From positions 1 to 49,103 of the IMG/VR virus record IMGVR_UViG_3300042396_000220: a stretch of DNA of 49,103 nt. The stretch is one strand, 5' to 3'. Below, in pieces: positions 1 through 49,103 of the stretch. The stretch comes from a virus. Below the pieces are notes generated by a model. That model ran no database searches, was not told the DNA's origin, and worked only from the letters and a program-made list of their open reading frames with translations. The stretch's first letter is position 1; every line of letters begins with the position of its first letter. The position numbers and the translations under genes were made by a program.

Positions 1-1
1 G

Positions 2-928
2 AGTTCGTGCAAGGCGTTCTTCGATATGGTTCCGCCCCGGTGGGCTGAGCGGCTGAGTCGGCCCGGGGCCCTGCTGTTCATTGACGAGTTGACCACGGTG
101 CCACCGGCAATGCGGGCGGCTCTGCTGTCCATGCTGACGGAGCGGCGGCTTGGCAGTCTGGTCATCCACCCGGACACGTTGATGGCTGCGGCTTGCAACC
201 CGGCCCACATGGCTCCCAATGCCAGCCCGCTTGAGAAGTCGATGGCCAACCGCTTCTTCCATTGCGAGTGGAAGCACGACTTCGATAGCTGGCAGGCCGG
301 TATGGAGTCTGAGAACGACGCTTGGGGTTCCCCTTGGTTTCCGGTTGTGGAATCCGATTGGCGGCGTCATGCCATCAAGTGGGGCCACATGATCACCGGC
401 TACCTGCGTAAGAACAGCAACGAGCGGATTCTGATTCCGCAGAACGATGACGAGAAGGCGTTCCCGACTCCCCGGACTTGGCACTACCTGCGGAATTGCT
501 TGGCTGCTGCCGAGTCGGTTGAGGCACCGGCTCACATCCAGAGCCAGCTTGCCGCCGGTTGTGTGGGCAAGACGGTGGGGTCCAACTTCTTCCGGTACGT
601 CAGCGAACTGGACTTGGTGGACCCGGAAGCTGTGATTGCCGGGACCGCGACGTTTGTGTTCGACCGGAAGCGGATTGACTTGGCTTCGGCCCTGCTTACC
701 TCGCTGGTGTCGTGCATCCGGCGGGATTACTCGCAGGATCGGCTCGACGCTGCGGTGGAAGTTTTCACCAACAACGTCGGCAAGAACGCCCGAGACCTTG
801 TACTGAGCCAGCTTCGGCATCTGGTTCAGGCCCGCCCGGAGGGTACGGCACTGTCGGCTAAGACGATCAAGAACATCACCGAGTTCGGCAAGGACATCCC
901 CGATGCCGTTCGCAGAAGGAGGGCCTAA
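2..928 (+). CDS. MoxR-type AAA+ ATPase, C-terminal part (5' end outside window)
   Basis: The reading frame is already open at the first bases, so the true start and the Walker A motif lie outside the window. Seen: a Walker B motif (ALLFIDEL), a sensor-1-like AACNP and a following NRFF, the order found in MoxR/RavA-type AAA+ ATPases, then a helical C-terminal domain. Its stop overlaps the ATG of the VWA/metallopeptidase gene (TAATG at 926-930), so the two are translationally coupled. MoxR ATPases normally act as chaperone-like remodelers with VWA-domain partners, and this pairing matches that rule. The target is unknown. The internal ATG at 26 is not a likely start because conserved AAA+ sequence precedes it in other family members. 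Confidence 0.85.
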   Translation, partial: SSCKAFFDMVPPRWAERLSRPGALLFIDELTTVPPAMRAALLSMLTERRLGSLVIHPDTLMAAACNPAHMAPNASPLEKSMANRFFHCEWKHDFDSWQAGMESENDAWGSPWFPVVESDWRRHAIKWGHMITGYLRKNSNERILIPQNDDEKAFPTPRTWHYLRNCLAAAESVEAPAHIQSQLAAGCVGKTVGSNFFRYVSELDLVDPEAVIAGTATFVFDRKRIDLASALLTSLVSCIRRDYSQDRLDAAVEVFTNNVGKNARDLVLSQLRHLVQARPEGTALSAKTIKNITEFGKDIPDAVRRRRA

Positions 929-2397
929 TGACAGCAGCAGCAGTGGTTACACCTGCGGAATTGTTCAGTCACTTCCGCATGATGACCTATCAGTACTTCC
1001 CGTACCTGTCTCCCTACGTTTACTCCCTTGTCCCAGTTGAAAGGCCGGGGCTGGGGACGATGGCAGTGGATATGTACGGACGGGTTTATTACGACCCAGC
1101 GTTTTGCGAGAAGCTGACGCTGGAGCAGGGGTCCTACGTTGTTCTGCACGAAGCAATGCACCTGATCCTCAGGCATTGCCACCGTGCCGAGAAGATCATC
1201 GGCAAGACCCCGAGCAAGCGGGAACGCAGCAAGTACAACATCGCGGTTGACTTGGTTGTGTGGGAAATGATGGAGGCTATTGCCGAACACGCCCCCGGCA
1301 ACCCTGTCACGTTCCCCACTCTGCAAGCCAAGTACCCGAAGCTTGAAAAGAATCTGACGGTGGAGGAAATCTACTCCATCATTTCGGAGAAGCAGCAGGG
1401 TGGTGGCGGTGGTGGCGAGGGGCCCAAGGGTGATGGCCCGGAGACTGAGTGTGATGACGAGAACAACGAGCCTGACCAGAGCGACGAGTCTGGCGATGAC
1501 GAGTCCCCCGAAACCGACAGTGGCGAAAGCGAGGACGATGATGGTGGCGATGACCAGAGAGGGGAAGACACTTCTGGCAAGGGCCCTGCTGAAGATGACG
1601 AAGACGGAGACAGCAGTTCGGGCGACGAAGATGCTGACGAAGACAGCGAGTTCGACAAAGTAGGCGGCGGGTCTGGTGCTGACGGTGACCCCCGTGATTA
1701 CGAGGAGGAGCCCAATGACAACTGGGAGACCTTCCAAGAAGACAAGCTGCTTGAGGCTATTGAGCAGAAGATCGAAGAGGAAGAGCAGGAGCGTGGAATC
1801 GGGACCATTCCCGGTGAACTGAAGCGTGTCATCAAGAACAAGCTTCGGCCTCAGCCCAATCCTTGGGATGTGCTGCGGTCCACGGTTGCCAAGGCTATTG
1901 CCAATAGCCGTGGGGCTCCTGACTCGACCTACCGGAGGATGAGTCGGCGTCAGTCCATCATGCCGGATGACACCCGGCTGAAAGGCCAGCAGCGGTACTC
2001 CCCAAGTGCTGCCTGTGTGATCGACACCAGCGGCTCAATGACTTCGGAGTGTCTGGCCAAGGCACTGGTTGTCGTGCAGCAGGGGCTCAAGGCAATCGGC
2101 AAGCTGCCGGTCATCACCTGTGACGCTCGGGTTACCGGGGACAGGGTGCTGACGGCAGTCAGTCAGGACTTCGTTCTGGCTGGGGGCGGCGGGACGGACA
2201 TGAGAATCCCGATTGCCCACGCTGAGAAAGAGTATCGGCCGGATGTGATTGTGCTTGTGACGGACGGCTACACCCCATGGCCAAGCAAGCCCACCAAGGG
2301 GCAGTTGATTGTGGCCTGCACGACGGACTGCCAAGGCATACCGCCGTGGGCCAAGACGGTTCGGATTCCCGATGCACCAAACAAGGAGGAACTGTGA
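928..2397 (+). CDS. VWA-domain protein with N-terminal zinc metallopeptidase-like domain
   Basis: 489 residues. The N-terminal half has a zincin motif HEAMH (residues 74-78) in the setting typical of the putative metallopeptidase family that is paired with VWA-like domains (PF13203/PF09967 type). Residues about 155-260 are a low-complexity, very acidic Gly/Asp/Glu/Ser linker. The C-terminal third is a VWA domain with an intact MIDAS start, DTSGS (D366, S368, S370). Its start codon overlaps the stop of the MoxR ATPase, and its stop overlaps the GTG of the next gene. Known: MoxR-VWA pairs form metal-dependent remodeling complexes. Inferred: this phage-borne pair acts on a host or phage protein complex. 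Whether the peptidase site is active cannot be judged from sequence. Confidence 0.85.
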   Translation: MTAAAVVTPAELFSHFRMMTYQYFPYLSPYVYSLVPVERPGLGTMAVDMYGRVYYDPAFCEKLTLEQGSYVVLHEAMHLILRHCHRAEKIIGKTPSKRERSKYNIAVDLVVWEMMEAIAEHAPGNPVTFPTLQAKYPKLEKNLTVEEIYSIISEKQQGGGGGGEGPKGDGPETECDDENNEPDQSDESGDDESPETDSGESEDDDGGDDQRGEDTSGKGPAEDDEDGDSSSGDEDADEDSEFDKVGGGSGADGDPRDYEEEPNDNWETFQEDKLLEAIEQKIEEEEQERGIGTIPGELKRVIKNKLRPQPNPWDVLRSTVAKAIANSRGAPDSTYRRMSRRQSIMPDDTRLKGQQRYSPSAACVIDTSGSMTSECLAKALVVVQQGLKAIGKLPVITCDARVTGDRVLTAVSQDFVLAGGGGTDMRIPIAHAEKEYRPDVIVLVTDGYTPWPSKPTKGQLIVACTTDCQGIPPWAKTVRIPDAPNKEEL

Positions 2398-3740
2398 ACA
2401 ACAAGAAGATTGCCACAGCTTCATGGCTTGCGAAGAAGGCCATGTCGCTGATGAAAAGAGACCCTGAAGAGTACGAGCGGCTGATCACTGGCGGATCGGA
2501 GAAGGTGCTGAGCGGAACAGTGGTCAAGCTGGATTGCAATTCACACAACTCTACCCCCAGTTACTTTGCGATCCGAGTGAAAGGCAAAGAGGAGTACTGC
2601 CGCGTGTTTTCCGTGCGGCACAAGGAAAAGCTGTACAGCTTCTACAGCTTTCACTTCACGGCAACCCAGTATCGAAAGCGGCTGACGGACAAGTACCTGC
2701 CGATCACCCTGCCTGAGGGTGTGAAGTGCAGGACGTATGTCAACTCGCCAGTAACCAAATGCCTGTATCACAACGCTGACGGGTCTTTGGCTATGACTGG
2801 TGTGTGGAAAGGCGGCGGTCGGGGCAGGCCCGGTGTTCCGAGTAGTCACGTTGTTTTGAATGACGAGACCGGGGCGTTTGTTGATGACCGCGAACTGGTT
2901 CACAAAGTGATTGCAGGCTGCATGAATCAGAGCGTTCAGGCCAACTATCAGTTCTTCCATGCCGCCAGCAAAAAGCGTTCGGAATGGCTTCGGTCTTTCG
3001 AGTGCATGACCGGCATGTGCGACATGAAGAAGGTGCTGAAGATTGCGGCAGAGACCTATCGGATGGCGTCGAGGATGTGCGAAAGGCACAAGGGCCTGAG
3101 CCTGACGCTGTTCCCCGCTGCCATGGTGGACAAGTTCAAGGTCGAGAGCCGCCTTCAGTCTGTCCGTGTTTCCGGGATGGGCGGCAGGCAGACGGTGCTG
3201 GCCCGGGACGAAAACCACAACCCGACGCTGTGCTACCTGCCTGAGGTTGTGCTGTCGTGGGATGAACGATTCGTGACTTCCGAGTATGGGTCAGCGTGGG
3301 GCGGCATCGTCATGCAGATCGTGCCGCACGGCAACGCTTTGCTTGACCCCATTGGCTACGGGTCCCAGTTGTCGAGGCACTACAGAACTCTTGGCGATGT
3401 GCCGAGGGGCGAGCCATTGCGTGCGGTCACGGATAAGTCGGTGCTTCTGGAGCGGGCATACCACTCGCTGGAAGCCTATGACCCAGCGACACCCATTGAA
3501 AATCGAGGGGGCCTGCATCGGTACTGGGGGTGGGCGGCTTACGGTGAGAAGCACGTTTACAGCGAGGACGAAAACAAGATTGTCTTGTGGCCGAAGCATC
3601 GGGACAAGGTTCGCGTCATCGGTTTTGGGACTGGGTTCGACCAGTTGTTTGAGCAAGAAGACCCGGTTGCGGAGACCCCTGAAAACATCAGCCTTCTGAT
3701 TGAAGAGAAGCTTCTGATGGGGAGTCTGCCACTGTGTTGA
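2394..3740 (+). CDS. hypothetical protein, 448 aa, third gene of MoxR-VWA operon
   Basis: GTG start chosen because AAGGAGGA lies just upstream (2383-2390) and the GTG overlaps the TGA of the preceding gene. The frame is open further upstream to 2277, but that part lies inside the VWA gene. I do not recognise the family. The protein is soluble, mixed alpha/beta, with many Cys and His residues scattered but no clear zinc-knuckle pairs; there is no signal peptide or membrane segment. Tight coupling to the MoxR and VWA genes suggests it is a partner or substrate adaptor of that complex. Its last codons overlap the GTG of the small membrane protein downstream. Confidence 0.8.
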   Translation: MNNKKIATASWLAKKAMSLMKRDPEEYERLITGGSEKVLSGTVVKLDCNSHNSTPSYFAIRVKGKEEYCRVFSVRHKEKLYSFYSFHFTATQYRKRLTDKYLPITLPEGVKCRTYVNSPVTKCLYHNADGSLAMTGVWKGGGRGRPGVPSSHVVLNDETGAFVDDRELVHKVIAGCMNQSVQANYQFFHAASKKRSEWLRSFECMTGMCDMKKVLKIAAETYRMASRMCERHKGLSLTLFPAAMVDKFKVESRLQSVRVSGMGGRQTVLARDENHNPTLCYLPEVVLSWDERFVTSEYGSAWGGIVMQIVPHGNALLDPIGYGSQLSRHYRTLGDVPRGEPLRAVTDKSVLLERAYHSLEAYDPATPIENRGGLHRYWGWAAYGEKHVYSEDENKIVLWPKHRDKVRVIGFGTGFDQLFEQEDPVAETPENISLLIEEKLLMGSLPLC

Positions 3741-4012
3741 ACCAAGCACTGCCTTACCTCAGTGCTGCGGTGGCACTGGGGTTTATTTACTACTGGCTTG
3801 TGACCATGGAACCAGCATTGGTTTCACGGAAGACATACAAGCAACGGACTGCGGTGGTTGCAGCGTATGCAACTTTCGTGGTGCTGACCAGAAATGGCGG
3901 CTTCAATTATTTCCAGTTGGCTGCGGAGTGCCTTGCGTTATTGCACATCTTCAGCCTTGTGACGGCGTTTCTCTATGGGGATGCAATGCACAACATGAAA
4001 GACAACTGCTGA
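3734..4012 (+). CDS. small integral membrane protein, 92 aa
   Basis: GTG start overlapping the TGA of the previous gene. Hydrophobic stretches at about residues 7-25, 40-53 and 62-82 suggest two or three membrane helices; the C-terminus is short and polar with a final Cys. The family is not recognised. Its place inside the MoxR-VWA operon suggests that the complex may be tethered to, or act at, the cytoplasmic membrane. Its stop overlaps the ATG of the next gene. Confidence 0.7.
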   Translation: MLNQALPYLSAAVALGFIYYWLVTMEPALVSRKTYKQRTAVVAAYATFVVLTRNGGFNYFQLAAECLALLHIFSLVTAFLYGDAMHNMKDNC

Positions 4013-4266
4013 TGGAAGAACGAGCGATACCTCTGAACGTCTACGGGTACATGGTTGTTTACCGGCAGCAAGCCGGTGGCAAATGGACCGTTGACACTGA
4101 CGATGAGTACCTGAACCTGCCCGCCCACTACCTATCAGTGGACGAAGCACTGGATCGGGTTGAGTACCTGCGGAAGAAGGGCATTGAATCTCGTGTCGCT
4201 GCGTTGGTGGCCGAGAGTACGGACACAGCCGAAGAGTTTGAGGAGAACAAAGCCGATGGCCAGTAA
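4012..4266 (+). CDS. hypothetical acidic protein, 84 aa
   Basis: The ATG overlaps the TGA of the membrane protein gene. The reading frame extends further 5' (to 3928) but inside the upstream gene, so the coupled ATG is preferred. The N-terminal half (VYGYMVVYRQQAGGKWTVD) looks like a small beta domain; the C-terminus is helical and acidic. There is no recognised domain. It overlaps the next gene by 11 bases. Confidence 0.65.
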   Translation: MEERAIPLNVYGYMVVYRQQAGGKWTVDTDDEYLNLPAHYLSVDEALDRVEYLRKKGIESRVAALVAESTDTAEEFEENKADGQ

Positions 4267-4612
4267 GACGAAGATGCCGATTGAGCAGTTCATTCCCCTT
4301 TATCTCGCCGCCCACAAGGCTGGCCTGACCAAGGAGGAATTCGCAAAGAAGATCGGGGTGTCTCCGATCACGGTGTACCAGCGGGTGTACGAACTGAACC
4401 GCGAGGGCCTCGGCCTTCCGATCTTGGGTGCCAAGCCCAAGATGAGCCTGATCGACCGTGCCAAGGCGGCAATGCAGGCTGCGGGAACCAGCACCGCTGA
4501 GCCCAAGGGCAAGGCCAAGGCTGCGGCCAAGGTTGTCGAGCCCAAGGTCGAGGTCGAGGAAGCGGACGAGGTCGAGCCGCAGGACGAACTGGAACAGCTT
4601 CTGAACGGGTGA
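4256..4612 (+). CDS. HTH-type DNA-binding protein with acidic tail, 118 aa
   Basis: The start ATG follows GAGGAGA with good spacing. Residues about 20-55 (LTKEEFAKKIGVSPITVYQRVYELNREG) have the pattern of a helix-turn-helix in which GVSPITVYQRV would be the recognition region. The remainder is an Ala/Lys/Pro-rich linker followed by an acidic C-terminus. This is the last gene before a strong terminator. It may be a regulator of the operon it closes; no operator is visible. The exact HTH family is not recognised. Confidence 0.75.
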   Translation: MASKTKMPIEQFIPLYLAAHKAGLTKEEFAKKIGVSPITVYQRVYELNREGLGLPILGAKPKMSLIDRAKAAMQAAGTSTAEPKGKAKAAAKVVEPKVEVEEADEVEPQDELEQLLNG

Positions 4613-4618
4613 TCTTTA

Positions 4619-4660
4619 CCCCGGAGCAGAGGAGCATCCTCTGCTCCGGGGTTTCTCTTA
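4619..4660 (+). terminator. rho-independent terminator, 15-bp perfect stem
   Basis: A 15-bp perfect inverted repeat (4619-4633 with 4637-4651) encloses a 3-base loop and is followed by TTTCTCTT. It starts six bases after the stop of the HTH gene and ends the MoxR-VWA operon. Confidence 0.9.
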
Positions 4661-4661
4661 C

Positions 4662-4675
4662 TTGAAGGGATTCAA
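4662..4675 (+). promoter_or_regulatory. inverted repeat holding the ribosome binding site
   Basis: TTGAA-GGGA-TTCAA is a perfect 5-bp inverted repeat. The purine-rich core (GAAGGGA) that serves as Shine-Dalgarno for the exported protein lies in it, and the ATG follows at once. It could fold in mRNA and limit initiation, or be an operator. The stem is short, so this is tentative. Confidence 0.35.
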
Positions 4676-4996
4676 ATGAGGTTTGTTATTTGTCTTTTGT
4701 CTTTGATTGTATGCGGCCAGTGTTTCGCTGAACCGTCCTGCCGTAACGGCCAGTGCGGCGTGATCTCCAAGTTGGAGACTGCGACCGCTCAAGGTGTGGC
4801 CAATCTGATGGCAAGGCTCCGAAGGATGGGTCATTACGGTGGCAACAGCGGGTACGAGGGGGTGGGCGTTGGCTCGACTCCCCAGCAGGCTCTTCGCAAC
4901 TGCTGCTATTCCAACAGTGGGATGGCAGTTGTTGATGAGGGCGTGGCCCGTGGTTCGGACGGTCGGTGGTATGCGTGTCGCAGGTACTCTCGGTAA
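4676..4996 (+). CDS. small secreted protein, EGVG/NCCY motif
   Basis: 106 residues. The N-terminus is a typical signal peptide (MRFVICLLSLIVCGQCFA) with a likely cut after CFA. The mature part contains several Cys residues and the pattern EGVGVGST...ALRNCCY...GVARGSDGRWYAC. From memory, this resembles short exported domains common in Planctomycetes; that link should be checked by search. Export from a phage early region suggests a role in the host envelope, for example exclusion of other phages. It is preceded by a strong terminator, so it belongs to a separate transcript. Confidence 0.75.
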   Translation: MRFVICLLSLIVCGQCFAEPSCRNGQCGVISKLETATAQGVANLMARLRRMGHYGGNSGYEGVGVGSTPQQALRNCCYSNSGMAVVDEGVARGSDGRWYACRRYSR

Positions 4997-5010
4997 CCAA
5001 GGAGGGCTCT

Positions 5011-5400
5011 ATGCCTATCGTGTTTTCTCCGGTCAAAGCTCGCCGCCAAGAAGGCAAGTTTGACCTGACGGTTTCTCCCCGGGGCTATCGCTCCGGTTCA
5101 CTTGCCATGGAGTTTTCATTCTCCACGGGAGTGCAGGATCGGGTTCGGTACGTTGACGGTGATCGGGTTGTGGTTGTGTTCGATGAGACCCAAAAGACGC
5201 TTGTCGTGGAGCGGGTGGGTGCCGACACCCCCGGCTACAAGGTGTGTGTCAAGAAGCTGCAGCATGGCCGTGAGGCTGTGAGGGTGCGGGTTGGCTGCAC
5301 CAAGCAGCACTGGGTTCAGGTTCTCGGTGAGTCTCGTAGCAAGAAGTACGAACTCTTCGAGATCAACGGCAACAAGGTCACGTTCATGGAATCTGCTTGA
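5011..5400 (+). CDS. hypothetical protein, 129 aa
   Basis: ATG preceded by AAGGAGGG at 4999-5006. The frame is open from 4966, but the Shine-Dalgarno favours 5011. The sequence is rich in beta-strand patterns (VRYVDGDRVVVVFDETQKTLVVERV), basic, with no signal or membrane segment. The family is unknown. It shares a transcript with the secreted protein upstream and is followed closely by a terminator. Confidence 0.75.
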   Translation: MPIVFSPVKARRQEGKFDLTVSPRGYRSGSLAMEFSFSTGVQDRVRYVDGDRVVVVFDETQKTLVVERVGADTPGYKVCVKKLQHGREAVRVRVGCTKQHWVQVLGESRSKKYELFEINGNKVTFMESA

Positions 5401-5405
5401 TCATT

Positions 5406-5451
5406 GGCCAGCCCGGTTCCCGAACACGGGGCCGGGCTGGCCTTCTTTTTT
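5406..5451 (+). terminator. rho-independent terminator
   Basis: An 11-bp perfect stem, GGCCAGCCCGG (5406-5416) with its complement at 5432-5442, has a small inner CCC/GGG stem and is followed by TTCTTTTTT. It ends the two-gene transcript 4676-5400. Confidence 0.9.
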
Positions 5452-5469
5452 CACGGAGCGAATAGATCA

Positions 5470-5796
5470 ATGGATACCCACAAAAACAAATCACCAGAGT
5501 GCGATACCCCGAACTGCCTGATCTGCAAGTTCTGGCCCACAGCCTCAGCCATGTTCCACCCTCAAGCTGCTGAATTCTGGGTGGACAAAGAGACCGCTGA
5601 GGTTTTCGTGGCCACCGGACTCAAGGCTCTGTCCACCGGGGAGGTAGTGGAGATGGAGGAGCGGCTGTTCACCTACGTCAAGGCTGTCTGCGACTGCGGT
5701 AACGAAGCCGTCATGCGGGCCGACATCCTGACAAATGGATATTCGGATCGCTGCCCTGTGTGTGCCGCCCTGTCTGCCGAAGCCGCCTCAAACTGA
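5470..5796 (+). CDS. small zinc-finger-like protein, 108 aa
   Basis: First ATG after the terminator. Cys clusters occur at both ends: CDTPNCLIC near residues 11-19, and CDCG with CPVC near the C-terminus, so two partial zinc-ribbon halves or one long-range zinc site are likely. The middle is helical. Role unknown; such proteins are common in phage early regions and often bind nucleic acid or host proteins. The start is supported only by a weak GGAG upstream. Confidence 0.65.
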   Translation: MDTHKNKSPECDTPNCLICKFWPTASAMFHPQAAEFWVDKETAEVFVATGLKALSTGEVVEMEERLFTYVKAVCDCGNEAVMRADILTNGYSDRCPVCAALSAEAASN

Positions 5797-5804
5797 GAGA
5801 ACCA

Positions 5805-6038
5805 ATGACAACCAAGAACAAAGTACTGACGCCAACTCAAGAAGACATCCTCGGGTTCATCGCATCCACCATCTACAAGTCTGGGTACCAGCCATCGTAT
5901 CGGGAGATATGCAAGAAGTTTGGCTTTCGATCACCGGCTGCTGTCACCAATCACCTGAAGGCTTGCGAGAAGAAGGGGGCCTGCAAGCGACGGCCCGGGT
6001 GTAGGTCCTTGGAGTTTTCGTGGAGGGAATACCTATGA
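5805..6038 (+). CDS. LexA-type winged-helix DNA-binding protein without peptidase
   Basis: 77 residues. LTPTQEDILGFIASTIYKSGYQPSYREICKKFGFRSPAAVTNHLKACEKKG matches the N-terminal winged-helix domain of LexA, including the PSYREI and SPAAVTNHLKAL-like recognition segment. The LexA self-cleavage and dimerisation domain is missing, so it cannot act as a classical self-cleaving repressor. It may be a constitutive or differently controlled repressor, or an antagonist that occupies SOS-like operators. It overlaps the next gene by four bases (ATGA). Confidence 0.85.
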   Translation: MTTKNKVLTPTQEDILGFIASTIYKSGYQPSYREICKKFGFRSPAAVTNHLKACEKKGACKRRPGCRSLEFSWREYL

Positions 6039-6229
6039 GCAAGCCAGCGTGGACTGAGAAAGTCGAGCAAGGAATGTGGATCATCGTGGCCCGCTCTGCC
6101 ACTGTGATGGCAGCGGAATCGGAGAGCAACTTCTTGGACAAGGAGACCAAGGAGAAGGTGCTGGCTGCGGTTCGTTACGCCGAACACCACTGGCAGAAAG
6201 ACCGGGAAGCAAAAGAAAGGAACGAGTGA
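6035..6229 (+). CDS. hypothetical protein, 64 aa
   Basis: The ATG at 6035 overlaps the LexA-like gene's stop and has GGAGGG at 6022-6027, so it is preferred to the ATG at 6020, which lies in the Shine-Dalgarno region. The protein is helical and charged (FLDKETKEKVLAAVRYAEHHWQKDREAKERNE). Family not recognised. Confidence 0.65.
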   Translation: MSKPAWTEKVEQGMWIIVARSATVMAAESESNFLDKETKEKVLAAVRYAEHHWQKDREAKERNE

Positions 6230-6231
6230 CC

Positions 6232-6549
6232 ATGAAAAGAAAGCTGGTTGACCAGACGTTCTTTGAACGCCACTGTTCGCTTATGAACCTCGGGTACGTT
6301 CCGTTTTTTGAGGAGTCCAACAGGTTTTCCGCTGGGCCCTTTAGCCTTCGCGGAAGGTCTTACTACCTCAGGAGGCGCGTTTGCCCCAAAGAGCATTCAT
6401 TGTGGAATACGACCATCGTTTGTTTCTATGACTTGCCGCCGGGGTCCCATCCTTGTGTTCTGACAATGCTCAAGGCGGCAAATCACTTTGCCATGATCAA
6501 GGCTCGTCAACTTGTTGAACTCACCAAAGTCTTTGATGTTTGTTCTTAG
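6232..6549 (+). CDS. hypothetical protein, 105 aa
   Basis: Starts at the ATG just after the stop of the 64-aa gene, with AAAGGAACGAG upstream; the longer frame from 6076 lies inside that gene. It contains basic and aromatic residues and four scattered Cys, with no membrane segment and no recognised domain. It precedes the serine recombinase by nine bases, so it belongs to the same transcript. Confidence 0.65.
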   Translation: MKRKLVDQTFFERHCSLMNLGYVPFFEESNRFSAGPFSLRGRSYYLRRRVCPKEHSLWNTTIVCFYDLPPGSHPCVLTMLKAANHFAMIKARQLVELTKVFDVCS

Positions 6550-6558
6550 GAGGACACC

Positions 6559-7404
6559 ATGCCAAAAGCTTACGGGTACTGCCGTGCCAGCACTGGAAGG
6601 CAGGACCTCACCTTTGACGTACAGAAAGCTGCCATCGAAAGATACTACGAGGGCAAGCTGAAACAGGAGGGGTTTGAGTGGGGCGGGGCCTATGAAGACA
6701 AGGATGTTTCAGGGGCCCAGCCATTCACTGAGCGGCCGAAGGGCAGAGAGCTGTTTGTTCTGGCTCAGCCGGGGGATGCGATTATCTGGCACAAAATGGA
6801 CAGGGCTTTCCGAAGCGTGATGGACGGTGCCAATACCTTCAACCTGCTCAAGACCAAGGGCATTGCAGTTCACTCGCTCGACATTCAGTTGGACACAAGC
6901 ACGGCCATGGGTTCTTTCGTGTGCCACTTGATGATGCTGCTCGGGGAACTGGAAAGATCGTGGATCAGCACCCGTACAAGGGAGGCACTGGAGGCACGGA
7001 AAGCACGGGGTCTGCCGCCGTCTTGTTCGCTGCCGCCCGGATGGAAGTCGATTGGCGTCGGGAAAGAAAGGCACCTTGTCCCTGACATAAGGGAACGCCA
7101 GATCATTGAGATGGTCCGTGCCAAGTTTTTATCCGGCATGACGCTGGAGAAAATCTCAAACGAGCTTTACTTCAAGAAGATCAAGCGGATTCGCAATAGC
7201 CCCACGAAAAGAAAGGCGACTTCGGAGTACGACCGCCAGTTCCTAGAGTTCTCCCTGATGGCAAGGGCAGAAGGGTATCCAGTGACCGCGTCCATAATGG
7301 CGTGGAAAAAAACTATTGGCAAAGTCAAACTGACCAAGCCATTCAGGGTGAGGCTGCTGGAAATGGAAGAGCAACACGCTCAAGCAAGCGGTTCATCTTC
7401 GTAA
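6559..7404 (+). CDS. serine recombinase (resolvase/invertase family)
   Basis: 281 residues, ATG after TTAGGAGG. The N-terminal domain has YGYCRASTGRQ with the catalytic Ser at residue 11, IIWHKMDRAFRSVMDG and a helix-E region (GELERSWISTRTREALEARKARG), as in the resolvase catalytic domain PF00239. The C-terminal part is short and basic, with a likely HTH (LSGMTLEKISNELYF), and lacks the long Cys-rich region of large serine integrases. It may resolve, invert or mobilise DNA. It is a second site-specific recombinase besides the tyrosine integrase. The 3' end converges on and overlaps the sigma-like gene by 25 bases. Confidence 0.9.
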   Translation: MPKAYGYCRASTGRQDLTFDVQKAAIERYYEGKLKQEGFEWGGAYEDKDVSGAQPFTERPKGRELFVLAQPGDAIIWHKMDRAFRSVMDGANTFNLLKTKGIAVHSLDIQLDTSTAMGSFVCHLMMLLGELERSWISTRTREALEARKARGLPPSCSLPPGWKSIGVGKERHLVPDIRERQIIEMVRAKFLSGMTLEKISNELYFKKIKRIRNSPTKRKATSEYDRQFLEFSLMARAEGYPVTASIMAWKKTIGKVKLTKPFRVRLLEMEEQHAQASGSSS

Positions 7405-7898
7405 GCCTGACGAAGGCGGTCCAGATGGGACATCAGCTTCCGCTTTGCAGTCTTGGGGGCACAGCCTGCGTCCCTGCCCAAGGCATTGAAGCTGGTTTCC
7501 TCAAAGACAAAACGCTCAATCCACTCCCGCTCTTGTTCTGTCAGCCGCATGAGGCTGCTGATGGCGGCATCCGGGGGCTGGCTCTTGGGCTTTTGTCTTT
7601 GCTGGGCCTGCGACAGGGATAGCCTGAGGACACTGTGGGCCTGCGTCTTCAGTTCGTTCTGAACTTCTCGGAGCATCCCGTTCTTTATGGCCACCGAGAA
7701 GTAGGCACTGAGGTTCTTTGACCGGCCGGGATCGTAGGTCTTGGCCGCTTTGCAGCAGGCCATGTAGGCAGCGGACTCCAAGTCACAGCTTGCGGCCACA
7801 GACCTGAGGCAGGGCATGGTTTGCATGAACACGTTGATGCAAACCGGCACCAGCTTAATAGCTTCCTCGACCAGCTTTTGCTGATCTGCATTGAGCAT
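7380..7898 (-). CDS. sigma-70-family sigma factor
   Basis: 172 residues from the ATG that overlaps the upstream TGA (a GTG one codon earlier is possible); GGAG precedes. A region 2-like segment (DLESAAYMACCKAAKTYDPGRSKNLSAYFSVAIKNGMLREV) matches the DL..G...L..A...FDP..G..FS.YA pattern. A C-terminal region 4-like HTH follows (LTEQEREWIERF...LGRDAGCAPKTAKRKLMSHLDRLRQ). No regions 1 or 3 are seen, as in small alternative factors. It probably directs host RNA polymerase to phage promoters; the ACATAAAAGG sites in this window are candidate targets. Confidence 0.8.
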   Translation of the reverse strand: MLNADQQKLVEEAIKLVPVCINVFMQTMPCLRSVAASCDLESAAYMACCKAAKTYDPGRSKNLSAYFSVAIKNGMLREVQNELKTQAHSVLRLSLSQAQQRQKPKSQPPDAAISSLMRLTEQEREWIERFVFEETSFNALGRDAGCAPKTAKRKLMSHLDRLRQAYEDEPLA

Positions 7899-8119
7899 CA
7901 CCGATCTCCATATCGGAAGTAGTAGTCGCTCCTAATGACACGCCTGCAGGCAGCTTCGTGGCAGCTTCGGCATCTCCATTGCCCGTCCACTATGCCAAAC
8001 GTGTCAGTGTAGTATTCCCCGGGTGCCTCGCACTCGTAGCAGGGGAGAGGCTGTCCGATCTTCTTGGTCGGCTTTCTTGGCCTCCCTCTTTTCTTTTGTC
8101 CTAGGTTAGGGCTCGTCAT
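7898..8119 (-). CDS. AT-hook plus zinc-ribbon small protein, 73 aa
   Basis: The N-terminus contains KKRGRPRKPTKK, a textbook AT-hook with its GRP core that binds the minor groove of AT-rich DNA. A CYEC...CRSC pair then forms a likely four-Cys zinc ribbon. It sits directly upstream of the sigma-like gene (TGATG overlap), so it may be a transcription partner. It overlaps the gene before it by 14 bases; no strong ribosome binding site is visible. Confidence 0.7.
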   Translation of the reverse strand: MTSPNLGQKKRGRPRKPTKKIGQPLPCYECEAPGEYYTDTFGIVDGQWRCRSCHEAACRRVIRSDYYFRYGDR

Positions 8120-8444
8120 AAAATTCGGGCCCCGGTTTTTTCCGCTTCAGCTTCTGGCAATGTTCCAGAATTTTTTCACGCGCGCGGGAGGAATCTACCC
8201 CAATAGCCTCGCAGCATTCATCGAACTGGATTTGGCCGATGCCACCCTCTATCCAGCGACGGGCCTGAGTTCTTTGGTAGATGCCTTCTTTGTCATTGCC
8301 CCCGGTGTGGCCCCCTTTGACGTAGGCCGCTCGGTGGTAAAGGTTTGTGTCTGCTGCCAGACGTTTGACGGTCTGGAGCAGCATCCCTGCGCAGAGAGCC
8401 CGCCAGCCGCCTTCCAAGATGTCTGCTTCTATACTTCCTGACAC
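8106..8444 (-). CDS. hypothetical protein, 112 aa
   Basis: A GTG start at 8444 is chosen because GGAG lies about nine bases upstream and the homology-like part starts there (VSGSIEADILEGGWRALCAGMLLQ). An ATG at 8486 would extend it inside the upstream gene. Helical, with a basic C-terminus (CQKLKRKKPGPEF) that may contact DNA; DECCEAIGVDSSRAREKILEHC may be an HTH-like segment. Family not recognised. Confidence 0.65.
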   Translation of the reverse strand: MSGSIEADILEGGWRALCAGMLLQTVKRLAADTNLYHRAAYVKGGHTGGNDKEGIYQRTQARRWIEGGIGQIQFDECCEAIGVDSSRAREKILEHCQKLKRKKPGPEFYDEP

Positions 8445-8719
8445 TTGTTTTGCTCCAGAAAATGGATGGCCATGGCGAGATTGCACATTGCATGGGCCAG
8501 ATGTTCCTCTGCCGTGTCACCTTCCATAAACTTTGCCATGTGATTGAAGGCGTGGTTTATGCAGTGATCAACGGGCATTCCCTTGGTCCAGTTCTTTTCT
8601 CCATGGCGGGTTGCCCCTCTTGCCATGGTTCTTGCCATGGCCCTTAGCCCCGCCATTGGGATCAGGTCGAATCTTTCGGTGACTCTTCCTCGGGTAGCTC
8701 CCGAAGGGTACTGCTCAAT
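8429..8719 (-). CDS. dATP/dGTP diphosphohydrolase-like protein (DUF5664 type), probable ATT start
   Basis: The sequence YPSGATRGR...RFDLIPMAGLRAMARTMARGATRHGEKNW...DHCINHAFNHMAKFMEGDTAEEHLAHAMCNLAMAIHFLE matches the all-helical domain annotated as dATP/dGTP diphosphohydrolase N-terminal (PF18909). The likely substrate class is dNTPs. The conserved YPSGA segment has no ATG, GTG or TTG before it for a long way; the first workable start is ATT at 8719, with GGAG five bases upstream. The gene lies out of frame over the last 58 bases of the nuclease gene. If ATT is wrong, an ATG at 8679 would cut into the conserved domain. Confidence 0.75.
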   Translation of the reverse strand: MEQYPSGATRGRVTERFDLIPMAGLRAMARTMARGATRHGEKNWTKGMPVDHCINHAFNHMAKFMEGDTAEEHLAHAMCNLAMAIHFLEQNKCQEV

Positions 8720-9045
8720 GCTTTCTCCATCAGGGCCACGAACGACCTGACATCCTCCAGCCGTACCGTCACCAGCCAGCCCGTTCGATCCTTTCGGTGG
8801 AAGACTGCGGGCGTCATGCCACCAGCCTGCTCCACTGCTGTGGCCATTGCTTTGTGCAGGTTGAGGTTCTGCACCAGCTTCGACTCTATGAACAGGTTGG
8901 GGGCCTGCACTGCTATCAGATCGGAGTCCCCAGCATCCCCGCAGTATTGAACCGAACGACGAACGTCCCACTGAAACACCTCCCTTAATTTTTGGCACAG
9001 TTCCAACTCTCCACGCTTTCCCTTCTGCCGAGAATTACAGGCCAT
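8662..9045 (-). CDS. resolvase-like PD-(D/E)XK nuclease
   Basis: 127 residues; ATG overlapping the previous stop and preceded by AGGAGGT. KGKRGELELCQKL (helix 1 with Glu), SDLIAV and FIESKLVQNLNLHKAMATAVEQAG give the E...D...ExK order of archaeal-Holliday-junction-resolvase-type phage nucleases. A final segment fits a beta strand plus helix. Probable role: branch cleavage during recombination or packaging. It is placed between HNH genes and a dNTP hydrolase, in the DNA metabolism block. Confidence 0.7.
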   Translation of the reverse strand: MACNSRQKGKRGELELCQKLREVFQWDVRRSVQYCGDAGDSDLIAVQAPNLFIESKLVQNLNLHKAMATAVEQAGGMTPAVFHRKDRTGWLVTVRLEDVRSFVALMEKALSSTLRELPEEESPKDST

Positions 9046-9488
9046 CACTTACCTCCTTGCTGGTCTTTGACGATCTCCGCGTTTGCTGCCGCCTGATATG
9101 CAGCCGAAGCTGCCTCCGGTGTGCTGAATCGTCCGAGATACTTTCCGCAGCACTGGGCCCTGTACGGATTTGTTGAAAGGTGCTTGTCGTAATACACCCC
9201 CCTCGGCATTCCGTTTTTGGATGACGCCTTCCTGTTGATGTTGTTGACTCTGAACGTCGCCGCACGGAGGTTCGACATCCTGTTGTCTGTCTTGATTCTG
9301 TTGATGTGGTCCACCATCTTTGGGTACTCGCCGTTCTTGAGCTTCCACAAAAACCTGTGAAGCAGAACTTGCTTGCGGTTGATGGTGGCGTGGATGTACC
9401 CATTGCCGCTGCCTGCCCAAGAATGAGCCATGACCTCGGCCGCAAACTCTTCGTCAAAAAAGAACAGGGGTTTACCTGAACTTTTCAT
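9045..9488 (-). CDS. HNH homing-type endonuclease with AP2 domain
   Basis: 147 residues. ...LHRFLWKL...MVDHINRIKTDNRMSNLRAAT is the standard HNH_3 motif of phage and intron-type HNH nucleases. The C-terminal part, RGVYYDKHLSTNPYRAQCCGKYLGRFSTPEAASAAYQAAA, is an AP2-like DNA-binding domain. This architecture is typical of free-standing homing endonucleases that spread between phages. The start overlaps the second HNH gene by 17 bases. Confidence 0.9.
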   Translation of the reverse strand: MKSSGKPLFFFDEEFAAEVMAHSWAGSGNGYIHATINRKQVLLHRFLWKLKNGEYPKMVDHINRIKTDNRMSNLRAATFRVNNINRKASSKNGMPRGVYYDKHLSTNPYRAQCCGKYLGRFSTPEAASAAYQAAANAEIVKDQQGGK

Positions 9489-9861
9489 TGCGTTCCCTTT
9501 CTTCGATGGCCCACTCGGGGAGAGGGGTCGGGTCTTCCTTCAGTCCAACTCTGCCGAGAAGCCACGCAAGGAAAGAGAGGTCGAGCATCTCTTCGCCGTC
9601 CTCTTCTTTCTTGGCGAACAGAATGTTGCCAAGCGTGAGATTCTTTTTGCCGCCAGCATGAAAGCCTTCATGGCAGTCGCGGCACAGCAGGCAAAGATTT
9701 CTGTGGTCGTGGGCGTCCATGCCTCGACGCCTGCCCACAATATGATGAAGCTCCATCCGTCTGCCGGGCCTGTATTTTGGCCATCGGCAAACACAGCAGC
9801 GTTCGCAGAGTTGAACGTAAGCTTCTAGCTGTCTGCGGATGCGATCCAGTTTTTTGCTCAT
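9472..9861 (-). CDS. HNH endonuclease
   Basis: 129 residues. It has a zinc-binding CERCCVC and CLLCRDCHEGFH around the core ELHHIVGRRRGMD...NLCLLCRDCH, the classical HNH pattern (HH..., N, H). The C-terminus is helical. Roles in phages include DNA packaging nicking or homing; it is not next to the terminase here. It is the first gene after the conserved 46-nt element at 9875-9920, with GGAGGGC as Shine-Dalgarno. Confidence 0.9.
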   Translation of the reverse strand: MSKKLDRIRRQLEAYVQLCERCCVCRWPKYRPGRRMELHHIVGRRRGMDAHDHRNLCLLCRDCHEGFHAGGKKNLTLGNILFAKKEEDGEEMLDLSFLAWLLGRVGLKEDPTPLPEWAIEERERNEKFR

Positions 9862-9874
9862 CTTGCCCTCCGTG

Positions 9875-9920
9875 TTTTTTCAGAGTAAGGGCAAGGTCAA
9901 GAGCAATCTCTGTTCACTAC
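9875..9920 (-). promoter_or_regulatory. conserved 46-nt intergenic element, copy 1
   Basis: Read on the - strand: GTAGTGAACA, 2 variable, GATTGCT, 1 variable, TTGAC, 4 variable, CCCTTAC, 3 variable, GAAAAAA. It aligns without gaps to copy 2 at 11892-11937, with the 36 listed bases identical. The TAG in its first block is the stop codon of the zincin gene. It lies just upstream of the HNH gene. TTGAC could be a -35 box, but no consensus -10 follows, so the reading as promoter is tentative. Confidence 0.7.
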
Positions 9921-10759
9921 GGCAACCGTCGAGATTGGTACTCCACGAACTGCTTGAGCCTGACCATGTCGGGGTAGTCCGGGTCTCTTATTTCAATGAC
10001 CTTCAGCATCTCGCGGACGTACCCTTCAAGTTCTTTGGCTGACTGGAACGTGTCCTTGCGTCGTGAGCCCCAGCCCATTTGCTTGTGGGCAATGGCACCA
10101 TGGGTGTACGCACACCACTCGTCACAGAGATACAAGGGCGAGTCGTTCCACCACCGACGCTGGTCAACCAGATAGAGCTTGTAGATTTTTCCCCGGCGGT
10201 TGGCCGGGATTGAATTGGCAACTTGCTCTATGGTGATCTCGGGGTGGGGCAGCACGATCCCCTTGCCGTCCAGCAGGTAGATGCCGTGCTTGCCCCTCTT
10301 GTTCCAGACCTGATTGCTGGCTGCGTGGGTCAGTTCGTGCGTCCAAGTGACGAGATCAGTCGGGTCACTGTGGTCCTGAAATGCGGACGGGTTTTTGACC
10401 CGGCTGACAAGCTCCTTCAGTATTGGCGGATACTGGCCCTCAGGAGCCTTTCTGATGGGCGGGCACACTCCCGATAGCAGCTTCAGGGAGTCGGCCTCTA
10501 GCGGTGCAATAGAGGGCTTTGGCAAGGCATCGTTAAAATGAGGAGTCTTATCTTGTGACTTCTCTGATGCTTCTTTGATAGGGGCCTTTACCTGCACTTC
10601 AACCCTAGGCGTAGCCGGTGTTTCACGGACTACGCTTTCGGGTTTGGGTGCTGGCTTTGGGATGTAGTACTTGGGCTGTGGTCTTGCTGGGGTCAGCAGC
10701 CACCATAACAGCATGGCTGCGACGTAAGCCTGCCCAATCCTGTAGTAGTAGTTTGGCAC
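9917..10759 (-). CDS. membrane-anchored zincin metalloprotease-like protein
   Basis: 280 residues, GTG start with AAGG upstream. Residues 11-23 form one hydrophobic membrane segment, followed by a Pro/Lys/Ala-rich stalk to about residue 90 and a soluble domain. Residues 141-145 are HELTH, a zincin HExxH motif; E214 in CDEWCAYTHGA is a candidate third zinc ligand about 70 residues later, as in gluzincins. It is probably anchored in the cytoplasmic membrane with the domain outside. A role in envelope breakdown, entry or defence is inference. It is preceded by the ACATAAAAGG motif and by a hairpin covering its start. Confidence 0.7.
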   Translation of the reverse strand: MPNYYYRIGQAYVAAMLLWWLLTPARPQPKYYIPKPAPKPESVVRETPATPRVEVQVKAPIKEASEKSQDKTPHFNDALPKPSIAPLEADSLKLLSGVCPPIRKAPEGQYPPILKELVSRVKNPSAFQDHSDPTDLVTWTHELTHAASNQVWNKRGKHGIYLLDGKGIVLPHPEITIEQVANSIPANRRGKIYKLYLVDQRRWWNDSPLYLCDEWCAYTHGAIAHKQMGWGSRRKDTFQSAKELEGYVREMLKVIEIRDPDYPDMVRLKQFVEYQSRRLP

Positions 10760-10776
10760 ATAACCTTTTATGTGCC
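10755..10776 (-). promoter_or_regulatory. hairpin covering the zincin start codon, Shine-Dalgarno in loop
   Basis: On the - strand GGCACATAA-AAGG-TTATGTGCC is a perfect 9-bp stem with the AAGG Shine-Dalgarno as its four-base loop. The GTG start at 10759 is inside the stem. It could form a translational operator. It also contains the ACATAAAAGG motif, so if transcription starts at that motif the hairpin may not be present in the mRNA. Confidence 0.45.
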
Positions 10777-10778
10777 CG
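10764..10778 (-). promoter_or_regulatory. ACATAAAAGG motif, site A (candidate phage promoter)
   Basis: CGGGCACATAAAAGG on the - strand, immediately upstream of the zincin gene and between it and the zinc-ribbon gene. It shares ACATAAAAGG with sites B (27323) and C (41278). All three lie upstream of gene starts in short intergenic gaps. Confidence 0.5.
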
Positions 10779-10797
10779 ACTACCTACAGATGGGGAT

Positions 10798-11130
10798 TTA
10801 GAATGGGCTGTCCACCTCCCTTTTCGACCACTTGGACCAGCCATTGGTGCCAATCAGGTTGCCGTCCTGATCCTTTCTCCTTGGATACAGGGCCCCGTCG
10901 CTCTTCCTCTGGCCGAAGCCGATGCTGCACCCGCAGTCAACACAGCGGACTTCGTAGAAGTGATTGCCCTTGTTCTCTCGGGTGACCGGGACAGTGTTGG
11001 TGCTGTCACAGGCTCCGCATGTGGAGACACCGAACACTTCGATGGCCCCTGCCAATTCAGCAAAACAGTCTTTGGTGTCGGCCCCATCAACTTCAATTTC
11101 AATACGGTCAGTCTTCCATTTGATCTTCAT
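10798..11130 (-). CDS. zinc-ribbon protein, 110 aa
   Basis: The N-terminal half has short beta-strand patterns; the middle has CGAC...CVDC about 24 residues apart (a four-Cys zinc ribbon), then GFGQRKSDGALYPRRKDQDGN. The layout resembles small phage ssDNA- or RNA-associated zinc-ribbon proteins, but the family is not certain. Its ATG overlaps the stop of the gene before it (ATGA), so it is co-translated in the DNA metabolism block. Confidence 0.75.
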   Translation of the reverse strand: MKIKWKTDRIEIEVDGADTKDCFAELAGAIEVFGVSTCGACDSTNTVPVTRENKGNHFYEVRCVDCGCSIGFGQRKSDGALYPRRKDQDGNLIGTNGWSKWSKREVDSPF

Positions 11131-11513
11131 GCTCTGCTCCTAGGAAACTCGCTGGGTGAAACAACAGAGTGCCCGCCAACCCAGTGAATGGTCGGGCCTG
11201 TGTACTGGTAATCTTCGGTATCAAACGGGCAATCGCTCGGGTCTCCATCAGCCCTCTCAAACTCTTCCCTCAGCCTTCGGTAATCGCGGCCAACGATTGT
11301 GCCTTTGTATGTCAGCCCCCCAGTTTCTTTGATTCGCTGGTATTTCCTGATGGACTTACCTGACAAACCATCAAGTCCGGTTCTTCTATCAATCTCTTGT
11401 ATTACGATTAAGGGACACTTCTTCATTTCCTTGACACACCACAGGAGATAAGGCATTGGAATGGAATCCATTGTCTTGCTCTTGTGTTTTCCAAACGGCA
11501 TTACATCGCTCAT
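11127..11513 (-). CDS. ExoX C-terminal-like small protein (PFGKHK motif)
   Basis: 128 residues. MPFGKHKSKTMDSIPMPYLLWCVKEM matches the small domain found at the C-terminus of exodeoxyribonuclease X and in stand-alone phage proteins (PFGKhKGk...lp..YL.W). A GGAGGTTACCCA sequence precedes the ATG. The same domain occurs at the C-terminus of the helicase two genes upstream (APFGKWKGQPLSQIPVDYLRWAL), so the two may act on the same DNA structures. The remaining part is polar and unrecognised. Confidence 0.8.
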   Translation of the reverse strand: MSDVMPFGKHKSKTMDSIPMPYLLWCVKEMKKCPLIVIQEIDRRTGLDGLSGKSIRKYQRIKETGGLTYKGTIVGRDYRRLREEFERADGDPSDCPFDTEDYQYTGPTIHWVGGHSVVSPSEFPRSRA

Positions 11514-11539
11514 TGGGTAACCTCCATTGGTAAATCTCT

Positions 11540-11821
11540 TTACTGAAAATTCTCGTCAGCAGCAGGTCGTGCAACCTCCACAGTCGGTTGCCCTCCCCTC
11601 GGCCCAGCACTGGGTTGCTTGGTGATTGCAGACCGACTCCCTGCAAATAGCAGGAAGTCGGCTAGATCGGGCCGCTCGGAGCCATGCCGGACCTTTACCC
11701 GTGGAGTGATTTTGTTTTCGCAGTTCGCCACGTTGAACCCTGACACTGCGTACCAAGGGAGCCTCGCTCCTATGCCCTGCCCGTACAGTCGGACCCCCGG
11801 CAGGCACTGATAATCCTCCAC
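11540..11821 (-). CDS. hypothetical protein, about 93 aa (start uncertain)
   Basis: An open frame runs leftwards from inside the helicase gene to TAA at 11540; the first usable start after the helicase is GTG at 11821, though the frame upstream of it is also open and an unseen start is possible. The sequence (VEDYQCLPGVRLYGQGIGARLPWYAVSGFNVANCENKITPRVKV...) looks like real protein, more so than the alternative frames. No ribosome binding site is clear. It follows the second 46-nt element. No family recognised. Confidence 0.45.
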   Translation of the reverse strand: MEDYQCLPGVRLYGQGIGARLPWYAVSGFNVANCENKITPRVKVRHGSERPDLADFLLFAGSRSAITKQPSAGPRGGQPTVEVARPAADENFQ

Positions 11822-11891
11822 CGTTTTGGCCGCAGCCCCGGCTGGTGGTACACCGTCTGCCCCGTCCTGAATGGGGCTTGTTCGATCCTTC

Positions 11892-11937
11892 TTTTTTCGT
11901 TGTAAGGGTGCTGTCAACAGCAATCCTTGTTCACTAC
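11892..11937 (-). promoter_or_regulatory. conserved 46-nt intergenic element, copy 2
   Basis: Ungapped match to the element at 9875-9920 with 36 identical positions in five blocks. Its first block contains the TAG stop of the helicase gene. It lies upstream of the uncertain 93-aa gene and the ExoX-C-like gene. A possible GCCCC...GGGGC hairpin lies just downstream. Confidence 0.7.
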
Positions 11938-13502
11938 TTCGCTGTGTTCCAACGCTCCTCGTTTGCCTTGCGATCAATGGCATCCTTGAACGCCTGCTTC
12001 CACATCGGAGTCAAGCGGGCCTCCTTCAATGCCCACCTCAAATAGTCCACGGGAATCTGCGACAGGGGCTGGCCCTTCCACTTGCCGAAGGGGGCACGAA
12101 ACTCCCGCCGTCTGGGAGTGTCGCGGTCTGGTCGGCCGAAGGGGTCGTGGTCGTAGCTGTCGAACGTGACGCCCAGCACCAGCCCCTCACGACGCTTCCG
12201 CTCCGTGTCTCTCTGCAGGCGGGCGGCTTCTCGCTCGGCTTCCATCTCGGCGGCAACGGCGGCGTCGATCTCTTCCAGCGTGGCCTCGTCCTTGAGGCTG
12301 TCTCGGACCTTGATGCGGATGTCCTTCTTCTGGTCGCAAAGAACGTCCAGAGCGGTGCATAGCTTGTGGCAACGGCTGGAGTCGGTCAGGTCGTGGACAA
12401 TAAAGAAGGGCTTGTCGCTGGCTGCTATAGCCGCCTTCCGCTCGGCTGCGGTCTCAAGGCCGTCCGTCACCCCGGTCAGGTTGCGGGTGCCCCGGCCAAT
12501 CATCTGCGTGTACTTGTTCAAAGCCTTCGTTGGCTTGGCAAGGAAGATTTCCGACACGGGCGGGTGATCCCATCCCGTGGTCAGGATGCCTACGTTGATG
12601 ATGACTTCCCGTTGCCCAAGCATGAAGCACTTGAGTTCCTCCCGGTACTCTTCTTCGGACTGATAGCTATGCACCAAGCTGCAATGCAGCGAGTGGCGGT
12701 CCAGCATCAGGTCCCTAAGCAGAGTCGCTTGCCTGACCGAATGGGCGAACACTAAGGCTGGCTGCTTAGGCTTGTGGTTCTGGACAATCAGTGCAGCTAT
12801 GTCGTGAAGGACTTCTTCCGCCCTTAGGATTTGGTCTAGCTCCTCAGGGTTGAAGTCCGACGATGCCTTTTTCGCCAACTTCGACAGGTTGATGGACTTG
12901 ACGTAGTGAACCTTGACCTTGGGTGGACAGAGATAACCCTCGTCAATCGCCCTGCGGAGGGAAAAGCAGTAAGAAATCTTGTCGTAGAACCCAAGGAGCG
13001 AAGCCTTGTCTGCCCGGTAAGCCGTGGCAGTGCAGCCAAGGACCCTCGCTCCCCCGTCCACCAACTGCTGCAAGATGTCACGGGCCTGCATGGTGAAGCC
13101 CCAGTGGGCCTCGTCCACCACAACCAAGTCCACCTTGCCGATGAACTTCTTGTACCTGTCGTGCCTAAGAAGGGTCTGCCAACTGGCCACCACAAACTCA
13201 GTCTCGGGCAGGGCACTGAGATCAGCCTGCTCAATGTCAGGTTCGCAGTTCCTCAACGAGCGAATCGTCTTTACGGTCTGCCCAATCAGTTCGATCAGCG
13301 GAACGATGACCAGAGTTCTGGCCCCCTCCCGGGGCAACAGGACAAACGTCCGCGTCTTGCCTGTGCCGGTCGGGAGTTCCAGAAGCAGCTTCTTCAAGCC
13401 TTGCCGCCAGTCCGAACGCAAAGCAGTGATCGCCTCCTTTTGGTAGTCCCTAAGAAGGTGATCAAAGAGTGGCAGGGATTGGCACTTTGCTGGTGGCTTC
13501 AT
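11934..13502 (-). CDS. SF2 helicase with C-terminal ExoX-C-like domain
   Basis: 522 residues from the ATG at 13502, which has GGGGGTG upstream; a longer frame to 13547 lies in the preceding gene. Walker A GTGKT near residue 46-50, DEAH at 130-133 (VVVDEAHWG), a TATA motif (LGCTATAYRAD) and a C-terminal helicase domain with QMIGRGTRN, as in SF2 UvrB/RecG/RAD25-type phage helicases. The tail carries APFGKWKGQPLSQIPVDYLRWAL, the ExoX C-terminal domain. Probable role: DNA unwinding or remodelling in recombination and replication. Its start overlaps the stop of the 171-aa ORF (ATGA). Confidence 0.9.
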   Translation of the reverse strand: MKPPAKCQSLPLFDHLLRDYQKEAITALRSDWRQGLKKLLLELPTGTGKTRTFVLLPREGARTLVIVPLIELIGQTVKTIRSLRNCEPDIEQADLSALPETEFVVASWQTLLRHDRYKKFIGKVDLVVVDEAHWGFTMQARDILQQLVDGGARVLGCTATAYRADKASLLGFYDKISYCFSLRRAIDEGYLCPPKVKVHYVKSINLSKLAKKASSDFNPEELDQILRAEEVLHDIAALIVQNHKPKQPALVFAHSVRQATLLRDLMLDRHSLHCSLVHSYQSEEEYREELKCFMLGQREVIINVGILTTGWDHPPVSEIFLAKPTKALNKYTQMIGRGTRNLTGVTDGLETAAERKAAIAASDKPFFIVHDLTDSSRCHKLCTALDVLCDQKKDIRIKVRDSLKDEATLEEIDAAVAAEMEAEREAARLQRDTERKRREGLVLGVTFDSYDHDPFGRPDRDTPRRREFRAPFGKWKGQPLSQIPVDYLRWALKEARLTPMWKQAFKDAIDRKANEERWNTAK

Positions 13503-14014
13503 TGGGCACCCCCTAGTCGGGCAGGACCTGAGATAGGGAGTGGCCAATTTCCTGCATCTTGCTGCGGCTCCTCCCGATCCACCGGCTCCTCGCCTGCTCT
13601 TCTGTCCAAGAGTTCTTGATAAGGTCCCGGAGCCTCTGTATCTCTCTTTCGTCGGGGTCTTTTTCCCTTGCCTTTTCCAGTGCCCTTGGCCTCATCACCT
13701 TCCGTTCGTGGAGCATCCGATAAATCCCTTTCCTGCTGAACTGCTGGTATGTCATCTGAACCTGATACACGCTCATCCCCGACTGGTAATCCGAGATGAT
13801 TTGCTCCTGCCAATCCGGTGGTATCTCCTGACCATGCGCGATCATCTGTCTGCTCTCCTAGGAAAGAGTTGGTGTGTTGATCCAAGGCCGCCCGCACGAC
13901 ACGAAGTTCCGCGAACAGCATTGGGACTGCCCGCATCAGAATCAGCGGAAGCTGGTTCAGGTCGCTGTAGACGATCAGCCGCTCTAGCTGGTCAATCTCT
14001 GCGTCAGACATCAT
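13499..14014 (-). CDS. hypothetical protein, 171 aa (overlaps nested HTH-like gene)
   Basis: ATG preceded by AGGAGGTGGCC. The first about 55 residues (AEIDQLERLIVYSDLNQLPLILMRAVPMLFAELRVVRAALDQ) form a convincing helical domain with no competitor frame. The rest overlaps the 110-aa gene completely and reads as a basic, disordered tail (KGTGKGKGKRPRRKRD). Its TGA overlaps the helicase ATG in the four-base ATGA arrangement used for coupled genes, which argues that the full frame is used. Family unknown. Confidence 0.55.
   Translation of the reverse strand: MMSDAEIDQLERLIVYSDLNQLPLILMRAVPMLFAELRVVRAALDQHTNSFLGEQTDDRAWSGDTTGLAGANHLGLPVGDERVSGSDDIPAVQQERDLSDAPRTEGDEAKGTGKGKGKRPRRKRDTEAPGPYQELLDRRAGEEPVDREEPQQDAGNWPLPISGPARLGGAQ
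13513..13845 (-). CDS. HTH-like protein, 110 aa, nested in an overlapping frame
   Basis: ATG with AGGAGA about ten bases upstream. MIAHGQEIPPDWQEQIISDYQSGMSVYQVQMTYQQFSRKGIYRMLHERKV has the look of a resolvase-type HTH. The rest is basic and helical. It lies wholly inside the 171-aa ORF in another frame. It shows more natural composition than the overlapping part of that ORF, but both have ribosome binding sites. Confidence 0.6.
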   Translation of the reverse strand: MIAHGQEIPPDWQEQIISDYQSGMSVYQVQMTYQQFSRKGIYRMLHERKVMRPRALEKAREKDPDEREIQRLRDLIKNSWTEEQARSRWIGRSRSKMQEIGHSLSQVLPD

Positions 14015-14675
14015 TGGCCACCTCCTGCTTGATGGCCTTGCCGTACTTCTTCCGCAGCCGCTTGCAGTCGGCGGCAGTGACGGCCCCCTGCTCAACGAGA
14101 ATGTCGAGGTGGTGCAGGATCAGAGTGACCTGCTCGACGTTGTCCTTCTCCTTCTCAAGCTTGGCCTCGGCCCGCTTGATGAGGTCGCTCTTGGTCTCCT
14201 CGACCGGAGCCTCGACAGGGGCAGCGGCTTCTTCAGCAGGGGCTGCTGCAACGGGCTGCTCGTCGCCAGCCAGCCAGCCACCAGCCAAGCACCGGAAGAG
14301 AATCTTCTGGGCGTAGGTGCATTGGATTTCAAACGTCTGGATGCCCGGCCGATCCTCAGGCGTGAAGCCCAGCATCAACGGGCACACACAAGACACCCAC
14401 TCCCCGCTCTCATGGTTCAGCCGACCGACCATGACCCAGCCATGAACGGCTTGGAATCCGGTGAGGAACGTCGGCATGGTGAAGCCGTTTGCCAGCAACG
14501 ACGGCAGAAGGGCATCACAAATGTCCTTGAGGGTGGCGTACCGGAATCCCTCTTCCTTGTTCTCACCGCTCTTGGCAATCGCCTTGTAGGTGGCCTGAGC
14601 CTTCCGCAACGCTGCGGTAAAAGACTTGGTCTCAGGCGAACTACTCACTCCGCTCAGTCCGTGATCCAGTTGCAT
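14004..14675 (-). CDS. ERF-family single-strand annealing protein
   Basis: 223 residues; ATG with AAAGGAGAG upstream, inside the 3' end of the exonuclease gene. KAQATYKAIAKSGENKEEGFRYATLKDICDALLPSLLANGF and the Trp/Gly-rich beta segment ending in GIQTFEIQCTYAQKILFRCLAGG follow the ERF pattern (PF04404). An Ala/Pro/Glu linker and a charged helical C-terminus follow. It works with the adjacent exonuclease: the nuclease resects, ERF anneals, as in Red/RecET-type systems. An alternative GTG start nearer the domain is possible but lacks a ribosome binding site. Confidence 0.85.
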   Translation of the reverse strand: MQLDHGLSGVSSSPETKSFTAALRKAQATYKAIAKSGENKEEGFRYATLKDICDALLPSLLANGFTMPTFLTGFQAVHGWVMVGRLNHESGEWVSCVCPLMLGFTPEDRPGIQTFEIQCTYAQKILFRCLAGGWLAGDEQPVAAAPAEEAAAPVEAPVEETKSDLIKRAEAKLEKEKDNVEQVTLILHHLDILVEQGAVTAADCKRLRKKYGKAIKQEVANDV

Positions 14676-15657
14676 TTCTGCTCTCCTTTAGAACCCAACG
14701 AGGAACAACCAACTCCGTAATCTGGCCAGCATCCGGCTGGTTCCAGTGGTCGATAAGCAGCCGCGTCTTGAGGTCTATGCGTGTAGACCTGAGGTCACGA
14801 CGGGCTGACTTGAGAAGCTGCTCTGGCAGCACAACTGCGTGGCACTCATAGGGAGGCACGGTTGACGAGAGCAGGAAAACAAACTTGGTTGCCGGTATGC
14901 CTGCGGCTCTTGCACCCGACAGGTAATGCTCGGCTTGGAATGCGTATCCGTAATCAATGACGGATCGCCAGAAGGTCTTGAGCGGCTGACGTTCCTTTGT
15001 GGTTTTTAAATCCCACAGGAACGTGGCAGCACACGCATCAGGACGGCACTTCAGCTTGAGGCCGGTCTCTGGGTCTATCCACCGGATGCTGAACTCACGG
15101 TGTTCTGTCTGCTCTTGAAGCCGCCCAAAGATCGGGTTGGCCAAGATCGCATCGAACTGCCTGTGATACGCCTCAGCTTCTTCAACGGACAGACAGATGG
15201 CATCGGCACTCTGGCCTGCCAGCCACTCTTCGGTCTTCTTGGTGCGGCGACCATCAGCCCCAAGGACTTCCTTGGGAATGACAACTACGCGGCCCCACCA
15301 AGCACTGGGCCCTTGCTCGGCCCATTCGTGAACGTGCGTTCCCTTTACAAGGGATGCCCCGAATGGGTTACTTATCCCGCCAGAGATATACCGGCCGTGG
15401 AAGTACAGCGGGCCGTTGGCCCACAAGTCCCATAGCTGGCTCTTGCTCCACCACTCCTTGTCGGCGTGGTAGGCATTGATCGGCTCATCAAACCGGAGAG
15501 CAGTAGTAGCGGCGGCCGGACTCGAACCGGCGACACCCGGCTTATGAAGCCGGTGCCCTTGGGGGGTGAGGCCACCCGAAGGTTTTGCCTCGTCGTGGTG
15601 GTTTTCGCCCCCCAAAGCCGAACTATTGTCTCTTTTTACGCAAGGAGACAGTTCCAT
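14641..15657 (-). CDS. RecE-type PD-(D/E)XK exonuclease; frame runs through attP
   Basis: The conserved part starts at FDEPINAYHADKEWWSKSQLWDLWANGPLYFHGRYI and continues with CRPDACAATFLWDLKTTKE (the D...ExK-like core, here D..K) and FQAEHYLSGA, matching the RecE-type nuclease family (DUF3799, PF12684). It partners the ERF gene that overlaps its end. The start is uncertain: between the conserved part and the ATG at 15657 the only in-frame alternative start is a TTG near 15618, and the frame reads straight through the tRNA-like attP, giving a leader of about 50 residues. The ATG has only a distant GGAG and overlaps the integrase ATG head to head. The functional start could therefore be non-canonical. 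Confidence 0.8.
   Translation of the reverse strand: MELSPCVKRDNSSALGGENHHDEAKPSGGLTPQGHRLHKPGVAGSSPAAATTALRFDEPINAYHADKEWWSKSQLWDLWANGPLYFHGRYISGGISNPFGASLVKGTHVHEWAEQGPSAWWGRVVVIPKEVLGADGRRTKKTEEWLAGQSADAICLSVEEAEAYHRQFDAILANPIFGRLQEQTEHREFSIRWIDPETGLKLKCRPDACAATFLWDLKTTKERQPLKTFWRSVIDYGYAFQAEHYLSGARAAGIPATKFVFLLSSTVPPYECHAVVLPEQLLKSARRDLRSTRIDLKTRLLIDHWNQPDAGQITELVVPRWVLKESRNATGSRTERSE
15507..15555 (-). other. attP core: 3' half of a tRNA (anticodon CAT)
   Basis: On the - strand: anticodon arm CCGGC-TTCATAA-GCCGG, variable loop GTGTC, T arm GCCGG-TTCGAGT-CCGGC, then CGCCGCT and A as acceptor strand and discriminator base, ending at 15507. Expected 5' acceptor AGCGGCG and a D arm are absent; the sequence upstream is unrelated. 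So it is a partial tRNA (tRNA-Met or tRNA-Ile2 type). Next to a tyrosine integrase, such a 3' tRNA segment is the normal attP identity block that restores the host tRNA gene on integration. Confidence 0.88.
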
Positions 15658-16519
15658 GATCGACGTAGCACTCCATTATTGCAGTGAAAGAGACCTGTCG
15701 GCAGATTACCGGCAAGCGTTGACAAGAGTGGCCCGCTCAATGCAGGCCAGCGGCATCACTCCGTTGACGCTTGAAGACTCCGTGTTCAATCGGTGGCTTC
15801 TGGGGGCCGCGCCGTCGCAGTCCACCACACGATCCAACTACAGGCGGATGGGGCTCACACTCTGGCGGGCCGCACTCGACTTGCAGTTGGCGACTCATCG
15901 TATCGGAAGGGTTGCCAGAGTCAAGTGCCGGGTTGCACCGCCCGTTGCATGGTCGGCCAGCGAACTTTCCCGGCTGCTGTCTCACGCAGAGCAGATGACC
16001 GGCGTGTTCCGTGCCAGCGGTTGTCCGCAGAGCCTTTTCTGGCGGGGCTGGATTCTCACTGGCTACGAAACCGGCGTTCGTTTCAGAGACCTTCACTATC
16101 TGCAGGCCAACCAGATGCGGGACTGCCGACTGTGGGTGGTCCAGCACAAGACGGGCCGACCGCTCGGGAAGCAGCTTTCTGCAAATTGCCAAAGTGTCCT
16201 TTGCGATCTTGCAAAGCTTTCTACAGACGGCTCCCTTTTTCGCTGGGCCCTGAGCCGAAAACACGTTTTCTTGCATTTCCGAAAATTGGTGAAAGACGCT
16301 GGTCTTGCTGGGTCGAGCAAGTTCCTTCGCCGCAGTGGGGCCACGGCAGTAGAGATGGCCAGCCCCGGAGCGGCCAGCAAATTTCTGGGTCATCTGTCAC
16401 CCGGACTAGCAGCAAAGCATTACCTTGATCCTACCCTGTTGGCAGAGCGGCAACCCTCGCCGCCTCCAATCTGCGTCACTCAAAGTAAGACTGCGGGTCC
16501 GTCCGTCGCTTCTTCGTAG
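15656..16519 (+). CDS. int: tyrosine recombinase (phage integrase)
   Basis: 287 residues; ATG with AAGGAGA upstream. An N-terminal core-binding domain is followed by the catalytic domain: R142 in TGYETGVRFRDL (box I), K165 in HKTGRP, R225 in KFLRRSGAT (box II, where the usual first His of HxLRH is Lys222 and the second His is Arg226), H246 in LGHLSP, and the nucleophile Y256 in KHYLDP. It lies about 100 bases from the tRNA-like attP, so it almost certainly integrates at a host tRNA gene with anticodon CAT. It is the only + strand gene in this half. Its 3' end overlaps the 1212-aa gene tail to tail by 44 bases. Confidence 0.92.
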   Translation: MIDVALHYCSERDLSADYRQALTRVARSMQASGITPLTLEDSVFNRWLLGAAPSQSTTRSNYRRMGLTLWRAALDLQLATHRIGRVARVKCRVAPPVAWSASELSRLLSHAEQMTGVFRASGCPQSLFWRGWILTGYETGVRFRDLHYLQANQMRDCRLWVVQHKTGRPLGKQLSANCQSVLCDLAKLSTDGSLFRWALSRKHVFLHFRKLVKDAGLAGSSKFLRRSGATAVEMASPGAASKFLGHLSPGLAAKHYLDPTLLAERQPSPPPICVTQSKTAGPSVASS

Positions 16520-19500
16520 ATATGACACCGCTGCGTAATTCACGCTCACGGGCAAGCTCTTTCCCAAGCTGACGTTCCAAGGCCATCAACTCAAGCAGCT
16601 CGTTGTCCACGAAAGGCTTGGAGTCCTCGGGGATAAAAGTCTGAGTGAAGTTCCTTACCAGAGGGTCAGCCTGCATCATCTCGGCAATCTTCTTTCGGGC
16701 GTCGATTCGCCGGGCCTGATCGTCTACGTTCTGGAACTTGACCCCAGAGGTGGCGTTAATTCCCATCTGCCAAAGCCTATCCCTAAAGTCGGGCAGCTTC
16801 TCATCATCCAAAAGCCTATTGGTGATCTGGAGTGTGCGGGGAGCGAACGGCAGGAGGTTCAGGACGGGGTCAAGATTCTTGATCGTCTGCCCCCAAGCAC
16901 TCTGCGGGTGAACACCAATGAGGTCCTCGGCCAAAGTCTGAGAGACAGTCTCCATGTCCTTCAGTGGTCGCTTGGTGTAGAAGTTTTCCCCTGTTACGGT
17001 TTGTGCGATCTCTTTGAGCAAGGGGTGGGCAAGCTTCCCAACGGCGTCAGTGCCGGTATTCCACGCGGTCCCAGCGATGCTCGGGGTCCCGTCCCTCTGG
17101 AACCCGGGCTTGATCATGTTGATCTGGTCGATGCCCGGCAAGTCTATGTCGGTAAGCCAAGGCGTCACCCCTTCCTTGACCCCACCAAACGGTCTGCTCA
17201 GGCGTCCCTCAACAGGAGTGCCATACGAACCACGAATGCTTTCGGGAACGTACTCCTCCTCTTCGGAGTGCAGCACCGCCTCGGGAAGCCGCATCCCAAG
17301 CTGGGTGTACCTGCCGCCGGGGTGATCCATGATCTGCTTGGCAACCCACTTGCTGGTCCGTGAGGTGTAAGACCAGAACGGAATCAGCCGCCTGAAGAAG
17401 TTCTTCTCCAGAGTGGTAAGGCTGTCGTAGTCAACGTGGGCTGTTAGCACCCTTTTACCGGCCTCCATGGGGTCAACACCCTGCCGAAGCAGGCCGTTGA
17501 ACAGAGCCATGCGGTTGATCTGGTCGGTAATGTCGCCCGACTTGGCAGACCATCGCAGGAACGGGTTGCCGATGTTCGTGCTGTCTTGAAGGCCAAGCTC
17601 ACCAAACTTGTCCCAGTTCTTGGTTAGTTCTGAAACTGCGTGTTCGGCTGGCTTTGGAAGAGTGTTGCCTGTCAGCTTGTCCCAAGCCGCATAGCCCGTG
17701 GTGGTCCTCGGGTTCCAACCCGGGAGAAGCTCGTCCGCTACGTTGACACCACCTTGAAGAGCGGTGGCCCGGCCAGCAAGGTCCGACTGCCGCCTGCCAG
17801 AGGTCACTCCCGCTGCGGCAATGTCAGAGATGTATGCCCGCTTCCTTTCGTCGGGAGCCATGCCCTTGTACTTGGGCCAAGTGGCAAGGTGTTCGTCCAG
17901 CTTTTCCCAGTTCCCCTGAATCAAGTCTTTGGCGGAAGAGTAGCCAGCCATGGTGTCCCTGCCACTGCCAAGCTCGACAAGGTTTGTGAACCCGGCTGCG
18001 TACCAGTCCCTGTTTTTGGATGCTGGCCAAGCCAAAATGGTGGTCTTCCACATGGCGGTGAACCTGTCGAAGAAAGCCAGCCAGTCCCGCTGAACCTCCG
18101 GGTACTTGTAGAAGTCCGCAATCTTGGCCATCGCACTCACGACCCGCTTGTCCACAGACACGTTCCGAAGCTTGATGTCTTCTGCGGGGAATCGGCTGGC
18201 AAGCCTGTTGGCGATCTGCGTCTTGGCCCCCATCTGGACCTGAACGGGGAGCTTGGTCTGCGGCAGCGTGAACAGGTCCAAGTCCTTGAGGGCTTTCCCC
18301 ATGGACACATGCACGTTCTTGTCCGTAACTGTCTTGTAGTTCTGGAGCTTGGCAGACTTGGCTAGGAAATCCTCCATGGTGGAGGCAACAGCCAATGCCC
18401 GCTCATTGCCAACCACCGAGCGGGTGAAGTCATCAACGAAGCTGGACCCGAAGAGCGGCATCCCGGCATCCAGAGACTTCTGGTCAAGCTGCCGCAGAGT
18501 ACGGGCAAGCAAGGACGCCTGCTTCATTGTGTACTCTGGGCCTGTCCCGGCCGGGAACAGCTTGGCAGACTCCCCGTCCATCACTTTCTTGATGTACCTC
18601 GCAGCCTCAAGGTCGCTGCTTAGGAGCCTGTCTGGCCCAGCAACCTGCGGGTCAAGGCTGAGCTTGTTGAGAACGTCGGTGCCGCCGGGGCTTTTCAACG
18701 GGTCTTTCCGGGCCATCTGGTCGCCGGTCATTGCCGAGAAAGACTTCCCGCCGCTCGACTTTCCTGAGCCCTCTTCTGTGATCTTCTGCCAGAAGGACAT
18801 ATCGTCCACATGGCGAGGGAAGTACATGGTCTTGAACGGGTCCTGCAGTTCCTCACTGCCAAGCCCAGCCTGAGCCCTCTTCGACAAGTACTCGGCAGCA
18901 AGCCCGGGTTGGGTTGGGACGAAGTTGCTGCCGGTCTTGAGAGCTGCATAGGCCCCCTGACCGTGCCACATATCGACAAACCGCTGTAAGTCTGACCTGC
19001 TGCTAATCATCTTGAGGTCTTCGGGCGAGGGTCTGCCCTCAAGAACACGACGCATGGCCCGTCCGACTTCGTTGTCCCCAAAGACGCTGGGGTCGAGGTC
19101 TTGCAGGTGCTGGCTGGCTTTGAACCGACCGGCAGACTCACCGGCCTTCAGGGCATTGGTGAGTTCTTTGCCAATGATCTGCACTGATTCCTTTGGGGAA
19201 CCGGCTGCACTCCTGTCGAAAGCTGCATAGCCGTACCGAACAGGGGCCGACCACCGCAGGGCTTGACCAGCCTTGTCAATGTTGCGGGCAATGGTCTCGC
19301 CAAAGGGGCCGAGGTTCATGCCCGTCTGAACGTAGTCAGAAAGCGGAAGGCCAATGCCAATGTCATAGCGAAGGGGCGAGTCCTTGACCTGATCGTAGTT
19401 CTGCTTGTACCTGCCAAGCCAATCGTCCACCTTCTTGGTGGCGGCTGCTGGGTCAGCCTGAGCTTCGATGATGTCCTTGACGGTCAGGTTTCGCCGGGAG

Positions 19501-20114
19501 GTCACCGTTCCAGCCAGCGGTCTGGCCAAGAGGTCAGCGTCGGTCAGGTCGTTGGCAATCTCGGACGCACTCGGCCTTACCCCCGGAGACTTCCAGCCTC
19601 GGCCAAAGTTCTCCCACCAAGAATCCAAAGCGTTCTGGGTGTACTTGCTGCCCAAGTCTCCGTCTTGAATGAGCTTCTTGCTCATCACACGGGTGGCGTC
19701 ATCAAGCAGGCCAGCACCCCGGAGGGCCTCGGCACCGCGAGTCAGGCCCGGTCCAACGTAGGTGGTCGGGTCAGTGAGCGCACCAGCAGCAAACTCTGCA
19801 AGCGGTCTTCCCCATCCGCCCAAGGCTTCAGAGCTTGGCCGAAGACCCAACTCGGCAAGCATCTTGCCAGTGGTTGTGCCGCTGCCGAGGGACTGGCCTG
19901 CAATCGTATCCCTGACAAGGGACGCAGGGGCATCCAGTACGTCAAAGAGAAGCTCGGCCCCCTGAAGGGTGCGGCCTGCCACCTTGTCAAGAAGGGACTC
20001 CCTTTCTTCAGGAGAAAGGGCCGTACCCGCGACCGGGCTTTCGCTGTCGAAGTAGCTGCCGCCGTAGCCGATCTGCTTCCGGCGACCGCGTGGAGGGTCA
20101 AAGTAAGACTCCAC
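16476..20114 (-). CDS. very large internal virion / polyvalent protein, about 1212 aa
   Basis: GTG start with AAAGGAGG upstream. It is the last gene of the virion cluster. Mainly helical; no Walker motif or membrane segment is clear. The C-terminal segment ...ALFNGLLRQGVDPMEAGKRVLTAHVDYDSLTTLEKNFFRRLIPFWSYTSRTSKWV resembles the conserved domain found in large polyvalent phage and mobile-element proteins (LPD38-like). Its size and place at the end of the tail genes fit T7 gp16-like ejection proteins that enter the host with the DNA. No lysozyme or protease motif is obvious. Function by context only. Confidence 0.7.
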   Translation of the reverse strand: MESYFDPPRGRRKQIGYGGSYFDSESPVAGTALSPEERESLLDKVAGRTLQGAELLFDVLDAPASLVRDTIAGQSLGSGTTTGKMLAELGLRPSSEALGGWGRPLAEFAAGALTDPTTYVGPGLTRGAEALRGAGLLDDATRVMSKKLIQDGDLGSKYTQNALDSWWENFGRGWKSPGVRPSASEIANDLTDADLLARPLAGTVTSRRNLTVKDIIEAQADPAAATKKVDDWLGRYKQNYDQVKDSPLRYDIGIGLPLSDYVQTGMNLGPFGETIARNIDKAGQALRWSAPVRYGYAAFDRSAAGSPKESVQIIGKELTNALKAGESAGRFKASQHLQDLDPSVFGDNEVGRAMRRVLEGRPSPEDLKMISSRSDLQRFVDMWHGQGAYAALKTGSNFVPTQPGLAAEYLSKRAQAGLGSEELQDPFKTMYFPRHVDDMSFWQKITEEGSGKSSGGKSFSAMTGDQMARKDPLKSPGGTDVLNKLSLDPQVAGPDRLLSSDLEAARYIKKVMDGESAKLFPAGTGPEYTMKQASLLARTLRQLDQKSLDAGMPLFGSSFVDDFTRSVVGNERALAVASTMEDFLAKSAKLQNYKTVTDKNVHVSMGKALKDLDLFTLPQTKLPVQVQMGAKTQIANRLASRFPAEDIKLRNVSVDKRVVSAMAKIADFYKYPEVQRDWLAFFDRFTAMWKTTILAWPASKNRDWYAAGFTNLVELGSGRDTMAGYSSAKDLIQGNWEKLDEHLATWPKYKGMAPDERKRAYISDIAAAGVTSGRRQSDLAGRATALQGGVNVADELLPGWNPRTTTGYAAWDKLTGNTLPKPAEHAVSELTKNWDKFGELGLQDSTNIGNPFLRWSAKSGDITDQINRMALFNGLLRQGVDPMEAGKRVLTAHVDYDSLTTLEKNFFRRLIPFWSYTSRTSKWVAKQIMDHPGGRYTQLGMRLPEAVLHSEEEEYVPESIRGSYGTPVEGRLSRPFGGVKEGVTPWLTDIDLPGIDQINMIKPGFQRDGTPSIAGTAWNTGTDAVGKLAHPLLKEIAQTVTGENFYTKRPLKDMETVSQTLAEDLIGVHPQSAWGQTIKNLDPVLNLLPFAPRTLQITNRLLDDEKLPDFRDRLWQMGINATSGVKFQNVDDQARRIDARKKIAEMMQADPLVRNFTQTFIPEDSKPFVDNELLELMALERQLGKELARERELRSGVISTKKRRTDPQSYFE

Positions 20115-20126
20115 TGCCCCCTCCTT

Positions 20127-21899
20127 TTACCACCAGCCGGTCAAGTCCCCGACCCCTTCGTACATACCGTGTGCGGCCGACTGCCACGGACCCTTGGCGT
20201 ACTCTCCGGTCATCGAATACCAAGCGTTGCGGGTGGTGTCGTTCCACGGGTCTGCCCCCAATTGCCGCGCCCAAGTTTCGTAATCGTCACCTTCTTCGCT
20301 GGATTCTTTGACCGCCATTGTCCACTGGCGGAAGTACTCTTTTTCTTCTGCGTCAACAGCCTGTCCGCTCGACACCTTTGACCAGACCGACTGGGCGTGA
20401 GTGGTGCCCTTTTCTGCAACGTAGGCGTTCTCTCGCTTGGGGTCCGCAACCTGACCGGGACCAAGCGTTTGCTTAAAAGTGGTCCGGTAGACGGCAATCG
20501 ACTCAGGGCTTGCCCGCTGGGCTTTCTTTAGGTCATCGGCCTCTTTGGTGACAGGAGACCTGTTTTCGTAAGCCTTCTGCTCCTGAACCGTCTTCATGGC
20601 ATTGGCTTCGTCTTGGCCTTTCTGCATGAAGGCGGCAAAGTTTCCAAGTCCAAGCTCTGGGTTCTGGGCATGGTAAGCAACCAGCGTTCGGATCATGTCC
20701 TCAGAGGTGCCAGCGTTTTGCAGGTCCCTCTGGAACATCACGTTTGCTACGGAGGTGTTCATCCTGCGGGCAGTGTTGTCCTGATTGGCCCGCTCACGAA
20801 TGGCACCACGAACGTCGGCACCCTGTTCGGCCTTCCACTGATTGGTGAAAGTGTCGCGGACTTGGGCCGCCCGTTCAGCATGGCTCAGGCCGGTGCCTAG
20901 ATCGTAAGCTTGCCGGAACTGCGAGAACGTAACGTCCTGCTTGCCGTCACCATCTCGGTCAGCACGGGCCTGCTTTTCCCACTTGGCGTACTCATCCCGA
21001 AGCCACTTCTCGCCACGCTGATCTTCCATGCGGTCGCGGGTACGCTGGTTGGGGGTGTACCTCATGCCGCCGCCGGGGACTTTGACAACGTCGTAGTCTT
21101 CCATCATCCGGTTGTGGCGGTTTTCAAAAGCAGCAAGGTCCGCTTCAAGCTGCGGCATCTCCTCTTCGGAGTAGGCGTCGTAGTCGATGCCCGCCAGCTT
21201 TGCTCTGTACTCCAGAGAGTTTCCAGCCTGAAGATGCACCGAGCGGTCTGCAGGGGCTCTCGGGACATAACCACCCTTTCCGTCATTGGCAGTCTGGTCC
21301 CAAACGTGGTAGCCCTCACCACCGGGGCCGTCTTTCCTCGGCACCTCAGGCTGGTGCAACTGGTAGTCCCGGGCCTTCTTTTGCTCGGGCGTCAGGTACC
21401 TGTCGGGCACACTGTCGGCAACACCTCTGCGTCCACGAAGGGGGCTTCCAGCACGACCTCCCGGCATGGGCCTAGTGGCTTCGTAATGGGCCTGCTGCTC
21501 GGCAAGAGCCTTTTCCTTTTCGGCATGGGCTCTGGCTAGGGCGGCCCTTCGCATACGGTCGCCACTGTCTTGGGCAAGCCCACGCTCAAAGCCAATGGCA
21601 CGGGCGGCACCACGATCCAGTGCCCCTTCCTTGTGTTCCCGGTAGTCTTCAGCCCACTGCGGTGCTTCGATGGCCCGGACTGCGACTTCACGACGCCGCC
21701 GATTCTCGTCGCTGGCAGAGGGCTTTGGCTCTTCGGGACCGGGAAGGTGAAGCTCTGGCTCTTCCACCCTGTCGTGACCAGCAGAAAGCTCGGGTCCGTC
21801 CAAGGGGGAGCCCTCACCGCGAGCCAGCCTAGCCCGCTCGGCCCGGTGCCTGCGGATAGTCTCTTCAGAAGATGAGCCCGGTCGATAGGGAATAGCCAT
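20127..21899 (-). CDS. internal virion protein candidate, 590 aa
   Basis: The ATG at 21899 overlaps the TGA of the 1188-aa gene and has AAGGTGG upstream; a GTG three codons earlier is less likely. Highly charged, Arg/Glu/Ala/Gln-rich and predicted helical, with disorder in the first 200 residues. There is no recognised domain. It lies between two very large proteins at the end of the tail operon, like the internal core proteins of short-tailed phages. It is assigned by context. Confidence 0.6.
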   Translation of the reverse strand: MAIPYRPGSSSEETIRRHRAERARLARGEGSPLDGPELSAGHDRVEEPELHLPGPEEPKPSASDENRRRREVAVRAIEAPQWAEDYREHKEGALDRGAARAIGFERGLAQDSGDRMRRAALARAHAEKEKALAEQQAHYEATRPMPGGRAGSPLRGRRGVADSVPDRYLTPEQKKARDYQLHQPEVPRKDGPGGEGYHVWDQTANDGKGGYVPRAPADRSVHLQAGNSLEYRAKLAGIDYDAYSEEEMPQLEADLAAFENRHNRMMEDYDVVKVPGGGMRYTPNQRTRDRMEDQRGEKWLRDEYAKWEKQARADRDGDGKQDVTFSQFRQAYDLGTGLSHAERAAQVRDTFTNQWKAEQGADVRGAIRERANQDNTARRMNTSVANVMFQRDLQNAGTSEDMIRTLVAYHAQNPELGLGNFAAFMQKGQDEANAMKTVQEQKAYENRSPVTKEADDLKKAQRASPESIAVYRTTFKQTLGPGQVADPKRENAYVAEKGTTHAQSVWSKVSSGQAVDAEEKEYFRQWTMAVKESSEEGDDYETWARQLGADPWNDTTRNAWYSMTGEYAKGPWQSAAHGMYEGVGDLTGWW

Positions 21900-24800
21900 C
21901 AGTGCCACCTTGACATGGTTTGCGGAATCTTCTGTGCTTTCTGCGATCCATCAATAAGTGCTTTGAGTTGGCGAAGCCGGTCTTCGGACGATCCCGATGC
22001 AGGGAAATCACCGATGTCTCTTCTGCCTTCTGGGCCGGTTCCTGTTTCAGTCTCGCCGCGAGCGAACGGGTCTTCGTATTCGGGCTGAGTCAAGTTGTTT
22101 GCAATCTGGTAGGCCGCCCCAGCCCCGAGCAGCAAGCCGCCGCCAATCAACGCTTTCTTTTTGGATGGGATGTAGCCCTTGATCCGTTCGGTCAGGGACT
22201 TTTTCTTGGGCTTGCCGTCCTTGCCGACTTTGGACTCTGCGTCAACATCTGTCTTGTTGTCAGTTTTTGCAGGGTCAGGATCGTTCTTTCCAACAACAGG
22301 GGCATCGCTCTCGCCAACATTTGATTTTGCAGCTTGGTCGAGCTTTTCGTTGACGGCATCAACGTCTGCTGGGGTTTTCTTGCCAGCCTGCGGAGCCGGG
22401 CCCTTTTGGGCGGCGGCCTGCTGTGGCTTGGCTTTTGGCTGCGGCTTCGGCTTAGCCTGACCTTTGGGTTTGGCTGCTGTCGTGGCTGCTGCTTGCTGCG
22501 TCTGCGGCTTAGCTTGAGGCTTGGGCTGCGGGGTAGTGGTGGCCTGCGGTGCTGGCTGCGGGGCAGGCTGTGCCGTGGCGGCTTCTGGCTTCCCCTTCTT
22601 GTGCGGACCACTGGCAACCGCCGCGTCGAGCTTGTCCATCACCTCTGCCTTGAAGGCCGCCCGATGGTCAGGGTCGGTGATTGCGTCGTAAGCGTCCTTG
22701 GCTTCGCGGTACTGAGCCTTAGCCCAAACAAGCTCTTCGGGCGTTGCGTCCTTGTTGCCGAGGATTGTTTCAAACTTGGCAAGCGGCAGTTCGTCTTCTG
22801 CTTCAAGGCCGCCAAGCTGAAAGTCTTCGGCTTCGTCGGCAGCAGCGGCACCCTCGGTCTTGGCCGGGGCACTCTGTTTTCCGTCGCTTTCTAATTGGTA
22901 CCGGCTGGGCACAACCTCCCCGTCAGGCCGGGTGACGTAGCCGCCGGGCTTTGCTGCCGTGACGCTGCGGTTGCCAAGAGCCCGCTCTTCTTCGGCCAGC
23001 ATTTCCTTCTGCTTGGTATCGTACTCACGAATCTCTGCCTCGCTCTGGGGGCCGTACCTTTCAACCTTGGCATTGGGAGCCGCCTTGTACCGAGACTTCC
23101 AAGCACCCTCATCTGCGTGATCCGTGGTCAGCTTCTTGGCCTTTGACTGACGAGCCTGCTCCGTCTTGTAGGCATCAAGCTCTTCCTTGCTGCGGGCAAT
23201 GTCTTCTGGGTTGGCTTCAAAGTCGGGGCTGACGGCTGGCTCACCATCACGAACCGACGAGACAATTTCCGGGTGATCGGCCCTCTTGGTCAAATCCCGG
23301 AAGTACTCCGCTGACGGCGATCCGCCTTCAGGCCAAAGAACATTGAAACGAGCGATGGCCCGAGCTTTCTTGCCGTTGGTGTCAGAAGGGAGCTTGGACG
23401 CCATGCTTTGGTAAGCCAGATTGCGAAGCTCCGCGATCCTGCTTGGCTTAGTCGGGAATGAACCGGAGGTTCGGATCGGTTCAGCAACCACATCTCCGGT
23501 CTTCGGGTCTCGGTACACCACCTTGCCATTCTGTGTTCGGTAAAGGGCCCACTCACGAATCCCTTCCTTGCCGCCCTTGAACACTTCCCTGCCTTCAGAC
23601 CCCTTGAACTTGTCTGAATTGGCGGTTGCGTTTTCGACGGCAGGAGTTGCGGCAGCTTCCCGGTCGATCCGCTCAAGACTGCCGATCTCCGCGTCATCCG
23701 AAAGAGACCTGCTGTCAGTCGAGCGGCTGGAGTTCTGTGCTTCATCCAAAGCATCGTTGGGGCCGAGTTGTTTTCGTACTTCAGCCAGTTCCTTTGCGGG
23801 AACAGGGCCGCTGCCCTTTGCCGAAAACCGCTCCCGTGCCAGTTCCTCAAGCCCAGCCGCTGCCATCCGGTAGTAGTCGCTGCCTTGGGCCGGTGCTTTA
23901 TCAGGAGAAAGAACGCGGTTCAAAACGTATTCAGCAAACTGCCGGGGGCCGACATTGGGATCGCTGGAGAACCCGGAGCCGTAATCGGAAGGGGAGAGCT
24001 TCTTCTGGCCGCCCTCGGGCTTAACCTGCATCATGTCCCAAAGACGGTCGAGGTTGCCTCTGCCGACGCCCGGGTTTTCGATCATCTGAATGATCAAGTT
24101 ATCAACGACATCCTGCTCTGACTTTAGGCTGTTCGTGGCTCGTTGATTGTTTGTCAGGGGCGTAGGCTTCCTGACGGTTGGCTTCTTGACGCCGTTCAGC
24201 GTTTCGGTAACGCGATTGAGTATTTCATTCAGCCGCTTTGTGTCGCCTGATTCTTTGGCTGCTCTGATGGAAGCCACAAGTTCGTCAACGTCACCGAAGG
24301 CGGCAGTCATTGCAGCCTGTGCCTCTTGGCCCCAGCTATCCCATGCGTTTTCATACTTCCGGCCTGCATGAACAGCACCATTATCGAATGGACCAAACGT
24401 GCCTTTGTCTTCTCCGGTTTGCTCAAGGACTCTTCGCGGAACCTTCCTGACGGCCTGCGGCGGCATGGGCGGCGTGTCGGAAATGTTGTTCTTGCGAAGC
24501 AGCGTCTTGAGAACGTCATCGCCAAGAACAGACAGATCGACTTCGCCTGCACCGGGAAGCTGACGAACCCTTTCCTCAAGCCACTGGCGGGTTTCTTCTG
24601 GGCTGATAGTTGGCTGGTATGACTGGTTGTCGAATACGATTTTCGCCGGGTCTCCCCCATCGACTGTTTCGCCGGGGAGCCTCATGTACGGAGTGGCCTT
24701 GAACGTAGAAGCACCAGCACCACGCAAACCTTTGGTGTCCACGCCTTCGACAGGGGGCATCCGCTCTGGGTCGCCTTGCTTGTAGGCAAAGTCTCCCGGA

Positions 24801-25465
24801 GGAACTCCTTCTTGCAGGTTGTTTTCTGGGGCAGTCTCGACCACCGGAGAGTCATCGGGCTCGGCTGGCATTACCCGGGCATCTTGCTCACCGGGAACCT
24901 GAGTCTTCTCGTAGGTCACGCGGCCAGACTCTGATCCCTTGACCGCATCCAGTGCAGCCAACCGGGCCCTGTCTGGCTTGCCGCCTTGCAGCAGGCCCAT
25001 GACTTCGGCGGCCATGGGAGACCAGCCGCCAAGTTCTTCTCGGTTGGCCTTGGGGAACTCCCTTGCAATGCTCTCGGCAATGCTTGCCTTCTGGTCCGCA
25101 GGCAGGGACTTGAACTCTTTGACAAGCTGAGCAAGGGACTCGCCGTCACCCGACTGAGCAAGGCTGAAAAGAAGCTCGGTCAGGCCACGGGCTCGGGAGC
25201 CGGGCACTTCCATGCGGGTGCCACCCGGCCCGGCCATCCGGCGTTCTCCGGTCTTCGGGTCGATGCCGCCTTTGGGAAGGGAGTAGCCGTCCTTCTTTTG
25301 CTTCAGCAAGCGTTCCAGAAGCAACTCAAAATTACTGAGTGTGCGGGTGCCGCCGTCCGGTGTAGACACCGACGCGGGGGCCTTCCGGGGAATGCCGACA
25401 TCCCCCTTGTTCTTGATCTTGTCGGAGAAGTTGCTGAGCGGAACCCAGTCCGGTGCCCTAGCCAT
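21899..25465 (-). CDS. large virion protein with membrane segment, 1188 aa
   Basis: The ATG overlaps the stop of the 95-aa gene. The first 900 residues are charged and probably partly disordered. Residues about 960-1040 form a Pro/Ala/Gln/Lys repeat (QPAPQPAPQ, PKPQPKAKPQQ) like a flexible linker. Near the C-terminus is KKKALIGGGLLLGAGAAYQIANNL, a short Gly-rich hydrophobic segment flanked by basic residues that could insert into a membrane. This suggests a role in the channel through which DNA enters, together with the other two large proteins; no family is recognised. Confidence 0.6.
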   Translation of the reverse strand: MARAPDWVPLSNFSDKIKNKGDVGIPRKAPASVSTPDGGTRTLSNFELLLERLLKQKKDGYSLPKGGIDPKTGERRMAGPGGTRMEVPGSRARGLTELLFSLAQSGDGESLAQLVKEFKSLPADQKASIAESIAREFPKANREELGGWSPMAAEVMGLLQGGKPDRARLAALDAVKGSESGRVTYEKTQVPGEQDARVMPAEPDDSPVVETAPENNLQEGVPPGDFAYKQGDPERMPPVEGVDTKGLRGAGASTFKATPYMRLPGETVDGGDPAKIVFDNQSYQPTISPEETRQWLEERVRQLPGAGEVDLSVLGDDVLKTLLRKNNISDTPPMPPQAVRKVPRRVLEQTGEDKGTFGPFDNGAVHAGRKYENAWDSWGQEAQAAMTAAFGDVDELVASIRAAKESGDTKRLNEILNRVTETLNGVKKPTVRKPTPLTNNQRATNSLKSEQDVVDNLIIQMIENPGVGRGNLDRLWDMMQVKPEGGQKKLSPSDYGSGFSSDPNVGPRQFAEYVLNRVLSPDKAPAQGSDYYRMAAAGLEELARERFSAKGSGPVPAKELAEVRKQLGPNDALDEAQNSSRSTDSRSLSDDAEIGSLERIDREAAATPAVENATANSDKFKGSEGREVFKGGKEGIREWALYRTQNGKVVYRDPKTGDVVAEPIRTSGSFPTKPSRIAELRNLAYQSMASKLPSDTNGKKARAIARFNVLWPEGGSPSAEYFRDLTKRADHPEIVSSVRDGEPAVSPDFEANPEDIARSKEELDAYKTEQARQSKAKKLTTDHADEGAWKSRYKAAPNAKVERYGPQSEAEIREYDTKQKEMLAEEERALGNRSVTAAKPGGYVTRPDGEVVPSRYQLESDGKQSAPAKTEGAAAADEAEDFQLGGLEAEDELPLAKFETILGNKDATPEELVWAKAQYREAKDAYDAITDPDHRAAFKAEVMDKLDAAVASGPHKKGKPEAATAQPAPQPAPQATTTPQPKPQAKPQTQQAAATTAAKPKGQAKPKPQPKAKPQQAAAQKGPAPQAGKKTPADVDAVNEKLDQAAKSNVGESDAPVVGKNDPDPAKTDNKTDVDAESKVGKDGKPKKKSLTERIKGYIPSKKKALIGGGLLLGAGAAYQIANNLTQPEYEDPFARGETETGTGPEGRRDIGDFPASGSSEDRLRQLKALIDGSQKAQKIPQTMSRWH

Positions 25466-25745
25466 TTTTCTTCTTGTCCTTCTTGTCTTCTTTGTCGGCA
25501 GCGATCTTCAGTCCGGGCGGCAGGTCGCCCTTGGTGACTTTCGGCGGCTTGGAGTCACCCTTCTTTTCTTCGTGCAGATCAACGAGATCGTCGTTCTCTT
25601 TGTCTGCGTCTTCCTCGGAATCCTTCTTGGCTTCTTCCTTTTCCTTGGGGGTAAGGTGCCTCATGGCAAACCCACCAAGAAGCTTCCGAAGCTGCTTCGG
25701 CGTGAGGTCTTCGAGGTCGAGGGTAGAGAAGTTTGCGTGGGACAT
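25458..25745 (-). CDS. small highly charged protein, 95 aa
   Basis: Start at MSHANFSTLDLEDLTPKQLRKLLGGFAMRHLTPKEKEEAKKD; the longer frame begins inside the neighbour. The second half is almost entirely Lys/Glu/Asp, probably disordered. It overlaps the 1188-aa gene start. It may be a small virion or assembly protein. No strong ribosome binding site. Confidence 0.55.
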   Translation of the reverse strand: MSHANFSTLDLEDLTPKQLRKLLGGFAMRHLTPKEKEEAKKDSEEDADKENDDLVDLHEEKKGDSKPPKVTKGDLPPGLKIAADKEDKKDKKKNG

Positions 25746-25750
25746 TGCGA

Positions 25751-26242
25751 TTACCCAAGGTTTCCTAGGAGTGAAAGGCGGAAAGCCTGCCAACTGTTGT
25801 CTCGTTGCATTTGGTTGTTCATGCGGGCCGACTTGACCTGAAAGGCACGGTTGAAGTTTGACCCCTGAACGGCAGTGTCTTGTGCGTAGTTGTCATTGAG
25901 CCGAGCCTGCATGGCCTGCCGCGTGTCAAAGTCCTGCTGTGAGTTGAAGGCTTGGTCTTCGGCGCGGGCTTCGGCTACTGCGCTGGCCCCCCGTGCGGCA
26001 CCGGAAGCTTGAGACTGAGCCGCCCTCATGCGGTCCATGTTGTTGACAGAAAAGCCAGCCTTGGCTGACATGGCAGGGCGAACGTAGCCCTTCTGGAACT
26101 CCTCGGCCGCCCGGTTGTTCCCGAACTCCTCGGTGGCCCTGTCGCTAATGGTCCGTCGCGGCTGAATGCCAGCCAGACCTGCAACCGGATTCGGCTTGAA
26201 GGCAGACTGCGACGGCTTCAGTGAGTAGCTGTTTCCGATCAT
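25751..26242 (-). CDS. Gln/Ala-rich virion-associated protein, 163 aa
   Basis: ATG overlapping the previous TGA (GGATGATC). Helical, rich in Ala, Gln, Asn and Arg (AQSQASGAARGASAVAEARAED, ARMNNQMQRDN). Composition similar to the next two genes upstream, with which it forms a set of three small Gln-rich proteins. The set precedes the large internal proteins, which fits small internal virion or scaffold-like components. No family assignment. Confidence 0.55.
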   Translation of the reverse strand: MIGNSYSLKPSQSAFKPNPVAGLAGIQPRRTISDRATEEFGNNRAAEEFQKGYVRPAMSAKAGFSVNNMDRMRAAQSQASGAARGASAVAEARAEDQAFNSQQDFDTRQAMQARLNDNYAQDTAVQGSNFNRAFQVKSARMNNQMQRDNSWQAFRLSLLGNLG

Positions 26243-26682
26243 CCAAGTAGCCTCGCAAGGCCGGAACGCCAGTTCATCCACATATCCCATTTGTGCTGGC
26301 CAAGCCGAAGTCCAAGCTGAGCTTGGTCAGCAGCCTGCTGGTTGTTCTGCTGAAACCGCTGCATCCGGGACTGCCGCATCTGCTGAGTCATGGCTTCTTG
26401 CTGCTGTTGCATCTGGGACTGCATCTTGGCATTGGCCATGTCTGACTTACGGCCAAGTGCTGCTTGGTTTTGATACAACTGCGACTTGGCAAAGTCCTGA
26501 GCCGCCCGGTCCCCTGTGGCAGTGCCCGTGTTGGGCTTGATCTGTGAGTCGTGCCGCAGCCCCGAGAGCAGGCTGGCCCGGTTGACCGCCTGCCCGTTAG
26601 CCTGAAGGTCAGCAACAGGCTGGCTGGGTTGCCGACCAAACGGAGCCGCCATCGGGTTTTGCTGGGGACCTTTTTGGTACAC
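26239..26682 (-). CDS. Gln/Met-rich coiled-coil protein, 147 aa
   Basis: GTG start with GAGG upstream; an ATG eleven codons later is also possible. The centre (NAKMQSQMQQQQEAMTQQMRQSRMQRFQQNNQQAADQAQLG) is Gln/Met-rich and predicted to be a coiled coil. It ends overlapping the next gene. Part of the three-gene Gln-rich set. Confidence 0.55.
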   Translation of the reverse strand: MYQKGPQQNPMAAPFGRQPSQPVADLQANGQAVNRASLLSGLRHDSQIKPNTGTATGDRAAQDFAKSQLYQNQAALGRKSDMANAKMQSQMQQQQEAMTQQMRQSRMQRFQQNNQQAADQAQLGLRLGQHKWDMWMNWRSGLARLLG

Positions 26683-26684
26683 GG

Positions 26685-27305
26685 CTACCTCGCCAGCAAT
26701 GACTGGGACATGGCTTCAAAGGGGCCCATGATTTTGTGGCCGCCGGGGCCGCTGACATGGGTGTTGCCGTAACCCATCATCCGCATCAGGGCATTGTTCT
26801 TTTGGGTCCGATACTGCTGCTCGTTGTTCTGGGGCTGCTGGTACTGCTGCCGCTGCTGGCCTTGGGCCTGAATAGAGGCCAGTCTTTCTTGGTGTGCCCG
26901 CTCTAGGCCCGCCTGCTGCTGTGCAACCCGGGCGTTCATTTCTTCCCGCCAAGCATCGTTCACCTGATTCACCATGTTGCTGTGGTGGGCGAACTGCTGC
27001 TGGGGATTGGGGAGAGCAAACATGGATTGGCCCTGCTGTTGCTGGTTCTGGGCGGCCTGCTGGCCTGCTGCCTGTGCGTTGTTGGCTGGCCGTTGGCTGC
27101 GGGCCTGCTTTTGGTTCTGGGCGTTCTGCTTGATCATGTCCCGCTTGAAGCCCTTCTTGTCTTTTCTCCAGCGTTCGTGGAAATCCTCCATCATCATCCT
27201 CTGTGCTTCCTCCGGGTCGGAGGAGTACATAGAGTTGTCCACACCCTGCGATTGCTGGGCGAGGGCGTAGTTGAAGTTCGAGCCCGTCATGTTCGGCCAA
27301 GCCAT
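26685..27305 (-). CDS. Gln-rich helical protein, 206 aa
   Basis: ATG with AGGAGA nine bases upstream and the candidate promoter B before that. Acidic-basic helical N-terminus, then long Gln/Asn/Ala stretches (NNAQAAGQQAAQNQQQQGQS) and a Gly-rich C-terminus. It is probably a coiled-coil internal virion protein or small assembly factor. It is the first gene of the cluster 16476-27305 if motif B is a promoter. Confidence 0.6.
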   Translation of the reverse strand: MAWPNMTGSNFNYALAQQSQGVDNSMYSSDPEEAQRMMMEDFHERWRKDKKGFKRDMIKQNAQNQKQARSQRPANNAQAAGQQAAQNQQQQGQSMFALPNPQQQFAHHSNMVNQVNDAWREEMNARVAQQQAGLERAHQERLASIQAQGQQRQQYQQPQNNEQQYRTQKNNALMRMMGYGNTHVSGPGGHKIMGPFEAMSQSLLAR

Positions 27306-27322
27306 GATGGAAAATCTCCTAA

Positions 27323-27336
27323 CCCTTTTATGTCCG
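27323..27336 (-). promoter_or_regulatory. ACATAAAAGG motif, site B (candidate phage promoter)
   Basis: CGGACATAAAAGGG on the - strand, 18 bases before the ATG of the Gln-rich gene. It is identical over these 14 bases to site C at 41278. A short AACCC/GGGTT inverted repeat encloses it. Confidence 0.55.
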
Positions 27337-27402
27337 GGTTACGCCCCATCGGGCAGAGGCATCTGCGGCGGCGATACTTTGGGACTGCTGCTATCCAGCG
27401 TC

Positions 27403-28308
27403 CTAAGCTTTCGACTTCGCCTTTCGCCTTCTGGACAATTTGATGGCTCGGTTCACCATCATCCGGGCCACCATCTCGGAGAACGGAAGGCCACGGTTTT
27501 CGGCTTCCTCTCGCAGGCCAGCCAGAATCTCGTCCATGTGGGCTTCGCAGCCGTCTGGGCCCAAGCAGTTCATCCGCTTGGCCTTCTTACGGCATCCACA
27601 GTTGGCGTCGGAGACAATGCCAATCAGGGCAAGGGACTCGGAAAGCAGGGTTCCCGGGCCGTCAGGGTCAGACTCGCAGTCGGCTGGCTGCACGGATGCT
27701 GAACGGAGCGACCTGACTGGGCCAATGGGATCGGGGAGATTTGGGCCGACAAAAGCTTCGTCAACCACCGTGACCTGATTGCAGCCGGTTGGCGGCAAAA
27801 CCTGAGACAGGTTATTGGAGAAGTAAAAAGTGCCAATGTATCCACATTGACTGCCAATCGTGTCATCTGTCGCAATGGTGAACGTCCGCTCGTTTTGAGT
27901 CCACGTTCGTTCCCATCGGTCGAGATTGCCGGTCATAAACCCTATCTGACCGTTGATTCGGATTCGATCATCCGCCTGTCCGCTGCCCCAGATTTTGACT
28001 GGCAGCGAATAACGGGAAGGAATCGTGATCGTGTATTTCAGGGTGATGGCGTTTGGCCGGGGGGTGGGCGCGTAGCTGCGGCGAATATACAGCGACGTAC
28101 ATGGCCCATCGCACTCCACGGGGGCAGTGTTCAGGCAGTCTTCTTCTCGCTCCCAAATCCCAAACGGACTCGGGACGCACTCCGTTGCACTGACGCACTC
28201 CCAGCCCCAGTCGCCGCATTCGCAGCACTCGTCCTTGTTGGCAGCGACGATTAGCCGCCCCGTTGGGGTTCTGAGGTAAGCACCCTTATATTTCGCAAGT
28301 GGTTTCAT
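27403..28308 (-). CDS. Cys-rich structural protein, 301 aa
   Basis: Many Cys residues in the first 75 residues (CCECGDWGWECVSATECV...CLNTAPVECDGPC) and more near residues 155-255. No membrane segment; the central part has a beta-rich pattern (ITLKYTITIPSRYSLPVKIWGSG). Given its place between tail proteins and internal proteins, it may be a tail or spike component stabilised by metal or disulfides. The C-terminal 60 residues are basic and helical. No family recognised. Confidence 0.6.
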   Translation of the reverse strand: MKPLAKYKGAYLRTPTGRLIVAANKDECCECGDWGWECVSATECVPSPFGIWEREEDCLNTAPVECDGPCTSLYIRRSYAPTPRPNAITLKYTITIPSRYSLPVKIWGSGQADDRIRINGQIGFMTGNLDRWERTWTQNERTFTIATDDTIGSQCGYIGTFYFSNNLSQVLPPTGCNQVTVVDEAFVGPNLPDPIGPVRSLRSASVQPADCESDPDGPGTLLSESLALIGIVSDANCGCRKKAKRMNCLGPDGCEAHMDEILAGLREEAENRGLPFSEMVARMMVNRAIKLSRRRKAKSKA

Positions 28309-28311
28309 GGG

Positions 28312-28704
28312 TCAGTCCACTGAGCATTCGACGGTGTTTGCCAGCAAATCCTCAATGACCTTCACCCGCTTTTCCAGCTTCACCAAAGACTTTTGCATTT
28401 CCTCAAGGATGTCGCAGATGGACTTGCCGCCGCACTCCAAGACCGGAATCTCTGGCGGGGGGCCTTGGGTTGTGGTTGTGGCAACTGGCTGCGCAGGTGC
28501 AACCGCTGGAAGGACTTGCTCCCGGGGCTGGAATTTCTGGGGCCCGATGACATTGGCCCGGTCACCGTTGAGGGTGCGGAAATTGGCTGGGTTGGCCGAC
28601 TCGGACAGGAGCCGCTGGGCAACGTCGAGTGCAGTATTTGCCGGGACTCCAGCCCTTATGAGAAGGTCAGCAATTTGCTGTGCTGCACGGGGGGAAATCG
28701 GCAT
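28312..28704 (-). CDS. hypothetical tail-region protein, 130 aa
   Basis: ATG overlapping the stop of the 967-aa gene, GGGGGTGA before it. Helical N-terminus, a Pro/Thr/Gln linker, and a C-terminal heptad-like helix (LEEMQKSLVKLEKRVKVIEDLL) that could oligomerise. Probably a small virion or chaperone protein. Confidence 0.55.
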   Translation of the reverse strand: MPISPRAAQQIADLLIRAGVPANTALDVAQRLLSESANPANFRTLNGDRANVIGPQKFQPREQVLPAVAPAQPVATTTTQGPPPEIPVLECGGKSICDILEEMQKSLVKLEKRVKVIEDLLANTVECSVD

Positions 28705-31607
28705 CACTCACCCCCATTCACGCCCATCAGGTCTACAGAATGGATCACCACCGGACCCGCTTCGTCCTGCTTCCCATACAGCTTGATGGAGACATGGGTA
28801 TCGCTCCCGGCAAAGTCCTCTAGGGTCTTCCCGGCAAACAGGGCTCGGGCAATGCCATGGGATTCAGCTTCTTGATGGGGCATGGCTTGCATATCGACAT
28901 AAGCTGCGGGCTCTTGATCGTCGTGAATGAACCCCACGCCGCGATCACGGCGGGCTACGTTCCGTCTGGGTGTGCTGGACCCGTTGTAGAAAACAGCCAG
29001 ATTCAGCCTGCTGCTGGTCTTGGTGGGCTTGTAGACCACGCTGACGTTTCTGGAGTTTTGCTGACCACCGTTCTTGCTCTGCTGATCGGTGCCAAATTCA
29101 AAGTTGCCGCTCCGATAGGAGTAGGCAATCGGCTTTCCTTCGTCGGTCAGGCCGGAACCTAAGAGCAACAGACGGTTCTCGGCAGCATGGACGAGCATGA
29201 CAGAGCCATCGTCAGCCCGAATCTCGGTCGCTGCCGAAAACACGGTCGGGTACTCCTCCTCCCAGATAGCCTTGCTGTCTGGGTCATAGACAAGCTGCCG
29301 CGTTGGGTACTTGCCCTCGTCGCCGGTATAGGCAACGTGGATACGGATGACCCCGAAGTTCCGGTCTGCCCGAAGGAAGAACCATTCCCGCTTGTTGAAA
29401 TCAATGGTCTTGAGGCTGGAGTCCGTATTGAGCCTGAACATGGAGTCGATTGCCATGGACAAATGCTCGACCTCGCCCGTGTCGGTCATGGCATACAAGC
29501 CGTTGTCATCAAGGATGTAGGCCAGACCCATGTAGATGTCCCAACAGCGTTGGTTGAGGCATCCCCGGTAGGCAATCAGGGAGGTGGTGGCGTCCTGTTC
29601 TGGGCTGCGGACGAACGTGAGCCGGTGGATGTGTTTGCTCTGGGCTACCACTAATGCACCGGCATAGGGAATCAGTGCCGTGATGTAGTCGGTGTCTCGG
29701 ACATTGGTTTGCAGGATTAGCTCGTTGACCTCGGGAACAGCTTCCGGCTCGTCAGCCTCGGAGTAGAGAAGGGTATTGGGCCGCTTGCCGGTCGTGTCCA
29801 CGCCTAAGAACGTGCGATCTTGGAAGACCACTCCAACGGCAAAGTCGGAGTTTGCAACCCCAAACCTGTTGGCATTGAGGGAGCCGTCCTCCAGAAGAAT
29901 GGGCATCTGGAGATAGCCGTCGCGGGCCGTATCGGTCAGGTCGCGGTCAGAAAGAGAGTCTTCGTAATCCGCCGCCGTTTTCAGGGTTGCCACTCGGAAC
30001 AGGGTAGTAGCCTGCCCTGCCGTGGACCGCCAAAGCTCGACGCCAGTTGAACCGGCGGGAATCGTGATCGCAGCCCAAATGATCTTGGAAGCACAGTCTC
30101 CGCAGTCCAGTTCATTGACTGGAGACAAGCTTGAGTAGATCGGCCCGCCCGCAGACTCGGGCACAGAATCGTTGACGTAGCGGTAGTAGCACTGGTACTT
30201 GCCCCTGAAATTCGGACGAACGATTGCCAGTGCCCGCGCTTTTCCAACATCTCCCTCTGGGTCAATGAGCTTGGGCGGGAACAAATAGACCTTGTTGGGG
30301 CTGGGAACGATCAGCTTTGTGACGCTGCCTTCGCAGTTGATGTCGGTCTTGATGACCTCCCCATCCTCGGTGGTGAACGTGGGCGGGGTCTTGTACCCAC
30401 TGCCACCGTTGTCCACGTTGGTCTTGATACGCCTCTGCTTGTAGGGGTTTGCCCGGATAATTTCCGCCAGCCCCGGAGCCTTGGGTGAGTAGCGGGTTAT
30501 CCCTTCAATCCGTAGCTGGCACTCCTGTTCCGTATTGCAGTTTGGCCCAGAAACGATGCCGCTGGTGAACGAACCGGCCACCTTGATCTTGCCGGTCACA
30601 ATATCGCCAGCTTGGTAGCCAGAGCCAAAGTCATAGACTTGGACATTTACCCCAAAGTCGTTCAATTCGCTGCCGTCAGAATTCTGCTTCAAGCAGTTTC
30701 CGTTGTAGAGAGTCCCGTCCACCCAGACGATTGCTCGGGCCCCAGAGCCAGAGCCACCTTGGGCCTCGACAATGATGCCCTTCCCCTCGCGGGCATACCC
30801 CTGAAGGCAGAGCCAAAACCAAGTCGGAAGCTCGGAGACTTCCCAGTAGACGATCCCTGTTTCAGGGTCACCTTGGGCAGCACCAGCTTCTAGGGTGATG
30901 GCAGCGGCAGCACCAACTCCCGTAGCTGGCCCATTGGGGGTGTCTGTGAATTCAACACAGGGCACTTCGGTGTATCCAGCACCACCGTCCAGCACTTCGA
31001 TTTCATTGACACGGGCACTGAGAATCCGGCTGAGTGCAGTGGCCTGCCTGCCGCCATCTCCGGTGGGAGCCCCAATCTTGACCGTAGGGGGGAGGTTGTA
31101 GCCGTTGCCGACCTCGGTGATGTCCACTCGGGCAACGTAATAGCTGGGGCTGGAGTCCTGAGTAATTTCTGGTTTGGCTTCTGGGGCGGAAAGACCCACT
31201 GGCCGAACCTTCCCATCAGGGCCACGGACCAGACCTCTTTTGCCATAACCTTGATAGATATAGACCTCGCCTCGCCTGCCCTGAGAAAAGGAAACGGGAT
31301 GCTCTCCGGTGAAGGAGCTATCTTTGGCAACCTCGACCGGGGTGCTGCCGATGCCGCCAAGCTCAACGATCTTGCCGCTCTCCGACTGCCCCAGAATCAC
31401 ATCGGTTTGAGAGGAGCCCAGAGAGAGCCCCCATAGCTCGACCAGCCGCTCACTGGTGTCAGCCAGCTTTTGACTGCCACCTCTTACGGTCAACTGGCCG
31501 GGGGTCAGGCTGGTGCAGTTGATCTGCTCGACTGCCGCACCGGGGGGCAGGACGTAGGGGCTGGCAGTGTTGACCAGACCCTTCCAAGAGTTGATCCGAA
31601 TAGGCAT
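28704..31607 (-). CDS. tail tubular B-like / tail nozzle protein, 967 aa
   Basis: ATG overlapping the TAA of the adaptor gene. Beta-rich. Residues about 155-260 and 360-420 contain repeated GxGY...PP segments (VGNGYNLPPTV, GGAGYTEVPCVEF, GGSGYKTPPTF) that look like an inserted adhesion-type domain. The C-terminal 300 residues (RNFGVIRIHVAYTGDEGKYPTRQLVYDPDSKAIWEEEYPTVFSAAT) resemble the beta-propeller of T7 gp12-type tail nozzle proteins. The order adaptor then nozzle matches podoviruses. Medium confidence because identity is by pattern. Confidence 0.65.
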   Translation of the reverse strand: MPIRINSWKGLVNTASPYVLPPGAAVEQINCTSLTPGQLTVRGGSQKLADTSERLVELWGLSLGSSQTDVILGQSESGKIVELGGIGSTPVEVAKDSSFTGEHPVSFSQGRRGEVYIYQGYGKRGLVRGPDGKVRPVGLSAPEAKPEITQDSSPSYYVARVDITEVGNGYNLPPTVKIGAPTGDGGRQATALSRILSARVNEIEVLDGGAGYTEVPCVEFTDTPNGPATGVGAAAAITLEAGAAQGDPETGIVYWEVSELPTWFWLCLQGYAREGKGIIVEAQGGSGSGARAIVWVDGTLYNGNCLKQNSDGSELNDFGVNVQVYDFGSGYQAGDIVTGKIKVAGSFTSGIVSGPNCNTEQECQLRIEGITRYSPKAPGLAEIIRANPYKQRRIKTNVDNGGSGYKTPPTFTTEDGEVIKTDINCEGSVTKLIVPSPNKVYLFPPKLIDPEGDVGKARALAIVRPNFRGKYQCYYRYVNDSVPESAGGPIYSSLSPVNELDCGDCASKIIWAAITIPAGSTGVELWRSTAGQATTLFRVATLKTAADYEDSLSDRDLTDTARDGYLQMPILLEDGSLNANRFGVANSDFAVGVVFQDRTFLGVDTTGKRPNTLLYSEADEPEAVPEVNELILQTNVRDTDYITALIPYAGALVVAQSKHIHRLTFVRSPEQDATTSLIAYRGCLNQRCWDIYMGLAYILDDNGLYAMTDTGEVEHLSMAIDSMFRLNTDSSLKTIDFNKREWFFLRADRNFGVIRIHVAYTGDEGKYPTRQLVYDPDSKAIWEEEYPTVFSAATEIRADDGSVMLVHAAENRLLLLGSGLTDEGKPIAYSYRSGNFEFGTDQQSKNGGQQNSRNVSVVYKPTKTSSRLNLAVFYNGSSTPRRNVARRDRGVGFIHDDQEPAAYVDMQAMPHQEAESHGIARALFAGKTLEDFAGSDTHVSIKLYGKQDEAGPVVIHSVDLMGVNGGE

Positions 31608-32620
31608 TACGCAGCCTCGTAAGTGGAGGCTGAGTTTCCACCGTCGAGGGTGTCGCAGGGCTCACCGGCTGGGCCGCTCGGGATGCCTTGGTCACACCCG
31701 GGCCGCAAATACCAGAACGAGGTGTAGCCAATCGCCCCCTGCCGCCGCCCGGAAATCGGGGCCACTGCATCAGACTCAAAGGCCAGCCGCAAATCACGCC
31801 CGTAAACCCCCATGGCACCCTCGACGTTCTTCCCAGCAATGCGGGCAAGCCACGCTTCTGCACCTGAAAGCAGTGCCGTGTACATACCCGGAGAGATGTC
31901 GAGGTAATCGGTGATGACGTACTTGGTGCCAGCCGGGTAGCCCATCTTCCCGGCGGGGCTCCATGCGTAAGCCTTGTTCTGGTTGGCAACTCCATAGATC
32001 AGGGCTTCGTCAGCGTAGGCATTCATGCCCGTCAGGCTTTCGGGGTGGCGAGTGGGGTCAGCCGACACCCGGATCACAGAGCCAATCATTAAATTGGTGA
32101 AGGTCGTGCCCGTGCCCGCAATCTCCTTGTCGGTCCACTGGACGGTGCCTGCACGGGCCTGCGGCTCCCAGCCTGTGAACCGGAGGTCTTTGGGTCGCCG
32201 CCGGTAGCTGAAGGTCACGCAGGAGTCATTCGACCAGCCGTTGTAGATGCACAGGTCATAGCGGTCGGGGACATTCTTGGATGGAATGACAGTCCAAGCG
32301 ATCCGGGTGAAGTTCCTGAAGTTGGAATTCATCAACCGCTCCCACTCGGTCGGGTTCAGGTACTCGGCTACCAGCCCGGTCTGCGGAAGCGTGAAGGCAT
32401 CGACACTCTGGCAACCCCATGGCAGGGTGTGGCGGGTCAACTTGTCGTGGCAGCAAAGCTCAAGGTTTTCGGTGGCGTGATACCACCTCCAATCCCGAAC
32501 AGATACCAAGTCCCGGTAGGCATGGAACAAAGACTGGCGCAGCACCCGATGCTCTTGGTCTTGGGCACCACCCCCCACGGAATCCATGAGGTAGGAAACG
32601 CAATCTAGGCTCGTATACAC
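31607..32620 (-). CDS. tail tubular A / head-tail adaptor-like protein, 337 aa
   Basis: GTG start with GAAGGGG upstream. The N-terminal helices (VLRQSLFHAYRDLVSVRDWRWY) and the following beta domain (VIPSKNVPDRYDLCIYNGW, FSYRRRPKDLRFTGWEP) fit the pattern of short-tail adaptor proteins, with a C-terminal helix (YTALLSGAEAWLARIAGK). It precedes the nozzle-like gene with TAATG overlap, as in T7-like phages. Confidence 0.65.
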   Translation of the reverse strand: MYTSLDCVSYLMDSVGGGAQDQEHRVLRQSLFHAYRDLVSVRDWRWYHATENLELCCHDKLTRHTLPWGCQSVDAFTLPQTGLVAEYLNPTEWERLMNSNFRNFTRIAWTVIPSKNVPDRYDLCIYNGWSNDSCVTFSYRRRPKDLRFTGWEPQARAGTVQWTDKEIAGTGTTFTNLMIGSVIRVSADPTRHPESLTGMNAYADEALIYGVANQNKAYAWSPAGKMGYPAGTKYVITDYLDISPGMYTALLSGAEAWLARIAGKNVEGAMGVYGRDLRLAFESDAVAPISGRRQGAIGYTSFWYLRPGCDQGIPSGPAGEPCDTLDGGNSASTYEAA

Positions 32621-32634
32621 GTTTTGCCCCTTCT

Positions 32635-34962
32635 CTAGTCCGCAATGGCATAGGGCTTGACGGTCGAGGAATTCTCTCTGCCAGTCGGAATTGGCCGGGT
32701 GGCAACAAAGATGCCGCCGCCATACTGAACGTCATTCCAATCAGCACCTTCTGGGAGGGGGGCGGTGACCCACGCCCCTCCATCGGCAGAGCGAAGGCAA
32801 AGCGAAGAACCCGGAGCGACCGCGACAAACCACCCGTTGCCGAAGGTCACGCCAGTCCAGTTGGCAGAAAACGGGAGATTTGTGCTGTAGTTGTTCCAGC
32901 CCTGACCGTCGAAGGAAGTGACGATCTTGCCTTGCGTCCCAACGGCAACAAACTGGTTGCCATCAGCTATGTCGTTCCAGACTGCGGACTGCCCAAGGGA
33001 AATCCACTCCCAAGACAAGCCGCCGTCACGGGAAAAGAGTGCTTTGTCAGTCGCGGAAAGTGAAGTGCCGACCTCCACGCCTCCTGCACCAACAGCTACA
33101 GCACCGATCCCGGGCCGGTTGGCAACGGATCGCACCTGAACAAAAGAGTATTTGTCCGTTTCGGGAACGTCGCACTGCCCCCATGTGTTTCCACCGTCGC
33201 CTGTCCAGAACGCCACAACCTGCGCCGTCTTCGGCTTTCCGTCCCAGCCGGGGTTCCCAAAGGGTATTTTTGTTTCCTGATAGATAAACAGAACGTGGAC
33301 ACTGCCAACTGTGCAGATGAAGCTCCGCGAGGGGTCGTATTCAATCGAACCAATCACGGGCGGCCAAAACCGCATTGGATGCTTGGCTGTTGGCGTCCAA
33401 GCTGCACCGCGATTCGTGCTGACGTAAAGCGAGAACCCGCTTCCTCCTTGAGCTATCAATGAAGAAAGCCAAGTGCCATTGGCAAAAGCTGGGGCCGAAG
33501 GTGCGTAATTCTCTGGGTCAACCGCGTTGGTCGGTCGGGCAAACTCCCGGTTTGTTTCGGAAGACCGGCGGTTGAAGCCCTGCGTGATAAACGTGCCGTC
33601 TGCGTAAGCCATCTTGCCATGCGCCAGCCCGGTTGCCGTCCTCCAAGACGCACCCGTGGATGGGTCTCGGATGTCGAGCTTGACCGAATTGGAGTAGACG
33701 GGGCCTGAAGTAATAGTCGTGGCAACGCATCGGTACAGTGAATTGTCTGCCGTTGATGGCGGATCAAGCGAAGCAACGAACGAATACTGCTGTCCGGTGA
33801 AAACCGGATACCAAGTGTTGTCACCGTTGTTGTTTACTGGGTTCTGCTCCCATGCGTAATCAACAATGCTTCCGTCTGCCGCTCGGGCCTCGGCAGTCAG
33901 GGTGACGAAATCTCCCGGAAACACTCTCTGAGGGGTGGGCTGGGTAGTGAAGTAAAGCTGCGGGCCACCGCTGGCCCCAACCGACAACAGAGCTGGCTCT
34001 GTGGCTACGGTGCCTGCCCCAATGAACGAGCCGACGCAGCGGTAGTATTTCCCGTCATCTTCGACAGCCGCCCTGAGTGAGAGGACCGCCGACTTTGCAC
34101 CAGAAATGGTTGTCCACAGGGCGGAAGTAGGCGTCCGCGACCACTGCCATTCGTAATCGGCTGGCGGTTTGCTGAACTCAACGACAAACTGGGCCGTGTC
34201 GCCAATGTCGCACCACACCGGCATAGGCTGAGTCAGCACCTTGTTGCCAGTGGTCGGGTCAGCAACAGCAATGACAGCCGCCGTCGTGCTATAGACCGTT
34301 TTGGCAGTGGGGGCTGAAGCGGCACAGCGGTACGAGTTGCCAGAGTTTGCAGCCCTCGCCGTGAACACTAGACGTTTTTCGTTGCCACCGGGAATGTCAG
34401 TCCAAGTGGTGGCTCCAGTTTTCTGGAACTGCCATTTGTAGGTGACCGTATCAGTGGGATTGCAAGTTGCCTCTGCCGTCAGGATCACCGCATAGCCATC
34501 GACCGTGGAGACATTCCGGGGCTGGGTCGTGAATGTGATGACTCCAGTCAGGTCTCCACCACCACCACCACCACCGTCACCCCCGCCCCCGCTGCTACTC
34601 GGCAGGACAAGGTTCAGGACAAGGTTGGGGGATGTTCCCGTGATCGTGGCATCGGCAGTCGTGCCTGTGGTCACAGTGCCAATCTGCAAATTGACAGGAG
34701 GGCCGACTTGGCCTCGGGGACCGGCTGGGCCAGAAGGGCCGGAGGGGCCAGCTTGACCGGCAGAACCAGACTCGGCCTGATAGGGAAGCTCTATGTAGAG
34801 GTCTACACCGTTGCCGATCTTGTACCGGCCAGTGTCCGACTCATAGGCGCACTCCCCCGGTCTGAGCATTGGGTTATCCAAAGCCCATTCAATGGAAGGA
34901 CGGCTCGGCATTGCAAACGGGGACCGGCACTTGTGGCACCCGCAGCCTTGGCAGCAACTCAT
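32635..34962 (-). CDS. tail fibre/spike with collagen-like, Ig-like and beta-propeller-like regions, 775 aa
   Basis: Start [12 protein letters not shown] overlaps the preceding TGA; the frame continues upstream only within that gene. Order: Cys-rich N-terminus, an Mtd-N-like attachment segment (WALDNPMLRPGECAYESDTGRYKIGNGVDLYIELPY), a short Gly-X-Y collagen-like run, a Gly/Asp linker, three Ig-like repeats of about 90-100 residues (each with W and YRC), and a C-terminal region with recurring SxDGGxxW and GNGWFVAV motifs as in BNR/sialidase-type propellers. Probable receptor-binding or cell-surface carbohydrate-binding protein. Confidence 0.75.
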   Translation of the reverse strand: MSCCQGCGCHKCRSPFAMPSRPSIEWALDNPMLRPGECAYESDTGRYKIGNGVDLYIELPYQAESGSAGQAGPSGPSGPAGPRGQVGPPVNLQIGTVTTGTTADATITGTSPNLVLNLVLPSSSGGGGDGGGGGGGDLTGVITFTTQPRNVSTVDGYAVILTAEATCNPTDTVTYKWQFQKTGATTWTDIPGGNEKRLVFTARAANSGNSYRCAASAPTAKTVYSTTAAVIAVADPTTGNKVLTQPMPVWCDIGDTAQFVVEFSKPPADYEWQWSRTPTSALWTTISGAKSAVLSLRAAVEDDGKYYRCVGSFIGAGTVATEPALLSVGASGGPQLYFTTQPTPQRVFPGDFVTLTAEARAADGSIVDYAWEQNPVNNNGDNTWYPVFTGQQYSFVASLDPPSTADNSLYRCVATTITSGPVYSNSVKLDIRDPSTGASWRTATGLAHGKMAYADGTFITQGFNRRSSETNREFARPTNAVDPENYAPSAPAFANGTWLSSLIAQGGSGFSLYVSTNRGAAWTPTAKHPMRFWPPVIGSIEYDPSRSFICTVGSVHVLFIYQETKIPFGNPGWDGKPKTAQVVAFWTGDGGNTWGQCDVPETDKYSFVQVRSVANRPGIGAVAVGAGGVEVGTSLSATDKALFSRDGGLSWEWISLGQSAVWNDIADGNQFVAVGTQGKIVTSFDGQGWNNYSTNLPFSANWTGVTFGNGWFVAVAPGSSLCLRSADGGAWVTAPLPEGADWNDVQYGGGIFVATRPIPTGRENSSTVKPYAIAD

Positions 34963-35129
34963 GGAGTCGGCATCCCGTAGTTGTTCTTTTCCTGCTCTTT
35001 GAGCCAAGCGTTCATGCGGGCCATTTCGGCATCGGCCTCGGCTTTGTCCTTGGCGATCTTTGCTTCCCACTCCGCGTCAGCGATGGCGGGGTCGGGGATG
35101 TCTTCCCACCACTTCTCGTCCGGGATCAT
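34959..35129 (-). CDS. small coiled-coil protein, 56 aa
   Basis: ATG overlapping the TGA of the fibre gene before it (AAATGA). [50 protein letters not shown] is a charged helix with a Trp/Pro-rich start. It sits between two fibre genes and could be a fibre chaperone or connector. Its TGA overlaps the following fibre ATG. Confidence 0.55.
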
Positions 35130-36886
35130 TTGGTGTCTCCGAAGGCGTACCAAGTGTTAGTGCCGGTCTTGATGAGTTCCACGAAGTTGAGTTCACCGGG
35201 GAGCGTGAGCGTTTGAGCCGCACCACCCGTCTGTGCCCCGGCGGCATTCCGCCAGAACAGGTTCACTCCCGCCGCGCCTTGCAGTGCGGTTGTCCCAAGG
35301 CGGGAGCAATCGTAGATGCGGATCACAGACCCAATCGGAATCGGAACGGTTGCGTTGTCGGGGATCGTGTAGGTAGCCGTCCCGGCGGCAGTGCTGGCGT
35401 TGAGGACCGCGCGACTGCAATCAGTCAGGGCAAGGGTGGTGTCGGCACTGGCAATCCGTATGGTGAGCGGCCCAAGGCAGTCAGCGTTAACCGCGCGGGC
35501 CGGGAACCTGACCGTGGTGCCAGTGGTGACGGTGAAGTTGCCGATGAACTGAACGTCGCCGGTAACGTCGAGCATCCGGGTTGCATTGGGGAACTGGCCG
35601 ATTCCTACGCGAGACAGGAATGCGCTTCGGCTAGTGGTGTCCAGTTGCAAAATGGCGGTCTTGTTCGTGATCGTGCCGCCAGTACCGACAGGGGAAATCT
35701 GGAGATCGACATAGTTCGTGACCGTCCCAGAGCGGACGGCACCTTGCAGAAGCACACCAGAAACATTCGCAGTCGTGCCAGCGAACGTGCTGCTGAAATT
35801 GCTGTGACCGTACTGAAGGCCAATGCCGTTGACGTTGACACTCATCGTGCCAGCGTCATCCGCGACGGCATTGCGCTGGCAAAGAACTGAAACGCCCGAA
35901 ACGCTAGTGGTGCTTACATCAGTTGCACCCGGTACGGTCGGGTAGGCCACGGCAAAGAAATTGCTCGTGCCCGTGAACGTGAAACCCGTGTCCATTGCGT
36001 ACAAGCCGTTAGGAAGCTTGTGCTGGGTGCGCGCGTAATAGGCCGCACCGTAGTTGGATTCGTCAACGTAAACGCGGGCTTTCTCCCGATTCTCTGGGTC
36101 CGCGCCGAATATGGTGCGACCATCAGCGGTGAATGTTGCCAGCGTGGTGCGCTGGTTGTTGCCAGAGAGGGTGGTGTTGACCGTGGAGATCACGGCATCG
36201 GCACCCAACCGCCCGGGGTTCTCCTTCACGCCGAAGTACAGCAAATCACCGGAGTCGGTGGAGATCGTGAGCGCGTCTGCCTCCAGACCCGGAGCCGCAG
36301 TCACCACCAGCGGGCCGGTCATCGTGTCCCCGGCGACGAGAACATAGCGGTCATCCAAATCGGCCTGCGGGACCACCAAGTACCCATCGGTCCCCAGCTT
36401 GGCAAAGTTACCGGCATCGGCTGAAACAACGGTCGGGCCGGGATCGCCTTTGTCTCCCTTGGCTCCATCGCTGCCCGGGTCACCCCTGTCACCTTTGGCA
36501 CCATCCACTCCATCACGGCCCGGAGCCCCATCAGCACCGTCCGCTCCATTGTTGCCGGGAGGGCCAATGGCACCATCGACACCATCCCTCCCCGGTTGAC
36601 CATCGGCACCCGGGGCTCCATCGACTCCATCCCTGCCGGGAGAGCCATCAACTCCATCACGCCCCGGAGGGCCTTCTGGACCCTGCGGACCTTCAGGGCC
36701 GGGAATGCCTACACCAGTGCCGTCTTGACCCGGGGGGCCTTCGGGACCGGCAGGACCGACTTCGCCGCGCTCACCAGTGTCGCCTTTCGGACCCTGCGGG
36801 CCTGCGGGACCGGGAGCCCCGCCGCCGCCACCTCCACCGGAAATGGGCTTCCAAGCTGTGCCATCCCAGAAATGAGCAATAGCCAT
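35126..36886 (-). CDS. collagen-like tail fibre, 586 aa
   Basis: After a short start ([15 protein letters not shown], like other phage fibre N-termini) residues about 24-155 are almost continuous Gly-X-Y repeats ([32 protein letters not shown]), a collagen-like triple helix. This is followed by [22 protein letters not shown], a fibre motif, and a beta-rich C-terminal domain of about 400 residues. It probably forms trimeric fibres. It ends with the coiled-coil gene start overlapping. Confidence 0.85.
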
Positions 36887-36889
36887 CGT

Positions 36890-37372
36890 TTATTTCTCAA
36901 TGATGGGAATGAGGTATTCGACGCCAGCAATCTTCACTGGGATCGCCCCGATGATGAGCGGCTGGTGGAACGTCAGACCATCCTCCGACAGGCCGATTGG
37001 GTCACCATTGGACTGAACCTCGACCGGCGGGCTGGAGTATTCAATGGGCGAATCCTCATCGAACCCCGGCGGCACCGCATTGGGCTGAATCCAAATTTGG
37101 CCTAGCTCACCCGGCGGCGGCTCAACGTCAGAAACAATGTGGTTATCACCAACAACAGCATCGTTGGACGGCCAGTAGGGGAGGTCTTCCCACCGATCCT
37201 TGCCATTACCGATCTTGGCTTTGAGGGTGTCGGTCTCGTAACCAAACTCACCTTCAGCCAACGGAGGGTTCTTGGAAGTCCAGTTTGCCGCCGTGTCACG
37301 CCGGTACTGAATGCGCCTGTATTCAGGGCATTTGGCAGGCTGGCTCGGTTTGTGGCAGTGGCAGCAACTCAT
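36890..37372 (-). CDS. short fibre protein with Mtd-N-like domain, 160 aa
   Basis: The ATG at 37372 follows the stop of the 736-aa fibre. The N-terminus has CC-CHC residues like the 775-aa fibre, then an Mtd-N-like attachment domain (RDTAANWTSKNPPLAEGEFGYETDTLKAKIGNGKDRWEDLPYW). The C-terminal 40 residues (SNGDPIGLSEDGLTFHQPLIIGAIPVKIAGVEYLIPIIEK) closely match the end of the 123-aa fibre gene at 40410. Probably a virion-attached adapter or fibre tip. Confidence 0.7.
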   Translation of the reverse strand: MSCCHCHKPSQPAKCPEYRRIQYRRDTAANWTSKNPPLAEGEFGYETDTLKAKIGNGKDRWEDLPYWPSNDAVVGDNHIVSDVEPPPGELGQIWIQPNAVPPGFDEDSPIEYSSPPVEVQSNGDPIGLSEDGLTFHQPLIIGAIPVKIAGVEYLIPIIEK

Positions 37373-37374
37373 TG

Positions 37375-39585
37375 TTAGTAAGCCGCCTTCCAGCGAATGC
37401 CAGAGAATGTTGCCTCGCTTGATCGTGCGCCGGGGCTGCATGAAATGTCGCGGTTTTTATTGCTAACGGTGCAGAAGCCATAGGTAACGGCAGTCCCAAC
37501 GAGCCGCATGGCAAGCGGATAGCTGGCTTCAAGTTCCGCCAGCGGAAACTGTGGCGGCAGACGCAGCGGCACCCACGAGCCGCTGCCAGCACCGAATGAC
37601 AGGGTGCCCTTGAGTTCAATGAAGCCACCGATCATCCTCGCTTGAATCTCGGTAGAGACAGACTCCCTCGCCCCATCCATGCGCACCATCCATGTCCAAT
37701 CAATGTCGGGCGGTGGTGCCTTGGTGCCACCCACCAGCATCAGCTTCACCTCATCCAACACAGACTTCTTGAAAGCGGCCAAGGCAGGATCGTTGATCGA
37801 AGGCGAGGCAATCGGGTTGATAACCGCCAGCTTTGAGTCGATTTCCGGCTTCGTGTAGGTGTCTGCCGTCTTTGCATACGGGGCCAGTTCGTCCTTCTGC
37901 ACGAGGATGCCAATATCGGCCAGCGTCAGGAACTTCGCGTCGGCCTGATCCTTCGTGTAGGTCTTGGTATCGACGTACCCAAACACTTCCGCCTTGGTTG
38001 CCCAGACTGCGGTCAGGTCCGACTTGAGGACGTACCGATCATCAGCTTCGGCTCGTGTGTAGATGCTATCGAAGACTGATTGAAGCTGGACCTGCAAGAG
38101 GGACACTGCTTCAGCGGTGCGGGCACCATAACGTGCGTCGGCATCCACCTGAGTGATGTAGGGGGACAGGTCAACGGTCGGAGCGGCTTTGCTCTCCAGC
38201 GTGGTCAGACGCTCCTTGATGGGCTCAAAGTCAGACTGATACGGGATCAGTTCCTTGCCGCCCGGGGTATCAAGCACAAGACGGGGGCCGTAGCCCTCAT
38301 TGGTGTCGGTGTAGACCAAGCCGGGATTGCTCGTAGAGATGGCATCACCAAAGGTGTAGCCCTTGGCGACCATGCCGTTGACTACCAAGTTCTGGGTGTT
38401 GTCGGCCTTCTTGGCATACCGATCATCGCTCTCTGCCCGGGTGTAGATGCTGTCGAAGACTGCCTGAAGCTGGGTGGTGATGAGCGTGGTTGTGGAAATC
38501 GGGGCATAGCCAGAGAGGTCAGCTTGCGTTGCCAGATGGCTGACAATTCCCCCGTCGTTCCACCCCAGCTTCCAGTTGTCGCCTTCCTTGACTGGGGCCA
38601 GAGACAAGCCGCCCTTCCACGCAATCGGGGACATGGCATCCCCGGTGAACTTGATCGCAGAGGGTTCGATCTCGACATCCCGGATGGCATCCAAAACGTC
38701 AATCTGGCCGGTGCCAATGTCGCCGCCCAGATTGGAAACAATCTCTTGGAGAGAGGTGATGCTTGCCAGAAGCACGTTGTCGTTGGCAATGCTGAAGTCC
38801 TTGTCGGCATCCAGCTTGGCATCGACTTCGGACTTGTTGTAGGTGTCGGACTTGTCGGCTTTGAGGGCGATGGAATCGCCAAAGGTCTTTGCCACCAATT
38901 GCAAGTTGGAATCAGCTTGCTGGAAGTAGGTGTCAAGCTCAACGTCAACTTCCGTCTTGGTGTAGGTGTCGGTCTTGTCTGCCTTGAGGTCGAGGGCCGC
39001 ATCAACCTCTGGCTTGGTGTAGTAGCCAGAGAGGTCAACAGTGCCGCCGGTCAGGGCGAAGATGTCCACCCTCTGAGGATTGCCGAAAGGCTTGTTCAAC
39101 TCATCGCTGGTCAGCTTGAGCCATTGGCCTTCAGCCGTCTGCATGACGATCATGGACGGATTTTGGGGAGTGGGCAGACCCGCTTCCGACTTGACGATCT
39201 TGGCGAAGGAACTCAATTGGCCGGTGAGCGTGATCGTGGTCTGGTATTCCTGCCGCGTAATGGACACAAGGGTGCCAACGTCCTTGAAGTAGTGCAGCCC
39301 GTCATCCAGAACGGCAAAGGCATCTTCCAGCCCTTGAGGCGTTTCGGCCCCAGCGTCAGGCACCGCACCCTCATGGAGGGTAATGGCCGACTCTGGGATC
39401 GTAGCCAGAGCGTCGTTCAAGTCAGTGAGGGTAGCCAGACCCGTCAGGTCCGTTGCCGGGATGGCCGCAATGGCATCGGTGACAAACTGCTCTGTCGCCA
39501 GACCAGTCGTGTCCACTGAGCCGCCAGCACCACCGGCTGCAACCCACTGACCGTTTGACTTGACGTAAAGCTGTTTAGCACACAT
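37375..39585 (-). CDS. long tail fibre with repeated YTKxEVDxxL motifs, 736 aa
   Basis: ATG overlapping the end of the 276-aa fibre gene by 11 bases. The body has many short repeats of the form DLSGYYTKPEVDAALDLKADKTDTYTKTEVD, typical of T4/T5-type fibre shafts; the segments FDSIYTRAESDDRYAKKAD and FDSIYTRAEADDRYVLKSD show an internal duplication. The C-terminal about 115 residues (from PPPDIDWTWMVRM) are paralogous to the end of the neighbouring 276-aa fibre. Probable receptor-binding fibre. Confidence 0.8.
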   Translation of the reverse strand: MCAKQLYVKSNGQWVAAGGAGGSVDTTGLATEQFVTDAIAAIPATDLTGLATLTDLNDALATIPESAITLHEGAVPDAGAETPQGLEDAFAVLDDGLHYFKDVGTLVSITRQEYQTTITLTGQLSSFAKIVKSEAGLPTPQNPSMIVMQTAEGQWLKLTSDELNKPFGNPQRVDIFALTGGTVDLSGYYTKPEVDAALDLKADKTDTYTKTEVDVELDTYFQQADSNLQLVAKTFGDSIALKADKSDTYNKSEVDAKLDADKDFSIANDNVLLASITSLQEIVSNLGGDIGTGQIDVLDAIRDVEIEPSAIKFTGDAMSPIAWKGGLSLAPVKEGDNWKLGWNDGGIVSHLATQADLSGYAPISTTTLITTQLQAVFDSIYTRAESDDRYAKKADNTQNLVVNGMVAKGYTFGDAISTSNPGLVYTDTNEGYGPRLVLDTPGGKELIPYQSDFEPIKERLTTLESKAAPTVDLSPYITQVDADARYGARTAEAVSLLQVQLQSVFDSIYTRAEADDRYVLKSDLTAVWATKAEVFGYVDTKTYTKDQADAKFLTLADIGILVQKDELAPYAKTADTYTKPEIDSKLAVINPIASPSINDPALAAFKKSVLDEVKLMLVGGTKAPPPDIDWTWMVRMDGARESVSTEIQARMIGGFIELKGTLSFGAGSGSWVPLRLPPQFPLAELEASYPLAMRLVGTAVTYGFCTVSNKNRDISCSPGARSSEATFSGIRWKAAY

Positions 39586-40405
39586 AAGCGATCATTCCGT
39601 CGAAGGAAACATGGGTAAATTTGCCGCCGCTGGCCACTACGTTGAGGTCACCAGAAGTGGTCAGGGTGACCGACACAAACCGGAAGGCGACTTTGTTTTC
39701 CTTGCCGGTGACCACCGCGCTGCAATCCACCAGCGGCTTCGGCAAGCTGGCGGGGAGAGTGCGGACGGTCGTGTAGGTGCCGGGGGACGAGTAGGTGAAA
39801 ACCAGTTCGCCTCTGAGAAGGAGGACACCGTTGGTTTGCTTGGCTTCGATCAGGCCCGCGCCCTGCTTGACAACAAGCGGGGTCCAGTCGAAGTCGGGTG
39901 GTGGAGTCTTCCCACCAGCGATCATCGTGCGGACGATAGACTTGACCTCTGGCTCGGTCATGGTCTTGGGCTGGGAAGCCAAAACTTTCTGGATTTCTTG
40001 GGTGATCGGAACGGCGAGGTCGGTAGTGACTGATTCGCCTTCAGCACCCTTTCCCGTAGCGGGGGCAAGCCACAAGTCTCCGTCTTTGCCAACGGGAGCG
40101 GATTCCTGCTCAAAGACTTCAGGAAGTTCCTCGACCTTTGCATACCCAGCAAGGTCGATGGTGCCGCCAGAAGACAGGGCGACAAGAAGCTGATCCACCT
40201 CGGCCTTGGAATAGACAGTGGCAATCTCCCCATCGACATACTCGGTGGTCGCATAGGCAGACAGGTCAACGGCTGACCCGCCACCGGGGAGAGCCGCCAG
40301 AAGGGCATCCACCTCAAGGTCGCTGTAGTAGCCGACAATTCCCTTGAGGGGCTTGATGGCGAGGGAGTAGGGCTGGTGCGGTTGCTGGCGTTCTGGTGCA
40401 GGCAT
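39575..40405 (-). CDS. tail fibre, 276 aa, paralog of the 736-aa fibre end
   Basis: ATG with GAGG nine bases upstream. It has two YY/YA...EVD-type repeats (YYSDLEVDALLAALPGGG, YATTEYVDGEIATVYSKAEVDQLL), then the C-terminal domain PPPDFDWTPLVVKQGAGLIEAKQTNGVLLLRGEL ..., recognisably similar in order and spacing to the same domain in the 736-aa fibre but with much divergence. The two genes may arise from duplication and provide different receptor specificities. Confidence 0.75.
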   Translation of the reverse strand: MPAPERQQPHQPYSLAIKPLKGIVGYYSDLEVDALLAALPGGGSAVDLSAYATTEYVDGEIATVYSKAEVDQLLVALSSGGTIDLAGYAKVEELPEVFEQESAPVGKDGDLWLAPATGKGAEGESVTTDLAVPITQEIQKVLASQPKTMTEPEVKSIVRTMIAGGKTPPPDFDWTPLVVKQGAGLIEAKQTNGVLLLRGELVFTYSSPGTYTTVRTLPASLPKPLVDCSAVVTGKENKVAFRFVSVTLTTSGDLNVVASGGKFTHVSFDGMIAYVC

Positions 40406-40409
40406 GACG

Positions 40410-40781
40410 TTATTCCTCAATAAGTGGCAGCAGGAACCGCTTGCCGTTCACGATGATCGGGATGCCACCAACGATTAGGGGCTGATAGAAGTTCACGCCG
40501 TCTTGCGAGAGACCTATGGGTTGACCGTCAGTCTGGGTCGTGACCTCAGGCGAGGAATGCGTGATCGGTTTGGCGACATCGAAGGCGGCAGCAGCATCAA
40601 CTCCGGGCTCTCCTTTGTCTCCTTTGTCACCCTTGTCGCCTTTGGGGCCTTGAACGGTTCCGACAATGTCGAGAATCTGCTGGACGGTGACCTTCTGAGT
40701 GGTGCCGCCATTGACTGCGGGAAGAACACTCGCCGCAGTCACGGTGCCGGTGGGCAGTTGGCTGATTTTTACGTCTGGCAT
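40410..40781 (-). CDS. short collagen-like fibre protein, 123 aa
   Basis: N-terminus KISQLPTGTVTAASVLPAVNGGTTQKVTVQQI is a common virion-attachment segment of fibre proteins. Then a GPKGDKGDKGDKGEPG collagen-like run and a C-terminal domain (TDGQPIGLSQDGVNFYQPLIVGGIPIIVNGKRFLLPLIEE), the same as in the 160-aa protein at 36890. It may be a trimeric connector or fibre tip. Confidence 0.75.
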   Translation of the reverse strand: MPDVKISQLPTGTVTAASVLPAVNGGTTQKVTVQQILDIVGTVQGPKGDKGDKGDKGEPGVDAAAAFDVAKPITHSSPEVTTQTDGQPIGLSQDGVNFYQPLIVGGIPIIVNGKRFLLPLIEE

Positions 40782-40784
40782 GGA

Positions 40785-40934
40785 TCACTCTTTCCGAAGC
40801 GGAACTCCGTTTTCGGCGGCAATAACTTCCAGAGATTCCGTCAAAAGCCGGTTGGTTACTCGGGGCGGCGGCGGCACTGGGCCACCAGTTTTCGGGTCTT
40901 TGATTGGCCGCAGGAGCCTTTGGTCTTCTGCCAT
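40785..40934 (-). CDS. small protein, 49 aa
   Basis: A small open frame: ATG overlaps the TGA of the next gene and GAGTGGGTG precedes it; stop five bases before the neighbouring ATG. Sequence starts MAEDQRLLRPIKDPKTGG, contains PPPP, and ends in a helix (LLTESLEVIAAENGVPLRKE). It fills the gap between two fibre genes exactly. No family known. Confidence 0.6.
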   Translation of the reverse strand: MAEDQRLLRPIKDPKTGGPVPPPPRVTNRLLTESLEVIAAENGVPLRKE

Positions 40935-41245
40935 CACCCACTCACGCTGATAAAGCCTGTGACATCCGCCCCTTCGCCAACCACATAGGGGCAGGCAAAG
41001 AGTGCTGAAGGAAGCTCAAAAGCGTTGCCTTCGGTGACATCCGTGGTGACTGCATTGCCACTGGAGTCGTGCAAGGGAAAGGAATCCCCATCCGGGTCCA
41101 CCTTGCCGTACCAAGTGATCGTGCCGTCGCCAGAGACCACATAGAGGGTGGCCCCTGCTCCTGCGTTGAAGGGGATGATCTTGGACGTATCCAAGTCCGT
41201 CGTGATCTTGACGGGCATGACGCCGCAGCTTCGCTCAATCTTCAT
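40934..41245 (-). CDS. small structural protein candidate, 103 aa
   Basis: ATG with GAGG upstream. Beta-rich with Gly/Asp (GAGATLYVVSGDGTITWYGKVDPDGDSFPLHDSSGNAVTTDV). Overlaps the 49-aa gene by one base. First gene after candidate promoter C. It could be a fibre base or capsid-associated beta protein; no family known. Confidence 0.6.
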   Translation of the reverse strand: MKIERSCGVMPVKITTDLDTSKIIPFNAGAGATLYVVSGDGTITWYGKVDPDGDSFPLHDSSGNAVTTDVTEGNAFELPSALFACPYVVGEGADVTGFISVSG

Positions 41246-41262
41246 GGGAGCCTCGGATGGCC

Positions 41263-41284
41263 AAAAGGGCTTCTAGTCCCTTTT
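41263..41284 (-). promoter_or_regulatory. inverted repeat overlapping motif C (possible weak terminator)
   Basis: On the - strand AAAAGGG, 8 bases, CCCTTTT is a perfect 7-bp inverted repeat just after the stop region of the 179-aa gene. The last four T's could form a short terminator tail. The stem is AT-rich and overlaps motif C by seven bases, so termination and promoter readings compete. Confidence 0.35.
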
Positions 41285-41291
41285 ATGTCCG
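41278..41291 (-). promoter_or_regulatory. ACATAAAAGG motif, site C (candidate phage promoter)
   Basis: CGGACATAAAAGGG on the - strand, 14 of 14 bases identical to site B at 27323. It lies 33 bases before the ATG at 41245 and after the stop of the 179-aa gene. It has the look of a promoter ending in AAAAGGG, reminiscent of T3/T7-type promoters. Confidence 0.55.
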
Positions 41292-41316
41292 CAACTCACC
41301 CGAACGAGACTTGGCT

Positions 41317-41856
41317 TTATGACCGCTTGGCTTTCCAGTGCGGTGAGTGCTTTTTCTTGACCTTCTCAAGAGCATCTTTCATGGAGAGCCCCGGATTCTG
41401 GGCGACCTCCTTGCGGGCAAGCTCTCTGGCGATCTTTGGGTTCAGGGCTCTGCTTAGGGGTGCTTCTTCAAAGCCTTGGTAATTGACCGCTCCACTGAGG
41501 TTTATGTTCCTCTTCTTCGCCACCCGCTTGATGTCATCCAGCGAGGAAACCCACGCCTCAGGGTCAGAAGCACCTCTTTTGTCGGCAATGCCACCGACGT
41601 AGTACTTCCCCGAAACATTGACACCGGACTCCTTGGCGGCCTTTAGCATCCATCGGGCCTGCCGGGGAGGGAGGGCGTCCATCCAGTTGCCGTCTTGCCG
41701 ACCTTCAAAGAAGCTGCGGTCGAGGCCCTTCGTGCCGGGCGGCTGCTGGAGGGCACACATGGCGGCAAAAGACTCGGACTGCCCGGCCTTCACCATCTTC
41801 GTGTAGTGATCCTGAACGTGCTTGGGAGCGTTCTGGATTTCGTGGGGCAGCTTCAT
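41317..41856 (-). CDS. hypothetical protein, 179 aa
   Basis: ATG with GGAGGAGGAGG upstream, overlapping the stop of a 44-aa frame. Basic and helical, with a Trp/Pro segment (WMDALPPRQARWMLKAAKESGVNV) and a Lys-rich C-terminus (KKKHSPHWKAKRS). No recognised domain, membrane segment or signal peptide. It precedes promoter C and follows the portal region, so it may be a virion or assembly factor. Confidence 0.6.
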   Translation of the reverse strand: MKLPHEIQNAPKHVQDHYTKMVKAGQSESFAAMCALQQPPGTKGLDRSFFEGRQDGNWMDALPPRQARWMLKAAKESGVNVSGKYYVGGIADKRGASDPEAWVSSLDDIKRVAKKRNINLSGAVNYQGFEEAPLSRALNPKIARELARKEVAQNPGLSMKDALEKVKKKHSPHWKAKRS

Positions 41857-41987
41857 CCGCCTCCTCCTCCATGACTGCCCGATTGGTAGAACGTCTGCGG
41901 TACACCGGAGGGGGCAGAGACCTTCGGGTTTGCAGGCTTGGGTGCTTTTCGGGCTGAACTTGCCAAGGCCCTAATCAAACTGCTCAC
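41853..41987 (-). CDS. small basic protein, 44 aa
   Basis: GTG overlapping the TGA of the portal gene (CCGTGAGC), stop overlapping the next ATG (GGATGAAG), so it fills the gap exactly. VSSLIRALASSARKAPKPANPKVSAPSGVPQ then a poly-Gly end. No ribosome binding site is clear apart from coupling. It is short and could be a chance frame. Confidence 0.5.
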   Translation of the reverse strand: MSSLIRALASSARKAPKPANPKVSAPSGVPQTFYQSGSHGGGGG

Positions 41988-44131
41988 GGCATCAGCTCCG
42001 GTGGCATTTGATCAGGTGGCATGGGTGGGCCAGCCTCAGGTGGCATTGGAGGACCCCCGCCGCCGCTTGCCTCGGGAGGAGGTGCCGCATCACCGGAAGG
42101 AGGGGCCGGGAGGGCTGGACCGGGGGGCGGCGGCGGGGGTGGCTCTGGAACCATGTATGCCTTGGGGTCAATGTCGAGGGACTTGGCCCAGTCGGTGATC
42201 AAGGCATTGAAAGGTCCAACGACGCCTTGGGGGATAAGGCCCTGAAGGACCGGGCCCAGCGTTTGGAGAGCCATCTGCATCTGCTCGACCCGGCCAGCCT
42301 TGTTCGGCTTTCGGGCAGAGCCAGCTTCGATCCGATAGTCAAACTCGCGGGCAACCTGAGACAAGTCCATGTTCTGGATTTGCTGCTGCCACACCTCGGC
42401 ACCAAGGGGGCCAAGGACGGGCTGAACGTCCTCTGGCTGGAGGAGCCACCGAGCGGCAAGTGCTTCCCGCCTAGCCAGAAGACTCATGGCGTCTTCGAGG
42501 GCGTTGGCCATGTCATCAGGTCTTACCGAAATCTGCTCGGACTTGACCTGTGCTTCTGCGGCACTCCTGAACTGATTGCGGGTCATTCCGAAAACTAGCT
42601 CGGTCAGGCCCACTCTTTTGTCGAACATATCCGACACGGCTTGAATGATTTGCCAGATGTCAGGGGTGACGGTTGGCATCTGGAAGACAGACACCACATC
42701 GTTCACGGAGCGGCCGAGGGTTTCGGAAAGCTCAATCAGGGAGAACCCGCCCTCTTCGTGCTTGAGAAGCTGGTCCTTCAGGTCTTGCTCGGCGGCTTTG
42801 TTGACCCCCACCAGCGTCTTGCAGGAGGTCATTATCCGGGTTGCCAAGAACGACAACGCCCAGTTCAAGAATTTGAGTTCCGCCATACCCGGCTTCAAGT
42901 GGCTGATGGGCCACGAATAACCGGGCTTGCGGTGGAACTGCAGGGCCACAAAAGGCCAGCCGTTGTTGCTGTCCGCGTAGAACGGGATCGGCCAGCGGGT
43001 GCGGGTGAACAGCGTGTTGGGGAGGCCAGTTTCGTCGGGCTCCTCCATGGCTATGTCCTTGGGGGCGTTCAGCGGGAAGTCCACGCCCTCGGCCACAACG
43101 ACGTAGCAGTTGTCCCCCAGTGAATCGAAGGTCTGGGCAAACTCCTTGGGTGCCCCCTTGAGCGTGTGGCCAAATCCGGTCTTGGACCAAATCTTCCAAT
43201 AAACAATGAGGTCGTTGGTCTTTCCGTTACGCTTCTTGTTCTTGTAGTCCCGGTCCTGCTCTTGGGAGCGGGCGAGGTAGGACTCAAGGTGGCCCTTCAG
43301 GTCTTCTCTGTTCAGGCCGTACTTGCGGGCTACTTGGTCAACAGGGTGAACGCACCTGCGGGCACACCAAAGGATGTCTTCCTGCTCGTCTGCGTCTGGG
43401 TCCCATTGAATGTTGTCGCAGGAATCAGCAAACGAACCCACGATCCCGTAAGTGTTGTTGTCCACTCCGGGAAGCTCGACAAGCTCGGTCCACCACACAC
43501 CAAGGCCCTTGATCACAGCCTCGTCCACCACCCGGCGGGAATGCTCTTTGAGGTTGAGTTCGACTGGCGTGTAGTTCAGGTACGCCTCTACCAGCCCGCT
43601 GATGGTCTTCCGCCGATCTTCCTCCATGCCGATCTGGTTGGAGACTTGGACAAACGTGTCCACCGCCGGATTGGGCATCGGCATCCCGGTCATGGGGTCC
43701 ATCTGGGGCGGCTGGCTTGGGTCGATGCCAAGGGCCACGGGGGACACCACCGGGAAGTTCCTCGGAGTGACAGTCCGCACGGGGTTGCGGGCATAAATCA
43801 CACTCCCAAACAGCTTCACGGCCTCGAAAGCCTTGTTTATGCACATCCGAAAGCTGGGGGGTGCGATCTTGGAGAACGTCACTCCCTTGTCTCGGTCTTT
43901 CCAAAACCAGTCACCGTTGCCGTCAAAGAAGTTCATGGCCTCTTTGGCGTCTTCGTTGAACGGTCTCTTGTGCTTGTCGGACTGCTTGATCTTCTCAAGC
44001 CATGAAGTGGCGATGGCCCGAAGGGCTTCCTCCATCTTCTGCCCGGACATCTGGTCCTCGGGGAGAGGCGGCAGGCCGCCCCCGTTCGGGGAGTCCAGAG
44101 AAGCATCCGTGGAAAGCTGCTGATCGTCCAT
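41984..44131 (-). CDS. portal protein, 715 aa
   Basis: Long helical protein in the portal position next to the large terminase. Central segments (GYSWPISHLKPGMAELKFLNWALSFLATRIMTSCKTLVGVNKAAEQDLK and FDKRVGLTELVFGMTRNQFRSAAEAQVKSEQ) fit podoviral portals that form a dodecameric ring at one capsid vertex. The N-terminus is variable and the C-terminal 90 residues are unusual, strongly Pro/Gly-rich (PPPPPPPGPALPAPPSG) and likely disordered. Overlaps the 44-aa frame by four bases. Confidence 0.8.
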   Translation of the reverse strand: MDDQQLSTDASLDSPNGGGLPPLPEDQMSGQKMEEALRAIATSWLEKIKQSDKHKRPFNEDAKEAMNFFDGNGDWFWKDRDKGVTFSKIAPPSFRMCINKAFEAVKLFGSVIYARNPVRTVTPRNFPVVSPVALGIDPSQPPQMDPMTGMPMPNPAVDTFVQVSNQIGMEEDRRKTISGLVEAYLNYTPVELNLKEHSRRVVDEAVIKGLGVWWTELVELPGVDNNTYGIVGSFADSCDNIQWDPDADEQEDILWCARRCVHPVDQVARKYGLNREDLKGHLESYLARSQEQDRDYKNKKRNGKTNDLIVYWKIWSKTGFGHTLKGAPKEFAQTFDSLGDNCYVVVAEGVDFPLNAPKDIAMEEPDETGLPNTLFTRTRWPIPFYADSNNGWPFVALQFHRKPGYSWPISHLKPGMAELKFLNWALSFLATRIMTSCKTLVGVNKAAEQDLKDQLLKHEEGGFSLIELSETLGRSVNDVVSVFQMPTVTPDIWQIIQAVSDMFDKRVGLTELVFGMTRNQFRSAAEAQVKSEQISVRPDDMANALEDAMSLLARREALAARWLLQPEDVQPVLGPLGAEVWQQQIQNMDLSQVAREFDYRIEAGSARKPNKAGRVEQMQMALQTLGPVLQGLIPQGVVGPFNALITDWAKSLDIDPKAYMVPEPPPPPPPGPALPAPPSGDAAPPPEASGGGGPPMPPEAGPPMPPDQMPPELMP

Positions 44132-44142
44132 GGTTTTTCAGG

Positions 44143-44481
44143 CTACGCAGCCTCTGCCTTTTTCTTTGCGGCTTCGATCTTGGACTTGGTGAGCAGCGTC
44201 TGCATTTCCTTCAGAGCCTTGGTGTTGGGGTGAAGGTCGAAGCACCCCCACTTACCCCATGCCGAAGCTGTCTCGTTGGTCTTCCAGAACGGGTCATCCC
44301 GGTGGCGAACAGAGGGCTTCTCGACAAAACCAGCTTCTTCGGCCCAGATCAAAACTTTGACGGTCTGGGTGCCCGGCTTGCTCGAAATCCACCCCATAGC
44401 CCCGTCCTGAGGCGACATCGGGTTCGAGTACCAGATCACCATGTCACCAACCGCCAACTCGGGCATGTGAAAGTTTTCCAT
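44143..44481 (-). CDS. small protein between terminase and portal, 112 aa
   Basis: ATG at 44481 with GGAGGAG upstream. Beta-rich start (MPELAVGDMVIWYSNPMSPQDGAMGWISSKPGTQTVKVLIWAE) similar to a small SH3/KOW-like fold, then a helical Lys/Glu tail. Virion connector or regulator; no family confirmed. Confidence 0.6.
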   Translation of the reverse strand: MENFHMPELAVGDMVIWYSNPMSPQDGAMGWISSKPGTQTVKVLIWAEEAGFVEKPSVRHRDDPFWKTNETASAWGKWGCFDLHPNTKALKEMQTLLTKSKIEAAKKKAEAA

Positions 44482-44559
44482 GATCTCCTCCTTGTAGATT
44501 GCGTCTTGCCAGAACTACCCAACTGTATTGGCCGTTTTTTGCCCATCAACGGTCATTCG

Positions 44560-46248
44560 TCAGGCGATCCATGTCTCTGTGTATGAAGCCGGGGCCAGAT
44601 ACACGGCACCCCCTCTGTTCTTTTGCCGCTCTCTCTTCTGGTGCCACTCAACCCACCAAGGTTCCTCGACCTTCTTCTCGGGCCTGTGGTACTCGGGCTG
44701 GTAGGCACACAGGTACCGAAGACAGTCCACCAGATGAAACTCTCCCCGGCGGTTGGGCTCGTCGGTCACCACCGTGGTCCCGGCGATGTAGGCCACCTTC
44801 TTCTTGTACCGCTTGATTTCCCGCTCCATGTTGGGGATGGCACTTCGCAGGAACCGAAGCTTGGTGGAGCCGTCAGGACGGATGTGCAGCATATTTCTGA
44901 CTGCATGGAGCCCAGCCTGAACATCGTCGGAGCCCGGAATAAAGCTGGACCCCGTGGCTGTAGACCGGACGTTGAGAGCTGAGAGCTGCTCTGTGTACTG
45001 GTCCTGAGGGCTTTTCCCTGAACCAATGTCCGTCAGCCGGGCCCCGTGAGCGTCAATGAGGAAGGCATGGAAAATCTGCTTTTCCACCTTCTTACGAAAC
45101 TCATCCGCAAATATGAGGGCGTTGCAGTTCCTTATGTAAAGCTCGTCATACAACAGGACGAACTCTTCCTTGGGTGGAACAGCCGCAAACAGGACGGCCG
45201 TCACAGCATGGCCGGGGTCGATCACGGCGTACCGACACCAGTCTTCTGGGACTGTCCCGTTGGGCAAAAGGTCCCGTTCGTACCCATGGACCGAAAGGTT
45301 GAAGTTCGGATAAACCAGAATGCTGTCGGTCGTGAACTCGCCCTCTGATCTTTGGCGAAGAACGTCATCCCCGATGGCCGACCATCTTTCTATGGCCTTC
45401 CGCTTTTCTTCGGTGTCGATATGGGGGTTGTCTAAAAATCTCAGCACAAACCGCTTGATGTCGATGTTGCCGGTCTCTTCTGCTCGCTCTGCCCGTTCAT
45501 TCAGACCTATCAGGGCTTCATTCTTGGAATGGGGCATAGCACTCCAGCAAAACCTTCCCTTGCGGTCTGCGAGCCTTGCCTGCATTTCAGGGACCCACTG
45601 CTCATTATTGAGATCCTCATCAATATGCACCCTGTCGGCTTGGAACCCTTGAGGGGGATCTCCCTCTGAGCTAAAGCAATAGATTGTCCAGCCATTGTGA
45701 AGCTCGCAGGAGTTGAGGTATCCAGCGGACTTCAGGAGCCACGAATAGCTTTTCACCATTCGGGGCGGGATCAGCGGCGGGGCGGGCTTGGCTTCTTTGG
45801 CCCGGTCAGCGTCAGCCACTGGATCGAAGGACCGCCACTGGCCGGTCTTCTGGTCCTTGATGATCTTGAAAGCCCCGGATTTGAACAGGTAGGGCACTAC
45901 CACCAATCCGATGTGCTTCCAGTTGGCCCCGATGACAACGAGATTCCCGCCTTCTTTTCTGTACTTGCCTTCGACGGGGTGGGTTCCAGTGACGGCCCAT
46001 GCGTCTTCTATAAAGCTGCAAAGGCTTTTCCCTGAGCGATTGCCACCGATTACGAGGGTCTCACTGGACAGGCACTGGTGGAACTCCCACTGCTTTGGAG
46101 TCGGCCTGTAGAGCCGCAAGGACTCCATCCGCCTGTCGATAAGCTCGCCTTGCAAGCTCCTCAATTCCTCCCGCTGGAAGCTCGAAATGCTGTGGACTGT
46201 CGGGAGAGGGGAGGGCGGCTGCTGGGACTTCTTCTTCCGCTTGGACAT
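44560..46248 (-). CDS. terL: large terminase subunit
   Basis: 562 residues; ATG with AGGAGGGTACATCA upstream. Walker A GGNRSGKS at residues 68-75, Walker B VHIDED at 207-212, a nuclease domain with D344 (AVIDPGH), D399 (FLIDAHG) and D508 (LVDCLRYL), as in T4/T7-type terminases. It powers DNA packaging and cuts concatemers. Its first about 190 bases overlap the small-terminase candidate in another frame. Start alternative: Met 41, which has no good ribosome binding site. Confidence 0.92.
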   Translation of the reverse strand: MSKRKKKSQQPPSPLPTVHSISSFQREELRSLQGELIDRRMESLRLYRPTPKQWEFHQCLSSETLVIGGNRSGKSLCSFIEDAWAVTGTHPVEGKYRKEGGNLVVIGANWKHIGLVVVPYLFKSGAFKIIKDQKTGQWRSFDPVADADRAKEAKPAPPLIPPRMVKSYSWLLKSAGYLNSCELHNGWTIYCFSSEGDPPQGFQADRVHIDEDLNNEQWVPEMQARLADRKGRFCWSAMPHSKNEALIGLNERAERAEETGNIDIKRFVLRFLDNPHIDTEEKRKAIERWSAIGDDVLRQRSEGEFTTDSILVYPNFNLSVHGYERDLLPNGTVPEDWCRYAVIDPGHAVTAVLFAAVPPKEEFVLLYDELYIRNCNALIFADEFRKKVEKQIFHAFLIDAHGARLTDIGSGKSPQDQYTEQLSALNVRSTATGSSFIPGSDDVQAGLHAVRNMLHIRPDGSTKLRFLRSAIPNMEREIKRYKKKVAYIAGTTVVTDEPNRRGEFHLVDCLRYLCAYQPEYHRPEKKVEEPWWVEWHQKRERQKNRGGAVYLAPASYTETWIA

Positions 46249-46750
46249 TGATGTACCCTCCTGAATAAGTGATGACAGCCTGCTTGAGGCGGGCGTCGAT
46301 CTCCGACTCCAGTTCCTCCTCGGAGTAAAGCTGAATGGGCTTCTTGGCCCCGCCCTGCTCGGTGTTCTTGGCGGCCAGACGGACGATCATTTCCAAGATG
46401 GAGCTTCTGGTCCTGCTGCCCGGAGTCGAGTCCCAGTACTGCTTCATGGCAATGCTGGCAAACCCGTTCACGCCCCCGAAGTAGTGCATCAGGCTTTCGA
46501 GAAGCTCAGCCGTATGGGGGATGTTGGCACCACCCTTGATCGTCTGCTGGACAAACGCATCAACGGCAGCGTTCTCGATTTTAGAAAGCTTTGCCTTCCG
46601 GGCCTGCTCCTTTTGACACTTTCTGCAGATCAGCTTGTAGGCGTCTTGGGTTCCCGGGAGCCTTGCGTAGTTCTTGGGGTCTAGCTTCTTGACCTTGCCA
46701 CACTCGGTACACTGCCGCTGGGTCATCTGCGGGGGAGTGAGTTCTGACAT
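46061..46750 (-). CDS. small terminase candidate with zinc finger, 229 aa
   Basis: ATG after AGGTGAACC. The N-terminus has CTECGK...CRKCQ, a four-Cys zinc finger; then a helical region (SKIENAAVDAFVQQTIKGGANIPHTAELLESLMHYFGGVNGFASIAMKQYWD), and a charged C-terminus. In this position (directly upstream of TerL), it is a good candidate for the DNA-recognition subunit, but the fold is not proven. It overlaps the TerL gene by 188 bases in a different frame. Confidence 0.55.
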   Translation of the reverse strand: MSELTPPQMTQRQCTECGKVKKLDPKNYARLPGTQDAYKLICRKCQKEQARKAKLSKIENAAVDAFVQQTIKGGANIPHTAELLESLMHYFGGVNGFASIAMKQYWDSTPGSRTRSSILEMIVRLAAKNTEQGGAKKPIQLYSEEELESEIDARLKQAVITYSGGYINVQAEEEVPAAALPSPDSPQHFELPAGGIEELARRAYRQADGVLAALQADSKAVGVPPVPVQ

Positions 46751-46753
46751 GGT

Positions 46754-47068
46754 TCACCTGTCAAGCTGCATGACAGAAGAGATCATGGGACGCATAAGCT
46801 GGCTTGGGTCGCCCTGATTGAGCGACTGCTGGATGTTTCGCTCTGCCCCGTTCATGTACTGCTCCAGAATCTGGCGGGCCATGGAGTTCCCGATGAGGGC
46901 CTCGTACAGGCTCGACAGACCGCCTTCGGGTCCGGGGATGGGGCTGACCTGTTCTTCAAAACGGTCCAAGCCCTTGGCCCGATCCATGCCGAGGCTGGCC
47001 GCCGTATCAAGATCAATCGGGCGGCGGCCCTGCCTCTCCATCAGAAGCTGGCGGATGGTGTCGCTCAT
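46754..47068 (-). CDS. hypothetical protein, 104 aa
   Basis: Helical, acidic/Met-rich (MARQILEQYMNGAERNIQQSLNQG). The ATG comes three bases after the T-tract of a strong terminator, and no Shine-Dalgarno is visible. Translation may depend on read-through or on a start within a leaderless transcript. Its TGA overlaps the small-terminase ribosome binding site. No family known. Confidence 0.6.
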   Translation of the reverse strand: MSDTIRQLLMERQGRRPIDLDTAASLGMDRAKGLDRFEEQVSPIPGPEGGLSSLYEALIGNSMARQILEQYMNGAERNIQQSLNQGDPSQLMRPMISSVMQLDR

Positions 47069-47071
47069 TAT

Positions 47072-47101
47072 AAAAAAAGAAAGGGGCGTCCTTTCCCCCT
47101 T
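47072..47101 (-). terminator. terminator after exported-protein genes
   Basis: On the - strand a 6-bp AAGGGG...CCCCTT stem with a nine-base loop is followed by TCTTTTTTT. It separates the exported-protein genes from the terminase block. Confidence 0.75.
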
Positions 47102-47115
47102 GTGTGTGCCGGTCT

Positions 47116-47155
47116 CCCGGGGAGCCTCAGTACCGGCTGCTGAAGCTCCCCGGGG
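47116..47155 (-). terminator. large hairpin downstream of the 133-aa exported protein gene
   Basis: A perfect 10-bp stem, CCCGGGGAGC with its complement, extended by a near-perfect inner CTCAG/CTGA part. It starts about 15 bases after the stop of the exported-protein gene. It lacks its own T-tract but precedes the terminator at 47072; the two could work together, or this one may protect the mRNA 3' end. Confidence 0.6.
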
Positions 47156-47169
47156 TGGTGCGGGCCAAA

Positions 47170-47571
47170 TCAGTTGGAGTCGTAAGCCTTCTTCACGGCA
47201 TCCTGAACGGACGCTTCGTGGTCAGCTTCGTAGGTCTTCTTCGCGTATCGACCTGCCTTCCGCTCCGACTTGGCCGCAGCAATCGTGGCCTTCTTTTCCC
47301 GGCGGGCGTCCTTCCGGGTGGCATGGACACCGAGAGGCGGGGCAACGGGGCCGCCGACCGTAACGCTCTCGCTGACCACAACATCACCGGGGACATCGAC
47401 CGTGACTGACTCGCGGACCTCGACGCCGGGAGCAACAATAACGTCCTGCTCGACGGTCACCGCAGCCGGGGTGGCCTTCTTGGTGCCGTGGCAGTTGCCA
47501 GCCTCGACGGCACCGGCAAAGGCGAGACCGAGGACAAACGAGACCGAAAGGATGACGTACTTGTTCTTCAT
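47170..47571 (-). CDS. small secreted protein, 133 aa
   Basis: ATG with AGAGGTAGCC upstream. Signal peptide MKNKYVILSVSFVLGLAFAGAVEA with a likely cut at VEA. The mature protein has a Val-rich repeat-like part (VEQDVIVAPGVEVRESVTVDVPGDVVVSESVTVGG) and a basic Lys/Ala C-terminus. It lies in the capsid-to-terminase block, together with a CAP protein and a TM protein. It may be a lysogenic-conversion or lysis-associated exported protein; no family. Confidence 0.7.
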   Translation of the reverse strand: MKNKYVILSVSFVLGLAFAGAVEAGNCHGTKKATPAAVTVEQDVIVAPGVEVRESVTVDVPGDVVVSESVTVGGPVAPPLGVHATRKDARREKKATIAAAKSERKAGRYAKKTYEADHEASVQDAVKKAYDSN

Positions 47572-47593
47572 GGCTACCTCTTGGGGCTAGGGA

Positions 47594-48058
47594 CTATCGA
47601 AAGGTCTGGGTCCAGTAGGGCTGTCCACGATTGCTGTAGGCCACGCCAACACCAATCTGGGAATAACGCTGGCTGAGAATGTTGGCTCTGTGGCCTCGGG
47701 AATTCATCCAGTCTCGCTGGACTTCGTAAGGGGTCTTCTGGTTGTAGGCCACGTTTTCACCGTAGCCCATCCTGCTGTGATACATCCTGTTTCGATATGC
47801 CTGATGGCGACTCCAATGCTTGGCCGCTGCCATCAAGGTCGGATCAGGTTTCAACGGCCGAAGACCCCTTTGGGTGCGTTCGGCGTTGACTAGATTGATC
47901 ACCTCCATCTCGTATGGGTTGCCCAAGCTCGGGGGCTTGGTGGGTTTTTTGGGTACTGGGCAGCAAGTCTGGCTCTGTTCGATGATCGGGGTCACTACCG
48001 CCACGGTCATCGTGAGGGCATAAACCACAAGGACGATTCCGGCAGACCATCTCGACAT
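47594..48058 (-). CDS. CAP-superfamily protein with N-terminal membrane anchor, 154 aa
   Basis: ATG overlapping the preceding stop region. Residues about 8-24 are one hydrophobic segment (anchor or signal). The rest is a CAP/SCP domain: NLVNAERTQRGLRPLKPDPTLMAAAKHWS, GENVAYN, HRANILS, and the YWTQTF ending. In bacteria CAP domains are extracellular and often linked to envelope or lipid binding. Presence in a phage virion cluster suggests a role at the host surface. Confidence 0.85.
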   Translation of the reverse strand: MSRWSAGIVLVVYALTMTVAVVTPIIEQSQTCCPVPKKPTKPPSLGNPYEMEVINLVNAERTQRGLRPLKPDPTLMAAAKHWSRHQAYRNRMYHSRMGYGENVAYNQKTPYEVQRDWMNSRGHRANILSQRYSQIGVGVAYSNRGQPYWTQTFR

Positions 48059-48059
48059 C

Positions 48060-48359
48060 TCATGCTCGTTTCGCTGCTTGAACGACCTTCTGTGAGATGG
48101 AAGCCTTGGGGTCTTCGTTCTGGCCGGTCACCAAGTTGATGATCAGGTCCTTGCAGATTTCAGAAGCTTTGTCGTGACCCTTGGCCTGAAGCTTGTCGTT
48201 CAAGGTCAGGAGGTCCCAGACAACTCTTTTCTGGAAGTCACCCACGCCCGGAGCCCCGGGCCTGAGGTAGCTGACAATCAGGGTCTTGATGACCGGGGCC
48301 AGTAACAGCAAAACCCCAACACAAAGGATGAGGTTCTGCTGCGTCAAAAAGGATGACAT
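48060..48359 (-). CDS. small membrane protein, 99 aa (holin-like candidate)
   Basis: The N-terminus has one strong hydrophobic segment (LILCVGVLLLLAPVIKTLIVSYL, about residues 10-32), and the remainder is charged and helical. A single membrane helix and small size fit holin or spanin-like proteins, but no lysis gene neighbours are certain. The stop overlaps the CAP gene's start region. Confidence 0.65.
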   Translation of the reverse strand: MSSFLTQQNLILCVGVLLLLAPVIKTLIVSYLRPGAPGVGDFQKRVVWDLLTLNDKLQAKGHDKASEICKDLIINLVTGQNEDPKASISQKVVQAAKRA

Positions 48360-48373
48360 GAACGATCTTTCAA

Positions 48374-48994
48374 TCAGGGATTGGTGTCATCGTCGGCGTC
48401 GGTGTCGGCATCGTCATCGACCGGCTCTTCACCGGGGAGGAACCGAGGGGCGGGCCAGACCGTGCCAGCACCAGCAACCGGGGCAACGGCACTGAAGTAG
48501 CTCGTACCCACCAAGGCCCGAACCCTGCCGTTGGCAACCGGAGCGATGGCGACACCGAGGCCGGAACCGGCCACGGCGTTTCCACCGGCACCGACACCAA
48601 GCTTGTCACCACGGGCCGGGGTGGCGGCGGTCGTGATGGCGGTCGGGCCGTTCACCACAACCCAGCACACATCGTCAACCTTGCAGCCCGAGGTCGGCAG
48701 GTACTCGTCCACGACACCAACCTGAAGGTCAGTGGCAGTGGCAAGACCAATCGCCTCTTCCACGGAGAAGGCAACAAGCTGGCCCGGGAGCAGGGTGGCA
48801 CTCGTCCGGTTACGGAGGGCAATACACCGAACGCTGCGATTGGTAAGGTTCAGGCCGTTGCGGGGCTCAACGTCCGTGAAAACCTTCTCGACACCAACCA
48901 CGTTCTTGAACGGGTATTCCTGAAAGGTTACAGCCTTTCCACCACCAAGCGTGTGGCCTCGGCCGAACTGGGGATCAGCAGTGAGAGTACTCAT
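48374..48994 (-). CDS. capsid decoration-like protein, 206 aa
   Basis: Beta-rich and Gly/Ala/Val-rich (ALRNRTSATLLPGQLVAFSVEE, LPTSGCKVDDVCWVVVNGPTAITT, ATPARGDKLGVG). This pattern (short beta strands, Gly-rich core, acidic end DDDADTDADDDTNP) is found in capsid decoration proteins such as those resembling DUF2190. Its place directly before the probable capsid gene supports it. Confidence 0.6.
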   Translation of the reverse strand: MSTLTADPQFGRGHTLGGGKAVTFQEYPFKNVVGVEKVFTDVEPRNGLNLTNRSVRCIALRNRTSATLLPGQLVAFSVEEAIGLATATDLQVGVVDEYLPTSGCKVDDVCWVVVNGPTAITTAATPARGDKLGVGAGGNAVAGSGLGVAIAPVANGRVRALVGTSYFSAVAPVAGAGTVWPAPRFLPGEEPVDDDADTDADDDTNP

Positions 48995-49024
48995 CTGTCT
49001 TTATTCCTTGCTTGGGGGTTGGAC

Positions 49025-49103
49025 TTAGGCGATGGCCTGAAGCTTGAAGAAGTTTCTCGGGGACTTGAACTTAAGGTTTGCCAAGACGGACACGACATAA
49101 CGA
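49025..49103 (-). CDS. probable major capsid protein, C-terminal end (truncated by window)
   Basis: On the - strand the window edge opens into a frame ending RYVVSVLANLKFKSPRNFFKLQAIA. Only 25 residues are visible; the rest is outside. The position next to the decoration-like protein and upstream of the terminase block, and a beta-rich end, make the major capsid protein the most likely identity. The product cannot be confirmed from this fragment. Confidence 0.45.
   Translation of the reverse strand, partial: RYVVSVLANLKFKSPRNFFKLQAIA

Follow-up and report, generated by a model that had tools for sequence, protein, structure and literature searches.

Reading frame and attachment site

A RecE-like exonuclease gene whose frame runs without a stop through the presumed attachment site (attP) of a phage raises the question of whether integration would cut this gene from its own start. 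We examined this in a virus record of 49,103 bases (IMGVR_UViG_3300042396_000220), the whole of which is called the window below. It is highly probable that the exonuclease gene contains the attP core in its 5′ part, that integration cuts the start off, and that the nuclease can be translated only from the unintegrated genome. The position of attP, the open frame, the lack of a start on the near side, 21 starts on the far side and one natural integrated junction can be read directly from the DNA. On the minus strand, the gene order is helicase, unnamed gene, Erf-like annealing protein and RecE-like exonuclease, and the integrase gene runs in the opposite direction:

11934 to 13547, minus strand: DNA helicase (phrog_16, E=1e-67), further downstream of the exonuclease on the same strand
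14004 to 14675, minus strand: Erf-like single-strand annealing protein (phrog_155, E=7.2e-11), the next gene after the exonuclease, presumed operon
14641 to 15657, minus strand: RecE-like exonuclease ORF, 338 aa, starting at the first ATG after a TAA
15507 to 15555, minus strand: presumed attP core, the 3′ half of tRNA-Met(CAT), 49 nt (Rfam tRNA match; exact host 49-mer)
15556 to 15657, minus strand: far-side leader of the exonuclease, start ATG at 15657-15655
15559 to 15615, no strand assigned: imperfect inverted repeat TTGGGGGGTGA / TCGCCCCCCAA between attP core and integrase
15656 to 16519, plus strand: tyrosine recombinase (integrase), 287 aa, divergent from the exonuclease, Shine-Dalgarno (SD) sequence AGGAG at 15643-15647
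15897 to 15924, minus strand: promoter-like TTGACT-16-TACGAT, antisense in the integrase gene and directed towards the exonuclease, beyond attP, 267 nt before the exonuclease ATG

By sequence and fold the exonuclease is a RecE-like (exonuclease VIII) nuclease. It matches phrog_412 exonuclease VIII (E=1.6e-40), DUF3799 and, in sequence (E=1.4e-16) as well as fold, E. coli RecE (PDB 3h4r), and the phrog_412 and 3h4r matches qualify it as a RecE-family PD-(D/E)XK nuclease domain; 5′-3′ dsDNA exonuclease activity is inferred. Residues 1-34 make up the leader, residues ~35-50 are encoded by the tRNA half and the nuclease fold follows from about residue 50; in the AlphaFold model residues 1-49 have pLDDT<50 and a strand occupies residues 53-55. 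The integrase protein itself gave no Pfam match at E<=0.1, while 8 of 9 members of its alignment (A1) matched PF00589 (Phage_integrase) at that threshold and R142, K165, R225, H246 and Y256, the usual catalytic residues of tyrosine recombinases, are invariant in it.

The palindrome CATG contains both the exonuclease ATG (15657-15655, minus) and the integrase ATG (15656-15658, plus), which overlap; a weak GGAG lies 13 nt upstream of the former. The far-side starts in the exonuclease frame are this ATG at codon -34 and, as an alternative, a TTG (15615) at codon -20. On the near side, ATG, GTG and TTG are all missing from the 11 codons between the tRNA end and Tyr63, which is the first conserved residue; a canonical start is first met as a TTG within the fold, 43 codons past the first CAC of the core. 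The preliminary description of this DNA had claimed that no ATG, GTG or usable TTG lies between the attP core and the conserved part, and that the start candidates extend beyond attP up to the ATG at 15657, head to head with that of the integrase; both claims were confirmed.

The exonuclease frame stays open across the core (15507-15555). Rfam scored 15514-15575 (minus) as tRNA with 31.3 bits, and the exact 49-mer was found once in genome_contigs, in the intact tRNA-Met of a Planctomycetia MAG (L006, genome G003); with three mismatches or fewer, the core is present in 37 of the 72 genomes of that MAG's family, G003 included. The locus meets the description of a tRNA-targeting attP, in that a tRNA 3′ half adjoins a tyrosine recombinase and a restored tRNA is seen in a relative (G405), not in the window phage. 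From these core matches, the hosts of the phage group are probably planctomycetes, but the evidence is indirect.

Several further observations concern the core and its host copies. In L006 (4801-6319), an ORF resembling a tyrosine recombinase by eye points at the host tRNA-Met and terminates within it. More copies of the tRNA-Met core occur at G197:C1 97288 and 106230 and at G003:C2 47717, and the G197 pair, ~9 kb apart, may flank an island. In L045 (G133:C205), a tRNA-Met half stands beside two tandem integrases of the same family without an exonuclease in the 3.7-kb contig, which looks like the attR of another element. The anticodon stem-loop motif (15538-15554) has imperfect copies, 76% identical over 17 nt, at 15481-15497, inside the exonuclease gene, and at 15891-15907, inside the integrase gene; they are possibly further Int binding sites or a product of chance, and the inverted repeat at 15559-15615 could be guessed to hold Int arm sites, with no binding data in either case.

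Single-protein scans found the exonuclease-integrase locus at 100% identity in two more IMG/VR contigs (G001 and G002), both identical at the match, and in no others. As contig G002 (63,041 bases) spans the entire window, links both of its ends and adds 13.2 kb absent from it, we infer a phage genome of ~62 kb, circular or circularly permuted. Contig G001 (45,033 bases) agrees with the first ~29 kb of the window, and its last 15.7 kb are without a match to the window. About 0.6 kb of the window (38429-39042), present also at one end of G002, is replaced by ~38 nt in G001 and at the other G002 end, and past this point G001 diverges, as in a variable tail region or mosaic strains. The window also encodes a second recombinase of the serine resolvase/invertase type (6559-7404, 281 aa). 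Among GenBank phages, a tblastn search with the integrase gave no match and the terminase found two distant records.

Relatives of the exonuclease

A first profile, made from the exonucleases of the window and G405, identified 19 loci. Since one of the search patterns fell within the tRNA-encoded stretch, two further profiles without tRNA letters were run; both were built from attP-bearing members, and the sample is that clade and not all exonucleases. These two scans yielded 23 exonuclease clusters below ~90% DNA identity, the window counted. Left out of the counts were near-duplicates (L179, L181, L183, L184, L191 and L192) and re-fetched copies (L194-L197, L199, L200, L204-L210, L214, L215, L218, L220 and L221), and L219 was merged with L212. 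The loci are related and the profiles derive from attP members, hence the counts are neither independent nor unbiased.

A tRNA half lies within the exonuclease frame in 21 of the 23 clusters (window included), and in all 21 an integrase of the same family is found on the far side of the core, reading away from the exonuclease. The arrangement is retained down to ~30% exonuclease identity. The tRNA is tRNA-Met in 19 of the 21 loci, with 15 loci using frame 0 and four (L190, L198, L201 and L203) using frame +1. L202 and L222 carry another tRNA half, read as Gly and His respectively and likewise in frame with the exonuclease; the names were assigned by eye, ARAGORN agrees for L202, and neither half reached the Rfam gathering threshold. 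Well-supported branches of the exonuclease tree force at least three changes of the +1 tRNA-frame label, and L189 and L190, a supported sister pair, do not share a tRNA frame.

The two clusters without a tRNA half are L212/L219, nested among the attP members and provided with a local ATG, and the distant L223. The 3.5-kb flanks fetched for L212/L219 revealed no integrase of the family, and this lineage appears to have lost attP. A sigma70 promoter spotted by eye in L212/L219 failed the scan.

Exonucleases of the same order without attP served as controls. An ATG or GTG lies within 20 codons of the domain in 22 of 22 rows reaching the N-terminus, and these rows have no tRNA-arm motif in the 800 nt upstream; two of 24 rows (L236 and L241) were dropped, the N-terminus not being reached, and near-copies (L226/L244 and L229/L230/L231) were kept. 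Members of the family elsewhere start shortly (~6-16 codons, by eye) before the same Tyr, about where attP is now placed. Among the matches listed for at least 78 other viral exonuclease loci, no same-strand tRNA-arm motif was present in the searched stretch. In L241, a tRNA-arm-like motif precedes the match by 179 nt, and L083, another viral exonuclease locus, has a tRNA-arm motif on the opposite strand.

A class-wide integrase search was positive in 39 of 397 genomes, four of them with an exonuclease match too, and the scan with the integrase alignment contributed two distant loci. In three planctomycete genomes, two to three integrase relatives are clustered on one contig (G206:C92, G331:C187 and G399:C261).

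Far-side starts and the leader

All 21 distinct attP loci possess an in-frame ATG or GTG beyond attP, whereas the 251 codons between tRNA end and first conserved Tyr in these loci hold no ATG or GTG and only three TTG. Of the 20 loci with a known integrase start, 10 show the far-side start overlapping it in the same register; in others the far-side start lies in the spacer. An SD match is positioned 6-8 nt before it in L193, L187, L189, L190, L201, L222 and L188 (no shuffle control), good examples being AAGGAG-7-ATG in L189 and GGAGGT-6-ATG in L190; the spacing is 11 nt in seven close relatives of the window, SDs are poor in L178, L185, L198 and L216, and L203 has none at the chosen start.

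A shuffled window leader remains open in 27% of trials, and the open leader alone is therefore no proof; it is the comparative set of 21 loci that raises it above chance. The leader, 21 to 183 nt long, is open in the exonuclease frame in 21/21 loci versus 5/21 and 4/21 in the other frames, plain shuffling predicting 8.9 of 21, and stops before the core number 0 in 666 codons versus 21 in 660 and 27 in 645. The start was picked inside the exonuclease ORF, which biases this test towards the exonuclease frame. In 12 loci with the interval beginning at or near the integrase start, the leader is open in 12/12 versus 2/12 and 1/12; this set comprises the window (WIN), L177, L178, L180, L182, L211, L213, L216, L217, L186, L202 and L203, 11 of them within 2 nt of the integrase start and L186 23 nt nearer the core, with integrase starts taken from tblastn alignments.

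Uncorrected pN/pS from protein-guided alignment is 0.55-0.97 for the leader in seven pairs and >1 in two pairs (7 and 12 codons), and 0.15-0.63 for the body in the same nine pairs. For L193/L187 it is 0.21/0.38 in the leader and 0.04/0.26 in the body, and for L182/L213 0.30/0.31 and 0.16/0.52. An open frame in 21/21 loci combined with high leader pN/pS indicates that frame and start are kept and the leader sequence hardly. The preliminary description had named a lack of protein-level conservation before attP (15556-15657) as a refuting finding; this condition is fulfilled for the amino acids, which are hardly conserved, but not for frame and start, as this part is open, in frame and start-bearing throughout.

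Any promoter preceding the far-side start sits, by position, beyond attP. A site similar to the promoter-like one of the window, with the same spacer, lies 266-269 nt into the integrase gene in 10/10 members of its lineage (window and nine close relatives). Within the 225-300 nt zone, such a site occurs in 11 of 20 integrases (L222 left out) versus 1.0 expected when synonymous codons are reshuffled, and within 300 nt of the exonuclease start in 16 of 21 loci versus 1.2 expected by plain shuffling; the scan did not find it in L185, L188, L190, L203 and L222. Given a single-locus chance of up to 0.25 and the relatedness of the loci, the site counts as supporting evidence only.

The integrated form

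One relative was found in integrated form. In G405:C271 (L165), a complete tRNA-Met (7007-7082, minus) is followed directly by an exonuclease homologue, with 35% identity over 296 residues and beginning inside the tRNA, and then by an Erf-like gene; G405 also encodes a terminase 60% identical to the window terminase. Alignment of the host flank with other genomes of the family stops at the tRNA end (87% over 1559 nt to L148). Followed upstream through the tRNA 3′ half, the exonuclease frame meets a TAG in the tRNA 5′ half, five codons ahead of the core, and it has no ATG, GTG or TTG until codon +164. The preliminary description had proposed that integration separates the nuclease gene from its start and fuses it to a host tRNA, and had suggested inspecting integrated relatives for the frame; this junction supports the proposal, in a relative and not in the window phage. 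The integrase end of G405 was sought and not found, and it is the sole integrated relative. A hairpin of -36.6 kcal/mol stands right behind its tRNA, at the start of the exonuclease linker (L165, ~6967-7002), and by analogy might possibly act as an insulator against read-through from the tRNA.

For the 19 tRNA-Met loci (L202 and L222 left out), virtual attL sites were formed by joining host tRNA 5′ halves in silico. All 19 carry a TAG 19 or 6 nt before the anticodon arm, and 14 have no start before the Tyr; a start remains in the other five, a TTG in L213 and L186 and a GTG inside the tRNA in L198, L201 and L203.

Proposed mechanism and alternative explanations

While the genome is free (circular or infecting), the gene would be read from a promoter and a start on the integrase side and straight through the tRNA half, and the resulting nuclease would carry a disordered leader at its N-terminus. 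Upon integration at the tRNA, start and promoter would remain at the integrase end and the exonuclease body would be fused behind the host tRNA, whose 5′ half would supply a stop and no start; the gene would then be off until the phage leaves the chromosome again. This might guard against read-through from the tRNA promoter yielding nuclease in the lysogen, and might couple the recombination genes to excision. With its own ATG (14675) retained, the Erf-like gene could still be transcribed from the tRNA promoter. That the far-side start is used, that a promoter lies beyond attP, that the gene is silent in lysogens and that this brings a benefit are all inferred, without RNA, ribosome or protein data.

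A start downstream of attP, unaffected by integration, would remove the need for the far-side one, and the preliminary description had named a non-canonical codon after 15507 as the finding that would refute it. The candidate is ATC at 15480, three codons before the conserved Tyr; in its favour, other family members have starts ~6-16 codons before this residue (by eye). Such codons are unmatched in relatives, the residue being Asn and not Ile in L177, L186 and L217 and the near-cognate codons of G405 lying at other positions; moreover, no SD was noticed by eye, and a start here would delete the first strand (53-55) of the predicted fold. We consider a start at this codon very unlikely. The lack of a near-side start would also be expected if the arrival of attP had deprived the gene of its start and left it to decay, but the frame is full-length, body pN/pS is low (0.04/0.26, L193/L187), the arrangement persists down to ~30% identity, and the Asp, Asp and Lys of the nuclease motif are invariant across 13 exonuclease relatives; decay is largely refuted and has hardly any standing left. 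The ORF at 15372-15575 in an alternative frame was considered as a possible frameshift source of the exonuclease and set aside, with no slippery site noticed by eye.

With the start placed beyond attP, it remains to be asked whether its separation from the gene is of use to the phage. We are inclined to think, without great assurance, that in this clade integration itself serves to turn Red-like recombination genes on and off: only an excised or infecting genome would yield the exonuclease, and selection would have kept the attP cut through several changes of tRNA frame and target. The split could also be passive, integrase, attP and exonuclease forming a compact ancestral module of no regulatory value, with lytic genes repressed in lysogens anyway; we regard this as a serious possibility that falls somewhat short of probable. 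One integrase family and one gene order in 21/21 loci mean that much may be common descent, and there is little constraint on the leader. On the other hand, several switches of tRNA frame and of tRNA left the exonuclease in frame, and the lineage with apparent attP loss (L212/L219) has a local ATG, which indicates that the far-side start matters for making the protein but not that silencing is useful.

Relation to known systems

The exonuclease shares fold, catalytic motif and a neighbouring annealing protein with the RecE/exonuclease VIII family (phrog_412, DUF3799), but members without attP start just before the conserved domain (22/22 evaluable rows). Mycobacteriophages of the BPs type are described as having attP in the repressor gene, integration removing the C-terminus and the short form being active (PMC4557955). 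The preliminary description had drawn a likeness to such repressors, and it holds in that attP lies inside a phage gene whose product integration alters; it does not extend further, as here a lytic exonuclease is cut on its 5′ side and loses start and promoter, and the defining feature of integration-dependent immunity, attP in a repressor ORF, is missing. Archaeal suicidal integrases (SSV1, pTN3 and pT26-2) likewise have an att site translated within a protein and a gene split by integration (PMC8371274). Unlike in these, the integrase (15656-16519) lies entirely on one side of the core and does not qualify as suicidal, and it is the RecE-like exonuclease that is split, in what is apparently a tailed bacterial phage. 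In Tn916, genes at one end are expressed only once circularisation has linked them to a promoter at the opposite end, and an insulator (terminator) blocks host read-through (PMC11658703). A promoter-like site beyond attP might allow a similar joining of gene body and promoter, with no transcript data, but whereas the Tn916 genes are parted from a promoter, here start codon and reading frame are cut too.

In a full-text literature search, from which subscription literature was largely absent, no title or abstract start dealt with an exonuclease gene cut by attP. Cutting of the 5′ end of a recombination exonuclease by attP thus looks new, and given this partial coverage its novelty is provisional. 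Editing of genes by integration, known from repressors and archaeal integrases, would then also reach a recombination nuclease, and the affected side would be the 5′ end. In prophages, such exonucleases may be given a wrong start by gene callers. Furthermore, two tRNA frames, probably three tRNA targets and one apparent loss provide natural variants for testing the tie between recombination and integration state. The arrangement suggests a way in which a phage placed behind a constitutive tRNA promoter may avoid nuclease production in the lysogen.
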